Shown: positions 1-63,266 of the stretch, in pieces
Numbering within the stretch: position 1 is the stretch's first letter
Layout: every line of letters starts with the position of its first letter
Assembly (NCBI GenBank): GCA_902554705.1
Contig: CACDPP010000009.1
Location: 1 to 63,266, forward strand
From: Paracoccaceae bacterium
Lineage (GTDB): Bacteria > Pseudomonadota > Alphaproteobacteria > Rhodobacterales > Rhodobacteraceae
Direction of reading: 5' to 3'
DNA length: 63,266 nt
Position numbers and translations under genes: made by a program
Notes under the pieces: generated by a model
What the model was told of the DNA's origin: nothing
What the model saw: only the letters and a program-made list of their open reading frames with translations
Database searches by the model: none

Positions 1-4
1 TATG

Positions 5-35
5 TGATTTGAAATTTTGGTGATTTGAAATTTTG
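5..35. repeat. Short tandem repeat upstream of truA
   Basis: The 15-base word TGATTTGAAATTTTG occurs twice in a row with a 16-base period, at 5-19 and 21-35. It lies just before truA. The gene to the left would often be fmt in this type of genome, but no reading frame stays open from the left edge for more than a few codons, so neither fmt nor any other gene can be shown here. No function is evident. Confidence 0.6.
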
Positions 36-74
36 CCTACTTTCCTTTGAGTTTGATTTGAGTTATCCGCAGAT

Positions 75-842
75 ATGCCCAGATATGCTTTAAAAATTGA
101 ATATGATGGCGCACCTTTTGTTGGGTGGCAGCGTCAGCAAAGCCAGGTTTCTGTACAAGGTTCAATTGAAAAAGCCCTTTCAAATTTAGAAAATAAAGAA
201 CATACAATAGCTGGTGCTGGACGCACTGATGCTGGCGTGCATGCAAAGTGCCAAGTTGCACATTGCGATCTTGATAAAGAGTGGGAACCATTTCGGCTTT
301 CGGAAGCATTAAACTTTCATTTGAGACCGCTACCCGTAGCAGTAATTGACTGTGCTTTAGTCGATAAAGATTGGCATGCGCGCTTTTCTGCTTTGGAACG
401 AAAATATTTATTTCGGCTACTTGTCCGGCGGGCTCCGTCGACTCACGAGGCTGGTTTAGTATGGCAAATTGGGCATTCTCTTGATTTGTCTAAGATGGTA
501 GAAGCATCTAAATACTTACTTGGCAAACATGATTTTACAACATTTCGTTCGTCTATGTGCCAGGCTAAAAGTCCTATAAAGACCCTAGATGAAATTAAAA
601 TTGATCGTATTGAAGGTTGGTCTGGAGACGAGTTCAGGTTTCAATTGAGAGCGAGAAGTTTTCTTCACAACCAGGTTCGCAGTTTTGTTGGAACTTTAGA
701 GCGCGTAGGGGCAGGTAGCTGGAACCCAGTCGACGTTAAAAAAGCTTTAGAGGCTAAGGATCGATCGGCTTGTGGTCCGGTTTCACCTCCGTATGGATTA
801 TACCTGACTGATGTTGTGTACGAACCAAACCCTTTTACATAG
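75..842 (+). CDS. truA: tRNA pseudouridine(38-40) synthase TruA
   Basis: Converts uridines 38-40 in the anticodon arm of many tRNAs to pseudouridine, in the cytoplasm. The catalytic motif GRTDAGVHA is at residues 49-57, with Asp52 as the expected nucleophile. The N-terminal YALKIEYDG and the C-terminal SFLHNQVR segment are typical of the family. The 255 residues are close to the usual length of about 245-270. The gene stands alone on the plus strand and converges with hrpB, whose stop is 40 bases away. Nothing odd is seen. Confidence 0.96.
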
Positions 843-881
843 TCAGTCGTGGTCCGTATATTATTTTATAACCAAATAGTT

Positions 882-3314
882 TCATATTTTTGTCTTCAAA
901 GTTGCTTTTGACTCTGATGGATGTTCTGGCCAGAAATGCTTCGGATATCGTCCTCTCATATCTTTTCTGACATCTTTGTAAGAGCTATCCCAAAAAGATA
1001 CTATGTCTGTAGTGGTTTGTATCTTTCTTCCTGCAGGCGATAGGAATGTTACCCTGATGGGAATACCCCCACTCTTGGGATGAACTTTCTGACCATACAT
1101 TTCTTGTATGCGTATTGATATTTCGGGTAACTCATTTTCGTAAGTGATCTTAATTTTACGCCCAAGTGGGGTAATAAAATAAGTAGGTGCCAATTTTTCT
1201 AGTAATTGTGTTTCGTCCCAATTTAAAATTGACTGGAGTGCTTTTAAAGCATCGAATTTTTTCCATTCGTTTGCAGATTTAATACCATTCAAAAATGGCG
1301 CTAACCATTTTTCCCTTGTGGTTATTAATTTTTCATCTGACATATCGGGAAATTTATCCCCAGCCATTTTAACTCTAGCCAAAAAGGTTTTGGCGTTTTC
1401 TGAATGAAAAAACCCAAGTTGCTTCACACCTTCCAGCATAGCATCAATGATCATATTACTTGGAGCATCCTGCCATACTTTTTCTTCAAGGGTTAATTGA
1501 CCAAGCTTCTCTTGCTGGTAGGCAGTTACCTTTTGCTGTCTCTTAGACCATTCACAAGTTTGTATTGAGAAAATTTGATTACCAAATAATTCTTTAATTT
1601 CTGATAAAGTAATAGGCACGAATTGGCGGAGCTTAGCCTCTTGGAGGTTTCCGTCCAGGTTGCACGCTACTAAAAAGGGTGTAGACCTTAGAGGATCACT
1701 TTCTACCATTATAGCGCCTTTACCGTTTGATAAAATATATCGGGGCATTTCCCCTTTTCGGCGCTTTCCAATTCGGTCAGGATATGCGAGGGCCGCAAGC
1801 TGCGCGACTGTATAGTTAGACTGATTTGTTAAATGTTTTGAAAGGCGGCTTATTTCTTTCATTATTCCTTTTATAATCGGAACCCTAAGTGAGTAAGAGC
1901 TGTCCGACTTTTGTTTTTGGTAATTTTTGATGGCAGCAATTCGAATATTAATGTCGGAACTATTCATATTGTTAAGGGGGTCAGCATTGGAAAGAACTGA
2001 TGCAAGTAAAGTGGCGTCTTTCCCTCCAGCAAGAATTATTCTGGCTAATCTTGGGTGGAGCGGTATTTTTGATAGTAAGCGGCCGTCTTTGGTAATTTCT
2101 AATTGTTCATTTACTGCCCCAAGCATCTGGAGCACTTTATTAGCTTCTGAAAGTGCCTTCTCATTTGGCCTCGTCAGCAATGCTAGCTGATTAATATTGC
2201 CACCCCAAAGCGCAAGCTCCAAAGCAAATGGGGTTAAATCTGAATTTTCAATTTCTGATGGAGAGAACTCTGGAAAACTACCATCCTGGGCCTTTGACCA
2301 CAATTTGTAACAAATTCCAGGATGTAACCTTCCCGCTCGACCCATCCGTTGATTGGCTTCTGCTTTAGATATTTTTTGGGTAACCAAACGAGCCATACCA
2401 GAGTTTGGGTCATAAATGGACCTTTTCGAAAGACCGCTGTCTATAACTGTCTCTATTCCTTCGATGGTTAAAGAAGTTTCTGCGACATTTGTTGCAAGAA
2501 CAATTTTTCGTCCTGCTAATATTGGCTGTATTGCTTTTTGCTGATCCTTAAATCCCAATCTTCCATAAAGAGGAAATACGTGACAATTATCTGGTACTTT
2601 ATTTATTAAAGAGGATGCTAATTTAATTATTTCACCCTCTCCTGGTAAAAAGACAAGTATACTGCCTTTGTTTTTACTAATTGCTTCTAGTATGACATCA
2701 ATGATCAGTTTACCGATGATTTGATCCTGAACTACAGGTTTTGTTTGCCATATAGGCGTTACAGGAAAACTTTTCCCCTCGCATGAGACTATAGGAGCGC
2801 CTTGCATCAGTTTGGAAACAGCAGTTATCTCTAGTGTTGCCGACATAACTAAGATTTTCAAATCATTCCTTAGAACACTGGCTATCTCTAAACAAAAAGC
2901 GAGCCCTAAATCCGCGTTTAAACTCCTTTCATGAAATTCATCAAAAATTATAGTGGATACTCCTGCCAGCTGTTGGTCTTCTTGGATCATCCTTATTAAA
3001 ATACCTTCTGTTACGACCTCAACTTTTGTTTTTTCACCACATTTAACTTCACCTCTAATTCGATATCCTACTGTTCTTCCTAACTCCTCACCTAGCGTCT
3101 GCGCCATTCTCGAGGCAACTTGCTTTACTGCGAGACGTCTTGGCTCCAGCACTATTATTTTCCCTTTTGAAAAGGCTGGGTTCTTATTTAGACTGATAGG
3201 AATAACTGTTGATTTTCCTGCACCCGGCGGTGCTGTTAGGACCACTCTTTTTGTTTTAGCCAACTTAGCTGTAAGTTTGTCTATAACTTCGAATATGGGT
3301 AAATTTTTATCCAA
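882..3314 (-). CDS. hrpB: ATP-dependent helicase HrpB
   Basis: A DEAH-family (SF2) RNA helicase. Motif I GAGKST is at residues 31-36, motif II DEFH at 125-128, a SAT motif near 158 and motif VI QRMGRAGR near 325. The C-terminal third carries the HrpB-specific domain, and the length of 810 residues is normal for HrpB. It lies six bases downstream of the DUF3108 gene on the same strand, so the two are probably cotranscribed. The physiological role of HrpB is poorly defined in most bacteria; the name rests on family membership. Confidence 0.93.
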   Translation of the reverse strand: MDKNLPIFEVIDKLTAKLAKTKRVVLTAPPGAGKSTVIPISLNKNPAFSKGKIIVLEPRRLAVKQVASRMAQTLGEELGRTVGYRIRGEVKCGEKTKVEVVTEGILIRMIQEDQQLAGVSTIIFDEFHERSLNADLGLAFCLEIASVLRNDLKILVMSATLEITAVSKLMQGAPIVSCEGKSFPVTPIWQTKPVVQDQIIGKLIIDVILEAISKNKGSILVFLPGEGEIIKLASSLINKVPDNCHVFPLYGRLGFKDQQKAIQPILAGRKIVLATNVAETSLTIEGIETVIDSGLSKRSIYDPNSGMARLVTQKISKAEANQRMGRAGRLHPGICYKLWSKAQDGSFPEFSPSEIENSDLTPFALELALWGGNINQLALLTRPNEKALSEANKVLQMLGAVNEQLEITKDGRLLSKIPLHPRLARIILAGGKDATLLASVLSNADPLNNMNSSDINIRIAAIKNYQKQKSDSSYSLRVPIIKGIMKEISRLSKHLTNQSNYTVAQLAALAYPDRIGKRRKGEMPRYILSNGKGAIMVESDPLRSTPFLVACNLDGNLQEAKLRQFVPITLSEIKELFGNQIFSIQTCEWSKRQQKVTAYQQEKLGQLTLEEKVWQDAPSNMIIDAMLEGVKQLGFFHSENAKTFLARVKMAGDKFPDMSDEKLITTREKWLAPFLNGIKSANEWKKFDALKALQSILNWDETQLLEKLAPTYFITPLGRKIKITYENELPEISIRIQEMYGQKVHPKSGGIPIRVTFLSPAGRKIQTTTDIVSFWDSSYKDVRKDMRGRYPKHFWPEHPSESKATLKTKI

Positions 3315-3320
3315 GATAAT

Positions 3321-4040
3321 TTAACGTCTAGTAAATTTAGTCCGCCCGCGTAAAGCTTTTATCTCCAAACTCTCTACGGCATATATTTCATCTCGCCTAA
3401 TGTAGTTTATAGTGAAAGGAAAAATTCTACCTTCCTTCATCTCTTCATCCGTGTAGCCATCTTGACGAATATAGTTTCCACGACACTCCCCAGAATTTTT
3501 TTCAATGTTAATCTTCGATAAAACTATTTCTATCCGCCTAGCTCCGTCAAAGAGATGAAATTTTTGCTTACACAGTGTTTTTTCAATTCTATCGCTCATA
3601 ATTAAATGAATAGCCGTCATTGGATCTACAGTGCCTTTTTGAGACTTTGGCTTTGCCCAGTGAGGTTTTGGAGCTTTTGCAGAAGTTAATTTTGGTATCA
3701 TTTTTTGATAAATTATAGATTTCTGCTCTTTTCTACGACCTGTATCTGATTTTTCGCTGTAAGAGGTGGGGTAATATTTTGAATTGGCAACCTTTCCTTG
3801 TGCCTGAGCTTCAAATTTATATTTAGTAATAACTCTGGCAAAACCTTTAGATCTTAAAACACCAGAAATATCATAGTCATCAGATGTTTGTTTGATAGAG
3901 TAAACGAGCTCACCAACTTTTACACCCCAAAGAGAAACGTCAAAGCTATATCGCTCCGTTTTTGCATAAAGTGTATTTGTAGAAAACAGCAACACATATA
4001 TGCAAGATACAACGAAAAGTTTTTGTTTGTTTTTGATCAT
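3321..4040 (-). CDS. DUF3108 domain protein, predicted periplasmic
   Basis: A 239-residue protein with a clear signal peptide: a basic start (MIKNKQK), a hydrophobic core and a likely cut after LYA near residue 26. The mature part (KTERYSFDVSLWGVKVGEL onward) resembles the DUF3108 family of exported proteins, which has no established enzymatic role. It contains two Cys residues in the mature part and ends in a basic tail. It precedes hrpB in a tight two-gene unit and is divergent from meaB, 103 bases away. Confidence 0.8.
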   Translation of the reverse strand: MIKNKQKLFVVSCIYVLLFSTNTLYAKTERYSFDVSLWGVKVGELVYSIKQTSDDYDISGVLRSKGFARVITKYKFEAQAQGKVANSKYYPTSYSEKSDTGRRKEQKSIIYQKMIPKLTSAKAPKPHWAKPKSQKGTVDPMTAIHLIMSDRIEKTLCKQKFHLFDGARRIEIVLSKINIEKNSGECRGNYIRQDGYTDEEMKEGRIFPFTINYIRRDEIYAVESLEIKALRGRTKFTRR

Positions 4041-4143
4041 TAAACTATAATTTACTTAAGCAAAATAATTTCAGGCTAAACAAGGCAAGAAAAGCAGGAT
4101 AAGGTCAACCAACAATTTTAGGTTTAAGCGAAAGCTGGTCAAA

Positions 4144-5142
4144 ATGACTGACTTTAATAAAATGGCTGAAAGTTTAATAGCAGGGGACAGGCGAGCCTTG
4201 TCCAGGGCTATAACATTAGTAGAAAGTTCACGCGAAGATCATAGAAAATCAGCTATTTCTCTGATTAGCTTGCTTGAAAAAAAGTCTGAAAAACAAGCAA
4301 TCCGGATTGGTCTTTCGGGCACACCTGGTGTTGGTAAATCGACTTTCATTGAGGTTTTTGGCTCCTATCTTACTGATTTTGGGTTAAGTGTTGCGGTTCT
4401 TGCTGTGGATCCCAGCTCTGTCAGATCAGGCGGGTCTATACTTGGAGATAAAACTAGAATGACACTCTTGGCTCGAAATCCTGCTGCTTTTATACGGCCG
4501 TCTCCGAGTCAAACTCATTTAGGTGGGATAGCTCGCCGGACTCGTGAAACCGTGAAGATATGTGAGGCGGCAGGGTTTGATGTTATTTTAATTGAAACTG
4601 TAGGTGTTGGACAATCTGAAACTATTGTTTCTGAAATTTGTGATATTTTTACTTTACTGCTTGCTCCGGCTGGTGGAGACGAATTACAGGGTGTAAAAAG
4701 AGGGATAATGGAGCTTGCCGACATTATTTTAGTAAACAAAGCTGACGGTCAATTAAAGGATCAAGCAACAAGAACTTGCGCTGACTACTCTGGAGCTCTC
4801 CGATTACTGAGAAAACGCCCTCAGGACCCACAAGGTTTTCCGAAGGCAATGACTGTTTCAGCTATAGAGAAAGATGGAATTAGTGAGACATGGAAAGTAA
4901 TTTCTAATCTCGTCGAGTGGCGTCAGGAAAAAGGTCATTTTCAGTCTAATCGTACGGAACAGTCAAAGTTTTGGCTTCTTGAAGATGTTAGATACCAGTT
5001 ATTGTCTGTTTTGGATAAAAATCCTATCAAAGAGGATCTCTTAGAAATTGCTGAAGAAGTTGCTTCGGGAAAGAAAAATTTAGCATTGGCGGCAAACCAA
5101 ATATTACAAGAAATTTCCATTAAAAAGGGTGAGTTGGGCTAA
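4144..5142 (+). CDS. meaB: MeaB/ArgK family P-loop GTPase (methylmalonyl-CoA mutase chaperone)
   Basis: A G3E-type GTPase that gates cofactor loading and protects adenosylcobalamin-dependent acyl-CoA mutases. The P-loop GTPGVGKST is at residues 59-67. VDPSSVRSGGSILGDKTRM follows, then ETVGVGQSE and the guanine-specificity motif NKAD near residue 198. The 332 residues are typical. No mutase gene is in the window, so its partner (methylmalonyl- or ethylmalonyl-CoA mutase) must be elsewhere. The older name ArgK (arginine transport kinase) is a misassignment for this family. Confidence 0.92.
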   Translation: MTDFNKMAESLIAGDRRALSRAITLVESSREDHRKSAISLISLLEKKSEKQAIRIGLSGTPGVGKSTFIEVFGSYLTDFGLSVAVLAVDPSSVRSGGSILGDKTRMTLLARNPAAFIRPSPSQTHLGGIARRTRETVKICEAAGFDVILIETVGVGQSETIVSEICDIFTLLLAPAGGDELQGVKRGIMELADIILVNKADGQLKDQATRTCADYSGALRLLRKRPQDPQGFPKAMTVSAIEKDGISETWKVISNLVEWRQEKGHFQSNRTEQSKFWLLEDVRYQLLSVLDKNPIKEDLLEIAEEVASGKKNLALAANQILQEISIKKGELG

Positions 5143-5218
5143 ACTAACTTTATATTTTCAACTTAATTTTTCAGAAAAATAATCACCTAATTAATATATT
5201 TTTTTCGCCTGAAGGTGC

Positions 5219-5247
5219 TTGACGAGCACACAGAATGTGCCTAGAAG
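5219..5247 (+). promoter_or_regulatory. Candidate sigma-70 promoter of rpmB
   Basis: TTGACG at 5219-5224 is followed after 17 bases by TAGAAG at 5242-5247, about 90 bases before the rpmB start. The -35 box and spacing are good and the -10 box is imperfect. It sits in the only sizeable gap between meaB and rpmB, which suits a ribosomal protein gene with its own promoter. Confidence 0.4.
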
Positions 5248-5335
5248 CCCTGAGTTAGTTTAAGTATTCAGGCTTATTTAGTAAACAGATGATTGGGCAA
5301 GTGTCGCTCAAAAAAATTAAAGTTAGGAAGCTATA

Positions 5336-5620
5336 ATGTCGCGCCGTTGTGAATTAACAGGTAAAGGGCCAATGACCGGAAATAATGTAAGTCATGCCAA
5401 TAATAAGACACGCCGAAGATTTTTACCCAACCTTAACGAAGTGACACTACAATCAGAAATTTTGGGACGTGGTGTAAAATTACGTATATCGGCTGCAGCG
5501 CTAAGGACTGTAGACCACAGAGGTGGTCTTGATGCTTTCCTTGCGAAAGCAAAGGACAACGAGCTGTCTGCTAATGCTCTTAAAGTTAAAAAAGAAATAT
5601 CTAAAGCCCAAGAAGCGTAA
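5336..5620 (+). CDS. rpmB: 50S ribosomal protein L28
   Basis: Structural protein of the large ribosomal subunit. The N-terminus [20 protein letters not shown] and the [11 protein letters not shown] segment are diagnostic of L28. The 94 residues match the long alphaproteobacterial form. It stands as a single gene with its own candidate promoter upstream and a hairpin terminator directly after it. rpmG is not beside it. Confidence 0.97.
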
Positions 5621-5625
5621 CTAAG

Positions 5626-5645
5626 TCACGTTAAACGTGATTTTT
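5626..5645 (+). terminator. Intrinsic terminator after rpmB
   Basis: The arms TCACG and CGTGA, extendable to TCACGTT/AACGTGA around a single base, are followed immediately by TTTTT at 5641-5645. The hairpin begins six bases after the rpmB stop codon and separates rpmB from the copper chaperone gene. Confidence 0.65.
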
Positions 5646-5685
5646 GTATCTGCAGACCTGTCTATTTACTAGAGTGGTTTAACTA

Positions 5686-6156
5686 GTGAAAATTAAATTA
5701 TTTATCATCGCCATCTCATCATTCTTGATGTTGTCTTCAAGTCTGAGCGCTGGACAAATTATGATATCTGATGCCTACGCACGGTCATCGGGTACTCTTG
5801 CCAAGGCAGGTGCAGCCTACATGAGAATAGTGAACCACTCTGATGAGAGCGATCACCTTATAGGTGTACAATCTGATATTGCTAAAAAAACAGAGCTTCA
5901 TTCGCACTTAGAGGACGACAACGGTGTTATGAAAATGGTCCGTATAGATGAAGGAATTAAAATAGGTCCGATGAAAGATCATAGTCTTGCTCCAGGTGGT
6001 GAGCATATCATGTTTATGGGTCTTAAAGAGCCCTTCGAAACTGGGAAAATAATACCGATAACACTTCTTTTTGAAAAAGCGGGTGAGGTTGGCATTGAGG
6101 TTATTGTAGATCAGAATAGGAAAGAAAAAAAACATTCCCACTCGCACACCCACTAA
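5686..6156 (+). CDS. Periplasmic copper chaperone PCu(A)C with His-rich tail
   Basis: A PCu(A)C family protein that binds Cu(I) in the periplasm and can deliver it to the CuA centre of cytochrome c oxidase subunit II. It begins at GTG with a signal peptide cleaved near SLSA/GQ (about residue 22). The metal-binding pattern is present: TELHSH, then MKM about ten residues later, and HIMFM some twenty residues after that. A short C-terminal extension KKHSHSHTH could bind extra metal. The likely target, CoxB, is encoded about 42 kb to the right. It is followed after 14 bases by a phosphatase gene. Confidence 0.88.
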   Translation: MKIKLFIIAISSFLMLSSSLSAGQIMISDAYARSSGTLAKAGAAYMRIVNHSDESDHLIGVQSDIAKKTELHSHLEDDNGVMKMVRIDEGIKIGPMKDHSLAPGGEHIMFMGLKEPFETGKIIPITLLFEKAGEVGIEVIVDQNRKEKKHSHSHTH

Positions 6157-6170
6157 TTGGGATTAAAAAC

Positions 6171-6647
6171 GTGATAAACTCTGTTCTTTTTATTTGTCTT
6201 GGAAATATTTGTAGGTCACCGACAGCCGAATGTATATTCAAAGAAAAGGCGAAAATTTCTAAACTTGATATTTTTTGTGACAGTGCTGGTACGGCGTCTT
6301 GGCATGTAGGATCTTGTCCATATGAGCCCATGCAAGTAGCAGCAAAAGATCGAGGATTTGATATGTCCAAACTAAGGGCTCGCCAAATTACAATAGCTGA
6401 TTTTGAAGATTTTGATTTGATTGTGGTCATGGATAAGAAAAATCAATCCGATTTACAAAATTTATGTCCAGAGCAGTCAGACAAAGTGCACCTTTTGACT
6501 GACTATTCTTTGGAAGATTTGGAGTATGATTATGTTCCTGACCCATATTACACTCGCAACTTTAACCAAGCTATAGATATAATCGAAACATCACTGAATG
6601 GCTTAGTAGAAACTTTAAAAAACCATAATAATATTTTAAAACAATAA
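6171..6647 (+). CDS. Low-molecular-weight protein-tyrosine phosphatase family protein
   Basis: The N-terminal loop CLGNICRS (Cys9 to Arg15) is the C-x5-R-S phosphate-binding loop of low-molecular-weight tyrosine phosphatases, with Cys9 as nucleophile. The distal DP motif with the general-acid Asp appears in VPDPYY. The length of 158 residues is normal. Translation starts at GTG, 14 bases after the copper chaperone, so they may share a message. The natural substrate is unknown. The sequence fits a phosphatase better than an arsenate reductase of this fold. Confidence 0.9.
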   Translation: MINSVLFICLGNICRSPTAECIFKEKAKISKLDIFCDSAGTASWHVGSCPYEPMQVAAKDRGFDMSKLRARQITIADFEDFDLIVVMDKKNQSDLQNLCPEQSDKVHLLTDYSLEDLEYDYVPDPYYTRNFNQAIDIIETSLNGLVETLKNHNNILKQ

Positions 6648-6733
6648 TTTAACAGGTTTTAAGGTATTTTTTCTTGCTCTTTTAAGTGAGTGACTTACTT
6701 CTTATACAATAACAATTAAAAAGGTTCGGGGCT

Positions 6734-7135
6734 ATGCAAATTTTAACACTCTATCTTACTACAGCGGTCGTGTTTTTAGCCTTGGATATTGTAATGCTTA
6801 AACGCGTTCTCTACCCGCTTTTTTCATCTAATCTTGGCGATTGGCTTTTGGAGGATCCCAGAATGGGTCCTGCAGCAATATTTTACCTTTTCTATGTGGG
6901 CGGGGTCCTTTTCTTCGCATCTTGGCCTGCGTTTAGCTCAGGCAATCCAACTCAAGCATTAATGGCTGGTGCTTTACTTGGAGTGCTCGCTTACGGGACT
7001 TACGAATTTACTAATTTTGCCACTCTTCGGGCGTGGTCGCCCACTATGGTTATGATTGATGTAACTTGGGGAGCAGTTTTGACAGGTGTTTCCGCTTGGG
7101 CGGGTGTAGTCATTACGCGCGCAGTTTTTGGCTGA
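6734..7135 (+). CDS. DUF2177 family membrane protein
   Basis: A 133-residue integral membrane protein with about four hydrophobic segments (near residues 3-23, 48-65, 75-92 and 105-130). Short motifs such as TYEFTNFATLR and MVMIDVTWG match the DUF2177 family. Function is unknown for the family. It stands alone between the phosphatase and inositol-monophosphatase genes. Confidence 0.8.
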   Translation: MQILTLYLTTAVVFLALDIVMLKRVLYPLFSSNLGDWLLEDPRMGPAAIFYLFYVGGVLFFASWPAFSSGNPTQALMAGALLGVLAYGTYEFTNFATLRAWSPTMVMIDVTWGAVLTGVSAWAGVVITRAVFG

Positions 7136-7226
7136 TATTATGAGTTCCCGTTCAGCCTAGGGATCTATTGGCATTCATCGGTTTAGAAAGTATAGACTTT
7201 TATAGTTTATATTGGGGAGGCCTTTT

Positions 7227-8015
7227 ATGCCAGGCAGTGCGAACCTGAATATTATGTTAAAGACTGCTCGCAAAGCAGGACGCTCATTATCAAAAGATTT
7301 TAGGGAAGTTGAAAACCTTCAAGTATCTCGTAAAGGTGCTGGTGATTTCGTCAGCCGCGCGGACATTGCTGCTGAAAATATAATTCGTGATGAACTTATG
7401 GAAGCCCGACCAACTTATGGTTGGGTTGGTGAAGAAAGTGACGAAGAGGAAGGAAAGGATCCAACTCGCCGTTGGATCGTTGATCCGCTTGATGGGACTA
7501 CTAATTTTTTACATGGTCTGCCTCACTGGGCGGTATCAATAGCCTTAGAACACAAGGGTGAAATTATTTCTGGAGTTATTTATGATCCTTGCAAAGATGA
7601 AATGTTCTTTGCAGAAAAAGGATTAGGTGCATGGATGAACGAAACTAGAATTCGAGTATCAGCTCGTCACAGTATAGCAGATAGCTTGTATGCAACGGGC
7701 ATTCCATTCTCGGGAAGAATAGAAGATTTGCCAGAAACAATAAATGACCTCAAAAAATTAATGCCCAAATGTTCTGGAGTTCGCCGATATGGCGCTGCTG
7801 CACTAGATCTGGCATATGTTGCTGCTGGCCGATATGAAGGTTATTGGGAGCGTAATCTGAATAATTGGGATATTGCCGGTGGCGTTATTATTGCAAGAGA
7901 AGCTGGAGCCATGGTTGAGTCAATTTCTATAAATGGAGATCCGTTGATGGATGGAAATATAATTGCCGCAACCGAAGTACAGTTTAATAAATTCGCAAAA
8001 ATTATACGCGAATAA
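7227..8015 (+). CDS. suhB: Inositol monophosphatase family protein (SuhB-like)
   Basis: Mg2+-dependent phosphatase of the IMPase fold. Metal-binding motifs are EES at residues 69-71 and DPLDGTTNF from residue 86, with the distal NNWDIAGG motif near the C-terminus. I chose the ATG at 7227 because a strong Shine-Dalgarno GGGGAGG at 7214-7220 precedes it by six bases; an in-frame TTG at 7212 lies at that site and is unlikely to be used. The 262 residues are typical. Its stop codon directly abuts the stop codon of the convergent rhomboid gene, with no base between them. Confidence 0.92.
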   Translation: MPGSANLNIMLKTARKAGRSLSKDFREVENLQVSRKGAGDFVSRADIAAENIIRDELMEARPTYGWVGEESDEEEGKDPTRRWIVDPLDGTTNFLHGLPHWAVSIALEHKGEIISGVIYDPCKDEMFFAEKGLGAWMNETRIRVSARHSIADSLYATGIPFSGRIEDLPETINDLKKLMPKCSGVRRYGAAALDLAYVAAGRYEGYWERNLNNWDIAGGVIIAREAGAMVESISINGDPLMDGNIIAATEVQFNKFAKIIRE

Positions 8016-8756
8016 TCATTTTCTTACTTTTGGAATATTTGTTCGTGTGAATGAATATGTCGCTTCTTTGTGATCTGGGGCACCATGATTTTTTGACCAA
8101 AACTTTTTTCCACCTAGTTTCTTCCAGGTCGTAAAGGTGGCAACAACACCAAAAACAAATCCGCCTATATGAGCCCAATAAGCTATGCTGCTAACTGAAG
8201 CTGGCACTGCCAACCCATTGTAGAGTTGCAATACAAACCAAATACCTAAGACAACCCATGCTCGGATTGGGATAATTTTAAAAATAATGACGAAGATAAA
8301 TAAAATATCAATTCTAGCTTTTGGAAATAGGAGCAAATAGCCGCCCATGACTGCTGCCACTGCGCCAGAAGCTCCTATGACTGGAACGTTAGAGTAAGGA
8401 TCCGCGGCAAATTGCGCAAAGTTTGCAAATACTCCTGCAAACAAATAAAAAATTAGGAACCAAAAATGCCCCATCTTATCTTCTAGATTATCGCCATAGA
8501 TGTGCAGGAACAGCATATTTCCCAGCAAATGCATAAAACTACCATGAAAAAATATAGACGTTAATAAACCTAAATAAGCGCCTCCCTCTTTTATACTTGC
8601 TGGCACAAGCGCCCAGTTTTGAAATAAAGGGTTTATTTTACTGGGGTCTCCCAAGATGGGCCAATAGCTTACAAATATAAAAGTATTTATTAAAATTAAC
8701 CCATAAGTTATGTAGGGGAACCTTAGAGAGGGATTATGATCGCGTATCGGAAACAT
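8016..8756 (-). CDS. Rhomboid family intramembrane serine protease
   Basis: A 246-residue polytopic membrane protein. The catalytic Ser is in GASGA (Ser130) and the paired His in AHIGG (His196). The oxyanion region HGSFMHLLGNM at residues 71-81 is also conserved. About six transmembrane segments are visible, and a basic cytosolic C-terminal tail follows. The substrate is not predictable. It converges with suhB without any spacer. Confidence 0.9.
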   Translation of the reverse strand: MFPIRDHNPSLRFPYITYGLILINTFIFVSYWPILGDPSKINPLFQNWALVPASIKEGGAYLGLLTSIFFHGSFMHLLGNMLFLHIYGDNLEDKMGHFWFLIFYLFAGVFANFAQFAADPYSNVPVIGASGAVAAVMGGYLLLFPKARIDILFIFVIIFKIIPIRAWVVLGIWFVLQLYNGLAVPASVSSIAYWAHIGGFVFGVVATFTTWKKLGGKKFWSKNHGAPDHKEATYSFTRTNIPKVRK

Positions 8757-8886
8757 ATTTCTGGGTGTATTCTTTCAATAATAGCAGTCAAGTTAAATCT
8801 AAGTAAGTTATTTCAAAATTTTAGTATAAATTAACTATTCTTTATACTAGACACTCCGAACAATATAAGTAATGTCAGCCCACCTG

Positions 8887-8970
8887 GCCCGTGTGATGGA
8901 ATGGTAGACATAACAGACTTAAAATCTGTGGCCTTCGGGCGTGGCGGTTCGAGTCCGCCCACGGGTACCA
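8887..8970 (+). tRNA. tRNA-Leu(UAA)
   Basis: The sequence folds as a class II tRNA. The acceptor arms are GCCCGTG and CACGGGT (first pair G-U), the anticodon stem is ACAGA/TCTGT with loop CTTAAAA giving anticodon UAA, a long variable arm (GGCCTTCGGGC) is present, and the T arm carries GGTTCGAGTCC. The CCA end is encoded. A TATACT box at 8843-8848 could be its -10 element. Bases on both sides (CACCTGG at 8881-8887, CCAGGTG at 8968-8974) are complementary and would extend the acceptor helix in the precursor. Confidence 0.96.
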
Positions 8971-9073
8971 GGTGAATTAATTAACAACTGATATTCAATT
9001 TATTGAAAGAGAAGATAGAGCCTATTTTCGGCACCAGATATTAAAAAAAGCTTAAAGTCCCAGTGGAGAAAAA

Positions 9074-10921
9074 ATGAAGAATTCAAATACAGTTTTGATC
9101 GACAAAAATCCTGGTCGAAATTCTCAAACCTACGGTATTGCAAGAGAATTAGGTACTGATTTGGGGCTCATTCACGAACCATCTGTCGGCGTGGTCGGGA
9201 ATAAGGGTGACTCTCAATGTTATATTGGTGTTTCACAAAAGGTTGAGATTATTCATAATGCTCTCAAAGATAAGGTGGGCAGTAAACCTGGGCAATTACC
9301 AATGAGACTAATCCAACCAGAGTTTACTGTTGCTACTTCTGATGGGATTAGGAATGGCACAAAAGAGATGCGATATTCCTTAATTGGTAGAGAGGTTACA
9401 AACGATAGTTTATCAGAGCATCTCAGTGCTACTGGGCTTGAGGGCGTAATTGCAGTTGTTGCATGCGACAAGCCGCCTGTAGGTACACTAGCTGCTATTT
9501 TAGAACACAATAGACCTGCAATTTTAATGTCTGATGGTTCAATAAGACCTGGTATTGACTCGGAAACTGGTGAAAGTATTGACTTAATTACAGCCTATCA
9601 AATGGCTGGTAGTGATGACGAAAAATTAAAGAGTAGAATTGCAAAAGAAGCCTGCCCTGGTTACGGAAGTTGCGGCGGTATGTTTACTTATAACACTATG
9701 CAAACTTTTATTGGTGTTGTCGGAATGCAACCTTTGCATATGATCTCACCAGCATCGGAAGATGAAAGACGCGTTGAAGAATTTCCCGCTGAATTGGTGA
9801 ATTATTTAGCTAACCTGATTAATAAAAACATTACACCTAGAGACATAGTTACCAGAGAGTCTTTAAGAAATGCAATTATTGTGGCTATGGCTGTTGGTGG
9901 CTCAACTAACGTCTTGTTGCATGCTCCTGAATTAGCAAGAGCCGCTGGATATAAAGACTTTGCGAATGAAATAATGAGCCCCGAAGAATTTAATAATTTA
10001 TCAAGAAATGTTATTCCTGTGGTTATAGATGCCCGGCCTTTTGGACAATATTCGATGGTAGATATTGATGCCAAAGGCGGTATGCAAGTGATAGTTAAAG
10101 AACTAATGGACGCTGGATTATTAAATGGCGAAACTTTGACTTGCACAGGAGAAACCCTGTTTGAGCAAGTTGAACGACTGAACCCTCCTACACCGGATGA
10201 AGATGTTATTTATAGTGTTCAAAAACCATATAAAGAAACAGGCGGGTTGCGTGTTTTAGGTGGGAATTTGTCACCTGAGTTTAGCGCTGTTTTAAAGTTA
10301 GCTGGCGTTGAAGGTGGTCTGGAAGATAATATTTTTAAGGGGACAGCTAAGGTTTTTGATGGAGAACAGGAACTATTAAAAGCATTAGATTCTCAGGCTG
10401 ACATGTTCGAAAACTTTGATATGATCGTGGTTCGCTACGAAGGGCCATTTGGCGCGCCAGGCATGCCTGAAATGCTAGACTCGACCTCTCGAATTACCGC
10501 GCTTTGTCGTGAGAAAAATATTGTAGTTGGACTTATGACCGATGGCAGGTTCTCTGGCGGGTCGGTCGGTTTGGTTATTGGTCACGTGGGCCCCGAAGCA
10601 GCTGCAGGCGGTGCCATTGCTTTAATCGAAACTGGTGATGAAATAGTTGTAGATTTGAATAAAAATGAGTTGAATTGTACTCAACTTCAGCAGGAGCAAA
10701 CGAGACTTGAGCGTGAGACGCTTTGGAAAGATCTTGTTGCGGAAAATGATGGCTTGCACCCATCGGTTGGAGATGCTGATACTCGTTTACTTAATAGGAT
10801 GCGTAATTCGGCAGTTTCTGCGGTTTATGGAGCTGGTATGCATCCCAATAGGTCACTATGGGTTCGTGATCCTCGGAAACCTCAGAAATCAAATTTTGAA
10901 CCTTCTAATAAATTTAGGTAA
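9074..10921 (+). CDS. IlvD/Edd family dehydratase, diverged from canonical dihydroxy-acid dehydratase
   Basis: A 615-residue Fe-S hydro-lyase of the IlvD/Edd family. Three probable cluster cysteines are present: Cys49 (DSQCY), Cys131 (ACDKP) and Cys200 (GYGSCGGM). The catalytic region TDGRFSGG and the C-terminal AAAGGAI segment are conserved. The motifs differ from textbook IlvD (NTCN, NCDK, GACGGMYTANTM), so the substrate may be another sugar acid or hydroxy acid rather than 2,3-dihydroxyisovalerate. GTGGAG precedes the ATG. It lies 103 bases after tRNA-Leu on the same strand, and its stop is 11 bases from the convergent hemG stop. Confidence 0.8.
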   Translation: MKNSNTVLIDKNPGRNSQTYGIARELGTDLGLIHEPSVGVVGNKGDSQCYIGVSQKVEIIHNALKDKVGSKPGQLPMRLIQPEFTVATSDGIRNGTKEMRYSLIGREVTNDSLSEHLSATGLEGVIAVVACDKPPVGTLAAILEHNRPAILMSDGSIRPGIDSETGESIDLITAYQMAGSDDEKLKSRIAKEACPGYGSCGGMFTYNTMQTFIGVVGMQPLHMISPASEDERRVEEFPAELVNYLANLINKNITPRDIVTRESLRNAIIVAMAVGGSTNVLLHAPELARAAGYKDFANEIMSPEEFNNLSRNVIPVVIDARPFGQYSMVDIDAKGGMQVIVKELMDAGLLNGETLTCTGETLFEQVERLNPPTPDEDVIYSVQKPYKETGGLRVLGGNLSPEFSAVLKLAGVEGGLEDNIFKGTAKVFDGEQELLKALDSQADMFENFDMIVVRYEGPFGAPGMPEMLDSTSRITALCREKNIVVGLMTDGRFSGGSVGLVIGHVGPEAAAGGAIALIETGDEIVVDLNKNELNCTQLQQEQTRLERETLWKDLVAENDGLHPSVGDADTRLLNRMRNSAVSAVYGAGMHPNRSLWVRDPRKPQKSNFEPSNKFR

Positions 10922-10932
10922 ATTTTTCAGTT

Positions 10933-11451
10933 CTATAAAAGTCGGTCGCTAAACTCTTCCACAGACTTCCAATTTGTAAACTCAAAGGTTCCTGAAGTGT
11001 CTGTTGGCCCCTTTGTTATAAACATTATGAGCCTAATCATTTGTTTGTCCGTGAATTTGTAAGAGGGGTAGTCAATTTTCCCTGCAAATACTCCGAGCAA
11101 GTTTGGTTGCCAGTTTGTTAATTGGAGAAATTTTTTCATATAGGGATTTGTATCAGGGGTGTTTTTACCTTCTTTTCGGGCAACTACATTGACTGAAAAA
11201 AATGCTGTGAACTTTTCTTTTAATATTTGAATATTTTCTTCAATGAATTTGAAAAGTTTTGGACTGTGCTTGCCGTATCTTATACTAGCGCCGATAATAA
11301 CTTTATCATAAAAGTTGAGCTCTATTTGATCTATGTCGTCGATTGAGAATAAATCTATATCAATTTTGGCTTTAAGCTTTTGAACCAAAAATTCGCAAAT
11401 TCGTTTTGTTTGCCCATCGGTTGTTGAATAAATTATTACAGCTTTTTGCAT
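10933..11451 (-). CDS. hemG: Menaquinone-dependent protoporphyrinogen IX dehydrogenase HemG
   Basis: A flavodoxin-fold FMN protein that oxidises protoporphyrinogen IX to protoporphyrin IX in haem synthesis, donating electrons to quinone. Similarity to enterobacterial HemG runs through the chain: YSTTDGQT (FMN phosphate loop), VIGASIRYGKH, SVNVVARK, the HemG-specific insert KNTPDTNPYMKKFL, and FITKGPTDT. I chose the ATG at 11451, giving 172 residues; in-frame TTG (11463) and GTG codons just upstream are alternatives. Most alphaproteobacteria use HemJ for this step, so the gene is unusual here. It is divergent from the photolyase gene. Confidence 0.85.
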   Translation of the reverse strand: MQKAVIIYSTTDGQTKRICEFLVQKLKAKIDIDLFSIDDIDQIELNFYDKVIIGASIRYGKHSPKLFKFIEENIQILKEKFTAFFSVNVVARKEGKNTPDTNPYMKKFLQLTNWQPNLLGVFAGKIDYPSYKFTDKQMIRLIMFITKGPTDTSGTFEFTNWKSVEEFSDRLL

Positions 11452-11749
11452 TTCTAGCACCAATTTTAAATTTTACTGACTTTACTGAATTTTTGTAAGA
11501 GTTTAAATCACTTAGTTTTCGTTCACTATTTATCTGTATCATTTGAAAATTTAAAACCATACAATTTTTGATGCCTAAGATTTTCTGATTTTTTATTTAA
11601 CTAATCAAAAAAGCTACAGATGCCTAACAAAAAAAAAGCGAGATTTTTAAATATAATTAGAAAATTAGATAGTTGGTTCTCTCACTTAAAATAGCCTTGA
11701 TATACGTTTAAACAGTACCATTTCTTTTATTAAAGAAATTGGAGTTAGA

Positions 11750-13246
11750 ATGGTAAATAACACGCTTTTATTGCTTGGTGATCAGCTTTTTGATCCCAAA
11801 ATATTAAAGCATAAGGGCTGTAAGCGGGTGTTTATGGCTGAAGATTACGGTCTATGTACTTACGAGAAGCACCACAAACTCAAAATTTATTTATATTTAT
11901 GTGCCATGCGCGAATATAAGGAGGAGTTAGAACGTAACGGTATTAAAGTAGACTATTTCTCTCTAGAGGCTCGTTCAGATGATAAAACTTATATAGAGTT
12001 TTTGGTTGAATTTTTACACGAAAAAAAAATTGATAGAGTAGATATTTTTGAAATTGAAAATAAATCTTTTGAAAAAAATATTTTAGCAGCTTTAGAAAAA
12101 GCTGAAATAAAATACGAGCTTTTTGAAACTCCAATGTTTTTATTTTCTCGCAAGGAATTTGACTCGCTCTATGGCAAAAATAAATCCTTTAGGTTGGGTA
12201 ATTTTTATAAAGTAGGTCGCAAGAAGTTCAACATTCTAGTTGATGGCGATGAAAGTCCTTTAGGTGATCGTTGGTCATTTGATGAAGAAAATAGGAAAAA
12301 AATTCCGGCTAAAACGCACATCCCTGAATTACCCAAATTTAATTTATCAGAGCATCATGACGCGGTTTCAACTATCGTTGAAAAACATTTTTTGGAGCAT
12401 CCAGGAAATACTAAAAATGTTTGGTTTCCCGTAACACGTTCCGGAGCTTTAGAACTTTTGGACGATTTTTTGATTCAGAGATTAGAAAATTTTGGCGCTT
12501 ATGAAGATGCTATGCTAAAGGATCAAAATTTTTTATTTCATAGTTGTATATCTGCAATGCTCAATATCGGATTAATTACTCCAGACATAGTAATTGAAAA
12601 GGTATTAGACTTATTCAGAAAAAATAAAGCTCCTTTGAATTCTGTTGAGGGTTTTATAAGGCAAATATTGGGTTGGCGTGAATTTGTACGTGGTATTTAC
12701 CAACTCAGAGGAACAGAACAGAAAAAATCGAATTTCTGGGGTCACCAAAGGAAACTGAGCCAAAGTTGGTATGATGGTTCAACTGGTTTATTGCCCCTTG
12801 ATGATTGTATTAAATCTGCTCTTAAAGACGGATATAGCCATCACATACCAAGGCTTATGGTCATTTGTAATTTGATGAATATGTGTGAAATTGATCCAAA
12901 ATTTATTTATAAATGGTTTATGGAGATGTATATTGATGCCTCTGATTGGGTTATGATCCCTAACGTTTTTGGAATGGCGACGTACTCTGATGGTGGTTTA
13001 ATGTCGACAAAACCATATACCTGTAGTTCTAATTATATTTTAAAAATGAGCAACTATGAGAAGGGTGCTTGGTGTGACGTAATTGACGGCCTGTATTGGA
13101 GATTTATTCAAAAAAATATTGAATTTTATTCTTCAAATCCGCGCTTATCTTTTCAAACTAGAGTACTGAGCAGAATGAGTGAGGATAGGAAAGTTTTAAT
13201 TTTTAAAAAAGCTGAAGAATTTTTAGAAACTCATACCCAGTCGTAG
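11750..13246 (+). CDS. Cryptochrome/(6-4) photolyase-related protein of the FeS-BCP family, with altered cluster ligands
   Basis: A 498-residue flavoprotein resembling bacterial (6-4) photolyases (PhrB/CryB type, formerly DUF523-like photolyase-related proteins). Evidence includes the N-terminal LLLGDQLF, GWREFVRGIY, YSHHIPRLM at 362-370 (the His pair implicated in repair) and MATYSDGG. PhrB-type enzymes hold a 4Fe-4S cluster with four Cys. Here Cys379 and Cys442 are candidates, but the C-x2-C pair and about a dozen residues after MSNY (433-436) are missing. GGAG precedes the ATG. The 298-base gap to hemG holds only AT-rich DNA and a nine-base direct repeat (GATGCCTAA at 11570 and 11619). Confidence 0.85.
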   Translation: MVNNTLLLLGDQLFDPKILKHKGCKRVFMAEDYGLCTYEKHHKLKIYLYLCAMREYKEELERNGIKVDYFSLEARSDDKTYIEFLVEFLHEKKIDRVDIFEIENKSFEKNILAALEKAEIKYELFETPMFLFSRKEFDSLYGKNKSFRLGNFYKVGRKKFNILVDGDESPLGDRWSFDEENRKKIPAKTHIPELPKFNLSEHHDAVSTIVEKHFLEHPGNTKNVWFPVTRSGALELLDDFLIQRLENFGAYEDAMLKDQNFLFHSCISAMLNIGLITPDIVIEKVLDLFRKNKAPLNSVEGFIRQILGWREFVRGIYQLRGTEQKKSNFWGHQRKLSQSWYDGSTGLLPLDDCIKSALKDGYSHHIPRLMVICNLMNMCEIDPKFIYKWFMEMYIDASDWVMIPNVFGMATYSDGGLMSTKPYTCSSNYILKMSNYEKGAWCDVIDGLYWRFIQKNIEFYSSNPRLSFQTRVLSRMSEDRKVLIFKKAEEFLETHTQS

Positions 13247-13312
13247 TTATAAACTAAGCCGTATAATTAAAATTCGGCAAAACTTATTTACTATTTAGCA
13301 TCTGCTTGGCCA

Positions 13313-14212
13313 TTATGAACTGAGTTTTTCTAACTTAACCCGTCTGATAGCCGACCTTAGATTTTGATCCTCACTTTTAAGGATATTTTGAGCAGTAACG
13401 ATAGATTTTGCTCCTGAAACTAGCAAGATAGCAAGTTTCACTGCGCCGTTAGCTTCTGTCAGAGCGTCTTTTGCCATTTTTGTATTGCAGCCAGTTATAT
13501 TCATCACAATTTTTTCTGATCTCTTAAACAACTTCGCATTATTTGCAATAAGGTTGACCATTTGACCGTCCATTACATGACCTAGCAATATGCCCATGTA
13601 AGTAGACATCGTGTTTAGAGCTATTTTCTGTGCTGTGCCTGCGCCTAGTCGCGTTGAGCCGGATACCACTTCAGGAGGAGTTGGTAGCAAGACTGGTATA
13701 TCGGAGCCAACAAGAAGTTCTGTATCTGGGTTATTTGCTATTCCAATTGTAGTAGCTCCCACTTTTTTGGCTATTTTCATAATGACTGAGGGGTAGGTCG
13801 TATTTCCACTCGCTGCCAAACAAATCACGCAATCTCCCGATTCAATAATTTCGGCATCAGATATCGCAGCTGATTTATTATCTTCCATGTTGCCTTTTGG
13901 CTGTGACATATCTTGAATTCCACCTGCCCTTAATATCTTTATTTGTGAAATCGGAATGCCAAATGTTGGTGTAAGTTCTAAGCCATCTGCCATGCCTTGA
14001 AGACCAGAGCTACCAGCTGCGGCATAAACTAATTTATTCCCCATTAAGACTGCGTCTGCCATAGCTTTTCCTCCGGCTTCAAGGGACGCCATTGACCCAC
14101 TTACGCATTTAGCAGCTTCGATTTGACCTTCGTAAAGGATAGTCAGTATTTCTAACTCGCTTTTTTTGTCGAGGCCTATAGCTTCAGGATGTAATTTCTC
14201 GGTAGTTTGCAT
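13313..14212 (-). CDS. murQ: N-acetylmuramic acid 6-phosphate etherase MurQ
   Basis: Cleaves the D-lactyl ether of MurNAc-6-phosphate to give GlcNAc-6-phosphate and lactate in cell-wall recycling. It is a SIS-domain protein of 299 residues. Visible features are the start MQTTEKLHPE, AGSSGLQGMAD, CLAASGNTTYP, the ELLVGSDIPVLLPTPPEVV stretch and GSTRLGAGTAQK, all diagnostic of MurQ. It is divergent from nagA across an 88-base gap and belongs functionally with nagA and anmK next door. Confidence 0.94.
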   Translation of the reverse strand: MQTTEKLHPEAIGLDKKSELEILTILYEGQIEAAKCVSGSMASLEAGGKAMADAVLMGNKLVYAAAGSSGLQGMADGLELTPTFGIPISQIKILRAGGIQDMSQPKGNMEDNKSAAISDAEIIESGDCVICLAASGNTTYPSVIMKIAKKVGATTIGIANNPDTELLVGSDIPVLLPTPPEVVSGSTRLGAGTAQKIALNTMSTYMGILLGHVMDGQMVNLIANNAKLFKRSEKIVMNITGCNTKMAKDALTEANGAVKLAILLVSGAKSIVTAQNILKSEDQNLRSAIRRVKLEKLSS

Positions 14213-14276
14213 CGTATATTTTGCTTAATTATAGCTAATCGTTATTTTATGTTAAAAGGCTAATGTATAACCCGTC

Positions 14277-14290
14277 AAACCTTAAGGTTT
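14277..14290. promoter_or_regulatory. Perfect palindrome in the murQ/nagA divergent gap
   Basis: AAACCTTAAGGTTT is a perfect 14-base palindrome lying 11 bases before the nagA start codon, within the 88-base intergenic region shared with murQ. Position and symmetry suggest an operator for a dimeric regulator, but no regulator gene is adjacent and short AT-rich palindromes can occur by chance. Confidence 0.35.
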
Positions 14291-14300
14291 AGATTTAACT

Positions 14301-15455
14301 ATGACTAAAAAAAAATCTCTTGTTGGTGCAACAATTTTTGACGGTTTTAAGAGGCACTTAAATTCCGCTTTAATAATAAAGAATAACAAAGTTGTTGAAA
14401 TAATTGCTGAAGAAAAAATTGATCCGGAAACTGAACAAATCGTTTTAGCTGGAGGGCTCATCACACCTGGTTTCGTTGATTTGCAGGTAAATGGCGGTGG
14501 TGGCATTTTATTTAATGATAATCCATCACTGGAAAACTTAAAGACAATTTGTGAAGCGCATGCAAAACTTGGAAGCACTTCAATTATGCCAACGCTTATT
14601 TCTGATAGTCCTGAGTTAAATAAGCAAGCAATTTCAGCAATTACTGATGCTTTAGATCAGCAAGTCAACGGATTAATTGGGCTACATCTCGAGGGCCCAC
14701 ATTTGGCTCTTGCACGTAAGGGTGCTCATAAAGAAGACTTTATAAGGCCGATGAAAGAGTTCGATTGCCTTGAACTTGAAAGCGTAGCAAATAAAGTCCC
14801 TAAGTTAATGTTAACAATAGCTCCAGAAGCCGTATCGTCTGAACAAATTACTAGGTTATCAAATGCGGGCGCTATTATTTCCCTCGGACATACAGATTGC
14901 ACTTTTAATCAGGCAGCCGAAGCCGTTGTTGCAGGAGCAACATGTGCAACCCATCTTTTTAATGCAATGAGCCCCTTTGGAAGTCGTGAGCCTGGGCTTG
15001 TCGGTGCAGTTTTAAATAACGGAAAGCTTTTTTCTGGCATCATAGCAGATGGTTTTCATGTCAATAAAATCAGCATAAATTTAGCTTTACGAGCCAAGAA
15101 AGGGCCTGGTGCTCTATTTCTGGTTAGTGACGCAATGTCTACCGTAGGTTCAGACCAAAAAAATTTGTTTTTGAATGATCGTTTAATCACTCGGAGCCAG
15201 GGAAAATTAATATTAGAGGACGGGACTTTAGCTGGCGCCGACATTAGTCTCTCAGATGCTGTAAGATACATGGTAAATGAAGTGGGGATTTTGCAAGATG
15301 ATGCAATTAGAATGGCAAGCCTTATTCCTGCCAAAGTTTTGGGCGTGGAAAGTGAAATTGGCTGCCTAGTACCAGAAGCTAAAGCAGATTTTTTGTGGAT
15401 GAAAAATGACTTGGAGATTGAAAAAGTTTGGGTTGGTGGAAAAGAGCAATCTTAA
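14301..15455 (+). CDS. nagA: N-acetylglucosamine-6-phosphate deacetylase NagA
   Basis: Deacetylates GlcNAc-6-phosphate to glucosamine-6-phosphate, the step after MurQ. It has the amidohydrolase fold and 384 residues. Key sites are the metal-binding Glu in LEGPHL (130-135), GHTD at 196-199, THLFNAMSP at 217-225 and the catalytic Asp in SDAMST (near 277). The start ATG is the first after the divergent gap. The stop is eight bases from the convergent anmK stop. Confidence 0.95.
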   Translation: MTKKKSLVGATIFDGFKRHLNSALIIKNNKVVEIIAEEKIDPETEQIVLAGGLITPGFVDLQVNGGGGILFNDNPSLENLKTICEAHAKLGSTSIMPTLISDSPELNKQAISAITDALDQQVNGLIGLHLEGPHLALARKGAHKEDFIRPMKEFDCLELESVANKVPKLMLTIAPEAVSSEQITRLSNAGAIISLGHTDCTFNQAAEAVVAGATCATHLFNAMSPFGSREPGLVGAVLNNGKLFSGIIADGFHVNKISINLALRAKKGPGALFLVSDAMSTVGSDQKNLFLNDRLITRSQGKLILEDGTLAGADISLSDAVRYMVNEVGILQDDAIRMASLIPAKVLGVESEIGCLVPEAKADFLWMKNDLEIEKVWVGGKEQS

Positions 15456-15463
15456 ATAAAATT

Positions 15464-16585
15464 TTATGATGGATATGCGATTAAACCACCTGTCATAGGT
15501 TTCCAAACACCCGTTGTTTTAGGATATGAAATTGGAAGATTGGCCAGACTTCTTGCTGCAAGAAACGCAAAGCACTCTGCTTCTATAGCATCACCGCGCC
15601 AATTATATTTATCGGCGGTTTCAACATTGATATTGGCCCGAGATGAAATTTCTTGCATCATTGTGGGGTTTTTTCGTCCACCGCCTGAAACAATCACCTG
15701 TGTCGGGCGTATGGGTAAAAGATCAAGGCCTTTTCCAACTGACGCTCCTACTAATGCAGTCAAAGTTGCGGCACCGTCTTCAAGTGACATGCCTTCGGCA
15801 ATTTTGTAAGAAAAATCAAAACGATCTAAAGACTTTGGGAAAGAAACTTCAAAATAGGGGTCTTTCAATATTTCAGCTAGTTTGCTTTCGTCTGCTTTTC
15901 CCCTGGCTGCTATTTCGCCATCTATATCCATTTGGCCAATATTGAAGGACTTTATCCAATCATTTAATGGTGCGTTGGCCGGACCGGTGTCGAAAGCCAT
16001 AAGCCCGTATTTATCAGAGTAGCAACTTAAATTTCCCAAACCGCCTAAATTTAGTATTGCTGTAGTTGAAGTCGCTGCAATTTTTTTTAATAGCGCAGCA
16101 TGATAAATTGGGCAAAGTGGGGCACCTTGTCCGCCTTCCGTCATATCGTTGGTTCGAAAGTCATAAACGACGGGTATACCAAGCTCATTGGCCATTCTTT
16201 GGCCGTCACCTAATTGCCGTGTTTTACCTTTTGATAACTTATTCGGAGCTTTGTGGAGAACAGTTTGTCCATGAAAACCAACAGCTTCAATTTCATTTTT
16301 ATCTATTCCTGAAAGCTTAATGCACTTCTGAACAGCTACTGTTTGAGAGTTTGTTAGCGCGGCTTCTGTTTTAGAAAAGATTGCTGGCTCAGGCCCATTA
16401 AAATTCCAAATTTGAGCTTCATTAGTAGCTTTAATGAGTAGAGCTTTTACTTCTTCATCGTAGGGCATCAAATTATAGTACCCAAATTCTTCTATCAATT
16501 TCCCATCAGTACGCAAAAACGCAACATCGATGTTTCCATCTAAAACTGTCCCAGTCATAAGGCCAATATGCCAGCGCATTTTCAT
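15464..16585 (-). CDS. anmK: Anhydro-N-acetylmuramic acid kinase AnmK
   Basis: Phosphorylates and opens 1,6-anhydroMurNAc to MurNAc-6-phosphate, feeding MurQ. The phosphate-binding start GLMTGTVLDGN, VGFHGQTV, GDGQRMA, NLGGLGN, FDTGPAN and VSGGGRKNP are family hallmarks. I chose the ATG at 16585, giving 373 residues in line with the family. An upstream in-frame ATG at 16636 would add 17 residues (MNKNCLYYLWLRKLRTD) without family support, though it cannot be excluded. With nagA and murQ it completes anhydroMurNAc to GlcN-6-phosphate. Confidence 0.92.
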   Translation of the reverse strand: MKMRWHIGLMTGTVLDGNIDVAFLRTDGKLIEEFGYYNLMPYDEEVKALLIKATNEAQIWNFNGPEPAIFSKTEAALTNSQTVAVQKCIKLSGIDKNEIEAVGFHGQTVLHKAPNKLSKGKTRQLGDGQRMANELGIPVVYDFRTNDMTEGGQGAPLCPIYHAALLKKIAATSTTAILNLGGLGNLSCYSDKYGLMAFDTGPANAPLNDWIKSFNIGQMDIDGEIAARGKADESKLAEILKDPYFEVSFPKSLDRFDFSYKIAEGMSLEDGAATLTALVGASVGKGLDLLPIRPTQVIVSGGGRKNPTMMQEISSRANINVETADKYNWRGDAIEAECFAFLAARSLANLPISYPKTTGVWKPMTGGLIAYPS

Positions 16586-16774
16586 ATCGGTTCTGAGTTT
16601 CCTTAGCCATAAATAATACAGGCAATTCTTATTCATTCACTTTCTAAAGTAGTTGATGAGTCCACTGTCTTTGTAAAGGGGCTAAAGATGGCCACTTATT
16701 TTTAGAGGAGTATTTTTTTATTTTGAACGCTGAAAAGATTTTTTTTAAAATTAATAGGGCCTACAATCTGATGC

Positions 16775-19420
16775 TTACTTGTTTATAGCCGTCCGTATTT
16801 TTTTACTTAGAAGAGCATAACCAACATCATTCATATGAAGTGGGTCGTCACTGTAAAAAGTATTTTTATCCTCTCCATAAGCCTCGAGCATGGAGGAGTG
16901 TATATCTATAAAATTCCAATTTTCTTTATTTTTAACATGTTCTTCTAAGCAAAAATTGACCTTTTCAATCTCTTGTCTCAGGTGGCGTCTGAATGGACAA
17001 GGTTTGATCGAAATAACAAAAACCTCAAATTTTGGCAGAAGTTCTTTTACCGTTGTAAGAAAATTTTTATAGTCCCTCACAACTTCAGGAACAGATAGAC
17101 CGCTACCTAGATCATTATCCCCTGCATAAATAATAATTTTTCCATTGGTTATGCTGGTGGTTAAAAGCTTTTCTGCAAATGCCTGGCAAGCAGCAAGAGT
17201 TGCACCGCCAAACGCTAAATTAGATAGATATGAGACGCCTAAATCAGTCTTTGCATCTTTCCAAAGTCTTAGAGTCGAACTCCCATACAAAATGAAATCT
17301 TGTTCTTTTGTTTTGCTAATATGGTTTTGGATTTCAACTTCACGGATGTCAGTCCCAAATTCTTCCTCTACAGGGCTGAGCAAACCAACGTTTGTTGACA
17401 ATGTTTGACGTTTTGCCAGAGGCATAACATTTAATTCTACAGCAAGTTCTATTGCTTCCTCAACATATGATCTGAATGTTTTTCTATATTTTGTAAGGAA
17501 GTTTTCTATCTCAGCATCGCTTGAAGTGTCCTCTACCATATCAGACAATCTGAAACCTGGTTTTATTACAGCCGCGTAATTCGCTCTGGAAACAGGAGAG
17601 TCAAAATTTGCAAGAGCTATTGGGACAATTACGGGAGAGGGCTTCAAACGTGCAGCAAGTTTAAAAGCTCCAATTTTCAAAGGCCCTGGAGATGTCTCTG
17701 TTAAATTATCTGGAGTTTCTGATGTTCCTTCTGGAGCAATAACGAGTGGACGCCCTTCGTCAAATGCTTTTTGAGCTTCTATAAACAAACTCTCCTTTCT
17801 GGTTTCCTTTTCAACTTGAGTTTCCTCTAGTCTGTCTGACTCTGGTGTGTGGACTACAATGTTATCAAGCCGCGAGTAGTAACCGTCACGCCAAAACTCG
17901 GTATTTCTACTGGCCCGAACAATTCTTTGTCCTCCATCGCCGTATTTTGGATACAGAATTTTGGTGCTTACAAAATGGCTATCAATCGAAAAAGCGTGAC
18001 CATTTGCCAGAACGTTTTCCAGACATGACGCCAAGTGATTATATATGAAAATGGTCTGGGGCTCTTTAGGCAGATTTTCCATACCTTTTATGACGTAAGG
18101 TACTTGATCAAATGCCCTGGCGAAATCCAATTGAATAAGCTCTTTTAAACTTAATGCGTTTGTACCCTTTTTTGCACTCGTAACGCGGGTATAAATTTTG
18201 TTCAATTGCTCAAAAAAACGATGCTCCCGTTCAACTGGCTTAAGCGCATCTAGCGCCAGTGACCCTACTGTTTTTTCAGCCTCGTTTCCCTTAAGAGCTG
18301 CCTCATAAATGCAGTCGAAACCAAACTTTCTTGTAAACCTGTTGTCAATCATGTGGACTGCAGAATGTAATGAGGATTGTACGGGAATTTTTGATCCATT
18401 AAAGGTAATCAAGGTCTTTAGAAAATTAGATCCTGGATTGTCTGAAAAATTAAAGTGGCTATTAGCTGATTGTTGATAACGACCAATTTGCCAAATTTGC
18501 CTTTGAAATAGAAAAGAAGCGAGTAGGGGTTCGTTTTCCATCATCAATTGCAAATTTTTGCGAGAAAACTTAAGGATTGCCGTGTCGCGGTTCGATTTTA
18601 GGGAGTAGGGGGCTATTAACTTAGAATTTCCGTTTGCCCAAGAAAGGGTAACACCTGGTGTTACAATTGTTCGGGTCTTTTGAATTATTTTATTATTTAG
18701 TTTAAATGAAAAGTTAGTCTCTAAACTACCTGTGAATAAAACTATTAGATCTTCACATGGTTCTCCTTCATTAATGATGACTTCGTTGGGTGGGAATAAT
18801 ATTAATTCACTAAACTTTAAAAGGTCGGGTAATCTGTCGTGGTCAAGTTGAGCAAAAAAAGCACTGTTAATTAGCCTTTTGAAAATATCTCTGTCGCTAT
18901 TAAATGAAACACCATTAAATTTTCTTTGTATCTGCTTTGGTTTCTTTGGTTTGAAATGGCGTGTAGCCCATAAAAGCTCAGTTGATCGGCTAAGAATAAA
19001 GCTCATCAGAAAAGAGCCCCCAATTTGGTCGATCATTAAAAGATCATATAGAACAGAGAGCGGAAAAACTAAAACCTTGCTTTCGTCTTTGGCTGTAAGA
19101 TTTGACATGTACCTGCCCGGTGAATTTAATCCTGATACACCGAGTGGCACAATACGTTCAGTAACAGTCGCAAAAGTAATATTTTGGTCTTCAGCTTCTC
19201 TTGTAAATTCAACTTTTCCGTCAACCAAAAAGTATAGATTTTCCGCTATTTGGTTTTGATGAAAAATAGTATCTCTAGCTTTATAAACTTCAAAGCGACA
19301 ATGTTTATCAATTAAGTTTTTAGCTTTTTCCGAAAGCTGCAGTTGCAAATCAAAATAACGTGTACTTTCATCGAAAAATGAAGAAATATTTTCGTTCATA
19401 TTTTGTAAAATTTTCAACAT
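16775..19420 (-). CDS. Cyclic-nucleotide-binding/acyltransferase/SGNH hydrolase fusion protein
   Basis: An 881-residue multidomain protein. Residues about 36-150 and 190-308 resemble two cyclic-nucleotide-binding domains (NLYFLVDGKVEF; EDLIVLFTGSLET). Residues about 440-640 resemble a PlsC-type acyltransferase with NHLASCLEN at 461-469 and PEGT at 563-566; the usual Asp of the H-x4-D motif is replaced by Leu467 (Glu468 follows). Residues about 705-881 form an SGNH hydrolase with YGSSTLRLW (Ser714), FGGAT (Gly739), AGDND (Asn769) and DPLH (Asp859/His862), all intact. No signal peptide or clear transmembrane helix is seen, so it is probably cytoplasmic or membrane-peripheral. A cAMP-phosphodiesterase-like gene lies directly upstream. 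The true substrate is unknown. Confidence 0.8.
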   Translation of the reverse strand: MLKILQNMNENISSFFDESTRYFDLQLQLSEKAKNLIDKHCRFEVYKARDTIFHQNQIAENLYFLVDGKVEFTREAEDQNITFATVTERIVPLGVSGLNSPGRYMSNLTAKDESKVLVFPLSVLYDLLMIDQIGGSFLMSFILSRSTELLWATRHFKPKKPKQIQRKFNGVSFNSDRDIFKRLINSAFFAQLDHDRLPDLLKFSELILFPPNEVIINEGEPCEDLIVLFTGSLETNFSFKLNNKIIQKTRTIVTPGVTLSWANGNSKLIAPYSLKSNRDTAILKFSRKNLQLMMENEPLLASFLFQRQIWQIGRYQQSANSHFNFSDNPGSNFLKTLITFNGSKIPVQSSLHSAVHMIDNRFTRKFGFDCIYEAALKGNEAEKTVGSLALDALKPVEREHRFFEQLNKIYTRVTSAKKGTNALSLKELIQLDFARAFDQVPYVIKGMENLPKEPQTIFIYNHLASCLENVLANGHAFSIDSHFVSTKILYPKYGDGGQRIVRASRNTEFWRDGYYSRLDNIVVHTPESDRLEETQVEKETRKESLFIEAQKAFDEGRPLVIAPEGTSETPDNLTETSPGPLKIGAFKLAARLKPSPVIVPIALANFDSPVSRANYAAVIKPGFRLSDMVEDTSSDAEIENFLTKYRKTFRSYVEEAIELAVELNVMPLAKRQTLSTNVGLLSPVEEEFGTDIREVEIQNHISKTKEQDFILYGSSTLRLWKDAKTDLGVSYLSNLAFGGATLAACQAFAEKLLTTSITNGKIIIYAGDNDLGSGLSVPEVVRDYKNFLTTVKELLPKFEVFVISIKPCPFRRHLRQEIEKVNFCLEEHVKNKENWNFIDIHSSMLEAYGEDKNTFYSDDPLHMNDVGYALLSKKIRTAINK

Positions 19421-19583
19421 CCCGTTGCCAACCTTTGGATTAGGTACTCTAGTCTTGCTGACATCGAATTGAGTTGAAAATTTTTGGAGCTGTTTATGGA
19501 AAAAAAGTTATTTAGAGGAATTTTCTGTCTAAATTTTATTCAATGAGCCAAAATTTTAGCCGTTTTCTCAAATCAAACTATTT

Positions 19584-20360
19584 TCAGTTTGAAGTTATTA
19601 ATGGCGTCCAAAAACCATTACTCGAACTGTCTAAATATGCAAAACCAGTCGGAAACAATTTAAATCCTTTTGGCGCATTTACTCTTCTGTTGAACGAAAA
19701 TCTTGTGCAGATCGAAGGTGCTGTCACGACTGAATGAATACCTAATGATCCCTGATAAATTCCATGCACATGCCCGCAGAGAATTCTGATTGGTTGGCTA
19801 GCTGCATCAAGACACTCTGAAAGTTCATCTGAGTTCTTAAGCCCTATCTCATCCATGAAAGGAATACCCGTATTTATTGGAGGGTGGTGGATCGCGAGAA
19901 TAATATTTTTTTCAGTAGGTTGATTTAAATTCTCAAATAGTAAGTTTAAACTTTCTGACCGTAGCAAGCCATGGTTTTGACCTTCAACTAATGTATCTAA
20001 GCCAATAATTAAAGTATCACTTGTCTCGTACACCCAATCAAAAAATCCTGAGCTTTGAATATCTATGTCTTTCGCAAAATAATGCATCATTGGTTGACGA
20101 AGGTCGTGATTTCCTGGGATAGCTAATAAGGGTAAATGTAGCTTTTTTAAGATATTATAAGCATCGGAGTAACTTGCTGTACTCCCATCATCACTAATAT
20201 CACCAGTAATAATTACGCCATCAAGATTACCAAAATCTTCCTTTTTACCTAAAATTTTATCAACTGTGTTTTTTAGAATATACTTTGCGTTGAATGCTCG
20301 TGTTAAGGTTGTTTCATCTTCGATGAGATGGAAGTCTGATAAGTGTAAAAATCCTGACAT
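19584..20360 (-). CDS. Calcineurin-like metallophosphoesterase (CpdA-like cyclic nucleotide phosphodiesterase)
   Basis: A 258-residue class III-type phosphoesterase. All metal-binding blocks are present: LSDFH near the N-terminus (Asp and His), GDISDDG, GNHD, the AIHHPP His and GHVHG. The closest recognisable type is CpdA-like 3',5'-cAMP phosphodiesterase. The gene sits 163 bases upstream of the cyclic-nucleotide-binding fusion protein on the same strand, which supports a cyclic-nucleotide role by context. Another phosphoester substrate is possible. Confidence 0.8.
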   Translation of the reverse strand: MSGFLHLSDFHLIEDETTLTRAFNAKYILKNTVDKILGKKEDFGNLDGVIITGDISDDGSTASYSDAYNILKKLHLPLLAIPGNHDLRQPMMHYFAKDIDIQSSGFFDWVYETSDTLIIGLDTLVEGQNHGLLRSESLNLLFENLNQPTEKNIILAIHHPPINTGIPFMDEIGLKNSDELSECLDAASQPIRILCGHVHGIYQGSLGIHSVVTAPSICTRFSFNRRVNAPKGFKLFPTGFAYLDSSSNGFWTPLITSN

Positions 20361-20441
20361 TAATAACTTTTTAGCATCAATTTTCTTAGCCGAGCAATAA
20401 GGTAAATTGACTAAAATCGGAATAATTCAATAAATCGTGCT

Positions 20442-21272
20442 TTAAAATGAAAAAGCAGGAATAATAAAATTTGGTATTTCAGAAAGGTTATTAGAATTCA
20501 TTAAATCTGTATTTTTTTTAGTTGCGCCAATACCAGTTTTAACAAGAGCACTTGAGCAATTAGCATTAAAGCCTCCTCTGATATCATGTTCTACGCTGTC
20601 ACCAATACATAGAACTTTCTTTGATTCTATTTCTGGGATTTTATTAAGAGCAAACTTGTAAATTGATGGATGGGGTTTTCCAAACCACGTGACAGGTCCT
20701 CCCATTTTCTCATATTCCTTCGCAATTAAGCCTGCTCCAAAAGAAGTTCCATTTGGGGTCAACATTATCAAATCTGGGTTTGTGCAAAAGGCAGGTACGC
20801 CTCTGGTGGCCAATGGCTCAAGAAGAGATGTGTAGTAACTAAGAGCTTTCCTGTCAGATTCAGACCCTGCAATTATTAAATAATCAGCTTCGTCTGTATA
20901 TTTGGGTATTTCACAAGAAAGACCATCGATCGGCGATGTATCTAAATCCCTTGAAATTAAATATATTTTTGGCTTTATAAAGTTTCCATCTTCGATTTTA
21001 TTTTTAATAGTCCAATACGCAACCTCTCCAGAAGTAATAACTGCAGTAAACAAATTTAAATCAAAACCAAGTCTTTCAAGTCGTTCACAGTTTTCTATAG
21101 CCCTTTTCCCTGAGTTCGAAAGCAAAACTATTGGTTTATTATATTCAGAGAGTCTTTTGATTGCATCTATTGCAAATGGATAAGGTCCGGAAGCATCCAT
21201 TAGTACGCCAAATTGATCAATGAAAAACGCATCAAATTGGTCAGCAAGATCTTCCAACTTTGTGTGCTTCAT
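20442..21272 (-). CDS. HAD superfamily hydrolase, class IIA (NagD-like, TIGR01459 type)
   Basis: A 276-residue HAD phosphatase-like protein. Motif I is DQFGVL at residues 19-24 (nucleophile Asp19), motif II LLSNSGKR, a class IIA cap domain in the middle, and motif IV GDSVEHD. The second Asp of a standard DxD is Phe21; related alphaproteobacterial members carry Trp there, so this is probably a family trait rather than decay. The substrate is unknown. It lies upstream of the metallophosphoesterase gene on the same strand (81-base gap) and downstream of the phn genes. Confidence 0.8.
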   Translation of the reverse strand: MKHTKLEDLADQFDAFFIDQFGVLMDASGPYPFAIDAIKRLSEYNKPIVLLSNSGKRAIENCERLERLGFDLNLFTAVITSGEVAYWTIKNKIEDGNFIKPKIYLISRDLDTSPIDGLSCEIPKYTDEADYLIIAGSESDRKALSYYTSLLEPLATRGVPAFCTNPDLIMLTPNGTSFGAGLIAKEYEKMGGPVTWFGKPHPSIYKFALNKIPEIESKKVLCIGDSVEHDIRGGFNANCSSALVKTGIGATKKNTDLMNSNNLSEIPNFIIPAFSF

Positions 21273-21345
21273 TTTAAATTCTAATTGCGTTTACAAAAAA
21301 ATTAATAACAGAAGAACGAGGCACTATTAATCTGAGCACTGGTTA

Positions 21346-22158
21346 TTAAATAATAGCGCCACGAACCTTAGCGGAAACCCATTCGGAGATAAAAACAGTA
21401 ACTAAAATAACAATCAAGATTAAAGATACTTGAGTCCAGGCCAGTGTATTTAATGAGCCATTTAACTGTAATCCAATGCCGCCGGCTCCAACTAATCCTA
21501 AGATAGTAGATTCTCTAATATTGATATCCCAACGGTAAATGCCCACTCCAGCTATGGTTGGAAGCACCTGAGGTAATATTCCAAATATCATTTTTTGCGG
21601 ACCACTAGCACCAGTTGCTTCGATAGCCTCTACTTGTGTATGGTCTATTTCTTCGATGGATTCATAAATTAATTTTGCGCAGAAACCAACTGATCTAAGC
21701 CCAATAGCAATTGTACCTGCCAAAACACCAGGTCCCAAAATAAAAACTAAAATTAAAGCCCAAATTAATGAATTCACAGATCTAGATGATACTATGATAA
21801 ACAGGCCGATTGTACGAACAACAATATTTGGAGTGGTATTGCGAGCTGTTGCGAATGCAACCGGTACGGCAATAGCCATAGCTATAATTGTTCCAATTGT
21901 TGCGATATTTATTGTATCCCAAACAGGTTTCCACAACTTGTTCATATATGACCATTTTGGAGGTACCATGCGTGAGCCGATGTCTGCAGCTTGGGTTGGT
22001 GCGTCGGTCACAAAAAACCATACCGTTTTTTCAGATATCATCTGCCAAGCATACATAATAACGGCTATGCCGATTAACCAGCAAACCCATCTTATCCACT
22101 GCTCTTTGGAGGTGCGAAGCCGCCAAGTTTCAATACCATTATTTGTACTTGCTGGCAT
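21346..22158 (-). CDS. phnE: Phosphonate-type ABC transporter permease PhnE (second copy)
   Basis: Inner-membrane permease of a phosphonate-family importer. About six transmembrane segments are visible. The EAA-like loop lies around EAIEATGASGPQKMIFGILPQ (part), followed by YRWDINIRESTILGLVGAGG, a strong PhnE signature. I chose the ATG at 22158, giving 270 residues: its A is the last base of the preceding gene's TAA, so the two are translationally coupled. Upstream in-frame starts would run into the previous gene. It forms a heterodimeric pore with the other PhnE. Confidence 0.9.
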   Translation of the reverse strand: MPASTNNGIETWRLRTSKEQWIRWVCWLIGIAVIMYAWQMISEKTVWFFVTDAPTQAADIGSRMVPPKWSYMNKLWKPVWDTINIATIGTIIAMAIAVPVAFATARNTTPNIVVRTIGLFIIVSSRSVNSLIWALILVFILGPGVLAGTIAIGLRSVGFCAKLIYESIEEIDHTQVEAIEATGASGPQKMIFGILPQVLPTIAGVGIYRWDINIRESTILGLVGAGGIGLQLNGSLNTLAWTQVSLILIVILVTVFISEWVSAKVRGAII

Positions 22159-22973
22159 TACTGCACCCACTTTCTGAAAAAGCTGGATGTATATTCCATA
22201 CACATCACAATTAAGATTATTATAATAAGTATTGCTGCTGCTGTATCGAATTCATATCTAGAAAAAGATGTGTTTAGAGTTGCACCTATGCCGCCACCAC
22301 CGACAATGCCGACAACTGCAGACTCGCGAAAATTAATATCTAGGCGATAAATGGATAGTCCTATCATTCGTGGCATGACTTGAGGTTGTATAGAATAATT
22401 CACCCATTGAAACCAATTTGCACCTGTTGCTTTTACGGCTTCAGCTTGTGAAGCACTTGAGTTTTCAATGTCTTCAGCGAGTAATTTTGCATAAAAACCA
22501 ATTGTACCAAGTGACAATGCAACAAAGCCAGCAAATGGTCCAAAACCAAATAATTTTACGGCAAATATCGCGAGTATTATTTCAGGAAAGGTCCTTGAAG
22601 CTGCTATTATGCCCCGACAAAATAAATAGACCCAGGCTGGTGCCAAGTTGCGGGCAGCGCCGAGGCCAACTGGGATCGATAAAGCAATCCCTGCGACTGT
22701 AGATATAATAGCCATCCAGATGCTTTCAGCAATTCCTTCCCAAAGTACCCCGCGGTTGTCTGAAAAATTTGGAGGAAAAAATGAATCCAAAAACCTTTGA
22801 GCTCTAGGTAGCCCTTCTTTCACGCGCTCCAAATCGATATTCATTGTCCCAAGAGCTGCGGCAAGGTAAATTGCTCCACCCACAATTATTAACCATCTTA
22901 CAAAGCTATTCTTTATAAATGGGGCTTTTTTCCAACTGGAAGGGTAACTGCCTGTTTCTGAAGAGTCCGTCAT
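22158..22973 (-). CDS. phnE: Phosphonate-type ABC transporter permease PhnE (first copy)
   Basis: Paralogous permease of 271 residues with about six transmembrane segments, the coupling loop EAVKATGANWFQWVNYSIQPQ (part) and IYRLDINFRESAVVGIVGGGG. It has a long polar N-terminus before the first helix. The ATG begins two bases after the phnC stop and the TAA overlaps the next permease start, so phnC-phnE-phnE are translated as a tight unit. Confidence 0.9.
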   Translation of the reverse strand: MTDSSETGSYPSSWKKAPFIKNSFVRWLIIVGGAIYLAAALGTMNIDLERVKEGLPRAQRFLDSFFPPNFSDNRGVLWEGIAESIWMAIISTVAGIALSIPVGLGAARNLAPAWVYLFCRGIIAASRTFPEIILAIFAVKLFGFGPFAGFVALSLGTIGFYAKLLAEDIENSSASQAEAVKATGANWFQWVNYSIQPQVMPRMIGLSIYRLDINFRESAVVGIVGGGGIGATLNTSFSRYEFDTAAAILIIIILIVMCMEYTSSFFRKWVQ

Positions 22974-22975
22974 GT

Positions 22976-23770
22976 TTAAAACTCTTCCTCATCATCGTCA
23001 TCTTCGTCTGTTGACTTGATAGTCGCAGACCAATCTTCCTCACCATAAATTCTTGTTAAAACTTCGGGTGTAAGACCTTCGGGTTTTCCATCATAGACAA
23101 CCGAACCTAATTCTAAGCCTACAACACGCTGAGAAAACATCTGAGCGAGGAAAACGTCGTGAATGTTTATTATAGCCGTAAGTCCTCTTTCGGAACATAG
23201 CTCTTGAATCAATCTCATTATTTGCCGCGATGTTTTTGGATCAAGGCTTGCGGTTGGCTCATCAACAAGCAACAGATCTGGATTTTGTATTAGTGCACGA
23301 CAGATGCCCACGCGCTGGCGTTGCCCACCGGAAAGTTCATCTGCACGTTTATCTGCCATATGTTTTAAGCCAACTCTGTCTAATAGGCGATAAGCTTCCT
23401 GAATATCTGCACTTGGAAATTTTCTGAAATAGCTGCGCCAAAACCCAACATAACCAAGACGGCCTGACAAAACATTTTCCATAACTGTCAATCGCTCAAC
23501 CAAAGCATACTCTTGGAAAATCATACCCATTCTCCGTCTTGCTTTTCGCAAAGCTGACGAAGACAATTTTGTTAGCTCTGTTCCTTTCAGGACAACACTT
23601 CCTGAGGTTGGTTGTACAAGCCGATTTACACAGCGAATTAAAGTAGATTTTCCTGCACCTGATGGTCCGATAAGGGCCAAAACCTGCCCTTTGGGAATCT
23701 CCAAAGTAACTCCTTTAAGAGCTAACTCTCCAGTATTATATTTCTTGGTTAATTCGGCAAGTTGCAGCAT
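22976..23770 (-). CDS. phnC: Phosphonate-type ABC transporter ATP-binding protein PhnC
   Basis: ATPase of the importer. Walker [10 protein letters not shown] is at about residues 36-44, the Q-loop near IFQEY, the signature LSGGQRQR and Walker [13 protein letters not shown] follow, and the switch His is in NIHDV. The 264 residues are normal in length except for an unusual acidic C-terminal tail ([10 protein letters not shown]). A stable hairpin separates it from phnD upstream. Confidence 0.93.
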
Positions 23771-23804
23771 TTGGTACCTGTATGTCTAATTGATTTATTG
23801 CGCT

Positions 23805-23830
23805 AGTCAGGCCCTATAATGGGCCTGACT
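23805..23830 (-). promoter_or_regulatory. Perfect 10-bp stem-loop between phnD and phnC
   Basis: AGTCAGGCCC (23805-23814) and GGGCCTGACT (23821-23830) pair perfectly around a six-base loop. The hairpin lies 25 bases after the phnD stop and 34 bases before the phnC start. On the coding (minus) strand no T-run follows, so it is more likely a stability or attenuation element that favours the binding-protein message than a full terminator. Confidence 0.7.
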
Positions 23831-23855
23831 TTATTTTCTTATGACTTCGTCTGGA

Positions 23856-24833
23856 TTATTTACAGTCGTAACTAACGCCGTTTGCTGTATCGATGCCTCT
23901 AATAACAGCCCAGTCGTTTTTATGACGAATGCCGATGAAACGGTCAGCTTTTGCAAACTCTTTTTTGAAAGTAGCATCTGACTCAAAGTCAAAGCTCCAA
24001 AAAGCGCTTTTGATTTTTGCAACAAGCTCTGGATGTAAATTATGCGCGTGGCCATATCCAGTTGTTGGGAATGTTGCCGATTTGTATACTATTTGCAGTA
24101 CGTCTTTTTCTATAACACCGCGGCGCTCCATTCGCTGCCGTACCGAGTTGGCTATAGCAGCAACTTCGTAGTCACCATTGTAAACGCCCAAAATAGAGTT
24201 ATCGTGCTTTCCAGAAAATGTTGGCGTAAAATCTTTGTCTGCCAATAGGCCAAACTCACCTTTAAGGATTGCGGAAGGCGCTTTAAAGCCAGAATTAGAT
24301 GTTGGTGACGTAAAGGCCATTGTTCGACCCGCAATATCTGCTGGAGATGTTATATCACTGCCTTTTTTGACAATAATTTCCATCTCATAACCGAATTTAC
24401 CATCGTCGTATGCCATCATTCCAAAAGGTACAAAGCCAGCACAACTTACAGCTATTGGATTTGATCCTGTGTTGAAGCCAGCGACATGCAGTCTGCCTGA
24501 ACGCATTGCTTCAAGCTGTGCAGCATTTGACTCGACAGGGAAAAATACCACTTTTCGGTCAGTCATTTTTTCCAGATGGTCTGTAAATGGCTTCCAAACA
24601 TTTGCGTATACAGCAGGATCCTCAACAGGAGTATACGTGAATATGATTGTTTTAGGATCAACCCAATCCTTTGGATCAAGCGGCAAATCAGCAACTTGGT
24701 CTAAATTTCTGTCGCAATAAGCCTCATCCAGAGTTCCTCTGTGACAGTCTTCGGCGACTGCTTGCGTAACAAAACTTGCACACAAGATAACGGCAGCCGA
24801 AATAGCGGCGCCTAGTTTCATTTTAGCGATCAT
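23856..24833 (-). CDS. phnD: Phosphonate-type ABC transporter periplasmic binding protein PhnD
   Basis: Substrate-binding protein of the importer, 325 residues with a signal peptide cut near AVAE. Features are IIFTYTPVEDPA, the DHLEKMTDRKVVF region, GSNPIAV and the ligand-loop SPTSNSG typical of PhnD/PhnS-like proteins. I chose the ATG at 24833 because GGAGAGG precedes it by a few bases; an ATG at 24899 has no such site and would hide the signal peptide. The ligand could be a phosphonate, phosphite or a phosphate ester. No C-P lyase or phosphonatase gene is in the window. Confidence 0.9.
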   Translation of the reverse strand: MIAKMKLGAAISAAVILCASFVTQAVAEDCHRGTLDEAYCDRNLDQVADLPLDPKDWVDPKTIIFTYTPVEDPAVYANVWKPFTDHLEKMTDRKVVFFPVESNAAQLEAMRSGRLHVAGFNTGSNPIAVSCAGFVPFGMMAYDDGKFGYEMEIIVKKGSDITSPADIAGRTMAFTSPTSNSGFKAPSAILKGEFGLLADKDFTPTFSGKHDNSILGVYNGDYEVAAIANSVRQRMERRGVIEKDVLQIVYKSATFPTTGYGHAHNLHPELVAKIKSAFWSFDFESDATFKKEFAKADRFIGIRHKNDWAVIRGIDTANGVSYDCK

Positions 24834-24911
24834 TTGTCCTCTCCAGTATTTATCGATTCTCAGCAATAGGTTAAGCGGCAAGTAATTTTCAAACAACATA
24901 ATTATACAGTT

Positions 24912-24936
24912 ATCAATTTTTTAGTTAAAAATTGAT
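24912..24936. promoter_or_regulatory. Inverted repeat in the phnD/gph divergent gap
   Basis: ATCAATTTTT (24912-24921) and AAAAATTGAT (24927-24936) are perfect complements separated by five bases. The element sits 79 bases upstream of phnD and 93 bases upstream of gph, a suitable place for an operator serving one or both promoters. It does not look like a canonical Pho box. Confidence 0.4.
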
Positions 24937-25028
24937 ACTTTGAGAGTAGATTAGATTTTACACATCAGTAAAAAATCCTTAGTGGAAAAAGATAGTAGTT
25001 AAATTTAGAAAATCGTCTGGAGTATTAT

Positions 25029-25703
25029 TTGAGAAAAACCGTTGCTCATAGAGCAAGTATAATTTTCGATCTGGATGGTACTTTAATTGATAGTGCTAAA
25101 GACATTCAATGGGTTGCCAATAATGCTTTATCTGAAATTGGAGTTGCTCCTATCAGCTACGAGGAAGCTGTCAGCTTTATTGGTGAAGGTGCTCCGCTCT
25201 TTGTTAAGAAAATGATTGCAGCTCGGTCAGTTGAAACCGAGCAACAAGATTTCCTTCTAGAGCAATTTTTAAAATTTTATGAGGAAGCTGTGCAATTTAG
25301 TAAGCCTTATGAAAATGTCGTCGGCGTTTTGGAAATGCTGAAGGCAAACCATGATCTAGGAATATGCACAAATAAACCGCTGAGGCCTGCGTTAAAGATT
25401 TTGAAGCATTTAAAACTAGATCATTTTTTTAAATGTGTAACAGGAGGGGACAACCCATTTGCAAGAAAACCAGATCCAAGGCCTCTGTTTGAAACATCTA
25501 AAAGCGTAGGGGATGGTCTATGTATTTATGTTGGCGACAGTGAAGTTGATGCTGAGACGGCTAAAAGAGCTGAGGTTCCATTTTTACTCTTTTCTGAGGG
25601 ATATCGTAAAACACCTGTAGAACAGATCCCACATACCTTTCAATTTTCGTGCTTCAAAGACCTACCTGAATTAATTGAAAAAATATTAGAAACTTATCAA
25701 TAG
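25029..25703 (+). CDS. gph: HAD phosphatase, phosphoglycolate phosphatase type (Gph)
   Basis: HAD-IA phosphatase expected to dephosphorylate 2-phosphoglycolate. Motif I is FDLDGTLID with Asp14 and Asp16, motif II is in CTNKP, the Lys is in ARKPDP, and motif IV is VGDSEVD. The 224 residues are normal. Translation starts at TTG, supported by CTGGAG about eight bases upstream; no ATG or GTG lies between it and motif I. The specificity assignment is by family only. Confidence 0.82.
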   Translation: MRKTVAHRASIIFDLDGTLIDSAKDIQWVANNALSEIGVAPISYEEAVSFIGEGAPLFVKKMIAARSVETEQQDFLLEQFLKFYEEAVQFSKPYENVVGVLEMLKANHDLGICTNKPLRPALKILKHLKLDHFFKCVTGGDNPFARKPDPRPLFETSKSVGDGLCIYVGDSEVDAETAKRAEVPFLLFSEGYRKTPVEQIPHTFQFSCFKDLPELIEKILETYQ

Positions 25704-25780
25704 GTAAAAAATAGGTGCATTTGGATTTGTAAATATAAAATCTAACTTGTGTTTGATTTTTGAGTTCTTTGCATCAACTA

Positions 25781-25824
25781 TATTTTGTGTTAAAAACACG
25801 GGTTTTAAACCTTTACACAAAATA
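25781..25824 (+). promoter_or_regulatory. Nested inverted repeats in the leader of the CoA-transferase gene
   Basis: TATTTTGTGT (25781-25790) and ACACAAAATA (25815-25824) are perfect ten-base arms. Between them lie GGTTTTAAACC, a small hairpin, and AACAC, which can also pair with the left arm's GTGTT. The structure ends 42 bases before the ATG. The mutually exclusive pairings could form an attenuator-like leader or a large operator. No known riboswitch class is recognised. Confidence 0.4.
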
Positions 25825-25866
25825 GTAGTTTAGTGTTTTTGGAAAAGAAAACGGGAGCAACCTCAT

Positions 25867-27081
25867 ATGAGTATTTTGCATGGCATGCGGGTTTTTGAAA
25901 GCTCAGCTTTTGTTGCTTTACCTCTTGCAGGCATGCAATTAGCTCAAATGGGTGCTGAAGTTATCCGGTTTGATAATTTAGGGGGAGGCCTTGATCACTT
26001 CAGAAGACCGCTCGCTCCTAACGGCGAAAGTTTATTCTGGCACGGGCTCAATAAGGGTAAAAAATCTTTTGCTGTAAATTTAAAGTCTGAAAAAGGGCGT
26101 GAACTGGTAAGTGACTTAATCACCTCAGATGGTGATGATTCAGGATTGTTCATAACCAATCTGAGAGTGTCGGGTTGGACGGATTATGAAAGCCTTAAAA
26201 GAAAGCGAGCCGATCTGGTAATGGTTACTTTGAAAGGTGATCGACATGGGGGGCCGGAAGTTGACTATACTGTTAACCCATCGCTTGGAATACCCCATAT
26301 TACTGGCGCTGAGGGCAGCACAGAACCTGTTGCAAATGCTCTTCCCGCCTGGGATTGCGTAGCAGGTAATATGGTCGTCTCTTCACTACTTGCAGCTGAG
26401 CGAGATCGTTTGCGAACTGGAAGGGGTCAGGATGTGGAGTTCGCTTTAAAAGATGCTGCGGCTGCAGTAATTGGTCACCTTGGAATGATAGGAGAGGCGA
26501 CAATTTACGATCAACAAAGAGGAAAATCGGGCAATTCTGTATATGGAGCCTATGGCCAGGATTTTGAGTGTGCTTGCGGTGGTCGAGTTGTTGTAATTGG
26601 TCTTACCTTGAGGCAATGGCGTGGCCTATTAAAAGCAACAGATAAAGCACAGGAAATCAAAAACCTTGAACAGAAATTAAATATTTCCTTAGATGACGAA
26701 GGGCATCGTTGGGAACATAGGCATAAAATAAATGACGTTTTTCGGTCATGGTTTGCAAAGCGAAAAATTTCTGATTTTGAGAAAAGTTTTAATGATTTTG
26801 GTCTCACCTGGTCTCGATTTAGAACAACAAAAGAAGCAATTACTGAGGACAAAGATACATTCACTGATAATCCAATGTTTGAAACATTAAATTTTGAAGG
26901 GATTGGCCAATACATGGTTCCTAGATCGCCATTAGAATTTTCTAATCATGATACTTTGCCTGCCCAAAAACCCCCGAAGCTTGGTCAGCACACTGAGGAA
27001 ATTTTGGGTGACATAATGAAGTTGGGGTCAGGTGAGATTGGGGCACTTTTTGATAGCGGAACCGTTGGTTCTTCCAAATAA
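25867..27081 (+). CDS. CaiB/BaiF family CoA transferase, mesaconyl-CoA C1-C4 transferase (Mct)-like
   Basis: A class III CoA transferase of 404 residues. From memory it resembles 2-methylfumaryl-CoA isomerase (Mct) of the 3-hydroxypropionate bicycle over much of its length: the N-terminal ILHGMRVFESSAFVA, FWHGLNKGKKS, EVDYTVNPSLG, LPAWDCVAGNM, ALKDAA, GAYGQDFE, DNPMF and GIGQYMVPRSPL. The conserved catalytic Asp of the class is probably in the ALKD or PAWD segment. GGGAG precedes the ATG. No other gene of that pathway is in the window, so a role in C5 acyl-CoA (mesaconate or itaconate) metabolism is an alternative. Confidence 0.75.
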   Translation: MSILHGMRVFESSAFVALPLAGMQLAQMGAEVIRFDNLGGGLDHFRRPLAPNGESLFWHGLNKGKKSFAVNLKSEKGRELVSDLITSDGDDSGLFITNLRVSGWTDYESLKRKRADLVMVTLKGDRHGGPEVDYTVNPSLGIPHITGAEGSTEPVANALPAWDCVAGNMVVSSLLAAERDRLRTGRGQDVEFALKDAAAAVIGHLGMIGEATIYDQQRGKSGNSVYGAYGQDFECACGGRVVVIGLTLRQWRGLLKATDKAQEIKNLEQKLNISLDDEGHRWEHRHKINDVFRSWFAKRKISDFEKSFNDFGLTWSRFRTTKEAITEDKDTFTDNPMFETLNFEGIGQYMVPRSPLEFSNHDTLPAQKPPKLGQHTEEILGDIMKLGSGEIGALFDSGTVGSSK

Positions 27082-27111
27082 AGTTGATGTAAAATGTTGG
27101 AAATTACCTAG

Positions 27112-27228
27112 ATGACCAAAAAGAACAGAAAAAAGCCAAAATCAGATGCCAGAGTAGCTGGGGAAGTGGCAACTTATGTTTTGCTTGGTTTAGGCATATT
27201 CGTCTTTATTATTGTAGCATCGTCTTAA
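27112..27228 (+). CDS. Small membrane peptide, 38 residues, unknown
   Basis: Reads MTKKNRKKPKSDARVAGEV and then one hydrophobic helix (about residues 20-38), ending SS-stop. The basic N-terminus followed by a single membrane segment suggests an N-in membrane peptide. It sits 30 bases after the CoA-transferase gene on the same strand and its stop is two bases from the convergent transporter stop, leaving no unused DNA. The ribosome site is weak. I recognise no family. Confidence 0.45.
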   Translation: MTKKNRKKPKSDARVAGEVATYVLLGLGIFVFIIVASS

Positions 27229-27230
27229 TA

Positions 27231-28577
27231 TTATTGGTTCATGACTCTTTTATGCTGAGGTAGATAAATACTAACAAGTAAAATTCCAGCTAATCCTAAT
27301 ATTGCGGCTGGGATTAATGTTATGGAAGTTTGTAGTGTATTAAGCGCAGCATCGGTCTGCTGGGTAATTCCTTCAGTCGTTTCTTTCCATCCATATAGGC
27401 TTAGGATAAACCCTAAAATTAACGGAGAAATAGCATTTGCTACCTTCTGACCAAAAAGCCAAACCGCAGAAAAAGCGCCCTCAATAGATTCACCAGATTT
27501 TTCACGAGTTACATCCATCAGATCTGGATATAGCGCCCAAGGAATTTGTTGGTAAGATCCATTGGTCATTCCAGCTAAAATAAAAAGACCAGCAATTATT
27601 GTAACGTTATAGTTAGGCAAACTGAAAAATATAAAAATCAATAGAGCAATATAGCACACAATGCCAATGAGTTGCGCCGTAACTTTACCATATAAATTGG
27701 ACAATTTAACCCATAAGGCCTGACTTATAATTGAGCCTATCACAAATGCTGCGAACATCAGTGAAAGAGTTCCAAGACCTTTCGCAACACCAGAAAGTAA
27801 TGAATCCCCGTCATCCAGTATCAAATACATTGCGGCGAAAGGTAGTCCGGCAGTGATTAAGGCTATTGCCAGCGTCATAATGCCATATAAAATTACCAAA
27901 GTAACAAATGCACGATTAGCCAAAACTAGTTTTAAAATATATGAGAAATTTTGTTGTGATGGAGTCAAAGTGCGTGGCGTTTTCCGTGTAAAAAACACTG
28001 AAAACCATATAGATAAAATTATCAGTGGCGCCACGCAGATTGCCGCAAAAGTATAGCCGGATTTTGTATCTCCCGCTAAGATTGGTATTAGCGCGCCTCC
28101 AACCAAAATACCTAACGAGGCAAATGCCATGCGCCACGCGGTCATTGAAGATCTTTCCTTTTTATCCAATGTCATTTCGCCCGCCATAGCACCGTAAGGT
28201 ATTGAAACCATTGTAAAACCTACTGTTGATATCAAGAAAAAAACAGTAACCCAGATAAGACTTGCATTAGTGGTGAAATTTTCTGGCACAGCAAATAGTC
28301 CAATCATTGCAAGTGCCAAAACAACGGCTCCTACGAGCATCCAGGGGGCTCTTCTTCCAAAACGGGAAACTGTCTTATCACTAAAATACCCAATTATTGG
28401 ATCGGAAATAATATCAAAAATTAGAACGGCGGTTGTTACTGCACCTGCCAGAGCAATTGGGATCCCAAGAAAACTATTCATAAAGGCCAAAATCAACAGT
28501 TGTTTTACGATAACGAAAACAACAATTCCCATATCGGCTAAACCCCAGCCTGCTTTTTGACCTAGTGAAAGTGACAT
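27231..28577 (-). CDS. Sugar:cation symporter of the GPH/MelB family (MFS)
   Basis: A 448-residue transporter with about twelve transmembrane segments. The N-terminal KAGWGLADMG, the cation-site region FDIISDPIIGYFSDKT and GRRAPWMLVG are typical of the glycoside-pentoside-hexuronide symporter family, as is the central region with TRKTP. GGAG precedes the ATG. The substrate cannot be read from sequence; no glycosidase or sugar kinase is adjacent. It lies upstream of lysA's end but 109 bases from it and is probably an independent unit. Confidence 0.85.
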   Translation of the reverse strand: MSLSLGQKAGWGLADMGIVVFVIVKQLLILAFMNSFLGIPIALAGAVTTAVLIFDIISDPIIGYFSDKTVSRFGRRAPWMLVGAVVLALAMIGLFAVPENFTTNASLIWVTVFFLISTVGFTMVSIPYGAMAGEMTLDKKERSSMTAWRMAFASLGILVGGALIPILAGDTKSGYTFAAICVAPLIILSIWFSVFFTRKTPRTLTPSQQNFSYILKLVLANRAFVTLVILYGIMTLAIALITAGLPFAAMYLILDDGDSLLSGVAKGLGTLSLMFAAFVIGSIISQALWVKLSNLYGKVTAQLIGIVCYIALLIFIFFSLPNYNVTIIAGLFILAGMTNGSYQQIPWALYPDLMDVTREKSGESIEGAFSAVWLFGQKVANAISPLILGFILSLYGWKETTEGITQQTDAALNTLQTSITLIPAAILGLAGILLVSIYLPQHKRVMNQ

Positions 28578-28685
28578 AAAAAATCTCCGCTCATGTTTCC
28601 TGCACTTTTAGACTTATTTAAGCTGCTTGTAGAGAAAAATATTAAATTGAAACACGGATAGAGTTTTGTTCTTCTAGACTTGAAG

Positions 28686-29954
28686 TTATTCAAGCCAATC
28701 AGGAATAATATCTCTATATATAATTTCTTCGTAACTAGGTCGTTTGCGAATTATGGAAAATTTATTTTTGTTGACCATCACTTCTGGAATTAACGGTCTA
28801 GTATTATATTCACTAGACATCACCGCTCCGTAGGCCCCAGCAGATCTAAATGCTACCAAGTCGCTTTCACTGAGTTCAGGCATTTTTCGCTTTTTTGCAA
28901 AGGTGTCCCCAGTTTCACATACCGGTCCAACCACATCGTAAACAGTTTCAGCCTGAGGTGAACTTGGCTGTTTGACGGGTATTATATCGTGATATGCATC
29001 ATACATTGCTGGGCGAATTAAGTCGTTCATAGCTGCGTCGAGTATCAAAAAATTACGATTATCACCATTTTTTACACCCAGAACAGATGAAACTAAGATG
29101 CCCGCATTACCAACAATTAATCGGCCTGGTTCAATTTCTATTTCACAATCAAGGTGGCCTAGAACTTTTCTGACCATTTTTCCGTATTCTTCTGGAAGAG
29201 GGGGAGCGGATTTATTTTTCTCATAGGGAATTCCAAGTCCTCCACCGAGGTCTAGTCTTTTGATTTTGTGCCCATCTTGTCTTAAGACCTGAGTTAAATC
29301 TGCAAGCTTTTGGTAAGCTTCTTTGAATGGTTCAAGGTCAGTTAATTGACTTCCAATGTGTAGGTCTATTCCCACAACACTGATGCCTGGCATTTGGGAG
29401 GCTTTAGAATAAACATCTCTCGCCCTAGATATAGGAATTCCAAATTTATTTTCAGCTTTACCCGTCGCGATTTTCTCATGGGTTTGAGCATCTACATCTG
29501 GATTTATTCTGATAGCTATAGGGGCTATTTTATTCATGGATGCTGCAATTGAAGATATTTGTTCAAGCTCTGAATCGCTTTCCACGTTAAACTGTCGAAT
29601 ACCATTTTGAAGAGCGAACGTTATTTCTTCTAAAGTTTTTCCGACACCTGAAAACACGACTTTTTCAGGAGGTATCCCCGCAGATAATGCCCGCCTGTAC
29701 TCGCCTCCAGATACCACGTCCATTCCAGCTCCCAGGTTTCCGAGGGTTTTAAGTATCGCCTGATTAGAAGCGGCTTTCATTGCGTAACAAATACAGTGAT
29801 CCATACCATCAAGAGCATCATCAAAAAGCTGAAAATGTCTTACCAAAGTGGCCGTGGAATAAACATAAAAAGGCGTTCCAACAGATGCTGCTATTTCAGC
29901 CACAGAAACATCTTCAGCGTAAAGTTGCCCGTCTCTATAATTGAAATGGTCCAT
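28686..29954 (-). CDS. lysA: Diaminopimelate decarboxylase LysA
   Basis: PLP enzyme for the last step of lysine synthesis, meso-diaminopimelate to lysine. The PLP Lys is Lys60 in YAMKA, the glycine-rich phosphate loop is GGGLGIPY, and the substrate and active-site segments EPGRLIV and GPVCETGDTF are present. The 422 residues are normal. It follows the aminotransferase gene by 36 bases, in an argH-lipoprotein-aminotransferase-lysA unit. Confidence 0.96.
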   Translation of the reverse strand: MDHFNYRDGQLYAEDVSVAEIAASVGTPFYVYSTATLVRHFQLFDDALDGMDHCICYAMKAASNQAILKTLGNLGAGMDVVSGGEYRRALSAGIPPEKVVFSGVGKTLEEITFALQNGIRQFNVESDSELEQISSIAASMNKIAPIAIRINPDVDAQTHEKIATGKAENKFGIPISRARDVYSKASQMPGISVVGIDLHIGSQLTDLEPFKEAYQKLADLTQVLRQDGHKIKRLDLGGGLGIPYEKNKSAPPLPEEYGKMVRKVLGHLDCEIEIEPGRLIVGNAGILVSSVLGVKNGDNRNFLILDAAMNDLIRPAMYDAYHDIIPVKQPSSPQAETVYDVVGPVCETGDTFAKKRKMPELSESDLVAFRSAGAYGAVMSSEYNTRPLIPEVMVNKNKFSIIRKRPSYEEIIYRDIIPDWLE

Positions 29955-29990
29955 TTGTTTATCTGTCCTTCTTAATAACGATAGTACGTC

Positions 29991-31163
29991 TTAGGTAAGA
30001 ATTTTGTCTATTCGCTCAATAGCACGTAATATGTTTTCTTTGCTATTTGCATATGAAAACCTTAAATATCCTTCTCCAAATGTGCCAAAACTTGTTCCGG
30101 CAATAGTGGCTACCCCTGCTTGATCTAGAAATAGATCTTGAGCTTGCGACGAGGAGAGCCCTGTGCCTGATATATTGGGAAAAGCATAAAAGGCACCAGC
30201 TGAATCTATACAGGAAACTCCTTTAAGCTCGTTAAGGGCAGAAACAATAACCTTCCTTCTCATATCAAACTCAGAAACCATTTTTAGCACTGGCTCCTTG
30301 GGTCCCATTAGTGCTGCTAAGCCTGCATATTGCGCAGCAGCGTTTACACAAGAGTGATCATTTATACATAAACGGGTCACTTGATCGACCATTTGATCAG
30401 GCCAAACAGCATACCCCATACGCCAGCCTGTCATGGCATACGTTTTTGACCAACCATCCAAAACAATTAATCTATCACGAATTTCTGGATACTGTAAAAG
30501 GCTGACATGCTTCCGCCCATTATACAACATCTGGCTATAAATCTCATCTGACAATATAGCTACATTTGGATAATATTTTAGTCCTGCAACCAATTTATCA
30601 ACTTCTGATTTGGGAGTAACCCCACCAGTTGGATTAGCTGGGCTATTAATAATTATAAGCCTTGTTTTTTTGGTGATCTGAGAGAGAACAGCCTCTGCAT
30701 CGAATGCAAACCCTTTTTCCTCTTTTAAAGCAATTGGAACAGGGGTAGCACCAGTGTAATTTATGACTGACTCATAAATAGGAAAGCCTGGATTAGGGTA
30801 CATTATTTCTGCCCCTTTTTCTCCAAATAAAAGTACTGCGAAAAACATTGTTGGCTTTCCGCCTGGAACGACGATGATATTATTGGGATTAACCGAAGTT
30901 TGATGCCGCCTTTCTAAATCGTTTGCAACAGCCTCCCTCAATTCAGGAATTCCGTTTGCTGGAGTGTATCCATGATGTCCGTCCTCAAGCGCTTTTATTC
31001 CTGCTTTAACTATGTGGTCCGGTGTTCTAAAGTCAGGTTGCCCAATCCCAAGGTTAATTATGTCTTTCCCGTTTGCAGCTAATTCATTTGCTTTAGCGAG
31101 CACTGTGAAAGCCGACTCCGTTCCCAGTCTGGAAATACTGTCGGCGAATTTTAGTTGCGTCAT
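29991..31163 (-). CDS. Class I/II PLP-dependent aminotransferase
   Basis: A fold-type I aminotransferase of 390 residues. Features are NLGIGQPDF, the substrate loop GYTPANGIPELR, SPANPTGG, SDEIYSQM and the PLP Lys in SKTYAMTGWRMGY. I chose the ATG at 31163 (GGA eight bases upstream) over an in-frame TTG at 31175. Such enzymes are usually annotated as aspartate aminotransferase. Its location between the argH-linked lipoprotein and lysA allows a role in diaminopimelate or arginine-related transamination, which is only an inference. Confidence 0.88.
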   Translation of the reverse strand: MTQLKFADSISRLGTESAFTVLAKANELAANGKDIINLGIGQPDFRTPDHIVKAGIKALEDGHHGYTPANGIPELREAVANDLERRHQTSVNPNNIIVVPGGKPTMFFAVLLFGEKGAEIMYPNPGFPIYESVINYTGATPVPIALKEEKGFAFDAEAVLSQITKKTRLIIINSPANPTGGVTPKSEVDKLVAGLKYYPNVAILSDEIYSQMLYNGRKHVSLLQYPEIRDRLIVLDGWSKTYAMTGWRMGYAVWPDQMVDQVTRLCINDHSCVNAAAQYAGLAALMGPKEPVLKMVSEFDMRRKVIVSALNELKGVSCIDSAGAFYAFPNISGTGLSSSQAQDLFLDQAGVATIAGTSFGTFGEGYLRFSYANSKENILRAIERIDKILT

Positions 31164-31190
31164 TAAATTTTCCAAAAGTTAATTATGATT

Positions 31191-31289
31191 TTATTTTGTT
31201 TCTTCATGGATAGGCGCTTTGGGTGGGCCGTCCACGCCGCAGCCAACTACCGCAAAACCCAGTAGTAGAACTAAAGCAAAGTTTTTCAT
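31191..31289 (-). CDS. Small lipoprotein, LptM (YifL)-like
   Basis: A 32-residue lipoprotein: [17 protein letters not shown] with the lipobox AVVGC, then GVDGPPKAP. The GCGxDGPxxxP pattern after the lipid-bearing Cys matches the small LptM/YifL lipoproteins commonly found between argH and lysA or dapF; LptM assists maturation of the LPS translocon LptD. Its ATG overlaps the argH TGA (ATGA), so it is translationally coupled to argH. Confidence 0.8.
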
Positions 31290-32677
31290 CCTAATACCTT
31301 TTTCCATCTATCTATTTGAAATTGCACCTCTTTAGGTGATGTTCCTCCGTATGAAGATCGCGACTTAACAGAATTTTCAACAGACAAAACCTTAAACACA
31401 TCTTCATTAATATCGGAATTGATACTTTGCATGTCTTTAAGTTCTAGCTCAGACAAATCGCATCCTGATCGTTCAGCAAGGCTTACTATTTCACCTGTCA
31501 CGTGATGTGCGTCTCGAAAGGGTAAGTTTAAAACTCTAACTAGCCAATCTGCTAAATCAGTGGCCGTAGAAAAGCCAGATTTTGCTGCAAACTCCAAATT
31601 TTCTTTATTGGCGGTCAAATCTTGGATCATGCCTTTCATTGCACATAAAGCTAAACTTAAACTATCTGCTGCGTCAAAAACCTGCTCCTTGTCCTCCTGC
31701 ATATCTTTAGAATAAGCCAGAGGGAGGCCCTTCATAACTGTCATTAAGCCTATATTAGCTCCTAATATTCGCCCTATTTTTGCACGCACCAATTCAGCAG
31801 CATCGGGGTTTTTTTTCTGGGGCATAATAGAAGATCCCGTTGAAAATCGATCTGATAGATCAATAAACTTAAATTGTGCTGAAGACCAAATAACAAGTTC
31901 TTCTGCCAGTCTGCTTAAATGCATGGCGCATATAGAAGAAGAATTTAAAAACTCCAAAGCAAAGTCTCTATCACTTACCGCGTCGAGAGAGTTTGCTGTT
32001 GGTCTTTCAAATTCAAGAGCTCTAGCAGTGTGGTCTCGGTCAATTGGAAAAGAAGTGCCTGCTAATGCCGCGGAACCTAATGGGCACTCATTCATTCTAT
32101 TTCTTGCGTCCTTAAACCTAGAGCGATCTCTTGCGAACATCTCAACATATGCCATCATATGATGACCCCAAGTAATTGGTTGAGCTGTTTGCAAATGAGT
32201 AAATCCGGGCATAATCCAAGACACCCCACTTTGGGCCTGGTCAAGCAGGGCTCTCATTAAATCGGCTATGTTCTTGTCAGTCAAATCTATCTGACCTCTG
32301 ACCCAAAGACGAAAATCTGTTGCGACTTGATCGTTACGTGATCGTGCAGTATGCAGCCGGCCAGCTGGGTTGCCGATTTTATCCTTTAACCTTGCCTCGA
32401 TATTCATATGAATATCTTCGAGTGCTTTTGAGAATTCAAATTCACCCGAATTGAGCTCATTAAGGATCTCTTCAAGCCCTTCTTTGATAGCCGAAACGTC
32501 AGAAACATTTAATATGCCAGTTGCGCCCAGCATATCTACATGTGCGATAGAACTTTCAATATCTTGAGGCCCTAAACGCTTGTCAAATTCAATTGAGGCG
32601 TTAATTGCTTCCATTATAGCATCAGGTCCCGTAGAGAACCGACCGCCCCACATTTTGTTAGAGGATTTTTTTGACAT
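31286..32677 (-). CDS. argH: Argininosuccinate lyase ArgH
   Basis: Cleaves argininosuccinate to arginine and fumarate. The superfamily signature [12 protein letters not shown] is intact, with MWGGRFS near the N-terminus, [12 protein letters not shown] and [12 protein letters not shown]. The 463 residues are normal. The start codon overlaps the start codon of the divergent tlpA-like gene. It is the first gene of the unit continuing to lysA. Confidence 0.96.
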
Positions 32678-33275
32678 GAAACTACCTTTTAGAGGAGTTA
32701 AAATTTTTTTGACGCTGGTTGTTCTTTATACGGCCTTTAGCTTCTGTGCAAATACTGTGCTTTCTGAAGATAATAAATTTTCTGTTCTTGAGGAATTTAA
32801 GGTTGGCGAAATGAAAAAACTCATTTTGCATGAAAGCTCTAAGGCTGTCAGTGAAGAGGTTTTTTATAATTCAAACAACGATCCTATTTCTTTAAAATCT
32901 TTTTCTGGGCGTCTTACATTAGTGAACTTTTGGGCAACTTGGTGCGCCCCTTGTCTAGAAGAAATGCCAAGTTTATCAAACCTTCAAAAAATAAAAGGTA
33001 GTGAGAAATTTAACGTGGTAACTATCGCTACGATGAGAAACTCACCAAAATCTGTGGAAAATTTTTTTAATAAAATGTCAATTGATAACCTGACAAAATA
33101 TCAAGATCCTAAGGGAAAATTGGCTCGCTCTCTTAAAATAGCAGGGCTTCCATTAACTATATTGTTAAATAAGGATAATAAGGAAGTGGCCAGGTTTATT
33201 GGCGATGCTGATTGGTCAAGCCCGCATGCTTTAAAATTTATTGAAAAGGCTATTGAAGTAGACCTTAAGAATTGA
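32676..33275 (+). CDS. tlpA: TlpA-like thioredoxin-fold disulfide reductase, exported
   Basis: A periplasmic or membrane-anchored thioredoxin of the TlpA/ResA type, 199 residues from the ATG at 32676. The N-terminus has a basic start and a hydrophobic stretch (signal or anchor, about residues 8-28). The redox motif WCAPC is in [14 protein letters not shown] and the cis-Pro loop is GLPLT. The ATG overlaps the divergent argH start; a TTG at 32709, 11 bases after AGAGGAG, is a plausible alternative that still leaves a signal sequence. TlpA proteins often reduce the copper sites of cytochrome oxidase or its chaperones. Confidence 0.85.
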
Positions 33276-33300
33276 AATCAATAACTTAATTGAAGATGTT

Positions 33301-33930
33301 TTACATCAAATTGGTTACTAGATAAGTCACTTTTCCTGCAAGCTTATTTAACTCTAATCTTATCTCGTCAATCAGTTCAATATATAAAGCAATGTAACTT
33401 TTAGATCCTGGCAAGACATCTACTAATTGATTGCTATTTGTGTATGCTAGTAATGCAAATAAAACTATTGAAAAGCCAAAAATGAAACCAGAACGTTTTG
33501 TTGTTTTTTTGTCTTCGAAGGCCTCAGTTAGTGCATTCTTTGATTGATGCTTAAGAATGGCATCTTTTGTGAGGGTTGCTGGCTCACTGTTTCTAACATT
33601 TTTCAAGCTTCTTTTATTTTTGGACGGTATATTTTTTTTGTTACGCTCTCGATCTCTAGCCTCAATTTCTCTTTTTGCCTCATCTTTTAATATTTTGATA
33701 ACAGTGGGATCAATCTTTTTCTGATTAGATTCTGCACTCGCTACTTCGTCAGTGTCTTCTTTTGTGATTTCAGTTTGAGGTTCAATTAACTTGTCGTCTT
33801 TAGTTTTTTTAGTTCGAGTTTGAAACCATGAGTGCCCGCAGTCAGCACATTTTACTTCCCTACCACCTATTGGAACGGCATGACGAGGAATCTCGTAATT
33901 TGCTTTGCATTTTGGACAAACTAAACGCAT
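33301..33930 (-). CDS. MJ0042-type zinc-ribbon protein with one membrane helix
   Basis: A 209-residue protein with an N-terminal zinc ribbon (Cys5-x2-Cys8 and Cys28-x2-Cys31, CPKC and CADC) of the MJ0042/zinc_ribbon_5 type, a long charged linker rich in Lys and Glu (about 40-145), one transmembrane helix near 147-166 and a short C-terminal tail. Function is unknown. It is divergent from ftsE, a pairing often seen in related genomes, which hints at an envelope or division context. Confidence 0.82.
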   Translation of the reverse strand: MRLVCPKCKANYEIPRHAVPIGGREVKCADCGHSWFQTRTKKTKDDKLIEPQTEITKEDTDEVASAESNQKKIDPTVIKILKDEAKREIEARDRERNKKNIPSKNKRSLKNVRNSEPATLTKDAILKHQSKNALTEAFEDKKTTKRSGFIFGFSIVLFALLAYTNSNQLVDVLPGSKSYIALYIELIDEIRLELNKLAGKVTYLVTNLM

Positions 33931-34087
33931 TAGTTCCTCTGTTGTTAAACGACTCCGTTAGACTTTATGACAGATAAAAAAATATATATAGCCGTAAAAG
34001 TACATGCTTTTAATTGTTGAACAACCGTTTACTAGAGTATGGTTACAGCATAGATTTGGAATTAAAACAAAAAGGGAAGTTTTAGTT

Positions 34088-34762
34088 GTGATTGAAATGG
34101 AAAGCGTCGCTTACTCGTACGGTGAGGAGCTTTTATCAGAGCTAGATATTTCTATTTCTCAAGGCTCTTTTTATTTTCTTACTGGGCCTTCAGGGTCAGG
34201 TAAAACAACTTTCCTTAAAATGTGCTATGGTTCACTAATTCCAACGTCAGGCAAACTTAGCGTTTTTGGCAAAGACTCATCAAGTTTATTACGTGATGAA
34301 ATTGCGCATTTCCGGCGAAAAATAGGAGTTGTACACCAGGATTGTCAATTTCTTGATCATTTAAATGTTGCTGATAATATTGCTTTGCCGATCAGGGTCT
34401 CTGCTCGGAATTCCTTATCTGATAGTGTTAATTTAAAAGAGCTTTTGAATTGGGTTGGTCTATCTCATCGCTCTAAGGCTTTACCGCCTGAACTTTCAGG
34501 TGGTGAAAGGCAAAGAGCAGCTTTGGCCCGTGCAATTATTATGTCGCCAGATGTTATATTGGCTGATGAGCCAACAGGTAATATTGATTGGGAGATGTCG
34601 CAGAGGTTAATTCGCTTATTGATCGAATTAAACCATATGGGAAAAACTATTGTAATTGCTACTCATGACTTGAATTTGATCAGATTTACAAAAGCCAGCG
34701 TGCAGGCACGTGTTTTAAGGATTAGCAATAAAACAGTCCAGCTAGCCGGAAGTGATCTTTGA
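34088..34762 (+). CDS. ftsE: Cell division ATP-binding protein FtsE
   Basis: ATPase of the FtsEX complex that controls septal peptidoglycan hydrolysis. Walker A GPSGSGKTT, signature LSGGERQR, Walker B ILADEPTGNID and a switch His in ATHD are present. I chose the GTG at 34088 (MIEMESVAYSYG), giving 224 residues as in other FtsE proteins, because AGGGAAG lies eight bases upstream; an ATG at 34004 would add 28 residues foreign to the family. The stop overlaps the ftsX start. Confidence 0.94.
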   Translation: MIEMESVAYSYGEELLSELDISISQGSFYFLTGPSGSGKTTFLKMCYGSLIPTSGKLSVFGKDSSSLLRDEIAHFRRKIGVVHQDCQFLDHLNVADNIALPIRVSARNSLSDSVNLKELLNWVGLSHRSKALPPELSGGERQRAALARAIIMSPDVILADEPTGNIDWEMSQRLIRLLIELNHMGKTIVIATHDLNLIRFTKASVQARVLRISNKTVQLAGSDL

Positions 34763-35655
34763 TGACTAGTATGAAAAATATTTTTTTACCTGATAGATAC
34801 GTAAATCAGGTTGTCCCTACAAATGGATTTACTACGTTTTTGACGTTTTTTACTTCTGCGGCAATGGCCTTTTTGATTGTTTTTTCATTAGCTATTTCGT
34901 TTGCGGCTGATCGATTAGCTCAAAGTTGGTCAGATTCCTTGGCAAATTCCGCAACCTTGCGCGTATCTGCCCCATTGGCAGATTTAGAGAGTCAAACTGA
35001 AGATGCTTTGAATGTTTTGTCTAATACAAAGGGAATAGCATCTTTTCGTTTGTTGAAAGCAGAAGAACAGCAAGCATTGCTTGAGCCGTGGTTTGGACCA
35101 AAAGTGCCGATAAGCAATTTACCTATGCCACGTCTCATAACTATTGAAGAAGATGAAAATGGATATGATAGAGTAGGGCTTAGGTTAAGGCTTGCCGCTG
35201 AAGTTCCTTCTGCAGTGTTGGATGATCACACCAGGTGGCGCGAGCCACTTGTAAAGGCAGCTTATAGAATTTGGTTTTTGGGTTGGTTATCAGTAGGACT
35301 GGTATTTTTTATTGTAATTGCAATGATGACCCTCGTAACTCGAGCAGCGCTTTCGTCCAATAGAAAAGTAATTGAAGTTTTAAGATTAGTAGGAGCTACA
35401 GATCAATATATTGCTGCGGCTTTTGTCCGTAAATTTGCTTTTCGATCTTTTTTTGGCTCAATGTTGGGCGCACTTGTGGCATCAATGACGCTATTTCTTT
35501 TGCCTTCTGAGGCCGATCAAACTGTAATTTTGGCGGGACTACGGCTGGAAGGTTTTGAATGGTCGTGGTTGATTTTTGTGCCTTTATCCTTTTTTGTTTT
35601 TACATTTTTAACGGCACGAATAGCCTCTCTCAGTATTCTGAGATCCGTGACTTAA
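34762..35655 (+). CDS. ftsX: Cell division protein FtsX
   Basis: Membrane partner of FtsE. The 297 residues have a transmembrane helix near residues 22-46, a periplasmic loop of about 120 residues and three C-terminal helices, including the EVLRLVGAT coupling segment typical of FtsX. The ATG overlaps the ftsE TGA (TGATG) and the TAA overlaps the next start (TAATG), so ftsE-ftsX-plsC are translationally coupled. Confidence 0.93.
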   Translation: MTSMKNIFLPDRYVNQVVPTNGFTTFLTFFTSAAMAFLIVFSLAISFAADRLAQSWSDSLANSATLRVSAPLADLESQTEDALNVLSNTKGIASFRLLKAEEQQALLEPWFGPKVPISNLPMPRLITIEEDENGYDRVGLRLRLAAEVPSAVLDDHTRWREPLVKAAYRIWFLGWLSVGLVFFIVIAMMTLVTRAALSSNRKVIEVLRLVGATDQYIAAAFVRKFAFRSFFGSMLGALVASMTLFLLPSEADQTVILAGLRLEGFEWSWLIFVPLSFFVFTFLTARIASLSILRSVT

Positions 35656-36380
35656 TGCTCTACTCGGTTCAATATATACGTTCTTTTCTGTTTCTCATTC
35701 AGATGTATTTAATGATGGTGATTTTTGGTTTGTTGTTTTGTCCATTTGTAATGCTCAATAGAAAGTATTCGTATTTGGCTGTTCATGTTTGGTGTCGATG
35801 GGTCCGCTGGACAGCTGCCTGGATGGTTGGATTAAAATCTGAGGTAAGGGGTATCATTCCAGACCGTGAGCTAATAATAGCTGCGAAACATCAAAGTTTC
35901 TTCGATATAATTTTGATTGTTAGTGAAACGCCAAGGCCAAAATTTATAATGAAGTCATCGTTGCGATGGGCTCCGGTGTTGGGGTGGTATGCAAAAAAAA
36001 TAGGATGTGTTCCCGTTGAGCGTGGGAAAAGATCTGAAGCCATACAAAGAATGATGTCTGCTGTTGCCTCGGGCGCAACCCCTCCTGGTCAGCTAATTAT
36101 TTATCCACAGGGAACGAGAGTATCGCCAGGCGATTTTAAGCCATATAAAATTGGTGTAGCTGCACTCTATCAACAGACTGGTCAAGACTGTTTGCCAGTA
36201 GCGTGCAATGTAGGGGTTTTCTGGCCTAAATATGGCATCATGCGTAAACCCGGGGTGGCAGTCGTTGAATGTTTGCCTTTAATACCAGCAGGATTAGAAA
36301 ACTCGGAACTTATGTCTGAACTTGAAAATTCTATAGAAAAAAGAACAAATCAGTTAATTGCCGAAGTAAAATATAAATAA
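35655..36380 (+). CDS. plsC: 1-acyl-sn-glycerol-3-phosphate acyltransferase (PlsC family)
   Basis: Acylates lysophosphatidic acid in phospholipid synthesis. It has one N-terminal membrane helix (about 10-33), the catalytic H-x4-D motif in KHQSFFD, and YPQGTR as motif III. I chose the ATG at 35655, which shares its A with the ftsX stop; 241 residues fits the family. Upstream in-frame starts lie inside ftsX. Unlike the fusion protein at 16.8-19.4 kb, both catalytic motifs are canonical. Confidence 0.92.
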   Translation: MLYSVQYIRSFLFLIQMYLMMVIFGLLFCPFVMLNRKYSYLAVHVWCRWVRWTAAWMVGLKSEVRGIIPDRELIIAAKHQSFFDIILIVSETPRPKFIMKSSLRWAPVLGWYAKKIGCVPVERGKRSEAIQRMMSAVASGATPPGQLIIYPQGTRVSPGDFKPYKIGVAALYQQTGQDCLPVACNVGVFWPKYGIMRKPGVAVVECLPLIPAGLENSELMSELENSIEKRTNQLIAEVKYK

Positions 36381-36543
36381 AAACCAAATTTTAAGGCACC
36401 ACCATCACTTTAGGTTTCTGTGAAATACTTTTTTTCGGAATCTGGACGTAAGTGGTCTGGTAAATGTCGGAAATGCAAAGTTACATTTTTACTCAAGGTT
36501 TATACGATTTAAAGATGTTTATCATTGGATAAAGGAAACCTGG

Positions 36544-38220
36544 ATGAGCTATAAAAGTGATATTGAAATTGCTCGAAGTGCAGAAAAAAAACCAATTCAA
36601 GAAGTTGGTGCTCACCTTGGAATTCCTGCAGAACATTTGTTACCGTACGGTCATGATAAAGCCAAAGTAAGCCAAGAATTTATAAATGGTGTTAAAGATA
36701 AGGAAAATGGAAAATTAATTCTTGTAACGGCCATAAATCCCACACCTGCCGGTGAAGGCAAAACAACAACAACAGTTGGTCTTGGCGATGGACTTAACAA
36801 AATCGGCAAAAATGCCATGATTTGTATTAGAGAAGCTTCGTTAGGTCCAAATTTTGGTATGAAAGGCGGTGCGGCTGGAGGCGGACATGCCCAAGTTATA
36901 CCAATGGAAGATATGAATTTACATTTTACGGGTGACTTCCACGCAATAACTTCTGCTCACTCATTACTTTCAGCTATGATTGATAACCATATTTACTGGG
37001 GTAATGACCTTGGTATTGATACTCGAAGGGTTGTCTGGCGGAGAGTGGTAGACATGAATGACAGAGCACTCCGTCAGATTACAGCATCTCTCGGAGGTAT
37101 TTCAAATGGCTTCCCTCGCGAGGCAGGCTTTGACATCACAGTTGCCTCAGAAGTTATGGCAATTCTTTGTTTAGCCAAGGATCTGAATGATTTGCAGACA
37201 AAATTGGGCAATATGATAGTTGCCTACAGGCGTGATCGTTCTCCTGTTTTTTGCCGTGATATAAAAGCAGACGGGGCGATGACAGTATTGCTTAAAGATG
37301 CCATCAAACCTAATTTAGTACAGACTTTAGAAAATAATCCAGCTTTTGTACATGGGGGGCCTTTTGCCAATATTGCGCATGGATGCAATTCCTTAATAGC
37401 AACTCAAACAGCACTTAAGTTATCTGATTATGTTGTAACTGAGGCAGGATTTGGAGCCGACTTAGGCGCTGAGAAGTTTTTGAATATTAAATGCCGTAAG
37501 GCGGGTTTATCGCCAGCGGTTATTGTACTCGTTGCCACTATTCGCGCTATGAAAATGAACGGCGGAGTCGCAAAAGAGGATTTAGGGCAAGAAAATGTCA
37601 GTGCTGTAAAGTCTGGCTGTGCAAATTTAGGTTGTCATATAGAGAATTTGAAAAGTTTTGGCGTACCGGTAATCGTAGCAATCAATCATTTCGTAAAAGA
37701 TACTCAGAACGAAATTGACGCAGTGATGCAGTTTGTCACAAGTCAGGGTTCGGAGGCTATTGTTTCAAAACATTGGGAATTTGGATCAGAGGGTTCAGTA
37801 GACTTAGCCAAGCGCGTCTCAGAAATAGCAGACTCAGAAGTTTCTGATTTTGCTCCAATTTATCCTGATGAAATGCCACTTGCTGAAAAGATACAGACGA
37901 TTTGTAAAAGAATTTATAGAGCTGATGAAGCTCTTATAGATAAGAAAATTTACGATCAATTAAAGCAATGGGAAGAACAGGGATACGGCGATTTGCCAAT
38001 TTGCATGGCAAAAACACAATATAGTTTCTCAACAGACCCTAACTTGCGTGGAGCCCCTACGGGACACACTGTGCCTGTTCGGGAAGTGAGAATAAGTGCA
38101 GGTGCCGGTTTTATAGTTGTTGTTTGTGGAGAAATTATGACGATGCCGGGTCTGCCTCGGGTTCCTGCTGCAGAATCTATATATCTCAATAAGTTTGGCG
38201 AAATAGAAGGGTTGTTCTAG
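36544..38220 (+). CDS. fhs: Formate-tetrahydrofolate ligase
   Basis: ATP-dependent synthesis of 10-formyl-tetrahydrofolate from formate. The P-loop [18 protein letters not shown] (about residues 62-79), [28 protein letters not shown] and the C-terminal [11 protein letters not shown] are typical. The 558 residues match the usual monomer. AAGGAA precedes the ATG. It heads a C1 unit with a chorismate mutase and folD; sarcosine oxidase at the right edge would feed the same pool. Confidence 0.97.
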
Positions 38221-38270
38221 ACTTAAATTTAATGTTTTACATTGTTAAGCTTTGAGTTCAGGAGACCGTA

Positions 38271-38576
38271 ATGACAGAACTTACAAAACCAGGTGATTGT
38301 AATAATATGGATGAATTACGTCATCAAATTGATAAGTTGGATGTCCAAGTAGTTGAGCTTTTGGCAAATCGCTCAGAATTTATAGATAGAGCAACTGAGT
38401 TGAAGAAATTAAATGGGATGCCTGCTAGAATTCCTGAACGAATTGAAAGTGTCGTTTCCAACGCGCGAAATGCGGCTGAAGAGCTAGATCTAGACGCAAA
38501 TCTTGTTGAAAAAATTTGGCGAATTTTAATCGATTGGTCCATTCAAAGGGAAGCAGAAATTATTCGCGAAGAGTGA
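38271..38576 (+). CDS. Chorismate mutase, AroQ class
   Basis: A 101-residue all-helical chorismate mutase domain converting chorismate to prephenate, or a close relative such as an isochorismate-pyruvate lyase-type protein. [22 protein letters not shown] (part) gives the N-terminal helix with Arg and the LLANRSEF region; the second half has PERIESV and [10 protein letters not shown]. It lies between fhs and folD, 50 and 34 bases away. The metabolic reason for that location is not evident. Confidence 0.87.
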
Positions 38577-38610
38577 GCTCAATTTTCTCAAATTTAAAGG
38601 ATTACCAAAA

Positions 38611-39504
38611 ATGGTAGCGCAAATAATAGACGGGAAGCTTTTTTCTAGGAAACTACGGGACCAAGTTGCTGAACATGTGAATGCTTTGAAAAAAGAAAAT
38701 AATGTTACCCCAGGCCTGGCTGTGGTTTTAGTTGGTGAGGATCCGGCAAGCCAAGTTTACGTTCGATCAAAAGGTAAACAAACTATAGAAGCTGGAATGA
38801 ATTCGTATGAGCATAGATTAAGTGAGAATACTTCTGAAGAAGATCTTTTAGAATTGGTAAACCGTTTGAATGATGATAATGAAGTGCATGGAATTTTAGT
38901 TCAACTGCCTTTACCAGAACATATAAATGAAGACGCTGTAATAAATGCTATCGATCCAGTAAAAGACGTTGACGGATTTCATATTTCCAATGTTGGCTTA
39001 CTGGCTACAGGTCAAAACTCTATGGTTCCTTGTACACCCCTAGGATGTTTACTTATGCTAAAAGATTTACATGGATCTTTATCTGGTATGGATGCTGTTA
39101 TTATTGGTAGGTCGAATATAGTTGGAAAACCAATGGCCCAGCTCTTGTTGAGCGAAAGTTGCACAGTTACGATAACCCATTCAAAAACAAAAAACTTGGA
39201 AGAAATGGTTGGACGTGCTGACATTATTATAGCTGCGGTAGGAAGACCAGAAATGGTCAAAGGGGACTGGATAAAGCCGGGCGCCACGCTTATTGACGTA
39301 GGGATCAATAGAGTAGAAGGAAATGATGGTGGGAAGCGTTTGGTTGGTGATGCAGAGTTCTCAAGTTGTTCAGAAATTGCGGGCGCTATAACTCCTGTTC
39401 CTGGTGGTGTTGGACCGATGACAATTGCATGCCTATTAGTAAATACTCTAGTCGCTTGTTGTCGTAAACATAAGCTGGCCGAGCCATATATTATTCCAAA
39501 TTAA
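38611..39504 (+). CDS. folD: Bifunctional methylene-THF dehydrogenase/methenyl-THF cyclohydrolase FolD
   Basis: Interconverts methylene- and 10-formyl-tetrahydrofolate. The substrate loop YVRSKGK contains the catalytic Lys. [26 protein letters not shown] and the C-terminal [11 protein letters not shown] are all diagnostic. The 297 residues are normal. Its TAA overlaps by three bases the stop codon of the convergent pdeM gene (TTAA). Confidence 0.97.
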
Positions 39505-40169
39505 TTGGCTTTAGAAATTGGAATTGGGTAAATTTCTTTGCCCGTCATTAAGGCAATAGCTTTTTGCTGCATAATTGAGCGAAGCGGATCACGATTACAA
39601 TAAAGGCCCCCAGTATAGGTTCCATATGCTGGCAATATTACGCGATTTTCGTCTACTAAAAAACAACGCTTTGTGAAGGATTGACCTTTAATAATTATCC
39701 TTATTTTTGGATGATAATGGCCAGATATTTCAAAGCGATCTTCTGCACTTGCAATATGCTGGAAGTTAAGTTTTTCAATTTCGAGAGAGTTTAAAAAGCT
39801 ACCACCCAAATTTTTAGGGGATGGATCATGATTACCAGAAATCCAAATCCATTTTCGACCTGCTTGCATTTTTGTAATCCAAAGAAGCTCATCTGATGGT
39901 ACTGATTGACTTGCTTCATTATCGTCAAAACTATCCCCAAGGCATATTATTTTTTTTGCATTTGTAGAGTCTAAGTCTGTTTCTAACCTTAATAAAGTAT
40001 CCTGATTTTCATAAGGCGGGATCCACGACTGACCCATTCTGGCTAATCTGTTTGACTTTCCAAAGTGTAAATCGGAGACACACAGTATGGATTTAGCTGG
40101 CCACCAGAGAGCGCCTGATGGCATAGCCACAAGTTCGTTTTCTGAGATGGAAAACTTAAAACAGTCCAT
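39501..40169 (-). CDS. pdeM: Ligase-associated DNA damage response endonuclease PdeM
   Basis: A 222-residue calcineurin-like phosphoesterase. The metal-binding blocks are SDLHFGK, GDSFDD, GNHDPSP and GHYHPK. This architecture with a DEXH helicase next to it matches the ligase-associated DNA-repair set (PdeM). It lies 36 bases downstream of the helicase on the same strand. The ATP-dependent DNA ligase and exonuclease that normally complete the set are not next to it. Confidence 0.88.
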
Positions 40170-40205
40170 TTAATTTCTTATAAATAAATACTCGTGACAT
40201 ATTCT

Positions 40206-42617
40206 TTAATCTAATCCTGCTTCTCTCATAAGCGGGCCTACCTCATTTTGTAAAATTAATTCCCTTGCTTTTCCTTCAATAGGTATCCTACCCACCTCTA
40301 GCAACATTGGAGCAGCTAGAGGTGATACGTGTGGTAGATTTCTGTGGGTTATATTACCGTCTACTCTATCGAACATTTCCTTTATGCGGTTAAAGTCAAT
40401 TAACCCCTTCATTGCTTCCTCTTTAGTTATTTTTAAAAGAAGGTGACCTGGGTCATATTTAATTAAAGTATCGTATAAAATGTCCGAAGAAAAAGTTGTC
40501 TGGCGTCCTGATTTTCTAAGGCCTGGTAAATTGCGATCAATTAAACCCGCAACTGTAGCTACAGATTTGAAAGTTCTTTTCATTAAAGCGTTGCCTGAAA
40601 GCCATTTATCAAGGCCTAATTCTATTGCATTCGAATTAAATAATTCGGTTGGATTTTCCACCTTTTTGAGTCCCCAAAGTAGGGTGGCATAATCGTTCGC
40701 TACAAAGCCCAATGGAGCAAGGTTAAGCTCTTCTAATCTCTTTGACAAAATCAATCCTAAAGTCTGGTTCGCATTTTTCCCTGCAAAGCTGTAAACAGCC
40801 AAATGATGACGAGATTTTCTTACAAAAGTTTCAACTAATAAACTATCTTTAACTGGTAATTCCGAAAACTCTTTTTGTTTATTTAACCAGTTAACTGTAT
40901 CCGCTGGTAAATGTTCCCAGTTTTCATTTTTGAAGCTATCTAAAATTCTATCACTGAGTTTTGTACTTGTTGCAAATTTAGTTCCCATAAACGTAGCGAT
41001 TTTAGGTTGTTTGTTTGCGTTCTGTGATACTTCGACGACCATTTCCCGTAAACTTTCGAAGCGCACTATTTTACCACCAATTAAAAAAGTATCACCTTTT
41101 GTCAGCGATGCTGCAAAAGTTTCTTCAATTTCTCCAAGGGGTTTTCCTCCACTTTGACGATGCGTCCGAACTTTTAGCGTTTCCGTATCTTGTATAGTTC
41201 CTACGTTCATTCTTATTCTATTTGCCGTTCTTGGATCCCGCAGAACGATATTTCCACTATTATCAATCTTCAATCGGTGCCATTGCTCATATCGATTAAG
41301 TGCATATCCTCCATCTATACAAAATCTTAAACACTCATTAAAATCACTTTGTGTTAAGTTTTCGTAAGCGCCTATTTTTTTTATTTCTTTATATAAATGA
41401 TAAGGACAAATTGCCCCCGCACAGGCCACAAGCAAAATATGTTGGCACAAAACATCCAATGATCCTGAGTTTACTGGTTCGCCATCTAGATCGCTATCTT
41501 TGACAGCTTCTAGGGCAGCTTGGCACTCAATAATTTCAAATTTATTAGCGGGAACCATTATTGCTTTGGAAGGAGCATTATAGCTATGGTTAGCTCTTCC
41601 AATTCTCTGTACTAGCCGTTTTATATTTTTTGGGGCACCAACTTGAATGACGAGGTCTACGTCATTCCAATCTATGCCTAGATCTAGGGTTCCTGTACAA
41701 ACAATAGCTCTCAATTCACCTCTGATTATAGCTGCCTCAACTCGCTGTCGTTGATCAAGGTCGAGACTACCGTGATGGATCGCGATGGGGAGATTATTTT
41801 TATTACTCAACCATAAATCGTGAAAAAAAATTTCTGCTTGAGCACGTGTATTATGAAAAATCAGTGTAGTTTTATGATTAGATATTTTTTCTAAAACATC
41901 TGGGATAGAGTAGGTCGCTCCAGCTCCTGCCCAAGGAGGTGGGGTCTTTGTTTGAAGCATGGAAATGTCTGGATCAATCCTAGATTTAGCAAATATTATT
42001 GGACAATTAGCTCTATTTTCCGAAATAAAATTTGCTATTTCCTCGGGACGATCAACTGTTGCAGACAGTCCTATTTTCCGAAGGTTTGTACATAAGGATT
42101 GTAATCGAGATATTGCTAATACTAATTGATGGCCACGTTTGCTTTCAACGAGTGCATGTATTTCATCAATCACTATTCTTTTTAAGTTGGAGAAAAGGGT
42201 TTTAGACTCTGGAAACGAGATGAGTAATGCCAAACTTTCAGGGGTTGTAAGTAAAATATGTGGTGGATCAACTCGTTGGCGTCGCTTTATTGATGCTTTG
42301 GTATCGCCAGTTCGATCTTCCACTCTTATATTCAGCCCTATTTCTTCAATAGGGATCATCAAATTTCGTTTAATATCTGATGCTAGTGCTTTCAAAGGAG
42401 AAACATAAATTGTATGGAGCCCAGAGAATTCTGAAGATTCAAGTTCGATTAAGGTCGGCAAAAATCCTGATAATGTTTTGCCGGAACCAGTTGGCGCAAT
42501 AAGGAGCTGAGATTGTCTTTTTGAGTTATTCAGTACTTCAATCTGATGGGGTCGCAAGACCCAGTTTCTTGTTTCAATCCAATTTTCAAACTTTTTAGGT
42601 AATTCATAATTTAGCAT
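40206..42617 (-). CDS. Ligase-associated DEXH-box DNA helicase (Lhr-like)
   Basis: An 803-residue SF2 helicase. Motif I is APTGSGKT, motif II DEIH, motif III GLSAT and motif VI QRIGRANH. The C-terminal half has the Lhr-core winged-helix and beta-barrel regions. The length is that of the short Lhr-C1 type associated with DNA ligase rather than the roughly 1500-residue Lhr. It is followed by pdeM; roles in double-strand break or interstrand damage repair are proposed for the family. Confidence 0.9.
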   Translation of the reverse strand: MLNYELPKKFENWIETRNWVLRPHQIEVLNNSKRQSQLLIAPTGSGKTLSGFLPTLIELESSEFSGLHTIYVSPLKALASDIKRNLMIPIEEIGLNIRVEDRTGDTKASIKRRQRVDPPHILLTTPESLALLISFPESKTLFSNLKRIVIDEIHALVESKRGHQLVLAISRLQSLCTNLRKIGLSATVDRPEEIANFISENRANCPIIFAKSRIDPDISMLQTKTPPPWAGAGATYSIPDVLEKISNHKTTLIFHNTRAQAEIFFHDLWLSNKNNLPIAIHHGSLDLDQRQRVEAAIIRGELRAIVCTGTLDLGIDWNDVDLVIQVGAPKNIKRLVQRIGRANHSYNAPSKAIMVPANKFEIIECQAALEAVKDSDLDGEPVNSGSLDVLCQHILLVACAGAICPYHLYKEIKKIGAYENLTQSDFNECLRFCIDGGYALNRYEQWHRLKIDNSGNIVLRDPRTANRIRMNVGTIQDTETLKVRTHRQSGGKPLGEIEETFAASLTKGDTFLIGGKIVRFESLREMVVEVSQNANKQPKIATFMGTKFATSTKLSDRILDSFKNENWEHLPADTVNWLNKQKEFSELPVKDSLLVETFVRKSRHHLAVYSFAGKNANQTLGLILSKRLEELNLAPLGFVANDYATLLWGLKKVENPTELFNSNAIELGLDKWLSGNALMKRTFKSVATVAGLIDRNLPGLRKSGRQTTFSSDILYDTLIKYDPGHLLLKITKEEAMKGLIDFNRIKEMFDRVDGNITHRNLPHVSPLAAPMLLEVGRIPIEGKARELILQNEVGPLMREAGLD

Positions 42618-42641
42618 TAAGTGAATTTTAAGAGCGGAAGA

Positions 42642-43268
42642 TCAATTGACTATTTTGGCTTCTGTGGCATTGCGTATTTCTTGGTCCGATATTCCATCCG
42701 CACACTCGATGATCTCCAAACCTCCTGAAACGACATCCAAAACACCTAAATTTGTTATTATCCTGTCCACAACACTTTTCCCAGTGAGCGGCAGAGTGCA
42801 CTCCTTCAATAATTTGGAATCACCGTGTTTATTAGTATGATCCATAACCACGATTACACGACCAACACCAGAAACTAAATCCATAGCACCGCCCATTCCT
42901 TTCACGAGTTTACCCGGTATCATCCAATTAGCTAGGTCACCGTTTTCAGCAACTTCCATAGCACCTAATATAGCCATTGCTATCTTACCTCCTCTGATCA
43001 TTCCAAAGGAGGTGGCACTATCAAAATATGCAGTTTGGGGTAGTTCTGTTATCGTTTGCTTGCCAGCATTAATCAAATCTGAGTCTTCCTCACCCTCGAG
43101 TGGAAATGGCCCCATACCAAGCATACCATTCTCTGATTGAAGCGTAACGTTTATTCCTTCTGGAATATAATTTGATACTAAAGTTGGAATTCCAATACCA
43201 AGATTTACATACATTCCGTCTTCAAGTTCTTTTGCTGCTCTGGCAGCCATTTGATCTCGATCCCACAT
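42642..43268 (-). CDS. scoB: 3-oxoacid CoA-transferase subunit B
   Basis: Beta subunit of succinyl-CoA:3-ketoacid (acetoacetate) CoA transferase. The catalytic Glu is in [20 protein letters not shown] and GGAMDLVSG are characteristic. I chose the ATG at 43268 ([14 protein letters not shown]), giving 208 residues, because AAAGGA precedes it and family members start here; upstream in-frame starts lie inside scoA. The scoA stop is ten bases upstream. Confidence 0.94.
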
Positions 43269-43278
43269 TTTTTGTCCT

Positions 43279-43977
43279 TTAAGCAGCAGGGCGCGTTGTG
43301 CGCTGTTCAATTCGTTTTTCATGCTCACCTTGAATGATCCTGTGAACATAGATCCCAGGGAGGTGTATCAAATCTGGATCTAGCGAACCTGTAGGTACAA
43401 TTTCTTCTACTTCCACAACGCAAACTTTTCCACACATTGCAGCTGGAGGATTAAAATTCCTAGCTGTTTTTCTGAATATTAGATTTCCCGTTTCGTCCGC
43501 TTTCCACGCTTTTATAATTGAAAGGTCCGCAAACAGACTTTCCTCTAAAATATAGGTTTCTCCATTGAAATCTTTATGTTCTTTTCCATCAGCTATTATG
43601 GTGCCCACTCCGGTTTTCGTATAGAAACCCGGTATCCCGCACCCTGCTGAACGCATTCTTTCTGCTAAAGTACCTTGGGGATTAAACTCTAATTCAAGCT
43701 CACCTGATAGATACTGCCTCATAAATTCAGCGTTTTCTCCAACGTATGAAGATATCATCTTTTTTACTTGGCGAGATTCAAGTAATATACCTATTCCAAA
43801 ATCATCAATACCAGCATTATTCGATGCAAAAGTTAAATCTTTTGTCCCCGCATCTTTAATAGCTTGCAGTAATATTTCTGGGATGCCACATAGTCCAAAC
43901 CCTCCTGAGGCGATGAACATTCCATCGAACAGTAAACCCTTTAGAGCCTCGCCGGCATTACCATAAACTTTTTGCAT
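43279..43977 (-). CDS. scoA: 3-oxoacid CoA-transferase subunit A
   Basis: Alpha subunit of the same enzyme, which transfers CoA from succinyl-CoA to acetoacetate in ketone-body or polyhydroxybutyrate-derived acetoacetate use. The CoA-binding [15 protein letters not shown] and the [11 protein letters not shown] motifs are clear. I chose the ATG at 43977 ([12 protein letters not shown]), 232 residues, with AAAGG nine bases upstream. A perfect palindrome lies just before the gene, and topA ends 73 bases upstream on the same strand. Confidence 0.94.
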
Positions 43978-44001
43978 CGAACGATTACCTTTCTTAAATT
44001 T

Positions 44002-44013
44002 GGACAATTGTCC
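44002..44013. promoter_or_regulatory. Palindromic operator candidate upstream of scoAB
   Basis: GGACAATTGTCC is a perfect 12-base palindrome lying 25 bases upstream of the scoA start, in the 73-base gap after topA. The symmetry and placement fit an operator for a dimeric repressor such as a GntR/FadR-type protein; the regulator's identity is a guess. Confidence 0.45.
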
Positions 44014-44050
44014 TAAATAAAAATTCAAAAAAAATTAAATTAGAAAAGAT

Positions 44051-46543
44051 TTATTTTTTCTTGCCTCTTTTTTTTCCTTTTGCCGCCTTTTCGGTTATAA
44101 GCTTTACAGCTTCTTCAAGTGTAATTTCTTCGGGGTCTTTTCCTTTTGGTATTGTGGCGTTGATTTTTGCGTACTTTACATAAGGGCCATATTTTCCATC
44201 CATCACATTTACAGGCCCGCCCCCATCAGGGTGTTCGCCAAGTTCTTTAATTGCTTTGGAGGCTGTGCTACGTCCACTTCCGGCGGCGGCCTTTTTTGCT
44301 AGCTCTTCAACAGCTCTATTCATCCCAACGTTAAAAACATCATCAGGATCTTTTAAATTTGCGTAAGTCCGCCCGTGACGTACGAAAGGGCCATATCTCC
44401 CAATCCCTGCTTCTATTATCTGACCATCTTCAGGATGAGGCCCTATTTCTCTTGGCAAACTAAGAAGTTTTAGCGCTTTTCCGAGCTCTATATCTGACGG
44501 TGACCACCCTTTTGGCAGGCTAGCCCTTGGTGGTTTTTTATTCTCTTCTGAGGCTTCGCCACGTTGAATATAGGGACCGTACCTGCCATTCTTAAGAAAT
44601 ATTTCATCTCCATTATCTTCACCGAGTAAACGCTCTGCTGTTTCATCTGGTTCACCGGATATAGGACGGGTAAAATTACACTCTGGATAGTTTCCACATC
44701 CAACAAACCCGCCAGTTCGCGATGATTTCAAGTGGAGTTGACCATTTCCACATTTCGGACACCTCCTTGGGTCGCTACCATCTTCTTTAGCGGGATAAAG
44801 CTGGGGCGCTAATGCATCATCTAAAACGTCTAAAACTTCAGTAATTCTAAGCTCTGATGTTTCAGAAATTGCTTCTGAAAAATCATCCCAAAATTGACCT
44901 AGAAGTTCTTTATAATTCCCTTTTCCAGCACTCACAGAATCAAGTTGATTTTCTAAACCTGCCGTAAAATCAAACTCAACGTACCGTTTGAAAAAATTCA
45001 ATAGAAAAATTGTAACTATCCGTCCCTTATCTTCTGGAAATAACCTATTTTTTTCTTTTCTAACGTATTCTCTATCCAGAATTGTTGTAATAATATTAGC
45101 ATAAGTCGAAGGTCTGCCTATTCCCAATTCTTCCATTTTTTTGACTAGACTAGCTTCTGTATATCTTGGTAGCGGTTGGGTGAAGTGCTGCTCAGGATCA
45201 ATGCTGAGCTTTTCAATATTTTCTCCTTTAGACATTTGTGGAAGACGATTTTCATCGTCTGATTGCTCCACGTCATCGCGGCTTTCTTCGTAAACTTTGA
45301 GAAAGCCTTCGAATAATACCACTTGCCCGGTAGCTCTAAGAGTAACTTCTTTGTCTGGGCTTTGTATATCTACTGAAGTTCTCTCTAACTTTGCGGACTC
45401 CATTTGACACGATATCGTTCTTTTCCAGATTAAATCATATAGTTTAAACTGGTCAGCATCGGAAAGTTTTAATTGCTTTGCATCTTTTGAAATGGAAGTA
45501 GGTCGAATGCACTCATGAGCTTCTTGAGCATTTTTAGCTTTATTTTTGTAGAACCTAGGAGATGCTGGTAAAAATTGATCGCCATATCTTTGCCTTATGG
45601 CTTCTCTCGTAGAGGTAACAGCTTCTGGCGCCATATCAATCCCATCAGTTCGCATATATGTGATATGACCTGCCTCGTATAACCTTTGAGCTGCTTGCAT
45701 TGTTTGTCTGGCACCCATTCCATATTTTCTTCCAGCCTCTTGTTGAAGAGTAGATGTCATGAAAGGAGCGAAGGGGTTTCTACTAGTTGGCTTGCTTTCA
45801 ACTGAGGCAACGATAAGGTCACGTGTCGTGATTGCCTGTGCTGCTAACTCTGCTTCCGAGCTACTTTTCAAATCATATTTATCTAGTTTCGTTCCGGCAA
45901 AGTTTATTAGTTTCCCATCAAATACTTGCCCTCTGGGAGTTTTTAAAGATGCTTTCACAGACCAATATTCTTTTGGTTTGAAAGCTTCTATTTCTATTTC
46001 TCTTTCTACGATTAATCGCAAGCAAACTGACTGTACCCTTCCAGCTGATTTAGCCCCGGGCAATTTACGCCATAACACTGGCGATAGATTGAAACCGACA
46101 AGATAATCGAGAGCTCTTCGTGCAAGATAAGCATGTACTAATGGTGCGTCTATTTCTCGAGGATTGGCCATCGCTTCTGAAACAGCTGATTTAGTAATCG
46201 CGTTAAAAACAACTCTGCTTACTGGTGTGTCACTATTTATAACCCGCTTATCTCGTAATGTTTCTTCTAGGTGCCAACTTATAGCTTCACCCTCACGATC
46301 TGGATCTGTAGCTAATATCAACTCGTTATCTTTTTTCAGAGCATCGGCTATGGCTTTGACATGTTTTTTACTGTCAGCACCAATTTCCCATTTCATATCA
46401 AAACCTTTATCCGGGTCCACGGATCCGTCTTTCGCTGGTAAATCTCTAACATGACCAAATGACGCTAAAACGGTGTAATCGGAGCCCAGATATTTATTGA
46501 TCGTTTTTGCTTTTGCTGGTGACTCTACAACCACTACTGGCAT
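44051..46543 (-). CDS. topA: DNA topoisomerase I
   Basis: Type IA topoisomerase that relaxes negative supercoils. The Toprim domain starts at ESPAKAKTI with the acidic DPDREGEA motif; the active-site Tyr is in TYMRTDG. One C4 zinc finger is visible (CPKCG...CGNYPEC). Several C-terminal TopA repeats (RYGPYIQ, GRYGPFV, KYGPYVK) and a Lys-rich tail follow. I chose the ATG at 46543 (AAAGGA seven bases upstream), giving 830 residues; a longer frame lacks support. Confidence 0.95.
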   Translation of the reverse strand: MPVVVVESPAKAKTINKYLGSDYTVLASFGHVRDLPAKDGSVDPDKGFDMKWEIGADSKKHVKAIADALKKDNELILATDPDREGEAISWHLEETLRDKRVINSDTPVSRVVFNAITKSAVSEAMANPREIDAPLVHAYLARRALDYLVGFNLSPVLWRKLPGAKSAGRVQSVCLRLIVEREIEIEAFKPKEYWSVKASLKTPRGQVFDGKLINFAGTKLDKYDLKSSSEAELAAQAITTRDLIVASVESKPTSRNPFAPFMTSTLQQEAGRKYGMGARQTMQAAQRLYEAGHITYMRTDGIDMAPEAVTSTREAIRQRYGDQFLPASPRFYKNKAKNAQEAHECIRPTSISKDAKQLKLSDADQFKLYDLIWKRTISCQMESAKLERTSVDIQSPDKEVTLRATGQVVLFEGFLKVYEESRDDVEQSDDENRLPQMSKGENIEKLSIDPEQHFTQPLPRYTEASLVKKMEELGIGRPSTYANIITTILDREYVRKEKNRLFPEDKGRIVTIFLLNFFKRYVEFDFTAGLENQLDSVSAGKGNYKELLGQFWDDFSEAISETSELRITEVLDVLDDALAPQLYPAKEDGSDPRRCPKCGNGQLHLKSSRTGGFVGCGNYPECNFTRPISGEPDETAERLLGEDNGDEIFLKNGRYGPYIQRGEASEENKKPPRASLPKGWSPSDIELGKALKLLSLPREIGPHPEDGQIIEAGIGRYGPFVRHGRTYANLKDPDDVFNVGMNRAVEELAKKAAAGSGRSTASKAIKELGEHPDGGGPVNVMDGKYGPYVKYAKINATIPKGKDPEEITLEEAVKLITEKAAKGKKRGKKK

Positions 46544-46679
46544 TAAATATCCTTTCGACTCACGATTGCGACTTCGGGCGGGAACATGGCTCCAGCTGGG
46601 AAGGTTTGTCAATCCTGCTTAAACAAAATTAGTCCAAATAGCATAATGTACAGTCTTTTTATTTTGGGAGATCCAAGTT

Positions 46680-48101
46680 TCAATTCGAAATACCTCCAAC
46701 TGTAAGGCCGCTAATATACAAACTTGGTTGTCCAACTCCAACAGGAACCCATTGCCCAGCCTTTCCACAATTGCCTATCCCAGGGTCCAGTTGGAGGTCG
46801 TTTCCAATAGTTTTAATCTTTTTAAGGGCAGATGCTCCATCTCCGATTAGCGTTGCGCCGTTGACAGCTTCTTCGATTTTACCATTCTTAACGCGATATG
46901 CTTCCGTACAAGAAAAAACGAACTTCCCATTTGTGATATCTACTTGCCCTCCGCCAAAGCCCACAGCATAAAGACCGTCTTTTAAATCTTGAATTAAATT
47001 TTGTGGATCTTCATTTCCTTCCTGCATGTAAGTGTTGGTCATTCGGGGCATTGGAGCATGTGCATAACTTTGCCTGCGGCCATTACCCGTAGATTTTAAT
47101 CCCATCAATCTAGAATTTTGTCGGTCATGCATGTAACCGACTAGAACGCCGTTATCTATCAGTTTCGTTTTTTGGCTTGGTGTGCCCTCATCGTCAATTG
47201 TAATGGAGCCTCTGCGATCAGGAATTGTACCGTCATCGAAAACTGTTACCCCTGGAGCGGCAATTCTTTTTCCCATTAACTCACTAAACGCACTTGTTTT
47301 TTTTCTGTTAAAGTCTGATTCAAGACCATGTCCAATTGCTTCATGTAGTAAAATTCCTGGCCATCCTGGACCTAAAACCAAATCCATTACACCTGCTGGA
47401 GCTGGCTTTGCCTTGAGATTTACTCTTGCAATCCTCAATGCTTCGGCGGCAGCGTTTTGCCAAATTTCCGGTTTTAAAAAGCTGAGCAAGTTACTTCGCC
47501 CGCCAATACCTGTGTATCCATTTTCCCTTCGACCATTATCCTCCAATAAAATAGATATGTTTAGTCGTACCATGGGTCTTATATCTTGAGATGAGGAGCC
47601 ATCAGGGCGCAATATAAAAACTTTCTGAGTTGATGAAGATATGGTTGCTGTTACTTGTTTGATATTTGGGTCAAGACTTCTACTGAAATCATCAATTTCT
47701 TGAAGGATTTTAACTTTTTTTGAGAAGGTTAATTCCAATATTGGATTCAAAGGGGCATATATTTTTTTCTCTGTTTCTGAAGGTGCATCGGCATAGGTGC
47801 AAATTTGCCCGTGGGAGGCCTTTTGAACAGTTGGAATCATTTTTGAAAGTGCGGAGTGGGATAAATCAGTTGAATGAGCATATCCTGTTATTTCCCCGCA
47901 AACTGAGCGCATACCCACTCCTTCTGAAGCATCGAAGTTGGCAGATTTTATTTTTCTGTCATCTAAAGTTATTGTTTCAGTTTGTCGCTGTTCGAAAAAT
48001 AACTCGCCGTCATCGGAATTTTTAGTCGCCAATTTCAAAGACTTCAGGGCGTCTTCCCAGGTTAAGTTTTTCCCAAAAGGATCAAATTCGCACGTTTTCA
48101 T
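46680..48101 (-). CDS. tldD: Metalloprotease TldD
   Basis: TldD subunit of the TldD/TldE (PmbA) zinc protease, which degrades unfolded or modified peptides. The metal motif HEAIGHGLESD (HExxxH) is present, with RRGSITIDDEGTP and the C-terminal GNCGKAGQ.VPVGVGQP region. The 473 residues are normal. tldE is not in the window. It is divergent from coxB across 186 bases, an arrangement familiar in this order. Confidence 0.95.
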   Translation of the reverse strand: MKTCEFDPFGKNLTWEDALKSLKLATKNSDDGELFFEQRQTETITLDDRKIKSANFDASEGVGMRSVCGEITGYAHSTDLSHSALSKMIPTVQKASHGQICTYADAPSETEKKIYAPLNPILELTFSKKVKILQEIDDFSRSLDPNIKQVTATISSSTQKVFILRPDGSSSQDIRPMVRLNISILLEDNGRRENGYTGIGGRSNLLSFLKPEIWQNAAAEALRIARVNLKAKPAPAGVMDLVLGPGWPGILLHEAIGHGLESDFNRKKTSAFSELMGKRIAAPGVTVFDDGTIPDRRGSITIDDEGTPSQKTKLIDNGVLVGYMHDRQNSRLMGLKSTGNGRRQSYAHAPMPRMTNTYMQEGNEDPQNLIQDLKDGLYAVGFGGGQVDITNGKFVFSCTEAYRVKNGKIEEAVNGATLIGDGASALKKIKTIGNDLQLDPGIGNCGKAGQWVPVGVGQPSLYISGLTVGGISN

Positions 48102-48287
48102 GTTTATTCCTATATTAGCCTGAAACTTTTACACTTTTAATTCAAAAAAGCGTCCGTTTGCCGCAATTATACTTCTTTAACTCTTTGTCAAAATATGGTT
48201 TTAAACATCGGTGAATACAATAGGGTTCCATAGCTTCGATTCAAGTTGTTATGAAATTTACACGAACACTGAAAATCAGGGTGAAAA

Positions 48288-49160
48288 ATGCGACTAAAAT
48301 TAATAACAACCGGATTGACTTCTGGCTTTCTAGCTTTGCCAGTATTTGCTGAAAATGGGCTCGAAATAATTGGGCAACCTGTAGCAGATGGTATTGGATT
48401 TCAGCCGGCTGCAACCAAGTTAGCGCGTGATCTACAATGGCTAGATGGATTGGTGTTGATTATCATTACTGCCATCACGGTTTTTGTGCTTGGTTTGTTG
48501 GCTTACGTTATTTTGCGGTACAACCGAAAAGCTAACCCGGTTCCAGAAACTTTTACTCATAACTCTCCAGTGGAGGTAGCTTGGACTGTGATACCCATAG
48601 TTATACTTGTATTCATCGGAGCGTTTTCTTTACCAGTTCTTTTTGACCAGCAGAAAATTCCTGAGGGTGAAGTAAACATAAAGGTGACTGGATATCAGTG
48701 GTATTGGGGTTATGAATATGTAGATGAAGGTTTCGAGTTTGAAAGTTTTCTAATTGGCGAAGGAAAAGTTTTAACGCCAGAGGTAGAGCTTGAATTACAA
48801 GAAGCAGGCTACACTCGTGATCAATTTTTACTTGCTACTGACACCGCCGTGGTAGTTCCTGTCGATAAAACAGTTGTAATGCAAGTTACTGGAGCTGACG
48901 TTATACATAGCTGGACTATTCCCGCCTTTGGCGTAAAACAGGATGCAGTGCCTGGTAGGCTAGGACAATTGTGGTTTAAAGCTGAGAAAGAGGGAATATA
49001 TTTTGGTCAGTGCTCTGAACTATGTGGAAAAGATCATGCCTTCATGCCTATCACAGTAAAGGTTGTGAGCCAGGATGCTTACAACGCTTGGTTATCTGCA
49101 GCTAAATCGGAATATGCTGGAACCGTTCAATCTTATAACATAGCAGAGGTTGCCAAATAA
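48288..49160 (+). CDS. ctaC: Cytochrome c oxidase subunit II (CuA subunit)
   Basis: Receives electrons from cytochrome c through the binuclear CuA site. It has a signal peptide (cut near VFAE), two transmembrane helices (about residues 55-80 and 95-118) and the periplasmic cupredoxin domain. The CuA ligands are seen in HSWTIP and in the loop CSELCGKDHAFMP. The 290 residues are normal. It heads the ctaC-ctaB-coxF-ctaG-ctaE operon. Subunit I (ctaD) is not in the window, as is common in this order. Confidence 0.96.
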   Translation: MRLKLITTGLTSGFLALPVFAENGLEIIGQPVADGIGFQPAATKLARDLQWLDGLVLIIITAITVFVLGLLAYVILRYNRKANPVPETFTHNSPVEVAWTVIPIVILVFIGAFSLPVLFDQQKIPEGEVNIKVTGYQWYWGYEYVDEGFEFESFLIGEGKVLTPEVELELQEAGYTRDQFLLATDTAVVVPVDKTVVMQVTGADVIHSWTIPAFGVKQDAVPGRLGQLWFKAEKEGIYFGQCSELCGKDHAFMPITVKVVSQDAYNAWLSAAKSEYAGTVQSYNIAEVAK

Positions 49161-49209
49161 TAGTGTAATTTTTTATTCAACGTTATGTTTGGAACACAAT
49201 AGGTTAAAA

Positions 49210-50142
49210 ATGTCAGAAGTCAGCTTACATAAACTTTACTCAGACGAGCCTGAGTTTGGTGACTTTTTTTCCTTGCTGAAACCTCGGGTTATGTCGCTAG
49301 TAGTATTTACTGCTATAGCTGGATTGTTAGCCGCTCCGGGGAACATTCACCCATTTGTGGCTTTTGTATCGATTGTGTTTATTGCGTTGGGCGGCGGAGC
49401 TTCTGGGGCCCTAAATATGTGGTATGACGCAGATATAGATAGCATAATGTCACGAACTAAATCGCGGCCAGTTCCTGCCGGAAAAATTTCTGCCGATGAT
49501 GCAAAGTATATTGGAATTGTACTTTCAGCCATATCAGTTGTTATGCTTGGCCTTGCCTCTAATTGGTTGGCCGCTTTTTTACTGGCGTTCACGATATTCT
49601 TTTACGTTATTGTCTATACTATCTGGTTGAAGCGGGCTACGTCGCAAAATATTGTTATTGGTGGTGCTGCCGGAGCATTTCCGCCAATTATTGGATGGGC
49701 GGTTGTTACGGGAAACATCGGTTTTGAAAGCATTTTAATGTTTGCTTTAATATTCGTATGGACGCCTCCTCATTTTTGGTCTTTAGCACTCTTTATGAAG
49801 AATGATTATGAATCAGCTAAGGTGCCAATGTTGACTGTTACTAATGGTAGAAGATCAACAAGAAACCATATTTTCGTATATTCATTAATCCTAGCTTTCG
49901 TGGCTTTATCCATTGGTTTATCCTCTTTGAGTGGGCCAGTTTATTTGTTAGTTGCAATAGTTCTCAACCTACAGCTTGTAGTTTCAGCATTTAAATTATG
50001 GGCTAAATCTGAAACTGACAGCGTTGATGATAATTCTCTTATAGAACGAAAGTTTTTTAAATTTTCTTTGCTTTATTTGTTTTTCCATTTTGGAGCTATC
50101 ATGGTGGAAACTAAAACAAACATAGCCTGGCCAGGAGTTTAG
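49210..50142 (+). CDS. ctaB: Protoheme IX farnesyltransferase (heme O synthase)
   Basis: Integral-membrane UbiA-type prenyltransferase adding a farnesyl group to haem b. The Asp-rich motif NMWYDADID and the following RTKSRPVPAG are diagnostic, and about seven to nine transmembrane segments are visible. I chose the ATG at 49210 (MSEVSLHKLYSDEP), 310 residues, with AGG seven bases upstream. An earlier start at 49150 would overlap ctaC. Confidence 0.95.
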   Translation: MSEVSLHKLYSDEPEFGDFFSLLKPRVMSLVVFTAIAGLLAAPGNIHPFVAFVSIVFIALGGGASGALNMWYDADIDSIMSRTKSRPVPAGKISADDAKYIGIVLSAISVVMLGLASNWLAAFLLAFTIFFYVIVYTIWLKRATSQNIVIGGAAGAFPPIIGWAVVTGNIGFESILMFALIFVWTPPHFWSLALFMKNDYESAKVPMLTVTNGRRSTRNHIFVYSLILAFVALSIGLSSLSGPVYLLVAIVLNLQLVVSAFKLWAKSETDSVDDNSLIERKFFKFSLLYLFFHFGAIMVETKTNIAWPGV

Positions 50143-50143
50143 C

Positions 50144-50311
50144 ATGAGCTTTGGAAGGGAACATGATTTACACAAGAGGCGTAAGGGTAGAAATTTAGGT
50201 CTTGGTCTGGTGCTCATTGGGTTTGCTGGAATTATGTTTGGCCTTACAGTAGTTAAAGTCACTGAGGGTCAGTTTGCTGAAGCTTTAGCTGGGGTGTCGC
50301 GCAGTGAATGA
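50144..50311 (+). CDS. coxF: CoxF-like small protein of the cytochrome oxidase operon
   Basis: A 55-residue protein: MSFGREHDLHKRRKGRN, one hydrophobic helix (about residues 18-37) and a short polar tail. Small single-helix proteins of this type lie between ctaB and ctaG in many alphaproteobacterial cox operons. The ATG is one base after the ctaB stop and the end overlaps the ctaG GTG start by eight bases. Its exact role in oxidase assembly is not established. Confidence 0.8.
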   Translation: MSFGREHDLHKRRKGRNLGLGLVLIGFAGIMFGLTVVKVTEGQFAEALAGVSRSE

Positions 50312-50912
50312 TAGAGCGAAGAAAAAGACAGCCGCTCAAATGGTTGGTGTGGTAGTTTTTATGGGAGCTATGGCTTGGGCGTCTGTTCCATTTTATGATT
50401 GGTTTTGTCGGGTCACTGGATTTGGTGGAATTACTCAGGTGGCAGATAGCGGTTCTGAAATTGTGTTGAGCGAAACAGTCAAAATTAGATTTGATGCATC
50501 GCTAGAGCGAGATATGCCTTGGGAATTTAAACCGGTTCAACGGGAAATTGAACTTCAAATCGGAGCTACTGGTTTGGCTTTTTATGAGGCGTACAATCCT
50601 ACTGATAAACCAGTTGCTGGAACGGCTAGTTACAACGTAACTCCTTACGAGGCTGGGGGGTTTTTTAGCAAAATAGATTGTTTCTGTTTTGAAGAGCAGG
50701 TTTTAATGCCTGGTGAGCGTGTTCAAATGCCTGTGACATTTTTTGTTGATCCTGAGATAGTTGAGGATGGCGATGCCAAGCACACCAAGGTAATCACGCT
50801 GTCTTACACTTTTTATGAAAAAGAAATAACACAAGAACCGGCTAAGGTTAGTGTAAACACAAGAAATAAATTTAATCGGCTCCTAAGTGAAGGAAAACCA
50901 AATGGCGCATGA
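50304..50912 (+). CDS. ctaG: Cytochrome c oxidase assembly protein CtaG (Cox11 family)
   Basis: Delivers copper to the CuB site of subunit I. It has an N-terminal membrane anchor (about residues 12-30) and a periplasmic immunoglobulin-like domain with the copper motif [22 protein letters not shown] after the anchor is typical of Cox11. It starts at GTG inside the end of coxF, and the end overlaps the ctaE start. The 202 residues are normal. Confidence 0.95.
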
Positions 50913-51720
50913 AAAAAATCACGACTATCATATATTAAACCCTTCTATATGGCCCTTCATTGGTTCGATCGCAGCTTTTGTGATGCTTTTTGGTGCTGTA
51001 GTTTTCTTTCATAGCGAAAATCCTTGGATGTTTATTGCAGGTTTTGTCGGTGTATTGTTTGTAATGTATGTCTGGTGGTCAGACACAGTAAAAGAAAATC
51101 AAGTTGGTGATCATACGCCAGTAGTTTTGATTGGTTTAAGATACGGCTTCATTCTTTTTATAATGTCGGAAGTTATGTTCTTTCTCGCGTGGTTCTGGAG
51201 TTTTTTTAAGCATGCAATGTATCCAATGGGTGATATGAGCCCATTGCAGGATGGTCAATTTCCCCCCGCTGGCATAGAGGTTTTTGACCCTTGGCATCTA
51301 CCACTAATTAATACTTTAATTTTGTTGTGTTCCGGTGCGGCTGCAACCTGGGCGCACCATGCAATTGCTCATGACGAAGATAGAAAATCTATGGTGCAGG
51401 GTCTAGTTATTGCGGTTGGATTGGGTGTTTTGTTCACAATTTTCCAGGCTTATGAATACCAGCACGCAGCGTTTGGTTTTTCAGGAAACATATACGGAGC
51501 AAACTTTTTTATGGCCACAGGTTTTCATGGTTTTCATGTGATAGTAGGCACAATTTTCCTTGCGATTTGTATGCTACGAGCAATGCGTGGACACTTTACC
51601 AAGGATCAGCACCTTGGCTTTGAAGCTGCAGCTTGGTACTGGCATTTTGTGGACGTAGTATGGCTATTCTTGTTTGCAGCTATTTATGTCTGGGGAAGCG
51701 TTGGCGCGACAATTCACTAA
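50902..51720 (+). CDS. ctaE: Cytochrome c oxidase subunit III
   Basis: Seven-helix membrane subunit of the aa3 oxidase. Typical segments are [57 protein letters not shown] and [17 protein letters not shown] chose the ATG at 50902 ([12 protein letters not shown]), with AAGGA eight bases upstream; an in-frame GTG at 50887 is less likely. The 272 residues are normal. A strong terminator follows. Confidence 0.96.
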
Positions 51721-51769
51721 AATTTCGTAAAGATATTTTGGTTTACTAACCTAAAGGAATATTAATAGG

Positions 51770-51800
51770 AAAGCGCGCAACAATTCGCGCGCTTTTTTTT
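51770..51800 (+). terminator. Intrinsic terminator after the cox operon
   Basis: AAAGCGCGC (51770-51778) pairs with GCGCGCTTT (51787-51795) around an eight-base loop, and eight T residues run from 51793 to 51800. It lies about 50 bases after ctaE and 13 bases before the surf1 ATG, so surf1 must depend on read-through or on a promoter inside this gap. Confidence 0.88.
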
Positions 51801-51812
51801 GGATTTAAATTT

Positions 51813-52496
51813 ATGCCACATAAATTATTTACTTGGTTATTTATATGTTCCGGGACAATTATTTTGCTCTTACTAGGGCAGTGGCAGTTAGATAGGCTTG
51901 TGTGGAAACAATCTATTTTAGTAGAGATTGAAAGTAAAATTTCTGGATTGCCGCAATCTTTACCTTCTGATGTTAAGGAAACTGTTCACAAATATATGCC
52001 GATACAGCTTTCCGGAAAAATAAAAGGAAGTTTTATAAAAGTAATGGCCAGCCAAAAATTTATTGGGGCTGGTTACCGAATAATTGTACCATTCCAGTTG
52101 GAAACAGGTAACACAATCTTAGTAGATTTGGGATTTATACGCCATGAATTTGCTGCGGATATTAGCTTAGATGATAATCTAAGCATAATTGGGAATTTAC
52201 ATTGGCCACAAGAAGTTGATTTTTTTACACCGGACCCAGATACAAAAAATAATATTTGGTTTGCCCGTGATGTAAACGAGTTATCAAAAGAGATGCGAAC
52301 TGAGCCGATTTTAGTTGTTGCTAAAAGCTTCAGTCCATCAATTACCCATCTTGATCCACTTCCTATTAATACAGAAAATATCCCTAATAATCACAAACAG
52401 TATGCAATCACTTGGTTTTCGCTTGCATTTATTTGGCTTGGGATGGGAGTATTTTTCATTTATAAAACGAGCGTCAATAGAGGCCGAAAAATATGA
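51813..52496 (+). CDS. surf1: SURF1 family cytochrome oxidase biogenesis protein
   Basis: An assembly factor linked to haem a insertion into oxidase subunit I. It has an N-terminal helix (about 6-24), the GQWQLDRLVWK segment typical of SURF1, a periplasmic domain and a C-terminal helix (about 195-216) after NHKQYAITWF. The 227 residues are normal. Its TGA overlaps the thrC ATG (ATGA). The terminator directly upstream places it in a separate unit from ctaE. Confidence 0.92.
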   Translation: MPHKLFTWLFICSGTIILLLLGQWQLDRLVWKQSILVEIESKISGLPQSLPSDVKETVHKYMPIQLSGKIKGSFIKVMASQKFIGAGYRIIVPFQLETGNTILVDLGFIRHEFAADISLDDNLSIIGNLHWPQEVDFFTPDPDTKNNIWFARDVNELSKEMRTEPILVVAKSFSPSITHLDPLPINTENIPNNHKQYAITWFSLAFIWLGMGVFFIYKTSVNRGRKI

Positions 52497-53878
52497 AGTA
52501 CATATCTACTCGTGGGAAAGCTCCAGTTTTAAATTTTGAGGAAGCAATGTTAACAGGCCTCGCAAGAGACGGTGGTCTGTACGTTCCTCAATCAATCCCA
52601 AACTTTTCTCCAGATGATATATCATCGATGTCAGATTTAAGTTATGAGGAGATAGCTTTTAAAGTTATATTACCCTTTGTTGGAGATTGTTTTTCTGATG
52701 ATGAATTAATCAAAATCATAAACAAAGCCTATACTGAATTTGGGCATATAGAGCGTGCTCCTCTTGTTGAATTAGAAAGTAACCATTTCCTTCTAGAATT
52801 ATTTCATGGTCCAACTCTGGCCTTTAAAGATTTTGCTATGCAACTAATTGGTCAGTTTTTTCAAGTTGCATTAGAACGTAAAAAATCAAGAGTAACCATT
52901 GTTGGTGCAACCAGTGGAGATACTGGTAGTGCTGCAATTGAAGCCTTTCGTGGGTTAGATGCCGTAGACGTTTTTATTTTATACCCTGATGGGCGTGTTT
53001 CAGATGTCCAGAGAAGGCAGATGACAACGCCTTCTGAAAATAATGTTCATGCAATTGCAATCAATGGTCATTTTGATGACTGCCAAGCCCGTTTGAAGGA
53101 CATGTTCAATGATTTTGAGTTTCGAGATGGAGTTAATTTAGCTGGTGTGAATTCAATAAACTGGGCGCGGGTTTTAGCCCAAGTCGTTTATTACTTTTCC
53201 TCAGCGGTTAAGCTGGGAGCTCCAAATAAAAAAATTAGTTTTAGCGTGCCTACCGGAAATTTTGGAGATATTTTTGCTGGTTTTATTGCAAAAAAAATGG
53301 GCCTATCAATTGATCGCCTTGTGATAGCTACTAACCAAAACGATATTCTGCACAGATGCCTAAGTTCTGGTATTTATAAAACAGATAGAGTTTTACCAAG
53401 CATAAGCCCATCTATGGATATCCAAGTGAGTTCCAACTTTGAACGAGCGCTTTTTTATGCCACGGATTGTGATGGTAGTGAAGTTTCGAATTTGATGGAG
53501 CAACTCAAAAGCACTGGTCAATTCACTGTTTCGGGAAGTGTTTTAGAAATATTGCGAGAAAATTTTGATAGTGGGAGGGCTTCTGAGGATGAAACTCATT
53601 TTGAGATCGCTTACAATTACCAAAAGCATTCTGAATTGCTGTGTCCGCATTCCGCCATAGGTGTGCTGACTGCAAGAAAACAGCGTAAAATTGATATTCC
53701 TATGGTTACACTTGCCACTGCCCATCCAGCTAAATTTCCAACAGCTGTTAAAAATGCAACATCAGTATTTCCTGAGTTGCCGTCTCGCATGGCTAATCTA
53801 TTTGATCTTGATGAGAGAATAACAAACGTTGAAAATAATCTTCAATCCATCCAAGCTTTTGTAAAGGAACGGATATAA
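52493..53878 (+). CDS. thrC: Threonine synthase
   Basis: PLP enzyme converting O-phosphohomoserine to threonine. The PLP Lys is Lys112 in LAFKDFAMQ; GATSGDTGSAA forms the phosphate loop, and NSINWARV and PTGNFGD are typical. The 461 residues indicate the long fungal/proteobacterial type. It is translationally coupled to surf1 and followed after two bases by the M16 peptidase gene. Confidence 0.96.
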   Translation: MKYISTRGKAPVLNFEEAMLTGLARDGGLYVPQSIPNFSPDDISSMSDLSYEEIAFKVILPFVGDCFSDDELIKIINKAYTEFGHIERAPLVELESNHFLLELFHGPTLAFKDFAMQLIGQFFQVALERKKSRVTIVGATSGDTGSAAIEAFRGLDAVDVFILYPDGRVSDVQRRQMTTPSENNVHAIAINGHFDDCQARLKDMFNDFEFRDGVNLAGVNSINWARVLAQVVYYFSSAVKLGAPNKKISFSVPTGNFGDIFAGFIAKKMGLSIDRLVIATNQNDILHRCLSSGIYKTDRVLPSISPSMDIQVSSNFERALFYATDCDGSEVSNLMEQLKSTGQFTVSGSVLEILRENFDSGRASEDETHFEIAYNYQKHSELLCPHSAIGVLTARKQRKIDIPMVTLATAHPAKFPTAVKNATSVFPELPSRMANLFDLDERITNVENNLQSIQAFVKERI

Positions 53879-53880
53879 AT

Positions 53881-55146
53881 ATGAGCGTACATCATCATAC
53901 ACTAAGTAACGGGTTCCAAGTGATCACGGAAAATATGCCCGGTCTTAAATCCGCTTCTCTTGGAATTTGGATTTCTGCTGGAGGTCGGCACGAGCGGCTT
54001 GAACAAAACGGTATTGCCCATTTTCTGGAACATATGGCTTTCAAGGGAACAAAAACAAAGTCAGCCTTGGATATAGCAGAAGCGATTGAGAATGTAGGAG
54101 GGTACATAAATGCCTACACTTCAAGAGAAACAACAGCATACTTTGTAAGAGTTTTAAATGAGGATGTTGAAATGGCAGCTAATATACTGGCTGACATTTT
54201 GAGGAATTCTGTGTTTGACAAACGTGAAGTCGACGTCGAGCGCGGGGTTATATTGCAAGAAATTGGTCAAACTTTAGATACGCCAGATGATATAGTGTTT
54301 GATTGGTTGCAAGAAACCGCTTATCCTGAGCAGTCTTTAGGACGATCTATTCTTGGGCCTAGTGAGAATATTTCAAAGTTCTCTAGAGAAGATTTGTCTG
54401 ACTTTGTAAACGAACACTATAGTCCTGATAGAATGATTCTTTCTGCTGCTGGTGGGATAGATCATGATATGCTTTGCAAGCTTGCTGAAAAAGCATTTGG
54501 TGATCTACCAAAACCAAAATTATCACATCAATCTATGGCTGCAGCTTTTTCAGGTGGAGAATTTAGAAGGGATAAAAAGCTCGAGCAAGCTCACTTTGCT
54601 TTAGCGTTTGAAAGCCCAAGTTATAGAAGCCGTGACATCTATACTGCCCAGGTTTATTCGATAGCGCTTGGTGGTGGTATGTCCTCAAGATTATTTCAGC
54701 AGATTAGAGAAAAGCGTGGGCTTTGCTACTCTATTTTTGCACAAGCGGGAGCCTTTTCTGATACAGGCTTTACTACTATTTACGCAGGTACGTCGGCAGA
54801 GCAAATACCTGATTTGGCAAATTTGACAGTTAGTGAGCTCAAAAGAGCAGCTTTGGATCTTTCAGAAGCTGAAGTTACTAGAGCCAGATCGCAAATGAAG
54901 GCTGGTTTATTAATGGGCTTGGAAAGTCCATCGAGCAGAGCTGAAAGGCTGGCGAGAATGATTCAAATTTGGGGTAAAGTTCCCAGTTTAGATGAGACAA
55001 TTAATAAGATCGATTCAGTAAACTTAGAAAAAGTGAGAGCTTATGCTGAAAATGTAACGACCCAAGCTAAGTTTGCAATGGCTCTTTACGGTCCCATTTC
55101 ATCGGCACCGTCGCTGGAAGAATTGGATGCACTTAGAGCGGCTTAA
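53881..55146 (+). CDS. M16 family zinc peptidase (processing-peptidase-like)
   Basis: A pitrilysin-family protease of 421 residues. The inverted zinc motif H-x2-E-H is HFLEH at residues 47-51, with the third ligand Glu in the downstream RGVILQEIGQT segment. The C-terminal half carries SRLFQQIREKRGLCYS. It is related to the beta subunit of mitochondrial processing peptidase. The stop overlaps the next start (TAATG). Confidence 0.94.
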   Translation: MSVHHHTLSNGFQVITENMPGLKSASLGIWISAGGRHERLEQNGIAHFLEHMAFKGTKTKSALDIAEAIENVGGYINAYTSRETTAYFVRVLNEDVEMAANILADILRNSVFDKREVDVERGVILQEIGQTLDTPDDIVFDWLQETAYPEQSLGRSILGPSENISKFSREDLSDFVNEHYSPDRMILSAAGGIDHDMLCKLAEKAFGDLPKPKLSHQSMAAAFSGGEFRRDKKLEQAHFALAFESPSYRSRDIYTAQVYSIALGGGMSSRLFQQIREKRGLCYSIFAQAGAFSDTGFTTIYAGTSAEQIPDLANLTVSELKRAALDLSEAEVTRARSQMKAGLLMGLESPSSRAERLARMIQIWGKVPSLDETINKIDSVNLEKVRAYAENVTTQAKFAMALYGPISSAPSLEELDALRAA

Positions 55147-55736
55147 TGTTTTTATTTAGGCAAACAATTAAAATTAAGACAAGCCGGTTGATACTCAGGC
55201 CTCCCATGCATTTTGATTTTAAGAAATGGAGAGAAGTTCGTTATTCGAGCAAAGAGTTTTTAACGCCTTGGGAACCTAAATGGAATACGGACCATCTAAC
55301 GCGGAAGTCATTTTCGAATAGAGTTTATTGGTCAAAGAAGGCAATTAATCAAGGTACTGGCTTACCATTATTTCTTTTTGATAATGCCGCAGATGAATTA
55401 TATGGAGCTATTACACTTGATAATATTCGACGGGGCCCGACGCAAAGTGGAACCTTGGGATACTGGATTGGTGAAAAATACGCTCGTCGCGGTTACATGA
55501 CAGAGGCAATTAATGCAATTGTACAATATGCCTTTATGGATCTTGACCTGAGCCGGATTGAGAGCGCTTGTTTGGCTGATAACAAACCGTCTCGGGGTGT
55601 TCTTGAGAAATGTGGCTTTAAATATGAAGGTGTCGCTCAGGCCTATATCCAGATCAATGGGCGCTGGCGAACGCATGTATTATATTCTGCACTCCGCTAT
55701 GATCGAAGGGGTAAAACCTCTGCCGGGGTTGAGTGA
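55146..55736 (+). CDS. GNAT family N-acetyltransferase (RimJ/RimL-like)
   Basis: A 196-residue acetyltransferase. The acetyl-CoA loop region GYWIGEKYARRGYMTEA and the C-terminal ESACLADNKPSRGVLEKCGF are typical of the RimJ subgroup, which acetylates N-termini of ribosomal proteins in some bacteria; the substrate here is not known. The ATG shares its A with the M16 stop, so it is translationally coupled. Confidence 0.9.
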   Translation: MFLFRQTIKIKTSRLILRPPMHFDFKKWREVRYSSKEFLTPWEPKWNTDHLTRKSFSNRVYWSKKAINQGTGLPLFLFDNAADELYGAITLDNIRRGPTQSGTLGYWIGEKYARRGYMTEAINAIVQYAFMDLDLSRIESACLADNKPSRGVLEKCGFKYEGVAQAYIQINGRWRTHVLYSALRYDRRGKTSAGVE

Positions 55737-55756
55737 AAAATTATTGAGGAAAAAAC

Positions 55757-57178
55757 GTGGCTTTAAAACCGGTAACGGAAGAATTTATTAATGAGCTGAA
55801 ATTAGTTTTATCTTCTGGGGCAATGTTGGCTGTTCCTGATAACTATTTATCAGAACCACGCTCTAGGTGGCGAGGGATCAGTTCAATTCTTGTTTTACCC
55901 CAGAATGTTAAAGAAGTTTCAGCCATAGTTAGTTTGGCTAACGCGCAAAATATCCCAATTATTCCTTACGGTGGTGGTACAGGCTTAGTCGGTGGGCAGA
56001 TACAAGATAAAGGACCTTCAGGCATTCTATTATCTTTGGAACGAATGAATAAGATAACGTCTCTGAATTTAGATGAAAATGTAATTACTGTGGAAGCTGG
56101 TGTGATTTTGTCAAATTTAAGAGATGAAGCAGAAAAAGTGAAAAGAATATTTCCACTTTCCCTGGCATCTGAGGGAACAGCCCAAATAGGTGGAAATCTA
56201 GCAACAAATGCAGGTGGTGTTAATGTGCTGAGATATGGAAGCACCAGAAATTTATGCCTCGGTCTAGAAGTAGTTTTTGCAGATGGCTCGATTTGGAATG
56301 GATTGTCACGGCTCCATAAAGATAATACTGGTTATGACCTTAAAAATTTAATTATAGGCTCAGAGGGAACCCTAGGAATTATTACAGCAGCAACGATGAA
56401 GCTATTTTCAAAACCACTGGAGCATACCGTGGCTCTAATTGCAGTTAAGTCTCCCAAGGATGCTCTTAGATTGCTTTCTGAGACAAAAGATTATTTTGGT
56501 GAAACAATTTCTGCTTTTGAATTGATTAATAAAATGGGCATTGATTTTTTTAATGAAACAAAAGTGGAAGTTAAAGTTCCCTTCTCCAACATTCCGGAGT
56601 GGATGGTGCTATTGGATATTGGGCACACCGGACGAAATAGTGCGGAGAAAAATGCAAACGATTATTTTGAAAATATTTTAAATAGTGGGCTTGCAGTGGA
56701 TGGCGTGCTTGCAGAAAACGTTGGTCAGCAAAATGATTTATGGGCACTTCGTGAGAATATTCCAGAAGCAAATCGACGAATTGGGTCGGTATCAAGTCAT
56801 GATATTTCTTTGCCATTATCAACAGTAAGTAAATTTATAGATGAGGCTAGGGTTGAAATTTCAAAACTTGGTAACTTTAGAATAAACTGTTTTGGTCACT
56901 TAGGAGATGGAAACCTTCACTTTAATATTTTCCCAAACAAAGGTGAAAAACGAGAAGAATATAATCATATAAGGCCAGAGATTAAGACTATCATCCATGA
57001 CCTTGTTCATCTACATGGAGGTTCTGTAAGTGCAGAGCATGGTATAGGGCGATTAAAGATAAATGACTTAGTAAAGTATTCTGACCCAATTAAACTAAAG
57101 CTTAATAAGTCAATTAAAGCAGTTATGGATCCAAAGGGTATATTAAATCCAGGAGTTATTTTTGAATCCAACCAATGA
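55757..57178 (+). CDS. FAD-linked oxidase, D-2-hydroxyacid dehydrogenase type
   Basis: A VAO/PCMH-family flavoprotein of 473 residues. The FAD-binding motif PYGGGTGLVGGQ, the SEGTAQIGGNLATNAGG region and GSEGTLGI are present, and the C-terminal domain has the metal-site segments GHLGDGNLHFN and SAEHGIGR. It belongs with D-lactate, D-2-hydroxyglutarate and glycolate (GlcD) dehydrogenases; the substrate is undecided. It starts at GTG with GAGGAAAA upstream, 20 bases after the GNAT gene. Confidence 0.9.
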   Translation: MALKPVTEEFINELKLVLSSGAMLAVPDNYLSEPRSRWRGISSILVLPQNVKEVSAIVSLANAQNIPIIPYGGGTGLVGGQIQDKGPSGILLSLERMNKITSLNLDENVITVEAGVILSNLRDEAEKVKRIFPLSLASEGTAQIGGNLATNAGGVNVLRYGSTRNLCLGLEVVFADGSIWNGLSRLHKDNTGYDLKNLIIGSEGTLGIITAATMKLFSKPLEHTVALIAVKSPKDALRLLSETKDYFGETISAFELINKMGIDFFNETKVEVKVPFSNIPEWMVLLDIGHTGRNSAEKNANDYFENILNSGLAVDGVLAENVGQQNDLWALRENIPEANRRIGSVSSHDISLPLSTVSKFIDEARVEISKLGNFRINCFGHLGDGNLHFNIFPNKGEKREEYNHIRPEIKTIIHDLVHLHGGSVSAEHGIGRLKINDLVKYSDPIKLKLNKSIKAVMDPKGILNPGVIFESNQ

Positions 57179-57223
57179 GATTAAGAAATGAAACTGACAT
57201 TTTAAGTTTTGCGCTTTACAATT

Positions 57224-57598
57224 TTAGCTTTGTTCAGAATTTTTTTGTAAACGCTTTAAATGGGACTTATAAAGTAGTGGTGCAAGTATTTTGTCATAAA
57301 TAAGTGCCGCTATTTCCCTGACTATAGGAAAATTGGTCAAAATCGCCAAAATTTTATATCTTGGCATTTCTTTCCAAAGCTTCTGGAAAGCTGGCAAGCC
57401 ATGGATAACTTGTCCATCTGATATTACATGTAGGCGTTTTGCACCTTGATCTTTGCTGACGCCATAAAGTGATAAATCGGTCTCTCCTAATTTATCAAAA
57501 TAAAGTTTAATACCTTTTTTCTCCGCATACTTTCTATAGTGGCAGATTTCCGCGTTGCAAATTGGACAATCTTCATTAAATAAAACTCTGATACCCAT
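57224..57598 (-). CDS. DCC-family thiol-disulfide oxidoreductase-like protein (DUF393)
   Basis: A 124-residue thioredoxin-like protein with the family's DCxxC motif, DCPIC (Cys11 and Cys14). GLPAFQKLWKEMP in the middle is also typical of DUF393. Redox activity is presumed from the motif, and no partner is known. It converges with the FAD oxidase gene and lies 59 bases downstream of rimO on the same strand. Confidence 0.87.
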   Translation of the reverse strand: MGIRVLFNEDCPICNAEICHYRKYAEKKGIKLYFDKLGETDLSLYGVSKDQGAKRLHVISDGQVIHGLPAFQKLWKEMPRYKILAILTNFPIVREIAALIYDKILAPLLYKSHLKRLQKNSEQS

Positions 57599-57657
57599 GA
57601 TGAGTAAGTAGATTTAGAGAGTCATATAGCAAGTTTTGGGGTTAGATTTTCAAACTG

Positions 57658-59040
57658 CTAAGTTTTTTGATCATCTGAAATAGTCCCCCAAAGGTCATAA
57701 TCACCTGATGCTGTCACATTGACTTTGACAATGTCACCCACGTGAATTTTTTCAAAATTGTCCTCAATAAAAAGGTTACCATCAATTTCTGGCGCATCAG
57801 CTTTTGTTCTGCAGATTGCGCCTTCCTCATCGATTTCATCAACAATGACGTCAATCTCTTTACCAATTTTTTTGGCAAGCTTTTTAGCAGATATTTCCAA
57901 TGCCTTTTCCATAAAAACTTCCCACCGATGTTGTTTAACTTCCTCAGATATTTGATGGGCCAAGGCATTAGACCTAGCCCCTTCAACATTTTCATACTTA
58001 AAACATCCTACGCGATCTATTTGAGCTTCATCCAGCCAATCGATAAGCGTATTAAATTCATCCTCAGTTTCGCCTGGATAACCTACTATAAATGTTGATC
58101 TAAGGGTGATTTCTGGGCAGATCGAGCGCCATTTTTTTATTTCTTCTAAAGTGCTTACCGAAGCAGCAGGTCTTGCCATTCGCTTTAAAACTGCTGGATG
58201 GGCATGTTGGAAAGGAATATCCAGGTAAGGCAGTATTAAGCCATCTGCCATCAGTGGGATGAGTTCACGAACATGCGGGTATGGATAAACATAATGTAGA
58301 CGCACCCAAGCTCCAAGTTTTCCCAAGTCATTAGCCAAGTCTTTAATATGAGACCTATGACCTTTCTCGAGTGAATATTTTAAATCCAACCCAAAAGCAC
58401 TTGTGTCTTGCGATATTACGAGAAGCTCTTTCACTCCGTTATCAACTAGTTTTGTGGCTTCGTGAATTATTGCGTGTGCTGGTCTTGACTTTAACTTGCC
58501 TCTCATGTCTGGGATTATGCAAAACTTGCATTTATGATTGCAGCCTTCTGAAATCTTTAAATAGCTAAAGTGGCGAGGAGTTAATTTAACTCCAGTTTCA
58601 GGAAGTAAATCTATAAAGGGATCAGGTTTCGGCGGTACTATCTGATGAACTGCATCCAAAACATTTTCATATTGATGCGGCCCAGTTACAGCTAGAACAC
58701 GAGGATGGATTCCAGTTATAAATTCTGGTTCGGCTCCCAAACACCCCGTAACGATAACTCGTCCATTCTCATTAATTGCTTCACCAATTGCATCTAAACT
58801 TTCAGCTTTTGCACTGTCTAAAAACCCACAAGTGTTTACTATGACAGCGTCGGCTCCCGTGTAATAAGGTGAGATGCCATACCCTTCCGCGCGGAGCCTG
58901 GTAAGGATCCTTTCACTATCAACAAGTGCTTTAGGGCATCCTAATGAAACCATCCCGATGTTTGGTTGTTCAGAGCTTCTCTCACTTTTTAAAGATGCTC
59001 TCGCTTGGTCAGGCCTTTTTAATGAAGGGTTAGTACTCAT
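57658..59040 (-). CDS. rimO: Ribosomal protein S12 methylthiotransferase RimO
   Basis: Radical-SAM enzyme that methylthiolates an Asp of ribosomal protein S12. The N-terminal UPF0004 cluster ligands are Cys35, Cys71 and Cys100. The radical-SAM C-x3-C-x2-C motif is CNHKCKFC at 167-174. A C-terminal TRAM domain follows. The 460 residues are normal. It is divergent from soxB across 195 bases, in which I see only AT-rich DNA and a TTGATCAA palindrome near 59200. Confidence 0.95.
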
Positions 59041-59235
59041 TTTACTTGTAGTAGCAGATATTTGCCAAAGTAAAAACCCATTTGGTTTTTGTCTTTTTAT
59101 TCATCAGCAAGGATTATATTTAAGTTGAACGAATAACAAAAACTAGTCGAAAAGATCTGTATTTTTGTCGTTTGTCAGACTTGATTTTATTTATAAAAAT
59201 TGATCAACTGATGATCTGCGTCACCGAGGTTAAAT

Positions 59236-60489
59236 ATGCGATTTTCTGGATTAAAAATATTGAAAGAGGGTTTAACTGGAAATAAAGGTTGGACTAATCA
59301 TTGGCGGGATCCACAGCCTAAACAGGAGTATGATATTCTAATAATTGGCGGCGGTGGGCATGGTCTGTCTACTGCATATTATCTGGCAAAAAATCACGGT
59401 TTAAAGAATATAGCTGTTCTAGAAAAAGGTTACCTCGGAGGAGGTAACGTGGGACGGAATACGACCATTGTTAGAGCAAATTACTTTTTGCCAGGCAATT
59501 CGGAGTTTTATTCTCACTCTCTTAAACTTTGGGAAGGCCTGGAACATGATTTAAATTATAATGTTATGCATTCTCAAAGAGGATTGATAAATTTGTTTCA
59601 TTCGGATGGGCAGAGAGATGCTTTTGCAAGGCGTGGCAACGCAATGATAAATCAGGGTGATGATGCTATCTTATTAGATATGGAAGGTGTTCGTGATTTA
59701 CTCCCTTATCTAGACTTTGAACAGGTTCGGTTTCCCATTTACGGCGGTTTGTATCACCCTAGAGGTGGATCTGCTAGGCACGATGCTGTTGCCTGGGGCT
59801 ACGCGCGTGGCGCAGATACTAGAGGTGTTGATCTTATTCAAAACTGTGAAGTTACAGGAATAGATATTTCTCAAGGCCGTGTCACAGGCGTCCAAACAAC
59901 TCGCGGTCAAATCAGTGCTAAAAAAGTTGGCATTGTAGTAGCGGGTCGTTCCGGGCAGTTAGCGGCCATGGCCGGCATGCGTTTACCGATCGAGAGCCAT
60001 GTTTTGCAGGCTTTTGTTACTGAGGGTCTGAAGCCTTGCATTGATCATGTGATCAGTTTTGGCATGGGGCACTTTTACATAAGTCAGTCAGACAAAGGTG
60101 GGTTGGTTTTTGGCGGCGATTTAGATTTTTATGCCTCTTACGCTCAGCGAGGCAACTTGCCGATGAAAGAACATGTTATGGAAGCGGGTATGACATTGAT
60201 GCCAATGATAGGAAAAGCCCGCGTTTTGCGTTCTTGGGGGGGGATTATGGATATGACGCCAGATGGTTCTCCGATAATCGATAAGACAGATATAGAAGGT
60301 TTATATATAGACTGTGGATGGTGTTATGGTGGGTTTAAAGCCGTACCTGCTTCTGGCTATTGCTTCGCCCATTTACTTGCGACCGATAAACATCACGAAT
60401 TTGCAAGTGGTTTTCGCTTGGATAGATTTAAAACTGGTTATGGTTTGATTGATGAAGAGGGTACCGGCTCTCAACATAATCTTCACTAA
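59236..60489 (+). CDS. soxB: Sarcosine oxidase subunit beta
   Basis: FAD/FMN subunit of heterotetrameric sarcosine oxidase, which demethylates sarcosine to glycine and passes the C1 unit to tetrahydrofolate. The dinucleotide-binding motif IIGGGGHG is at residues 36-43. GGSARHDAVAWGYARG contains a conserved His (near 182) that may be the covalent FMN site. The C-terminus has CGWCYGGFKA. The 417 residues are normal. GAGG precedes the ATG. First gene of soxBDA. Confidence 0.95.
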   Translation: MRFSGLKILKEGLTGNKGWTNHWRDPQPKQEYDILIIGGGGHGLSTAYYLAKNHGLKNIAVLEKGYLGGGNVGRNTTIVRANYFLPGNSEFYSHSLKLWEGLEHDLNYNVMHSQRGLINLFHSDGQRDAFARRGNAMINQGDDAILLDMEGVRDLLPYLDFEQVRFPIYGGLYHPRGGSARHDAVAWGYARGADTRGVDLIQNCEVTGIDISQGRVTGVQTTRGQISAKKVGIVVAGRSGQLAAMAGMRLPIESHVLQAFVTEGLKPCIDHVISFGMGHFYISQSDKGGLVFGGDLDFYASYAQRGNLPMKEHVMEAGMTLMPMIGKARVLRSWGGIMDMTPDGSPIIDKTDIEGLYIDCGWCYGGFKAVPASGYCFAHLLATDKHHEFASGFRLDRFKTGYGLIDEEGTGSQHNLH

Positions 60490-60501
60490 GGAAGGAATTT
60501 T

Positions 60502-60774
60502 ATGAGAATCCCTTGTCCCACATGCGGAGATAGAGATCGTCGAGAATTTTATTACGTAGGCGATGCGCAGATAATAAATAGACCGTCTCCCGAGGCTTCA
60601 GAAGACATATGGAATGATTACCTGCATAATCGTGATAATCCAGCCGGAGTAACAAAAGATTTATGGTACCATGAAAACGGGTGTAATTCATGGTTGGTGG
60701 TAACGCGAAACACTACAAATCACGAAGTACAGCATGCTGAATTGGTGACCAAGTTGAAGGGTGATGGATCGTGA
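60502..60774 (+). CDS. soxD: Sarcosine oxidase subunit delta
   Basis: The 90-residue zinc-ribbon subunit. CPTCGDR at residues 5-11 gives the Cys pair, and the HENGC segment supplies further metal ligands. REFYYVGDA and PAGVTKDLWYHENGC are diagnostic. AAGGAAGG lies upstream of the ATG. Its TGA overlaps the GTG start of soxA (GTGA). Confidence 0.95.
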   Translation: MRIPCPTCGDRDRREFYYVGDAQIINRPSPEASEDIWNDYLHNRDNPAGVTKDLWYHENGCNSWLVVTRNTTNHEVQHAELVTKLKGDGS

Positions 60775-63266
60775 GAGTTTCGGGTAAAGGCCTTATAAAC
60801 CGTCAGAATACGGTGAATTTTAAGTTTGATGGAGTTAATTACACTGGTTATGAAGGTGACAGCGTCGCTTCAGCGCTTTTAGCTTCAGGTAAAAAGCTAT
60901 TTGGTCGGTCGTTTAAATATCATAGGCCGAGGGGCGTACTAACTGCTGGGAGTGAAGAGCCAAATGCTCTTATCACAGTAGGTGAAGGTTCATTTCAAGA
61001 TCCAAATGTTAGAGCGACAACTCAAGAAATTTTTGAAGATTTGGTCACAAAAAGCCAAAATAATTGGCCAAATTTGAATTATGATATTCTTTCTATCAAT
61101 GATCTGTTTTCTCATTTTTTGGGCGCTGGATTTTATTACAAAACCTTTATGTGGCCCAAAAGTTTTTGGGAAAAAATCTATGAACCATTTATCAGGCGAG
61201 CAGCAGGCCTGGGCTCTTTAAGTGGACTACATAATTCAGATACTTACGAAAAAGCTTATGCATTTTGTGACTTGTTAGTCATTGGTGGAGGGCCTTCGGG
61301 ATTATTGGCAGCAAAGCTGGCTGCTGAGGCCGACCTCGATGTGATAATCGCAGAACAAGAACCTATTTTTGGTGGACGCCTAAATAGTGAAACAGAGCAG
61401 GTCGATGGTATGCCTGGTAGTACATGGGCTGCTAAAACCATAGAGAGCCTTAAGTTATTGGATAACGTGCGCTTGTTTTCACGAACTACTATTACAGGTG
61501 TTTATGACCAGGGAACTTTTGCGGCTGTTGAGCGTGTGGGACATCACTTATCCAAAAGAGGAGGGGACCTGCCACTTGAATGCTTTTGGCGAATTGTCGC
61601 CAAGAATAGTATATTAGCAGCCGGAGCAATTGAAAGAACAATTGCTTTCCCAAATAATGATCGGCCCGGAATTATGACTGCCAGCGCAGTACGCACCTAT
61701 CTCAACCGCTATGGGGTTTCTGCAGGTAAATCTGTCGCAATTTTCTGTAATAATAATGCTGCTCACAAAACGGCGATTGATTTGCTGGAAAGCGGAGTAA
61801 ATGTTGCTGCTATAATTGACACTCGTGAAAATAGTGAAACGGCTTTGGATGTCCCGTTTTATAAAGGAGCTGAGGTTTCAAATACATTTGGGCGCCAAGG
61901 TCTTAAATCAATAAACATTAAAAAGAATAATGTGGAAACAAAAATAGAAGCTGATTGTTTGGCTGTTTCTGGAGGCTGGAACCCGACAGTGCACTTAACT
62001 TGCCATATGAATGGTCGGCCAACTTGGAATGATGAAATTTTAAGTTTTGTTCCAGAAATTGGCGCAATTCCAAATATGGCGGTTGTGGGGTCAGCCAACG
62101 GTCACATGGATACTGGGAAGTGCTTTGAGTCGGCGCAAAAAGAGATTAATTCTTTACTTAAAACTTTTGGAAAATCATCAAAAACAAGGAAAATACCAAA
62201 GGTAGTGGCAACAAAATTTGAAATTTCTCCAAAGTGGGCTGTGGAAGGAAAAGGACGAGCATGGCTTGATTATCAAAATGACGTTACTGTCAAAGATGTT
62301 CGTCAATCTGTTCAGGAAAACTTTAAATCAGTTGAGCATATGAAACGCTATACGACACAAGGTATGGCTATTGACCAAGGTAAAAACTCAAACGTGGCTG
62401 CATTGGCAATATTGGCAGACGCAACAGGTAGAGGAATTCCTGAAACAGGAACAACTACTTTTCGCCCTCCTTTTGTTCCAGTTTCAATTGCTTCCATGGG
62501 TAAAAATGCGCAAGGCTCAGGGTTTGCTCCTCAGCGTTTTACTACTTCCCACGCGGCATCAGTTGACCGTGGGTCTCCTATGATTGAGGCAGGTCTTTGG
62601 TATCGGCCAAGTTATTTTCCACAAGTGGGTGAAACTAATTGGCGTCAGTCATGTGACCGAGAAATCGAAATGGTTCGTACTAATGTAGGCGTCTGTGATG
62701 TTTCAACGCTTGGTAAAATAGATATTCAGGGCCCCGATGCGCATAGGCTGTTAGACTTTGTTTACACAAATATGTTTAGCACGCTCAAAGTTGGAAAGGT
62801 TCGATATGGTTTGATGCTTCGCGAAGATGGACACGTGATGGATGATGGAACAACGGCACGTTTGGCTGAGAACCACTATGTGATGACCACTACTACCGCT
62901 GCAGCGGGGCAGGTAATGCGTCATTTAGACTTTGTTCACCAGTGTCTGCATCCCGAATGGGATTTAAGTTTTATTTCAGTTACTGAGCAATGGGCCCAAT
63001 TCTCAATAGCTGGACCAAAATCACAAGAATTGATTAATGCTGTATTGGATAAGCCGATCTCTTCAGAAACTTTTCCCTTCATGTCTTGTGCGTCTGTTGG
63101 TATTTTGGGAGAAGCAGGTCGCCTATTTAGGATCTCTTTTAGTGGAGAGCATGGCTATGAGATTGCAGTGCCGGCCAGATTTGGCGAAAGTCTTTTTCGT
63201 TTATTAGTCTCACGTGCAGAGGAAATAGGTGGTGGGCCATATGGTATGGAAGCGCTCAATGTTCTT
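60771..63266 (+). CDS. soxA: Sarcosine oxidase subunit alpha (partial, cut by window edge)
   Basis: Open from the GTG at 60771 to the right edge: 832 codons with no stop. The family length is near 1000 residues, so roughly 150-170 C-terminal residues lie outside. It begins with the ferredoxin-like domain (FKFDGVNYTGYEGDSVASALLA, in part; RSFKYHRPRG), then an NAD/FAD domain with VIGGGPSGLLAA, and a C-terminal T-protein-like folate-binding region starting near SMGKNAQGSGF and VGVCDVSTLGKIDIQG. It overlaps the soxD stop. soxG and genes such as glyA may follow outside the window. Confidence 0.95.
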   Translation, partial: MRVSGKGLINRQNTVNFKFDGVNYTGYEGDSVASALLASGKKLFGRSFKYHRPRGVLTAGSEEPNALITVGEGSFQDPNVRATTQEIFEDLVTKSQNNWPNLNYDILSINDLFSHFLGAGFYYKTFMWPKSFWEKIYEPFIRRAAGLGSLSGLHNSDTYEKAYAFCDLLVIGGGPSGLLAAKLAAEADLDVIIAEQEPIFGGRLNSETEQVDGMPGSTWAAKTIESLKLLDNVRLFSRTTITGVYDQGTFAAVERVGHHLSKRGGDLPLECFWRIVAKNSILAAGAIERTIAFPNNDRPGIMTASAVRTYLNRYGVSAGKSVAIFCNNNAAHKTAIDLLESGVNVAAIIDTRENSETALDVPFYKGAEVSNTFGRQGLKSINIKKNNVETKIEADCLAVSGGWNPTVHLTCHMNGRPTWNDEILSFVPEIGAIPNMAVVGSANGHMDTGKCFESAQKEINSLLKTFGKSSKTRKIPKVVATKFEISPKWAVEGKGRAWLDYQNDVTVKDVRQSVQENFKSVEHMKRYTTQGMAIDQGKNSNVAALAILADATGRGIPETGTTTFRPPFVPVSIASMGKNAQGSGFAPQRFTTSHAASVDRGSPMIEAGLWYRPSYFPQVGETNWRQSCDREIEMVRTNVGVCDVSTLGKIDIQGPDAHRLLDFVYTNMFSTLKVGKVRYGLMLREDGHVMDDGTTARLAENHYVMTTTTAAAGQVMRHLDFVHQCLHPEWDLSFISVTEQWAQFSIAGPKSQELINAVLDKPISSETFPFMSCASVGILGEAGRLFRISFSGEHGYEIAVPARFGESLFRLLVSRAEEIGGGPYGMEALNVL

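Follow-up and report, generated by a model that had tools for sequence, protein, structure and literature searches.

The locus lies in a window of 63,266 nucleotides from a Paracoccaceae bacterium, the window being the whole stretch of DNA that was analysed. On its minus strand, an open reading frame (16775..19420) encodes a protein of 881 residues, a length that follows from the ORF, whose start codon is uncertain. From the N terminus, this fusion protein comprises two cyclic nucleotide-binding domains (CNBDs), a helical region, a domain with the GPAT/PlsC fold and an SGNH hydrolase domain. CNBD1 (18941..19333, approximately residues 30-160) and CNBD2 (18476..18898, approximately residues 175-315) were delimited from Pfam matches, alignment columns and the tandem CNBD fold. 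The helical region (18146..18463, approximately residues 320-425), which stands ahead of the acyltransferase-like fold, was taken from the secondary structure of an AlphaFold model. The GPAT/PlsC-fold domain (17441..18133, approximately residues 430-660) was recognized with Pfam, Foldseek and alignment columns, and the SGNH domain (16778..17368, approximately residues 685-881) with Pfam, alignment columns and relatives in the PDB. The protein matched the Pfam families cNMP_binding (PF00027; E 2.2e-15, score 56.8 bits, cut-off 27.5, in two stretches), Lipase_GDSL_2 (PF13472; E 2.6e-11, 44.8 bits against 32.9) and Acyltransferase (PF01553; E 4.4e-6, 27 bits against 23). As all of these scores exceed the cut-offs, the matches are beyond chance. 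A preliminary description of the DNA had proposed this combination of domains, and the Pfam and fold results support it.

Directly upstream of the fusion gene, on the same strand and 163 nt away as measured between the two ORFs, is a gene for a metallophosphoesterase of 258 residues (19584..20360; hereafter PDE). It is preceded, again on the minus strand, by genes identified by profile matches: one for a HAD-IIA family hydrolase (TIGR01459; 20442..21272) and phnE, phnE, phnC and phnD of a phosphonate/organophosphate ABC transporter (21346..24899). The PDE scored 54.3 bits against the Pfam family Metallophos (cut-off 21.5) and displays the sequences SDFH, GDISDDG, GNHD, HHPP and GHVH, which we take to be the metal-site motifs of that family. 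It belongs to the Rv0805/GpdQ/CpdA superfamily. The designation CpdA-like given earlier is valid at this level only, as the scores against the profiles for CpdA (NF008359; 106) and SpdA (97) were below the respective cut-offs of 225 and 400. The GC content of the fusion gene (37.6%) is intermediate between those of the PDE gene (36.4%) and anmK (41.0%), and recent foreign origin is thus not indicated. The numbers of promoter-like sites (12, with 11.0 expected) and terminator-like sites (4, with 2.8 expected) were uninformative as to whether the fusion gene carries its own promoter or terminator.

Full-length fusion proteins are present in four alphaproteobacterial groups and in one other family of the phylum. 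The gene was found in six of the 16 genomes of the window genus and in 56 of the 162 genomes of a HIMB59-like order, many of which are incomplete. The fusion of a sensor with acyl/lipid domains, as had been proposed, is thus a real and conserved family. It recurs in small marine genomes, which seldom retain multi-domain proteins of 870 residues without need. On a plasmid of Persicobacter (Bacteroidota), CNBD-PlsC and SGNH are encoded by two separate genes 1 nt apart. The occurrence of the same parts as adjacent genes, seen in this one record, suggests that CNBD-PlsC and SGNH work as a pair. The pairing is not universal, as two uninterrupted members (L107 and L108) lack the SGNH domain and none was found in the surrounding 19 kb. 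A search of phage sequences gave no match, and a phage origin was discarded. A plasmid origin was likewise not adopted; 51 plasmid records matched, and among the ten matches listed only that from Persicobacter covered at least 80% of the query, the other nine corresponding to the SGNH part only. We found no paper on this architecture in a search of titles and the beginnings of abstracts, a search whose scope excluded most subscription journals.

The SGNH domain is intact, as the preliminary description had stated, with all of the catalytic blocks I, II, III and V preserved. The motif residues are Gly713-Ser714-Ser715, Gly738, Gly767-Asp768-Asn769, Asp859 and His862, and the Ser, Gly, Asn and Asp/His of the four blocks are invariant in all 14 fused copies and retained in the separate Persicobacter copy. 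Conservation within the protein is highest in the PlsC-like domain, with 65-70% identity between the window protein and six HIMB59-like or Pelagibacteraceae copies, compared with 26-32% for CNBD1, 35-38% for CNBD2 and 40-44% for SGNH. When modelled alone with AlphaFold (pLDDT 78.1, pTM 0.77), it matched the plastid GPATs 8ia1, 1iuq and 1k30 and the PlsC of T. maritima (5kym) in Foldseek, with modest TM-scores (best 0.42 by query). The earlier call of an acyltransferase-like domain was correct, although the window protein lacks the standard HX4D motif. Its motif residues are Asn461-His462-Leu463, Asp480 and Pro563-Glu564-Gly565. The position of the motif Asp is occupied by Leu, and an Asp at this position was found in only two of 17 copies (L030 and L050). 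The PEG sequence of motif III is present in all 17. His462 and Asp480 occur together at a fixed spacing (HX17D) in 14 of the 17 copies as well as in the Persicobacter copy and have disappeared jointly in f117, and the pair is a possible substitute for HX4D, judging from conservation in the alignment. The whole-protein model was weak (pLDDT 68.8, pTM 0.43), so domain contacts and gating are outside what it can show.

The position of the PDE gene had led to the proposal that the fusion acts as a cyclic-nucleotide sensor whose ligand is degraded by the neighbouring enzyme. Besides the shared strand and a superfamily that contains Rv0805 and CpdA, recurrence within the genus is in line with this proposal. 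The PDE adjoins the fusion in all six fusion-bearing genomes (11 loci were fetched, several being the same genome twice), even in G007, whose PDE displays only 55% identity. However, the arrangement phnD-C-E-E-HAD-PDE-anmK is intact without the fusion in three of the ten fusion-less genomes of the genus (G002, G009 and G011), demonstrating that the fusion is separable from the PDE. The PDE and anmK are 67-68 nt apart in these genomes, and the spacers around the fusion, including the 163-nt gap, differ from that of the empty site. Outside the genus, the PDE cluster was found at none of 50 fusion loci with flanks of up to 8 kb, so that recurrence of the gene pair was seen within the genus only. 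Homologs of the PDE also terminate GlpR-ugp-like uptake runs in L012, L124 and L125, although the Ugp-like genes of L012 all score below the NCBIfam equivalog cut-offs. Association with glycerophosphate uptake would be expected of a GpdQ-type glycerophosphodiesterase; in the window, the PDE lies with a phn cluster. Together with the CpdA score below the curated cut-off, these results make the proposal very improbable, and the PDE-fusion module was rejected on synteny. The PDE is probably a member of a separate cluster for import and hydrolysis of organophosphorus compounds, acting in phosphorus scavenging, to which the HAD-IIA hydrolase also belongs. PhnCDE is reported to import phosphate as well (PMC6469041).

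The fusion might also be gated by cAMP or cGMP supplied by class III cyclases encoded elsewhere in the genome, with no involvement of the PDE. The tandem CNBD fold resembles those of PKA regulatory subunits, which were matched in Foldseek. In CNBD domains that bind cNMP, a Glu residue in the cassette contacts the ribose 2'-OH and an Arg residue the phosphate. The cassette of CNBD1 in the window protein is degenerate (Gly94-Val95-Ser96-Gly97...Pro101-Gly102-Arg103-Tyr104), and its loop has a pLDDT below 50 in the whole-protein model. Arg103 is retained in all 16 copies with this region (L112, with a gap there, was left out) and in the Persicobacter copy, added separately, as is a small residue; by our count against the PKA sequence, this Arg presumably lies one residue nearer than the cassette Arg of PKA. 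On the other hand, the cassette Glu is replaced by Val, Ile or Trp in the 16 copies and by Trp in that of Persicobacter, thus in 17 of 17, and alignment columns revealed no cassette in CNBD2, where neither the Glu nor the Arg is recognizable. Evidence from cyclases, for which classes III and I were searched, is also divided. Class III cyclases exist in the window genus, with five matches in the genome of the window itself. In the HIMB59-like order, 39 genomes harbour both fusion and class III cyclase, 17 the fusion only, 13 the cyclase only and 93 neither (n=162; Fisher p 1.7e-13, uncorrected for kinship). Against this, class III cyclases were found neither in any of eight fusion-bearing Pelagibacteraceae genomes (incomplete, 0.8-1.0 Mb) nor in three fusion-bearing genomes that are 99-100% complete (G293, G750 and G735). 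Among the 12 of 56 fusion-bearing HIMB59-like genomes that were typed to a subclade, they were found in five of seven of the first subclade and none of five of the second. Class I adenylate cyclase was found in none of 18 genomes. We therefore regard cNMP sensing by the fusion as hypothetical and its gating by cAMP or cGMP as rather unlikely. The occurrence of GGDEF domains in only five of 18 genomes (none of seven in the window genus and none of five HIMB59-like genomes tested) indicates that c-di-GMP is not a general ligand, and it was dismissed as a candidate.

Our preferred explanation, held with middling confidence, is that the fusion acts as a self-contained, sensor-gated enzyme, probably in the cytosol, that remodels the acyl chains of lipids through deacylation and reacylation. 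The tandem CNBD module would sense a small molecule, perhaps other than cAMP or cGMP, and would gate the GPAT/PlsC-fold domain and the SGNH acyl hydrolase, which would work jointly. Removal of an acyl chain would fall to the SGNH part, whereas the PlsC part would bind the lyso-lipid or re-esterify it with an activated acyl chain. Alternatively, the PlsC-like part may be catalytically dead and only present lipid, leaving SGNH as the sole enzyme of a sensor-gated esterase or lysophospholipase. This is consistent with the lack of a conserved HX4D and with f117, in which SGNH is intact and the losses of both His462 and Asp480 account for two of only five changes among 35 otherwise invariant columns; the PlsC part thus need not be catalytic everywhere. 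As the PlsC part shows the highest conservation of all domains and retains His and Asp480 even in members devoid of SGNH, we consider this alternative unlikely, if still to be taken seriously.

The joint action of the two domains in acyl remodelling would likely serve in the turnover or repair of membrane lipids, perhaps linked to photo-oxidative stress in Pelagibacteraceae. The window contains a gene for a DPRP-type photolyase (11750..13246, plus strand), a family also located close to the fusion at many HIMB59-like loci and at the DCC-type Pelagibacteraceae loci. In the latter, neighbours include genes for DPRP photolyase, DCC1-like, FAD_binding_7, MsrA, TspO, SOD, DUF3833, cyclopropane synthase and DUF1365 proteins. 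Only one group shows a tight photolyase neighbourhood. Within the genus of the window, it is missing from the 8 kb around the fusion at two (L011 and L012) of five loci with that flank, and at L121 the neighbourhood persists although the fusion is absent. No photolyase of this cluster was found in the flanks examined of f117 and the other-family loci. The most specific form of the remodelling model, a doubtful one, would be a single-chain Lands cycle, in which both the removal of phospholipid acyl chains and their replacement are the work of one soluble protein from ocean bacteria that has an expanded HX17D acyltransferase dyad and is controlled by a non-canonical ligand of the CNBD pair, for repair of light-damaged membranes. 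If sensor-gated lipid remodelling is indeed its function, the fusion would let these organisms control their membrane lipids at a single compact point, raise the question of the ligand for a CNBD subtype with G[V/I/W]S...P.R, and extend the motif rules of acyltransferases. The analysis also corrects a tempting pairing of the fusion with a cAMP phosphodiesterase.

Several known systems share parts of this architecture. Neuropathy target esterase (NTE, PNPLA6) contains CNBD-fold domains ahead of a lipid-deacylating serine hydrolase with the patatin fold. The fusion resembles NTE in the order of CNBD-fold domains and a putatively lipid-deacylating serine hydrolase, but harbours SGNH and GPAT/PlsC-fold domains, and no Pfam match to patatin was obtained up to an E-value of 1. 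With PlsC and plastid GPAT (PF01553; 5kym, 1iuq, 1k30 and 8ia1), it has in common the fold, the NH following the motif I strand, PEG and a VPI..NFD block; it differs in lacking a conserved HX4D, in the fixed His462-X17-Asp480 and in being joined to CNBDs and SGNH. The metallophosphoesterases GpdQ (presumably the protein in 2dxl), Rv0805 and CpdA are sequence relatives of the PDE with common metal-site motifs, whereas the gene context of the PDE is organophosphate uptake. AT3-SGNH O-acyltransferases such as OafB (PMC7448272, PMC9833829) also join an acyltransferase-type domain to SGNH. AT3, however, is an unrelated membrane domain missing from the fusion (PF01757; no Pfam match up to an E-value of 1). 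Finally, the cAMP-independent PKA regulatory subunit of Trypanosoma is described as binding nucleosides with tandem CNBDs of altered cassette (PMC10959531). The fusion likewise has tandem CNBDs with an altered cassette, but whereas the Trypanosoma protein has lost the Arg and gained a Glu, the fusion has kept the Arg and lost the ribose-contacting Glu.

Two adjacent reverse-strand genes, at 16775-19420 and 19584-20360, were confirmed as proposed in the preliminary description, and the domain content suggested for the 881-residue product of the former was borne out. Its residues are numbered here along the 881-codon ORF. Two cyclic-nucleotide-binding domains (CNBD1 and CNBD2), a PlsC-type acyltransferase and a GDSL/SGNH hydrolase each matched above the Pfam cut-off. 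By Pfam, the 258-residue product of the second gene, hereafter PDE, is a metallophosphoesterase, whose nearest PDB relatives are Rv0805 (4.9e-18) and the phosphohydrolase 2dxl (3.7e-15), the latter being presumably GpdQ. Upstream of PDE and on the same strand are genes for a TIGR01459 HAD hydrolase, phnE, phnE, phnC and phnD. Downstream of the fusion gene, Pfam placed anmK as the neighbour, within a stretch of cell-wall recycling genes (13313-16636) that, judging from sequence, we take to include murQ-like and nagA-like genes. Elsewhere in the window, 25867-27081 encodes a protein near 2-methylfumaryl-CoA isomerase (TIGR04253, 461 bits versus a cut-off of 725).

The distribution of the fusion was then surveyed. 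It was present in 6 of 121 relatives, every one of them from the window's genus (16 genomes), at 85-100% identity; a seventh match covered SGNH only. One scan of genome contigs with six peptide patterns from the window protein, which overlooks distant members, gave 55 loci encoding relatives. Five were from Rhodobacteraceae, and the 50 titled uncultured alphaproteobacteria or Pelagibacteraceae encoded proteins 42-47% identical to the window protein, nearly all across most of its length. A class-wide alignment search (A1) matched 10 of 385 genomes: four with whole fusions (the window's own genome, G232, G189 and G293), one with an interrupted copy without SGNH (G255) and five with SGNH only. 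All three genomes of the family of G189 (f117) matched. In G232's order the count was 56 of 162, including some matches truncated where contigs stop; from SAG names, we take this order to be HIMB59-like. Twelve of the 56 were typed and belong with the loci having a zinc peptidase gene upstream of the fusion. Across the phylum, 17 of 398 genomes matched: three whole (the window's own, G735 and G750), two CNBD-PlsC without SGNH (G622 and G625) and 12 SGNH only. Copies from DCC-type loci (with a DCC1-like gene upstream; Pelagibacteraceae by record title) were 55-57% identical to HIMB59-like copies and 44% to the window protein. The start codon is uncertain (19399-19420): the ATG at 19420 is absent from L011, a locus of the genus whose ORF starts at TTG, HIMB59-like copies start near residue 6-8, and the window ORF has an in-frame ATG at residue 8. 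The fusion is a conserved family of sensor-acyltransferase-esterase proteins, and our literature searches found no description of this combination of known domains.

Concerning PDE, it had been proposed that the fusion senses a cyclic nucleotide which its neighbour removes. Inside the genus, PDE adjoins the fusion in all six fusion-bearing genomes. Outside the genus, the PDE cluster was found at none of 50 loci, in flanks whose length varied from less than 1 kb up to 8 kb. The gene directly upstream of the fusion encodes a PF04298 zinc peptidase in 41 of these loci (~30-50 nt away) and a PF04134 thiol-disulfide (DCC1-like) protein in eight (~210 nt away), and in L046 the contig ends upstream of the fusion. 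Three genomes of the genus (G002, G009 and G011; 77, 70 and 90% complete) carry phnD-C-E-E-HAD-PDE-anmK in which 67 or 68 nt separate PDE from anmK. No fusion intervenes, nor was one found elsewhere in these genomes; these empty sites are loci L121-L123. The spacers flanking the fusion in the window, 163 and 138 nt, are unlike the empty-site spacer. The absence of the cluster outside the genus and its presence without the fusion inside it contradict a cyclic-nucleotide module with this PDE, which looks like a neighbour of the fusion and not a partner. In genome G007 (L012), PDE is 55% identical and is the last in a run of GlpR-, UgpC-, UgpB-, UgpA- and UgpE-like genes, the Ugp-type names reflecting best NCBIfam scores, yet under the cut-offs. 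There, the entire run separates the HAD gene from the fusion (L012:2090-7763); the window has phn-HAD-PDE only. PDE homologs 36-39% identical likewise end GlpR-ugp-like runs in L124 and L125, and a homolog ends a different ABC-transporter run in L127 and L128. Ugp is an importer of glycerol-3-phosphate and glycerophosphodiesters. The simplest reading of the PDE cluster is import of putative substrates, followed by PDE and then the HAD phosphatase, freeing phosphate.

The N-terminal fold of the fusion matches PKA regulatory subunits (6rsx, 1.4e-11, TM by target 0.41), including nucleoside-binding ones from Trypanosoma. One study singles out two residues of PKA RI-alpha, Ala202 and Arg209, as key for cyclic-nucleotide versus nucleoside binding (PMC10959531). 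CNBD1 has the family consensus G-[VIW]-S-[AG]-x-x-x-P-x-R, with a small residue retained. As the cassette Arg is present in 17/17 copies but the Glu is lost in 17/17, neither was seen in CNBD2, and the model at the cassette loop (pLDDT under 50) is too weak to use, a phosphate-bearing ligand is possible, with cAMP or cGMP only putative. Class III cyclase matches were found in 13 of 18 chosen genomes, with five matches in the window's own. Among the 162 HIMB59-like genomes, 39 carry fusion and cyclase, 17 the fusion only, 13 a cyclase only and 93 neither (Fisher p 1.7e-13, uncorrected for kinship and genome incompleteness; G583, below the cut-off, was left out). This co-occurrence, uncorrected for kinship, speaks for a fusion-cyclase link. 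Among typed genomes, a class III cyclase matched in 5/7 of the first fusion subclade and 0/5 of the second (G476, G501, G513, G547 and G550). None matched in eight fusion-bearing Pelagibacteraceae, and G293, G735 and G750 carry the fusion with no class III or class I match. Such genomes speak against a cyclase being needed.

The acyltransferase-like part is the best-conserved domain: there the window protein shares 65-70% identity with six copies of HIMB59-like or Pelagibacteraceae origin, versus 26-32% for CNBD1, 35-38% for CNBD2 and 40-44% for SGNH. Residues 326-668, modelled separately (25 sequences, pLDDT 78.1, pTM 0.77), matched plastid GPATs (8ia1, 4.1e-6; 1iuq; 1k30), T. maritima PlsC (5kym, TM by target 0.59) and PatA (6.8e-4), with TM by query of 0.25-0.42. 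NHL and PEG motifs are present. The Asp of HX4D is absent from the window protein and literal in only 2/17 copies (L030 and L050), the position being otherwise variable. In the model (local pLDDT about 66-75), D480 is residue 2 of the helix following the NHL strand and loop. Its spacing to position 462 is constant in 18/18 aligned copies, and H462 and D480 occur together in 14/17 copies and in Persicobacter. The 14 copies outside f117 share 35 invariant columns, five of which are altered in f117 (F433, H462, D480, R499 and E508); the probability of a given pair falling among these five is (5/35)(4/34) = 0.017. Because the pair was picked after the table was seen and f117 is one lineage, we regard the joint change as only suggestive, with HX17D (H462-D480) a candidate working dyad.

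The SGNH block residues are kept in 14/14 fused copies. In Persicobacter sp. JZB09 (Bacteroidota, CP012852.1), CNBD-PlsC (655 residues, L133:6902-8869) and SGNH (209 residues, L133:8871-9500) are two genes with 1 nt between them; the locus (L133:6902-9500) sits on a megaplasmid. By eye, neither frame runs on into homologous sequence beyond its end, so the split does not look like a frameshift. The fused and split states, the latter from a single record, are the best evidence that CNBD-PlsC and SGNH may act together.

A DPRP photolyase gene lies 549 bp from the fusion in 8/8 DCC-type Pelagibacteraceae loci. In L030, the one DCC-type neighbourhood scanned with Pfam, the genes lying up to about 8 kb from the fusion include those for FAD_binding_7, MsrA, TspO, SOD, DUF3833, cyclopropane synthase and DUF1365. 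Its photo-oxidative-stress-like cluster (L030:1-14581) also contains photolyase, DCC1-like and inositol phosphatase family genes. In zinc-peptidase-type loci, a photolyase lies at 3.6-4.8 kb in 27/41; several of the other 14 end too early to show one, and L044, L059 and L061 have none in nearly 8 kb upstream. The window has one 3.5 kb from the fusion. Five genus loci extend 8 kb in that direction; the photolyase gene is present in three and absent from two (L011 and L012), and L121 has a photolyase without the fusion. Outside Pelagibacteraceae, the case for a photo-oxidative-stress role is weak. According to one report, DUF1365 is the domain of UfaO, which belongs to furan fatty acid synthesis and was examined in chrR mutants (PMC7380195), and another describes the photolyase gene phrA as controlled by RpoE during singlet-oxygen stress (PMC5830050). 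Together with the photolyase cluster, these parallels make it attractive to suppose that the Pelagibacteraceae fusion may repair or remodel membrane lipids during photo-oxidative stress.
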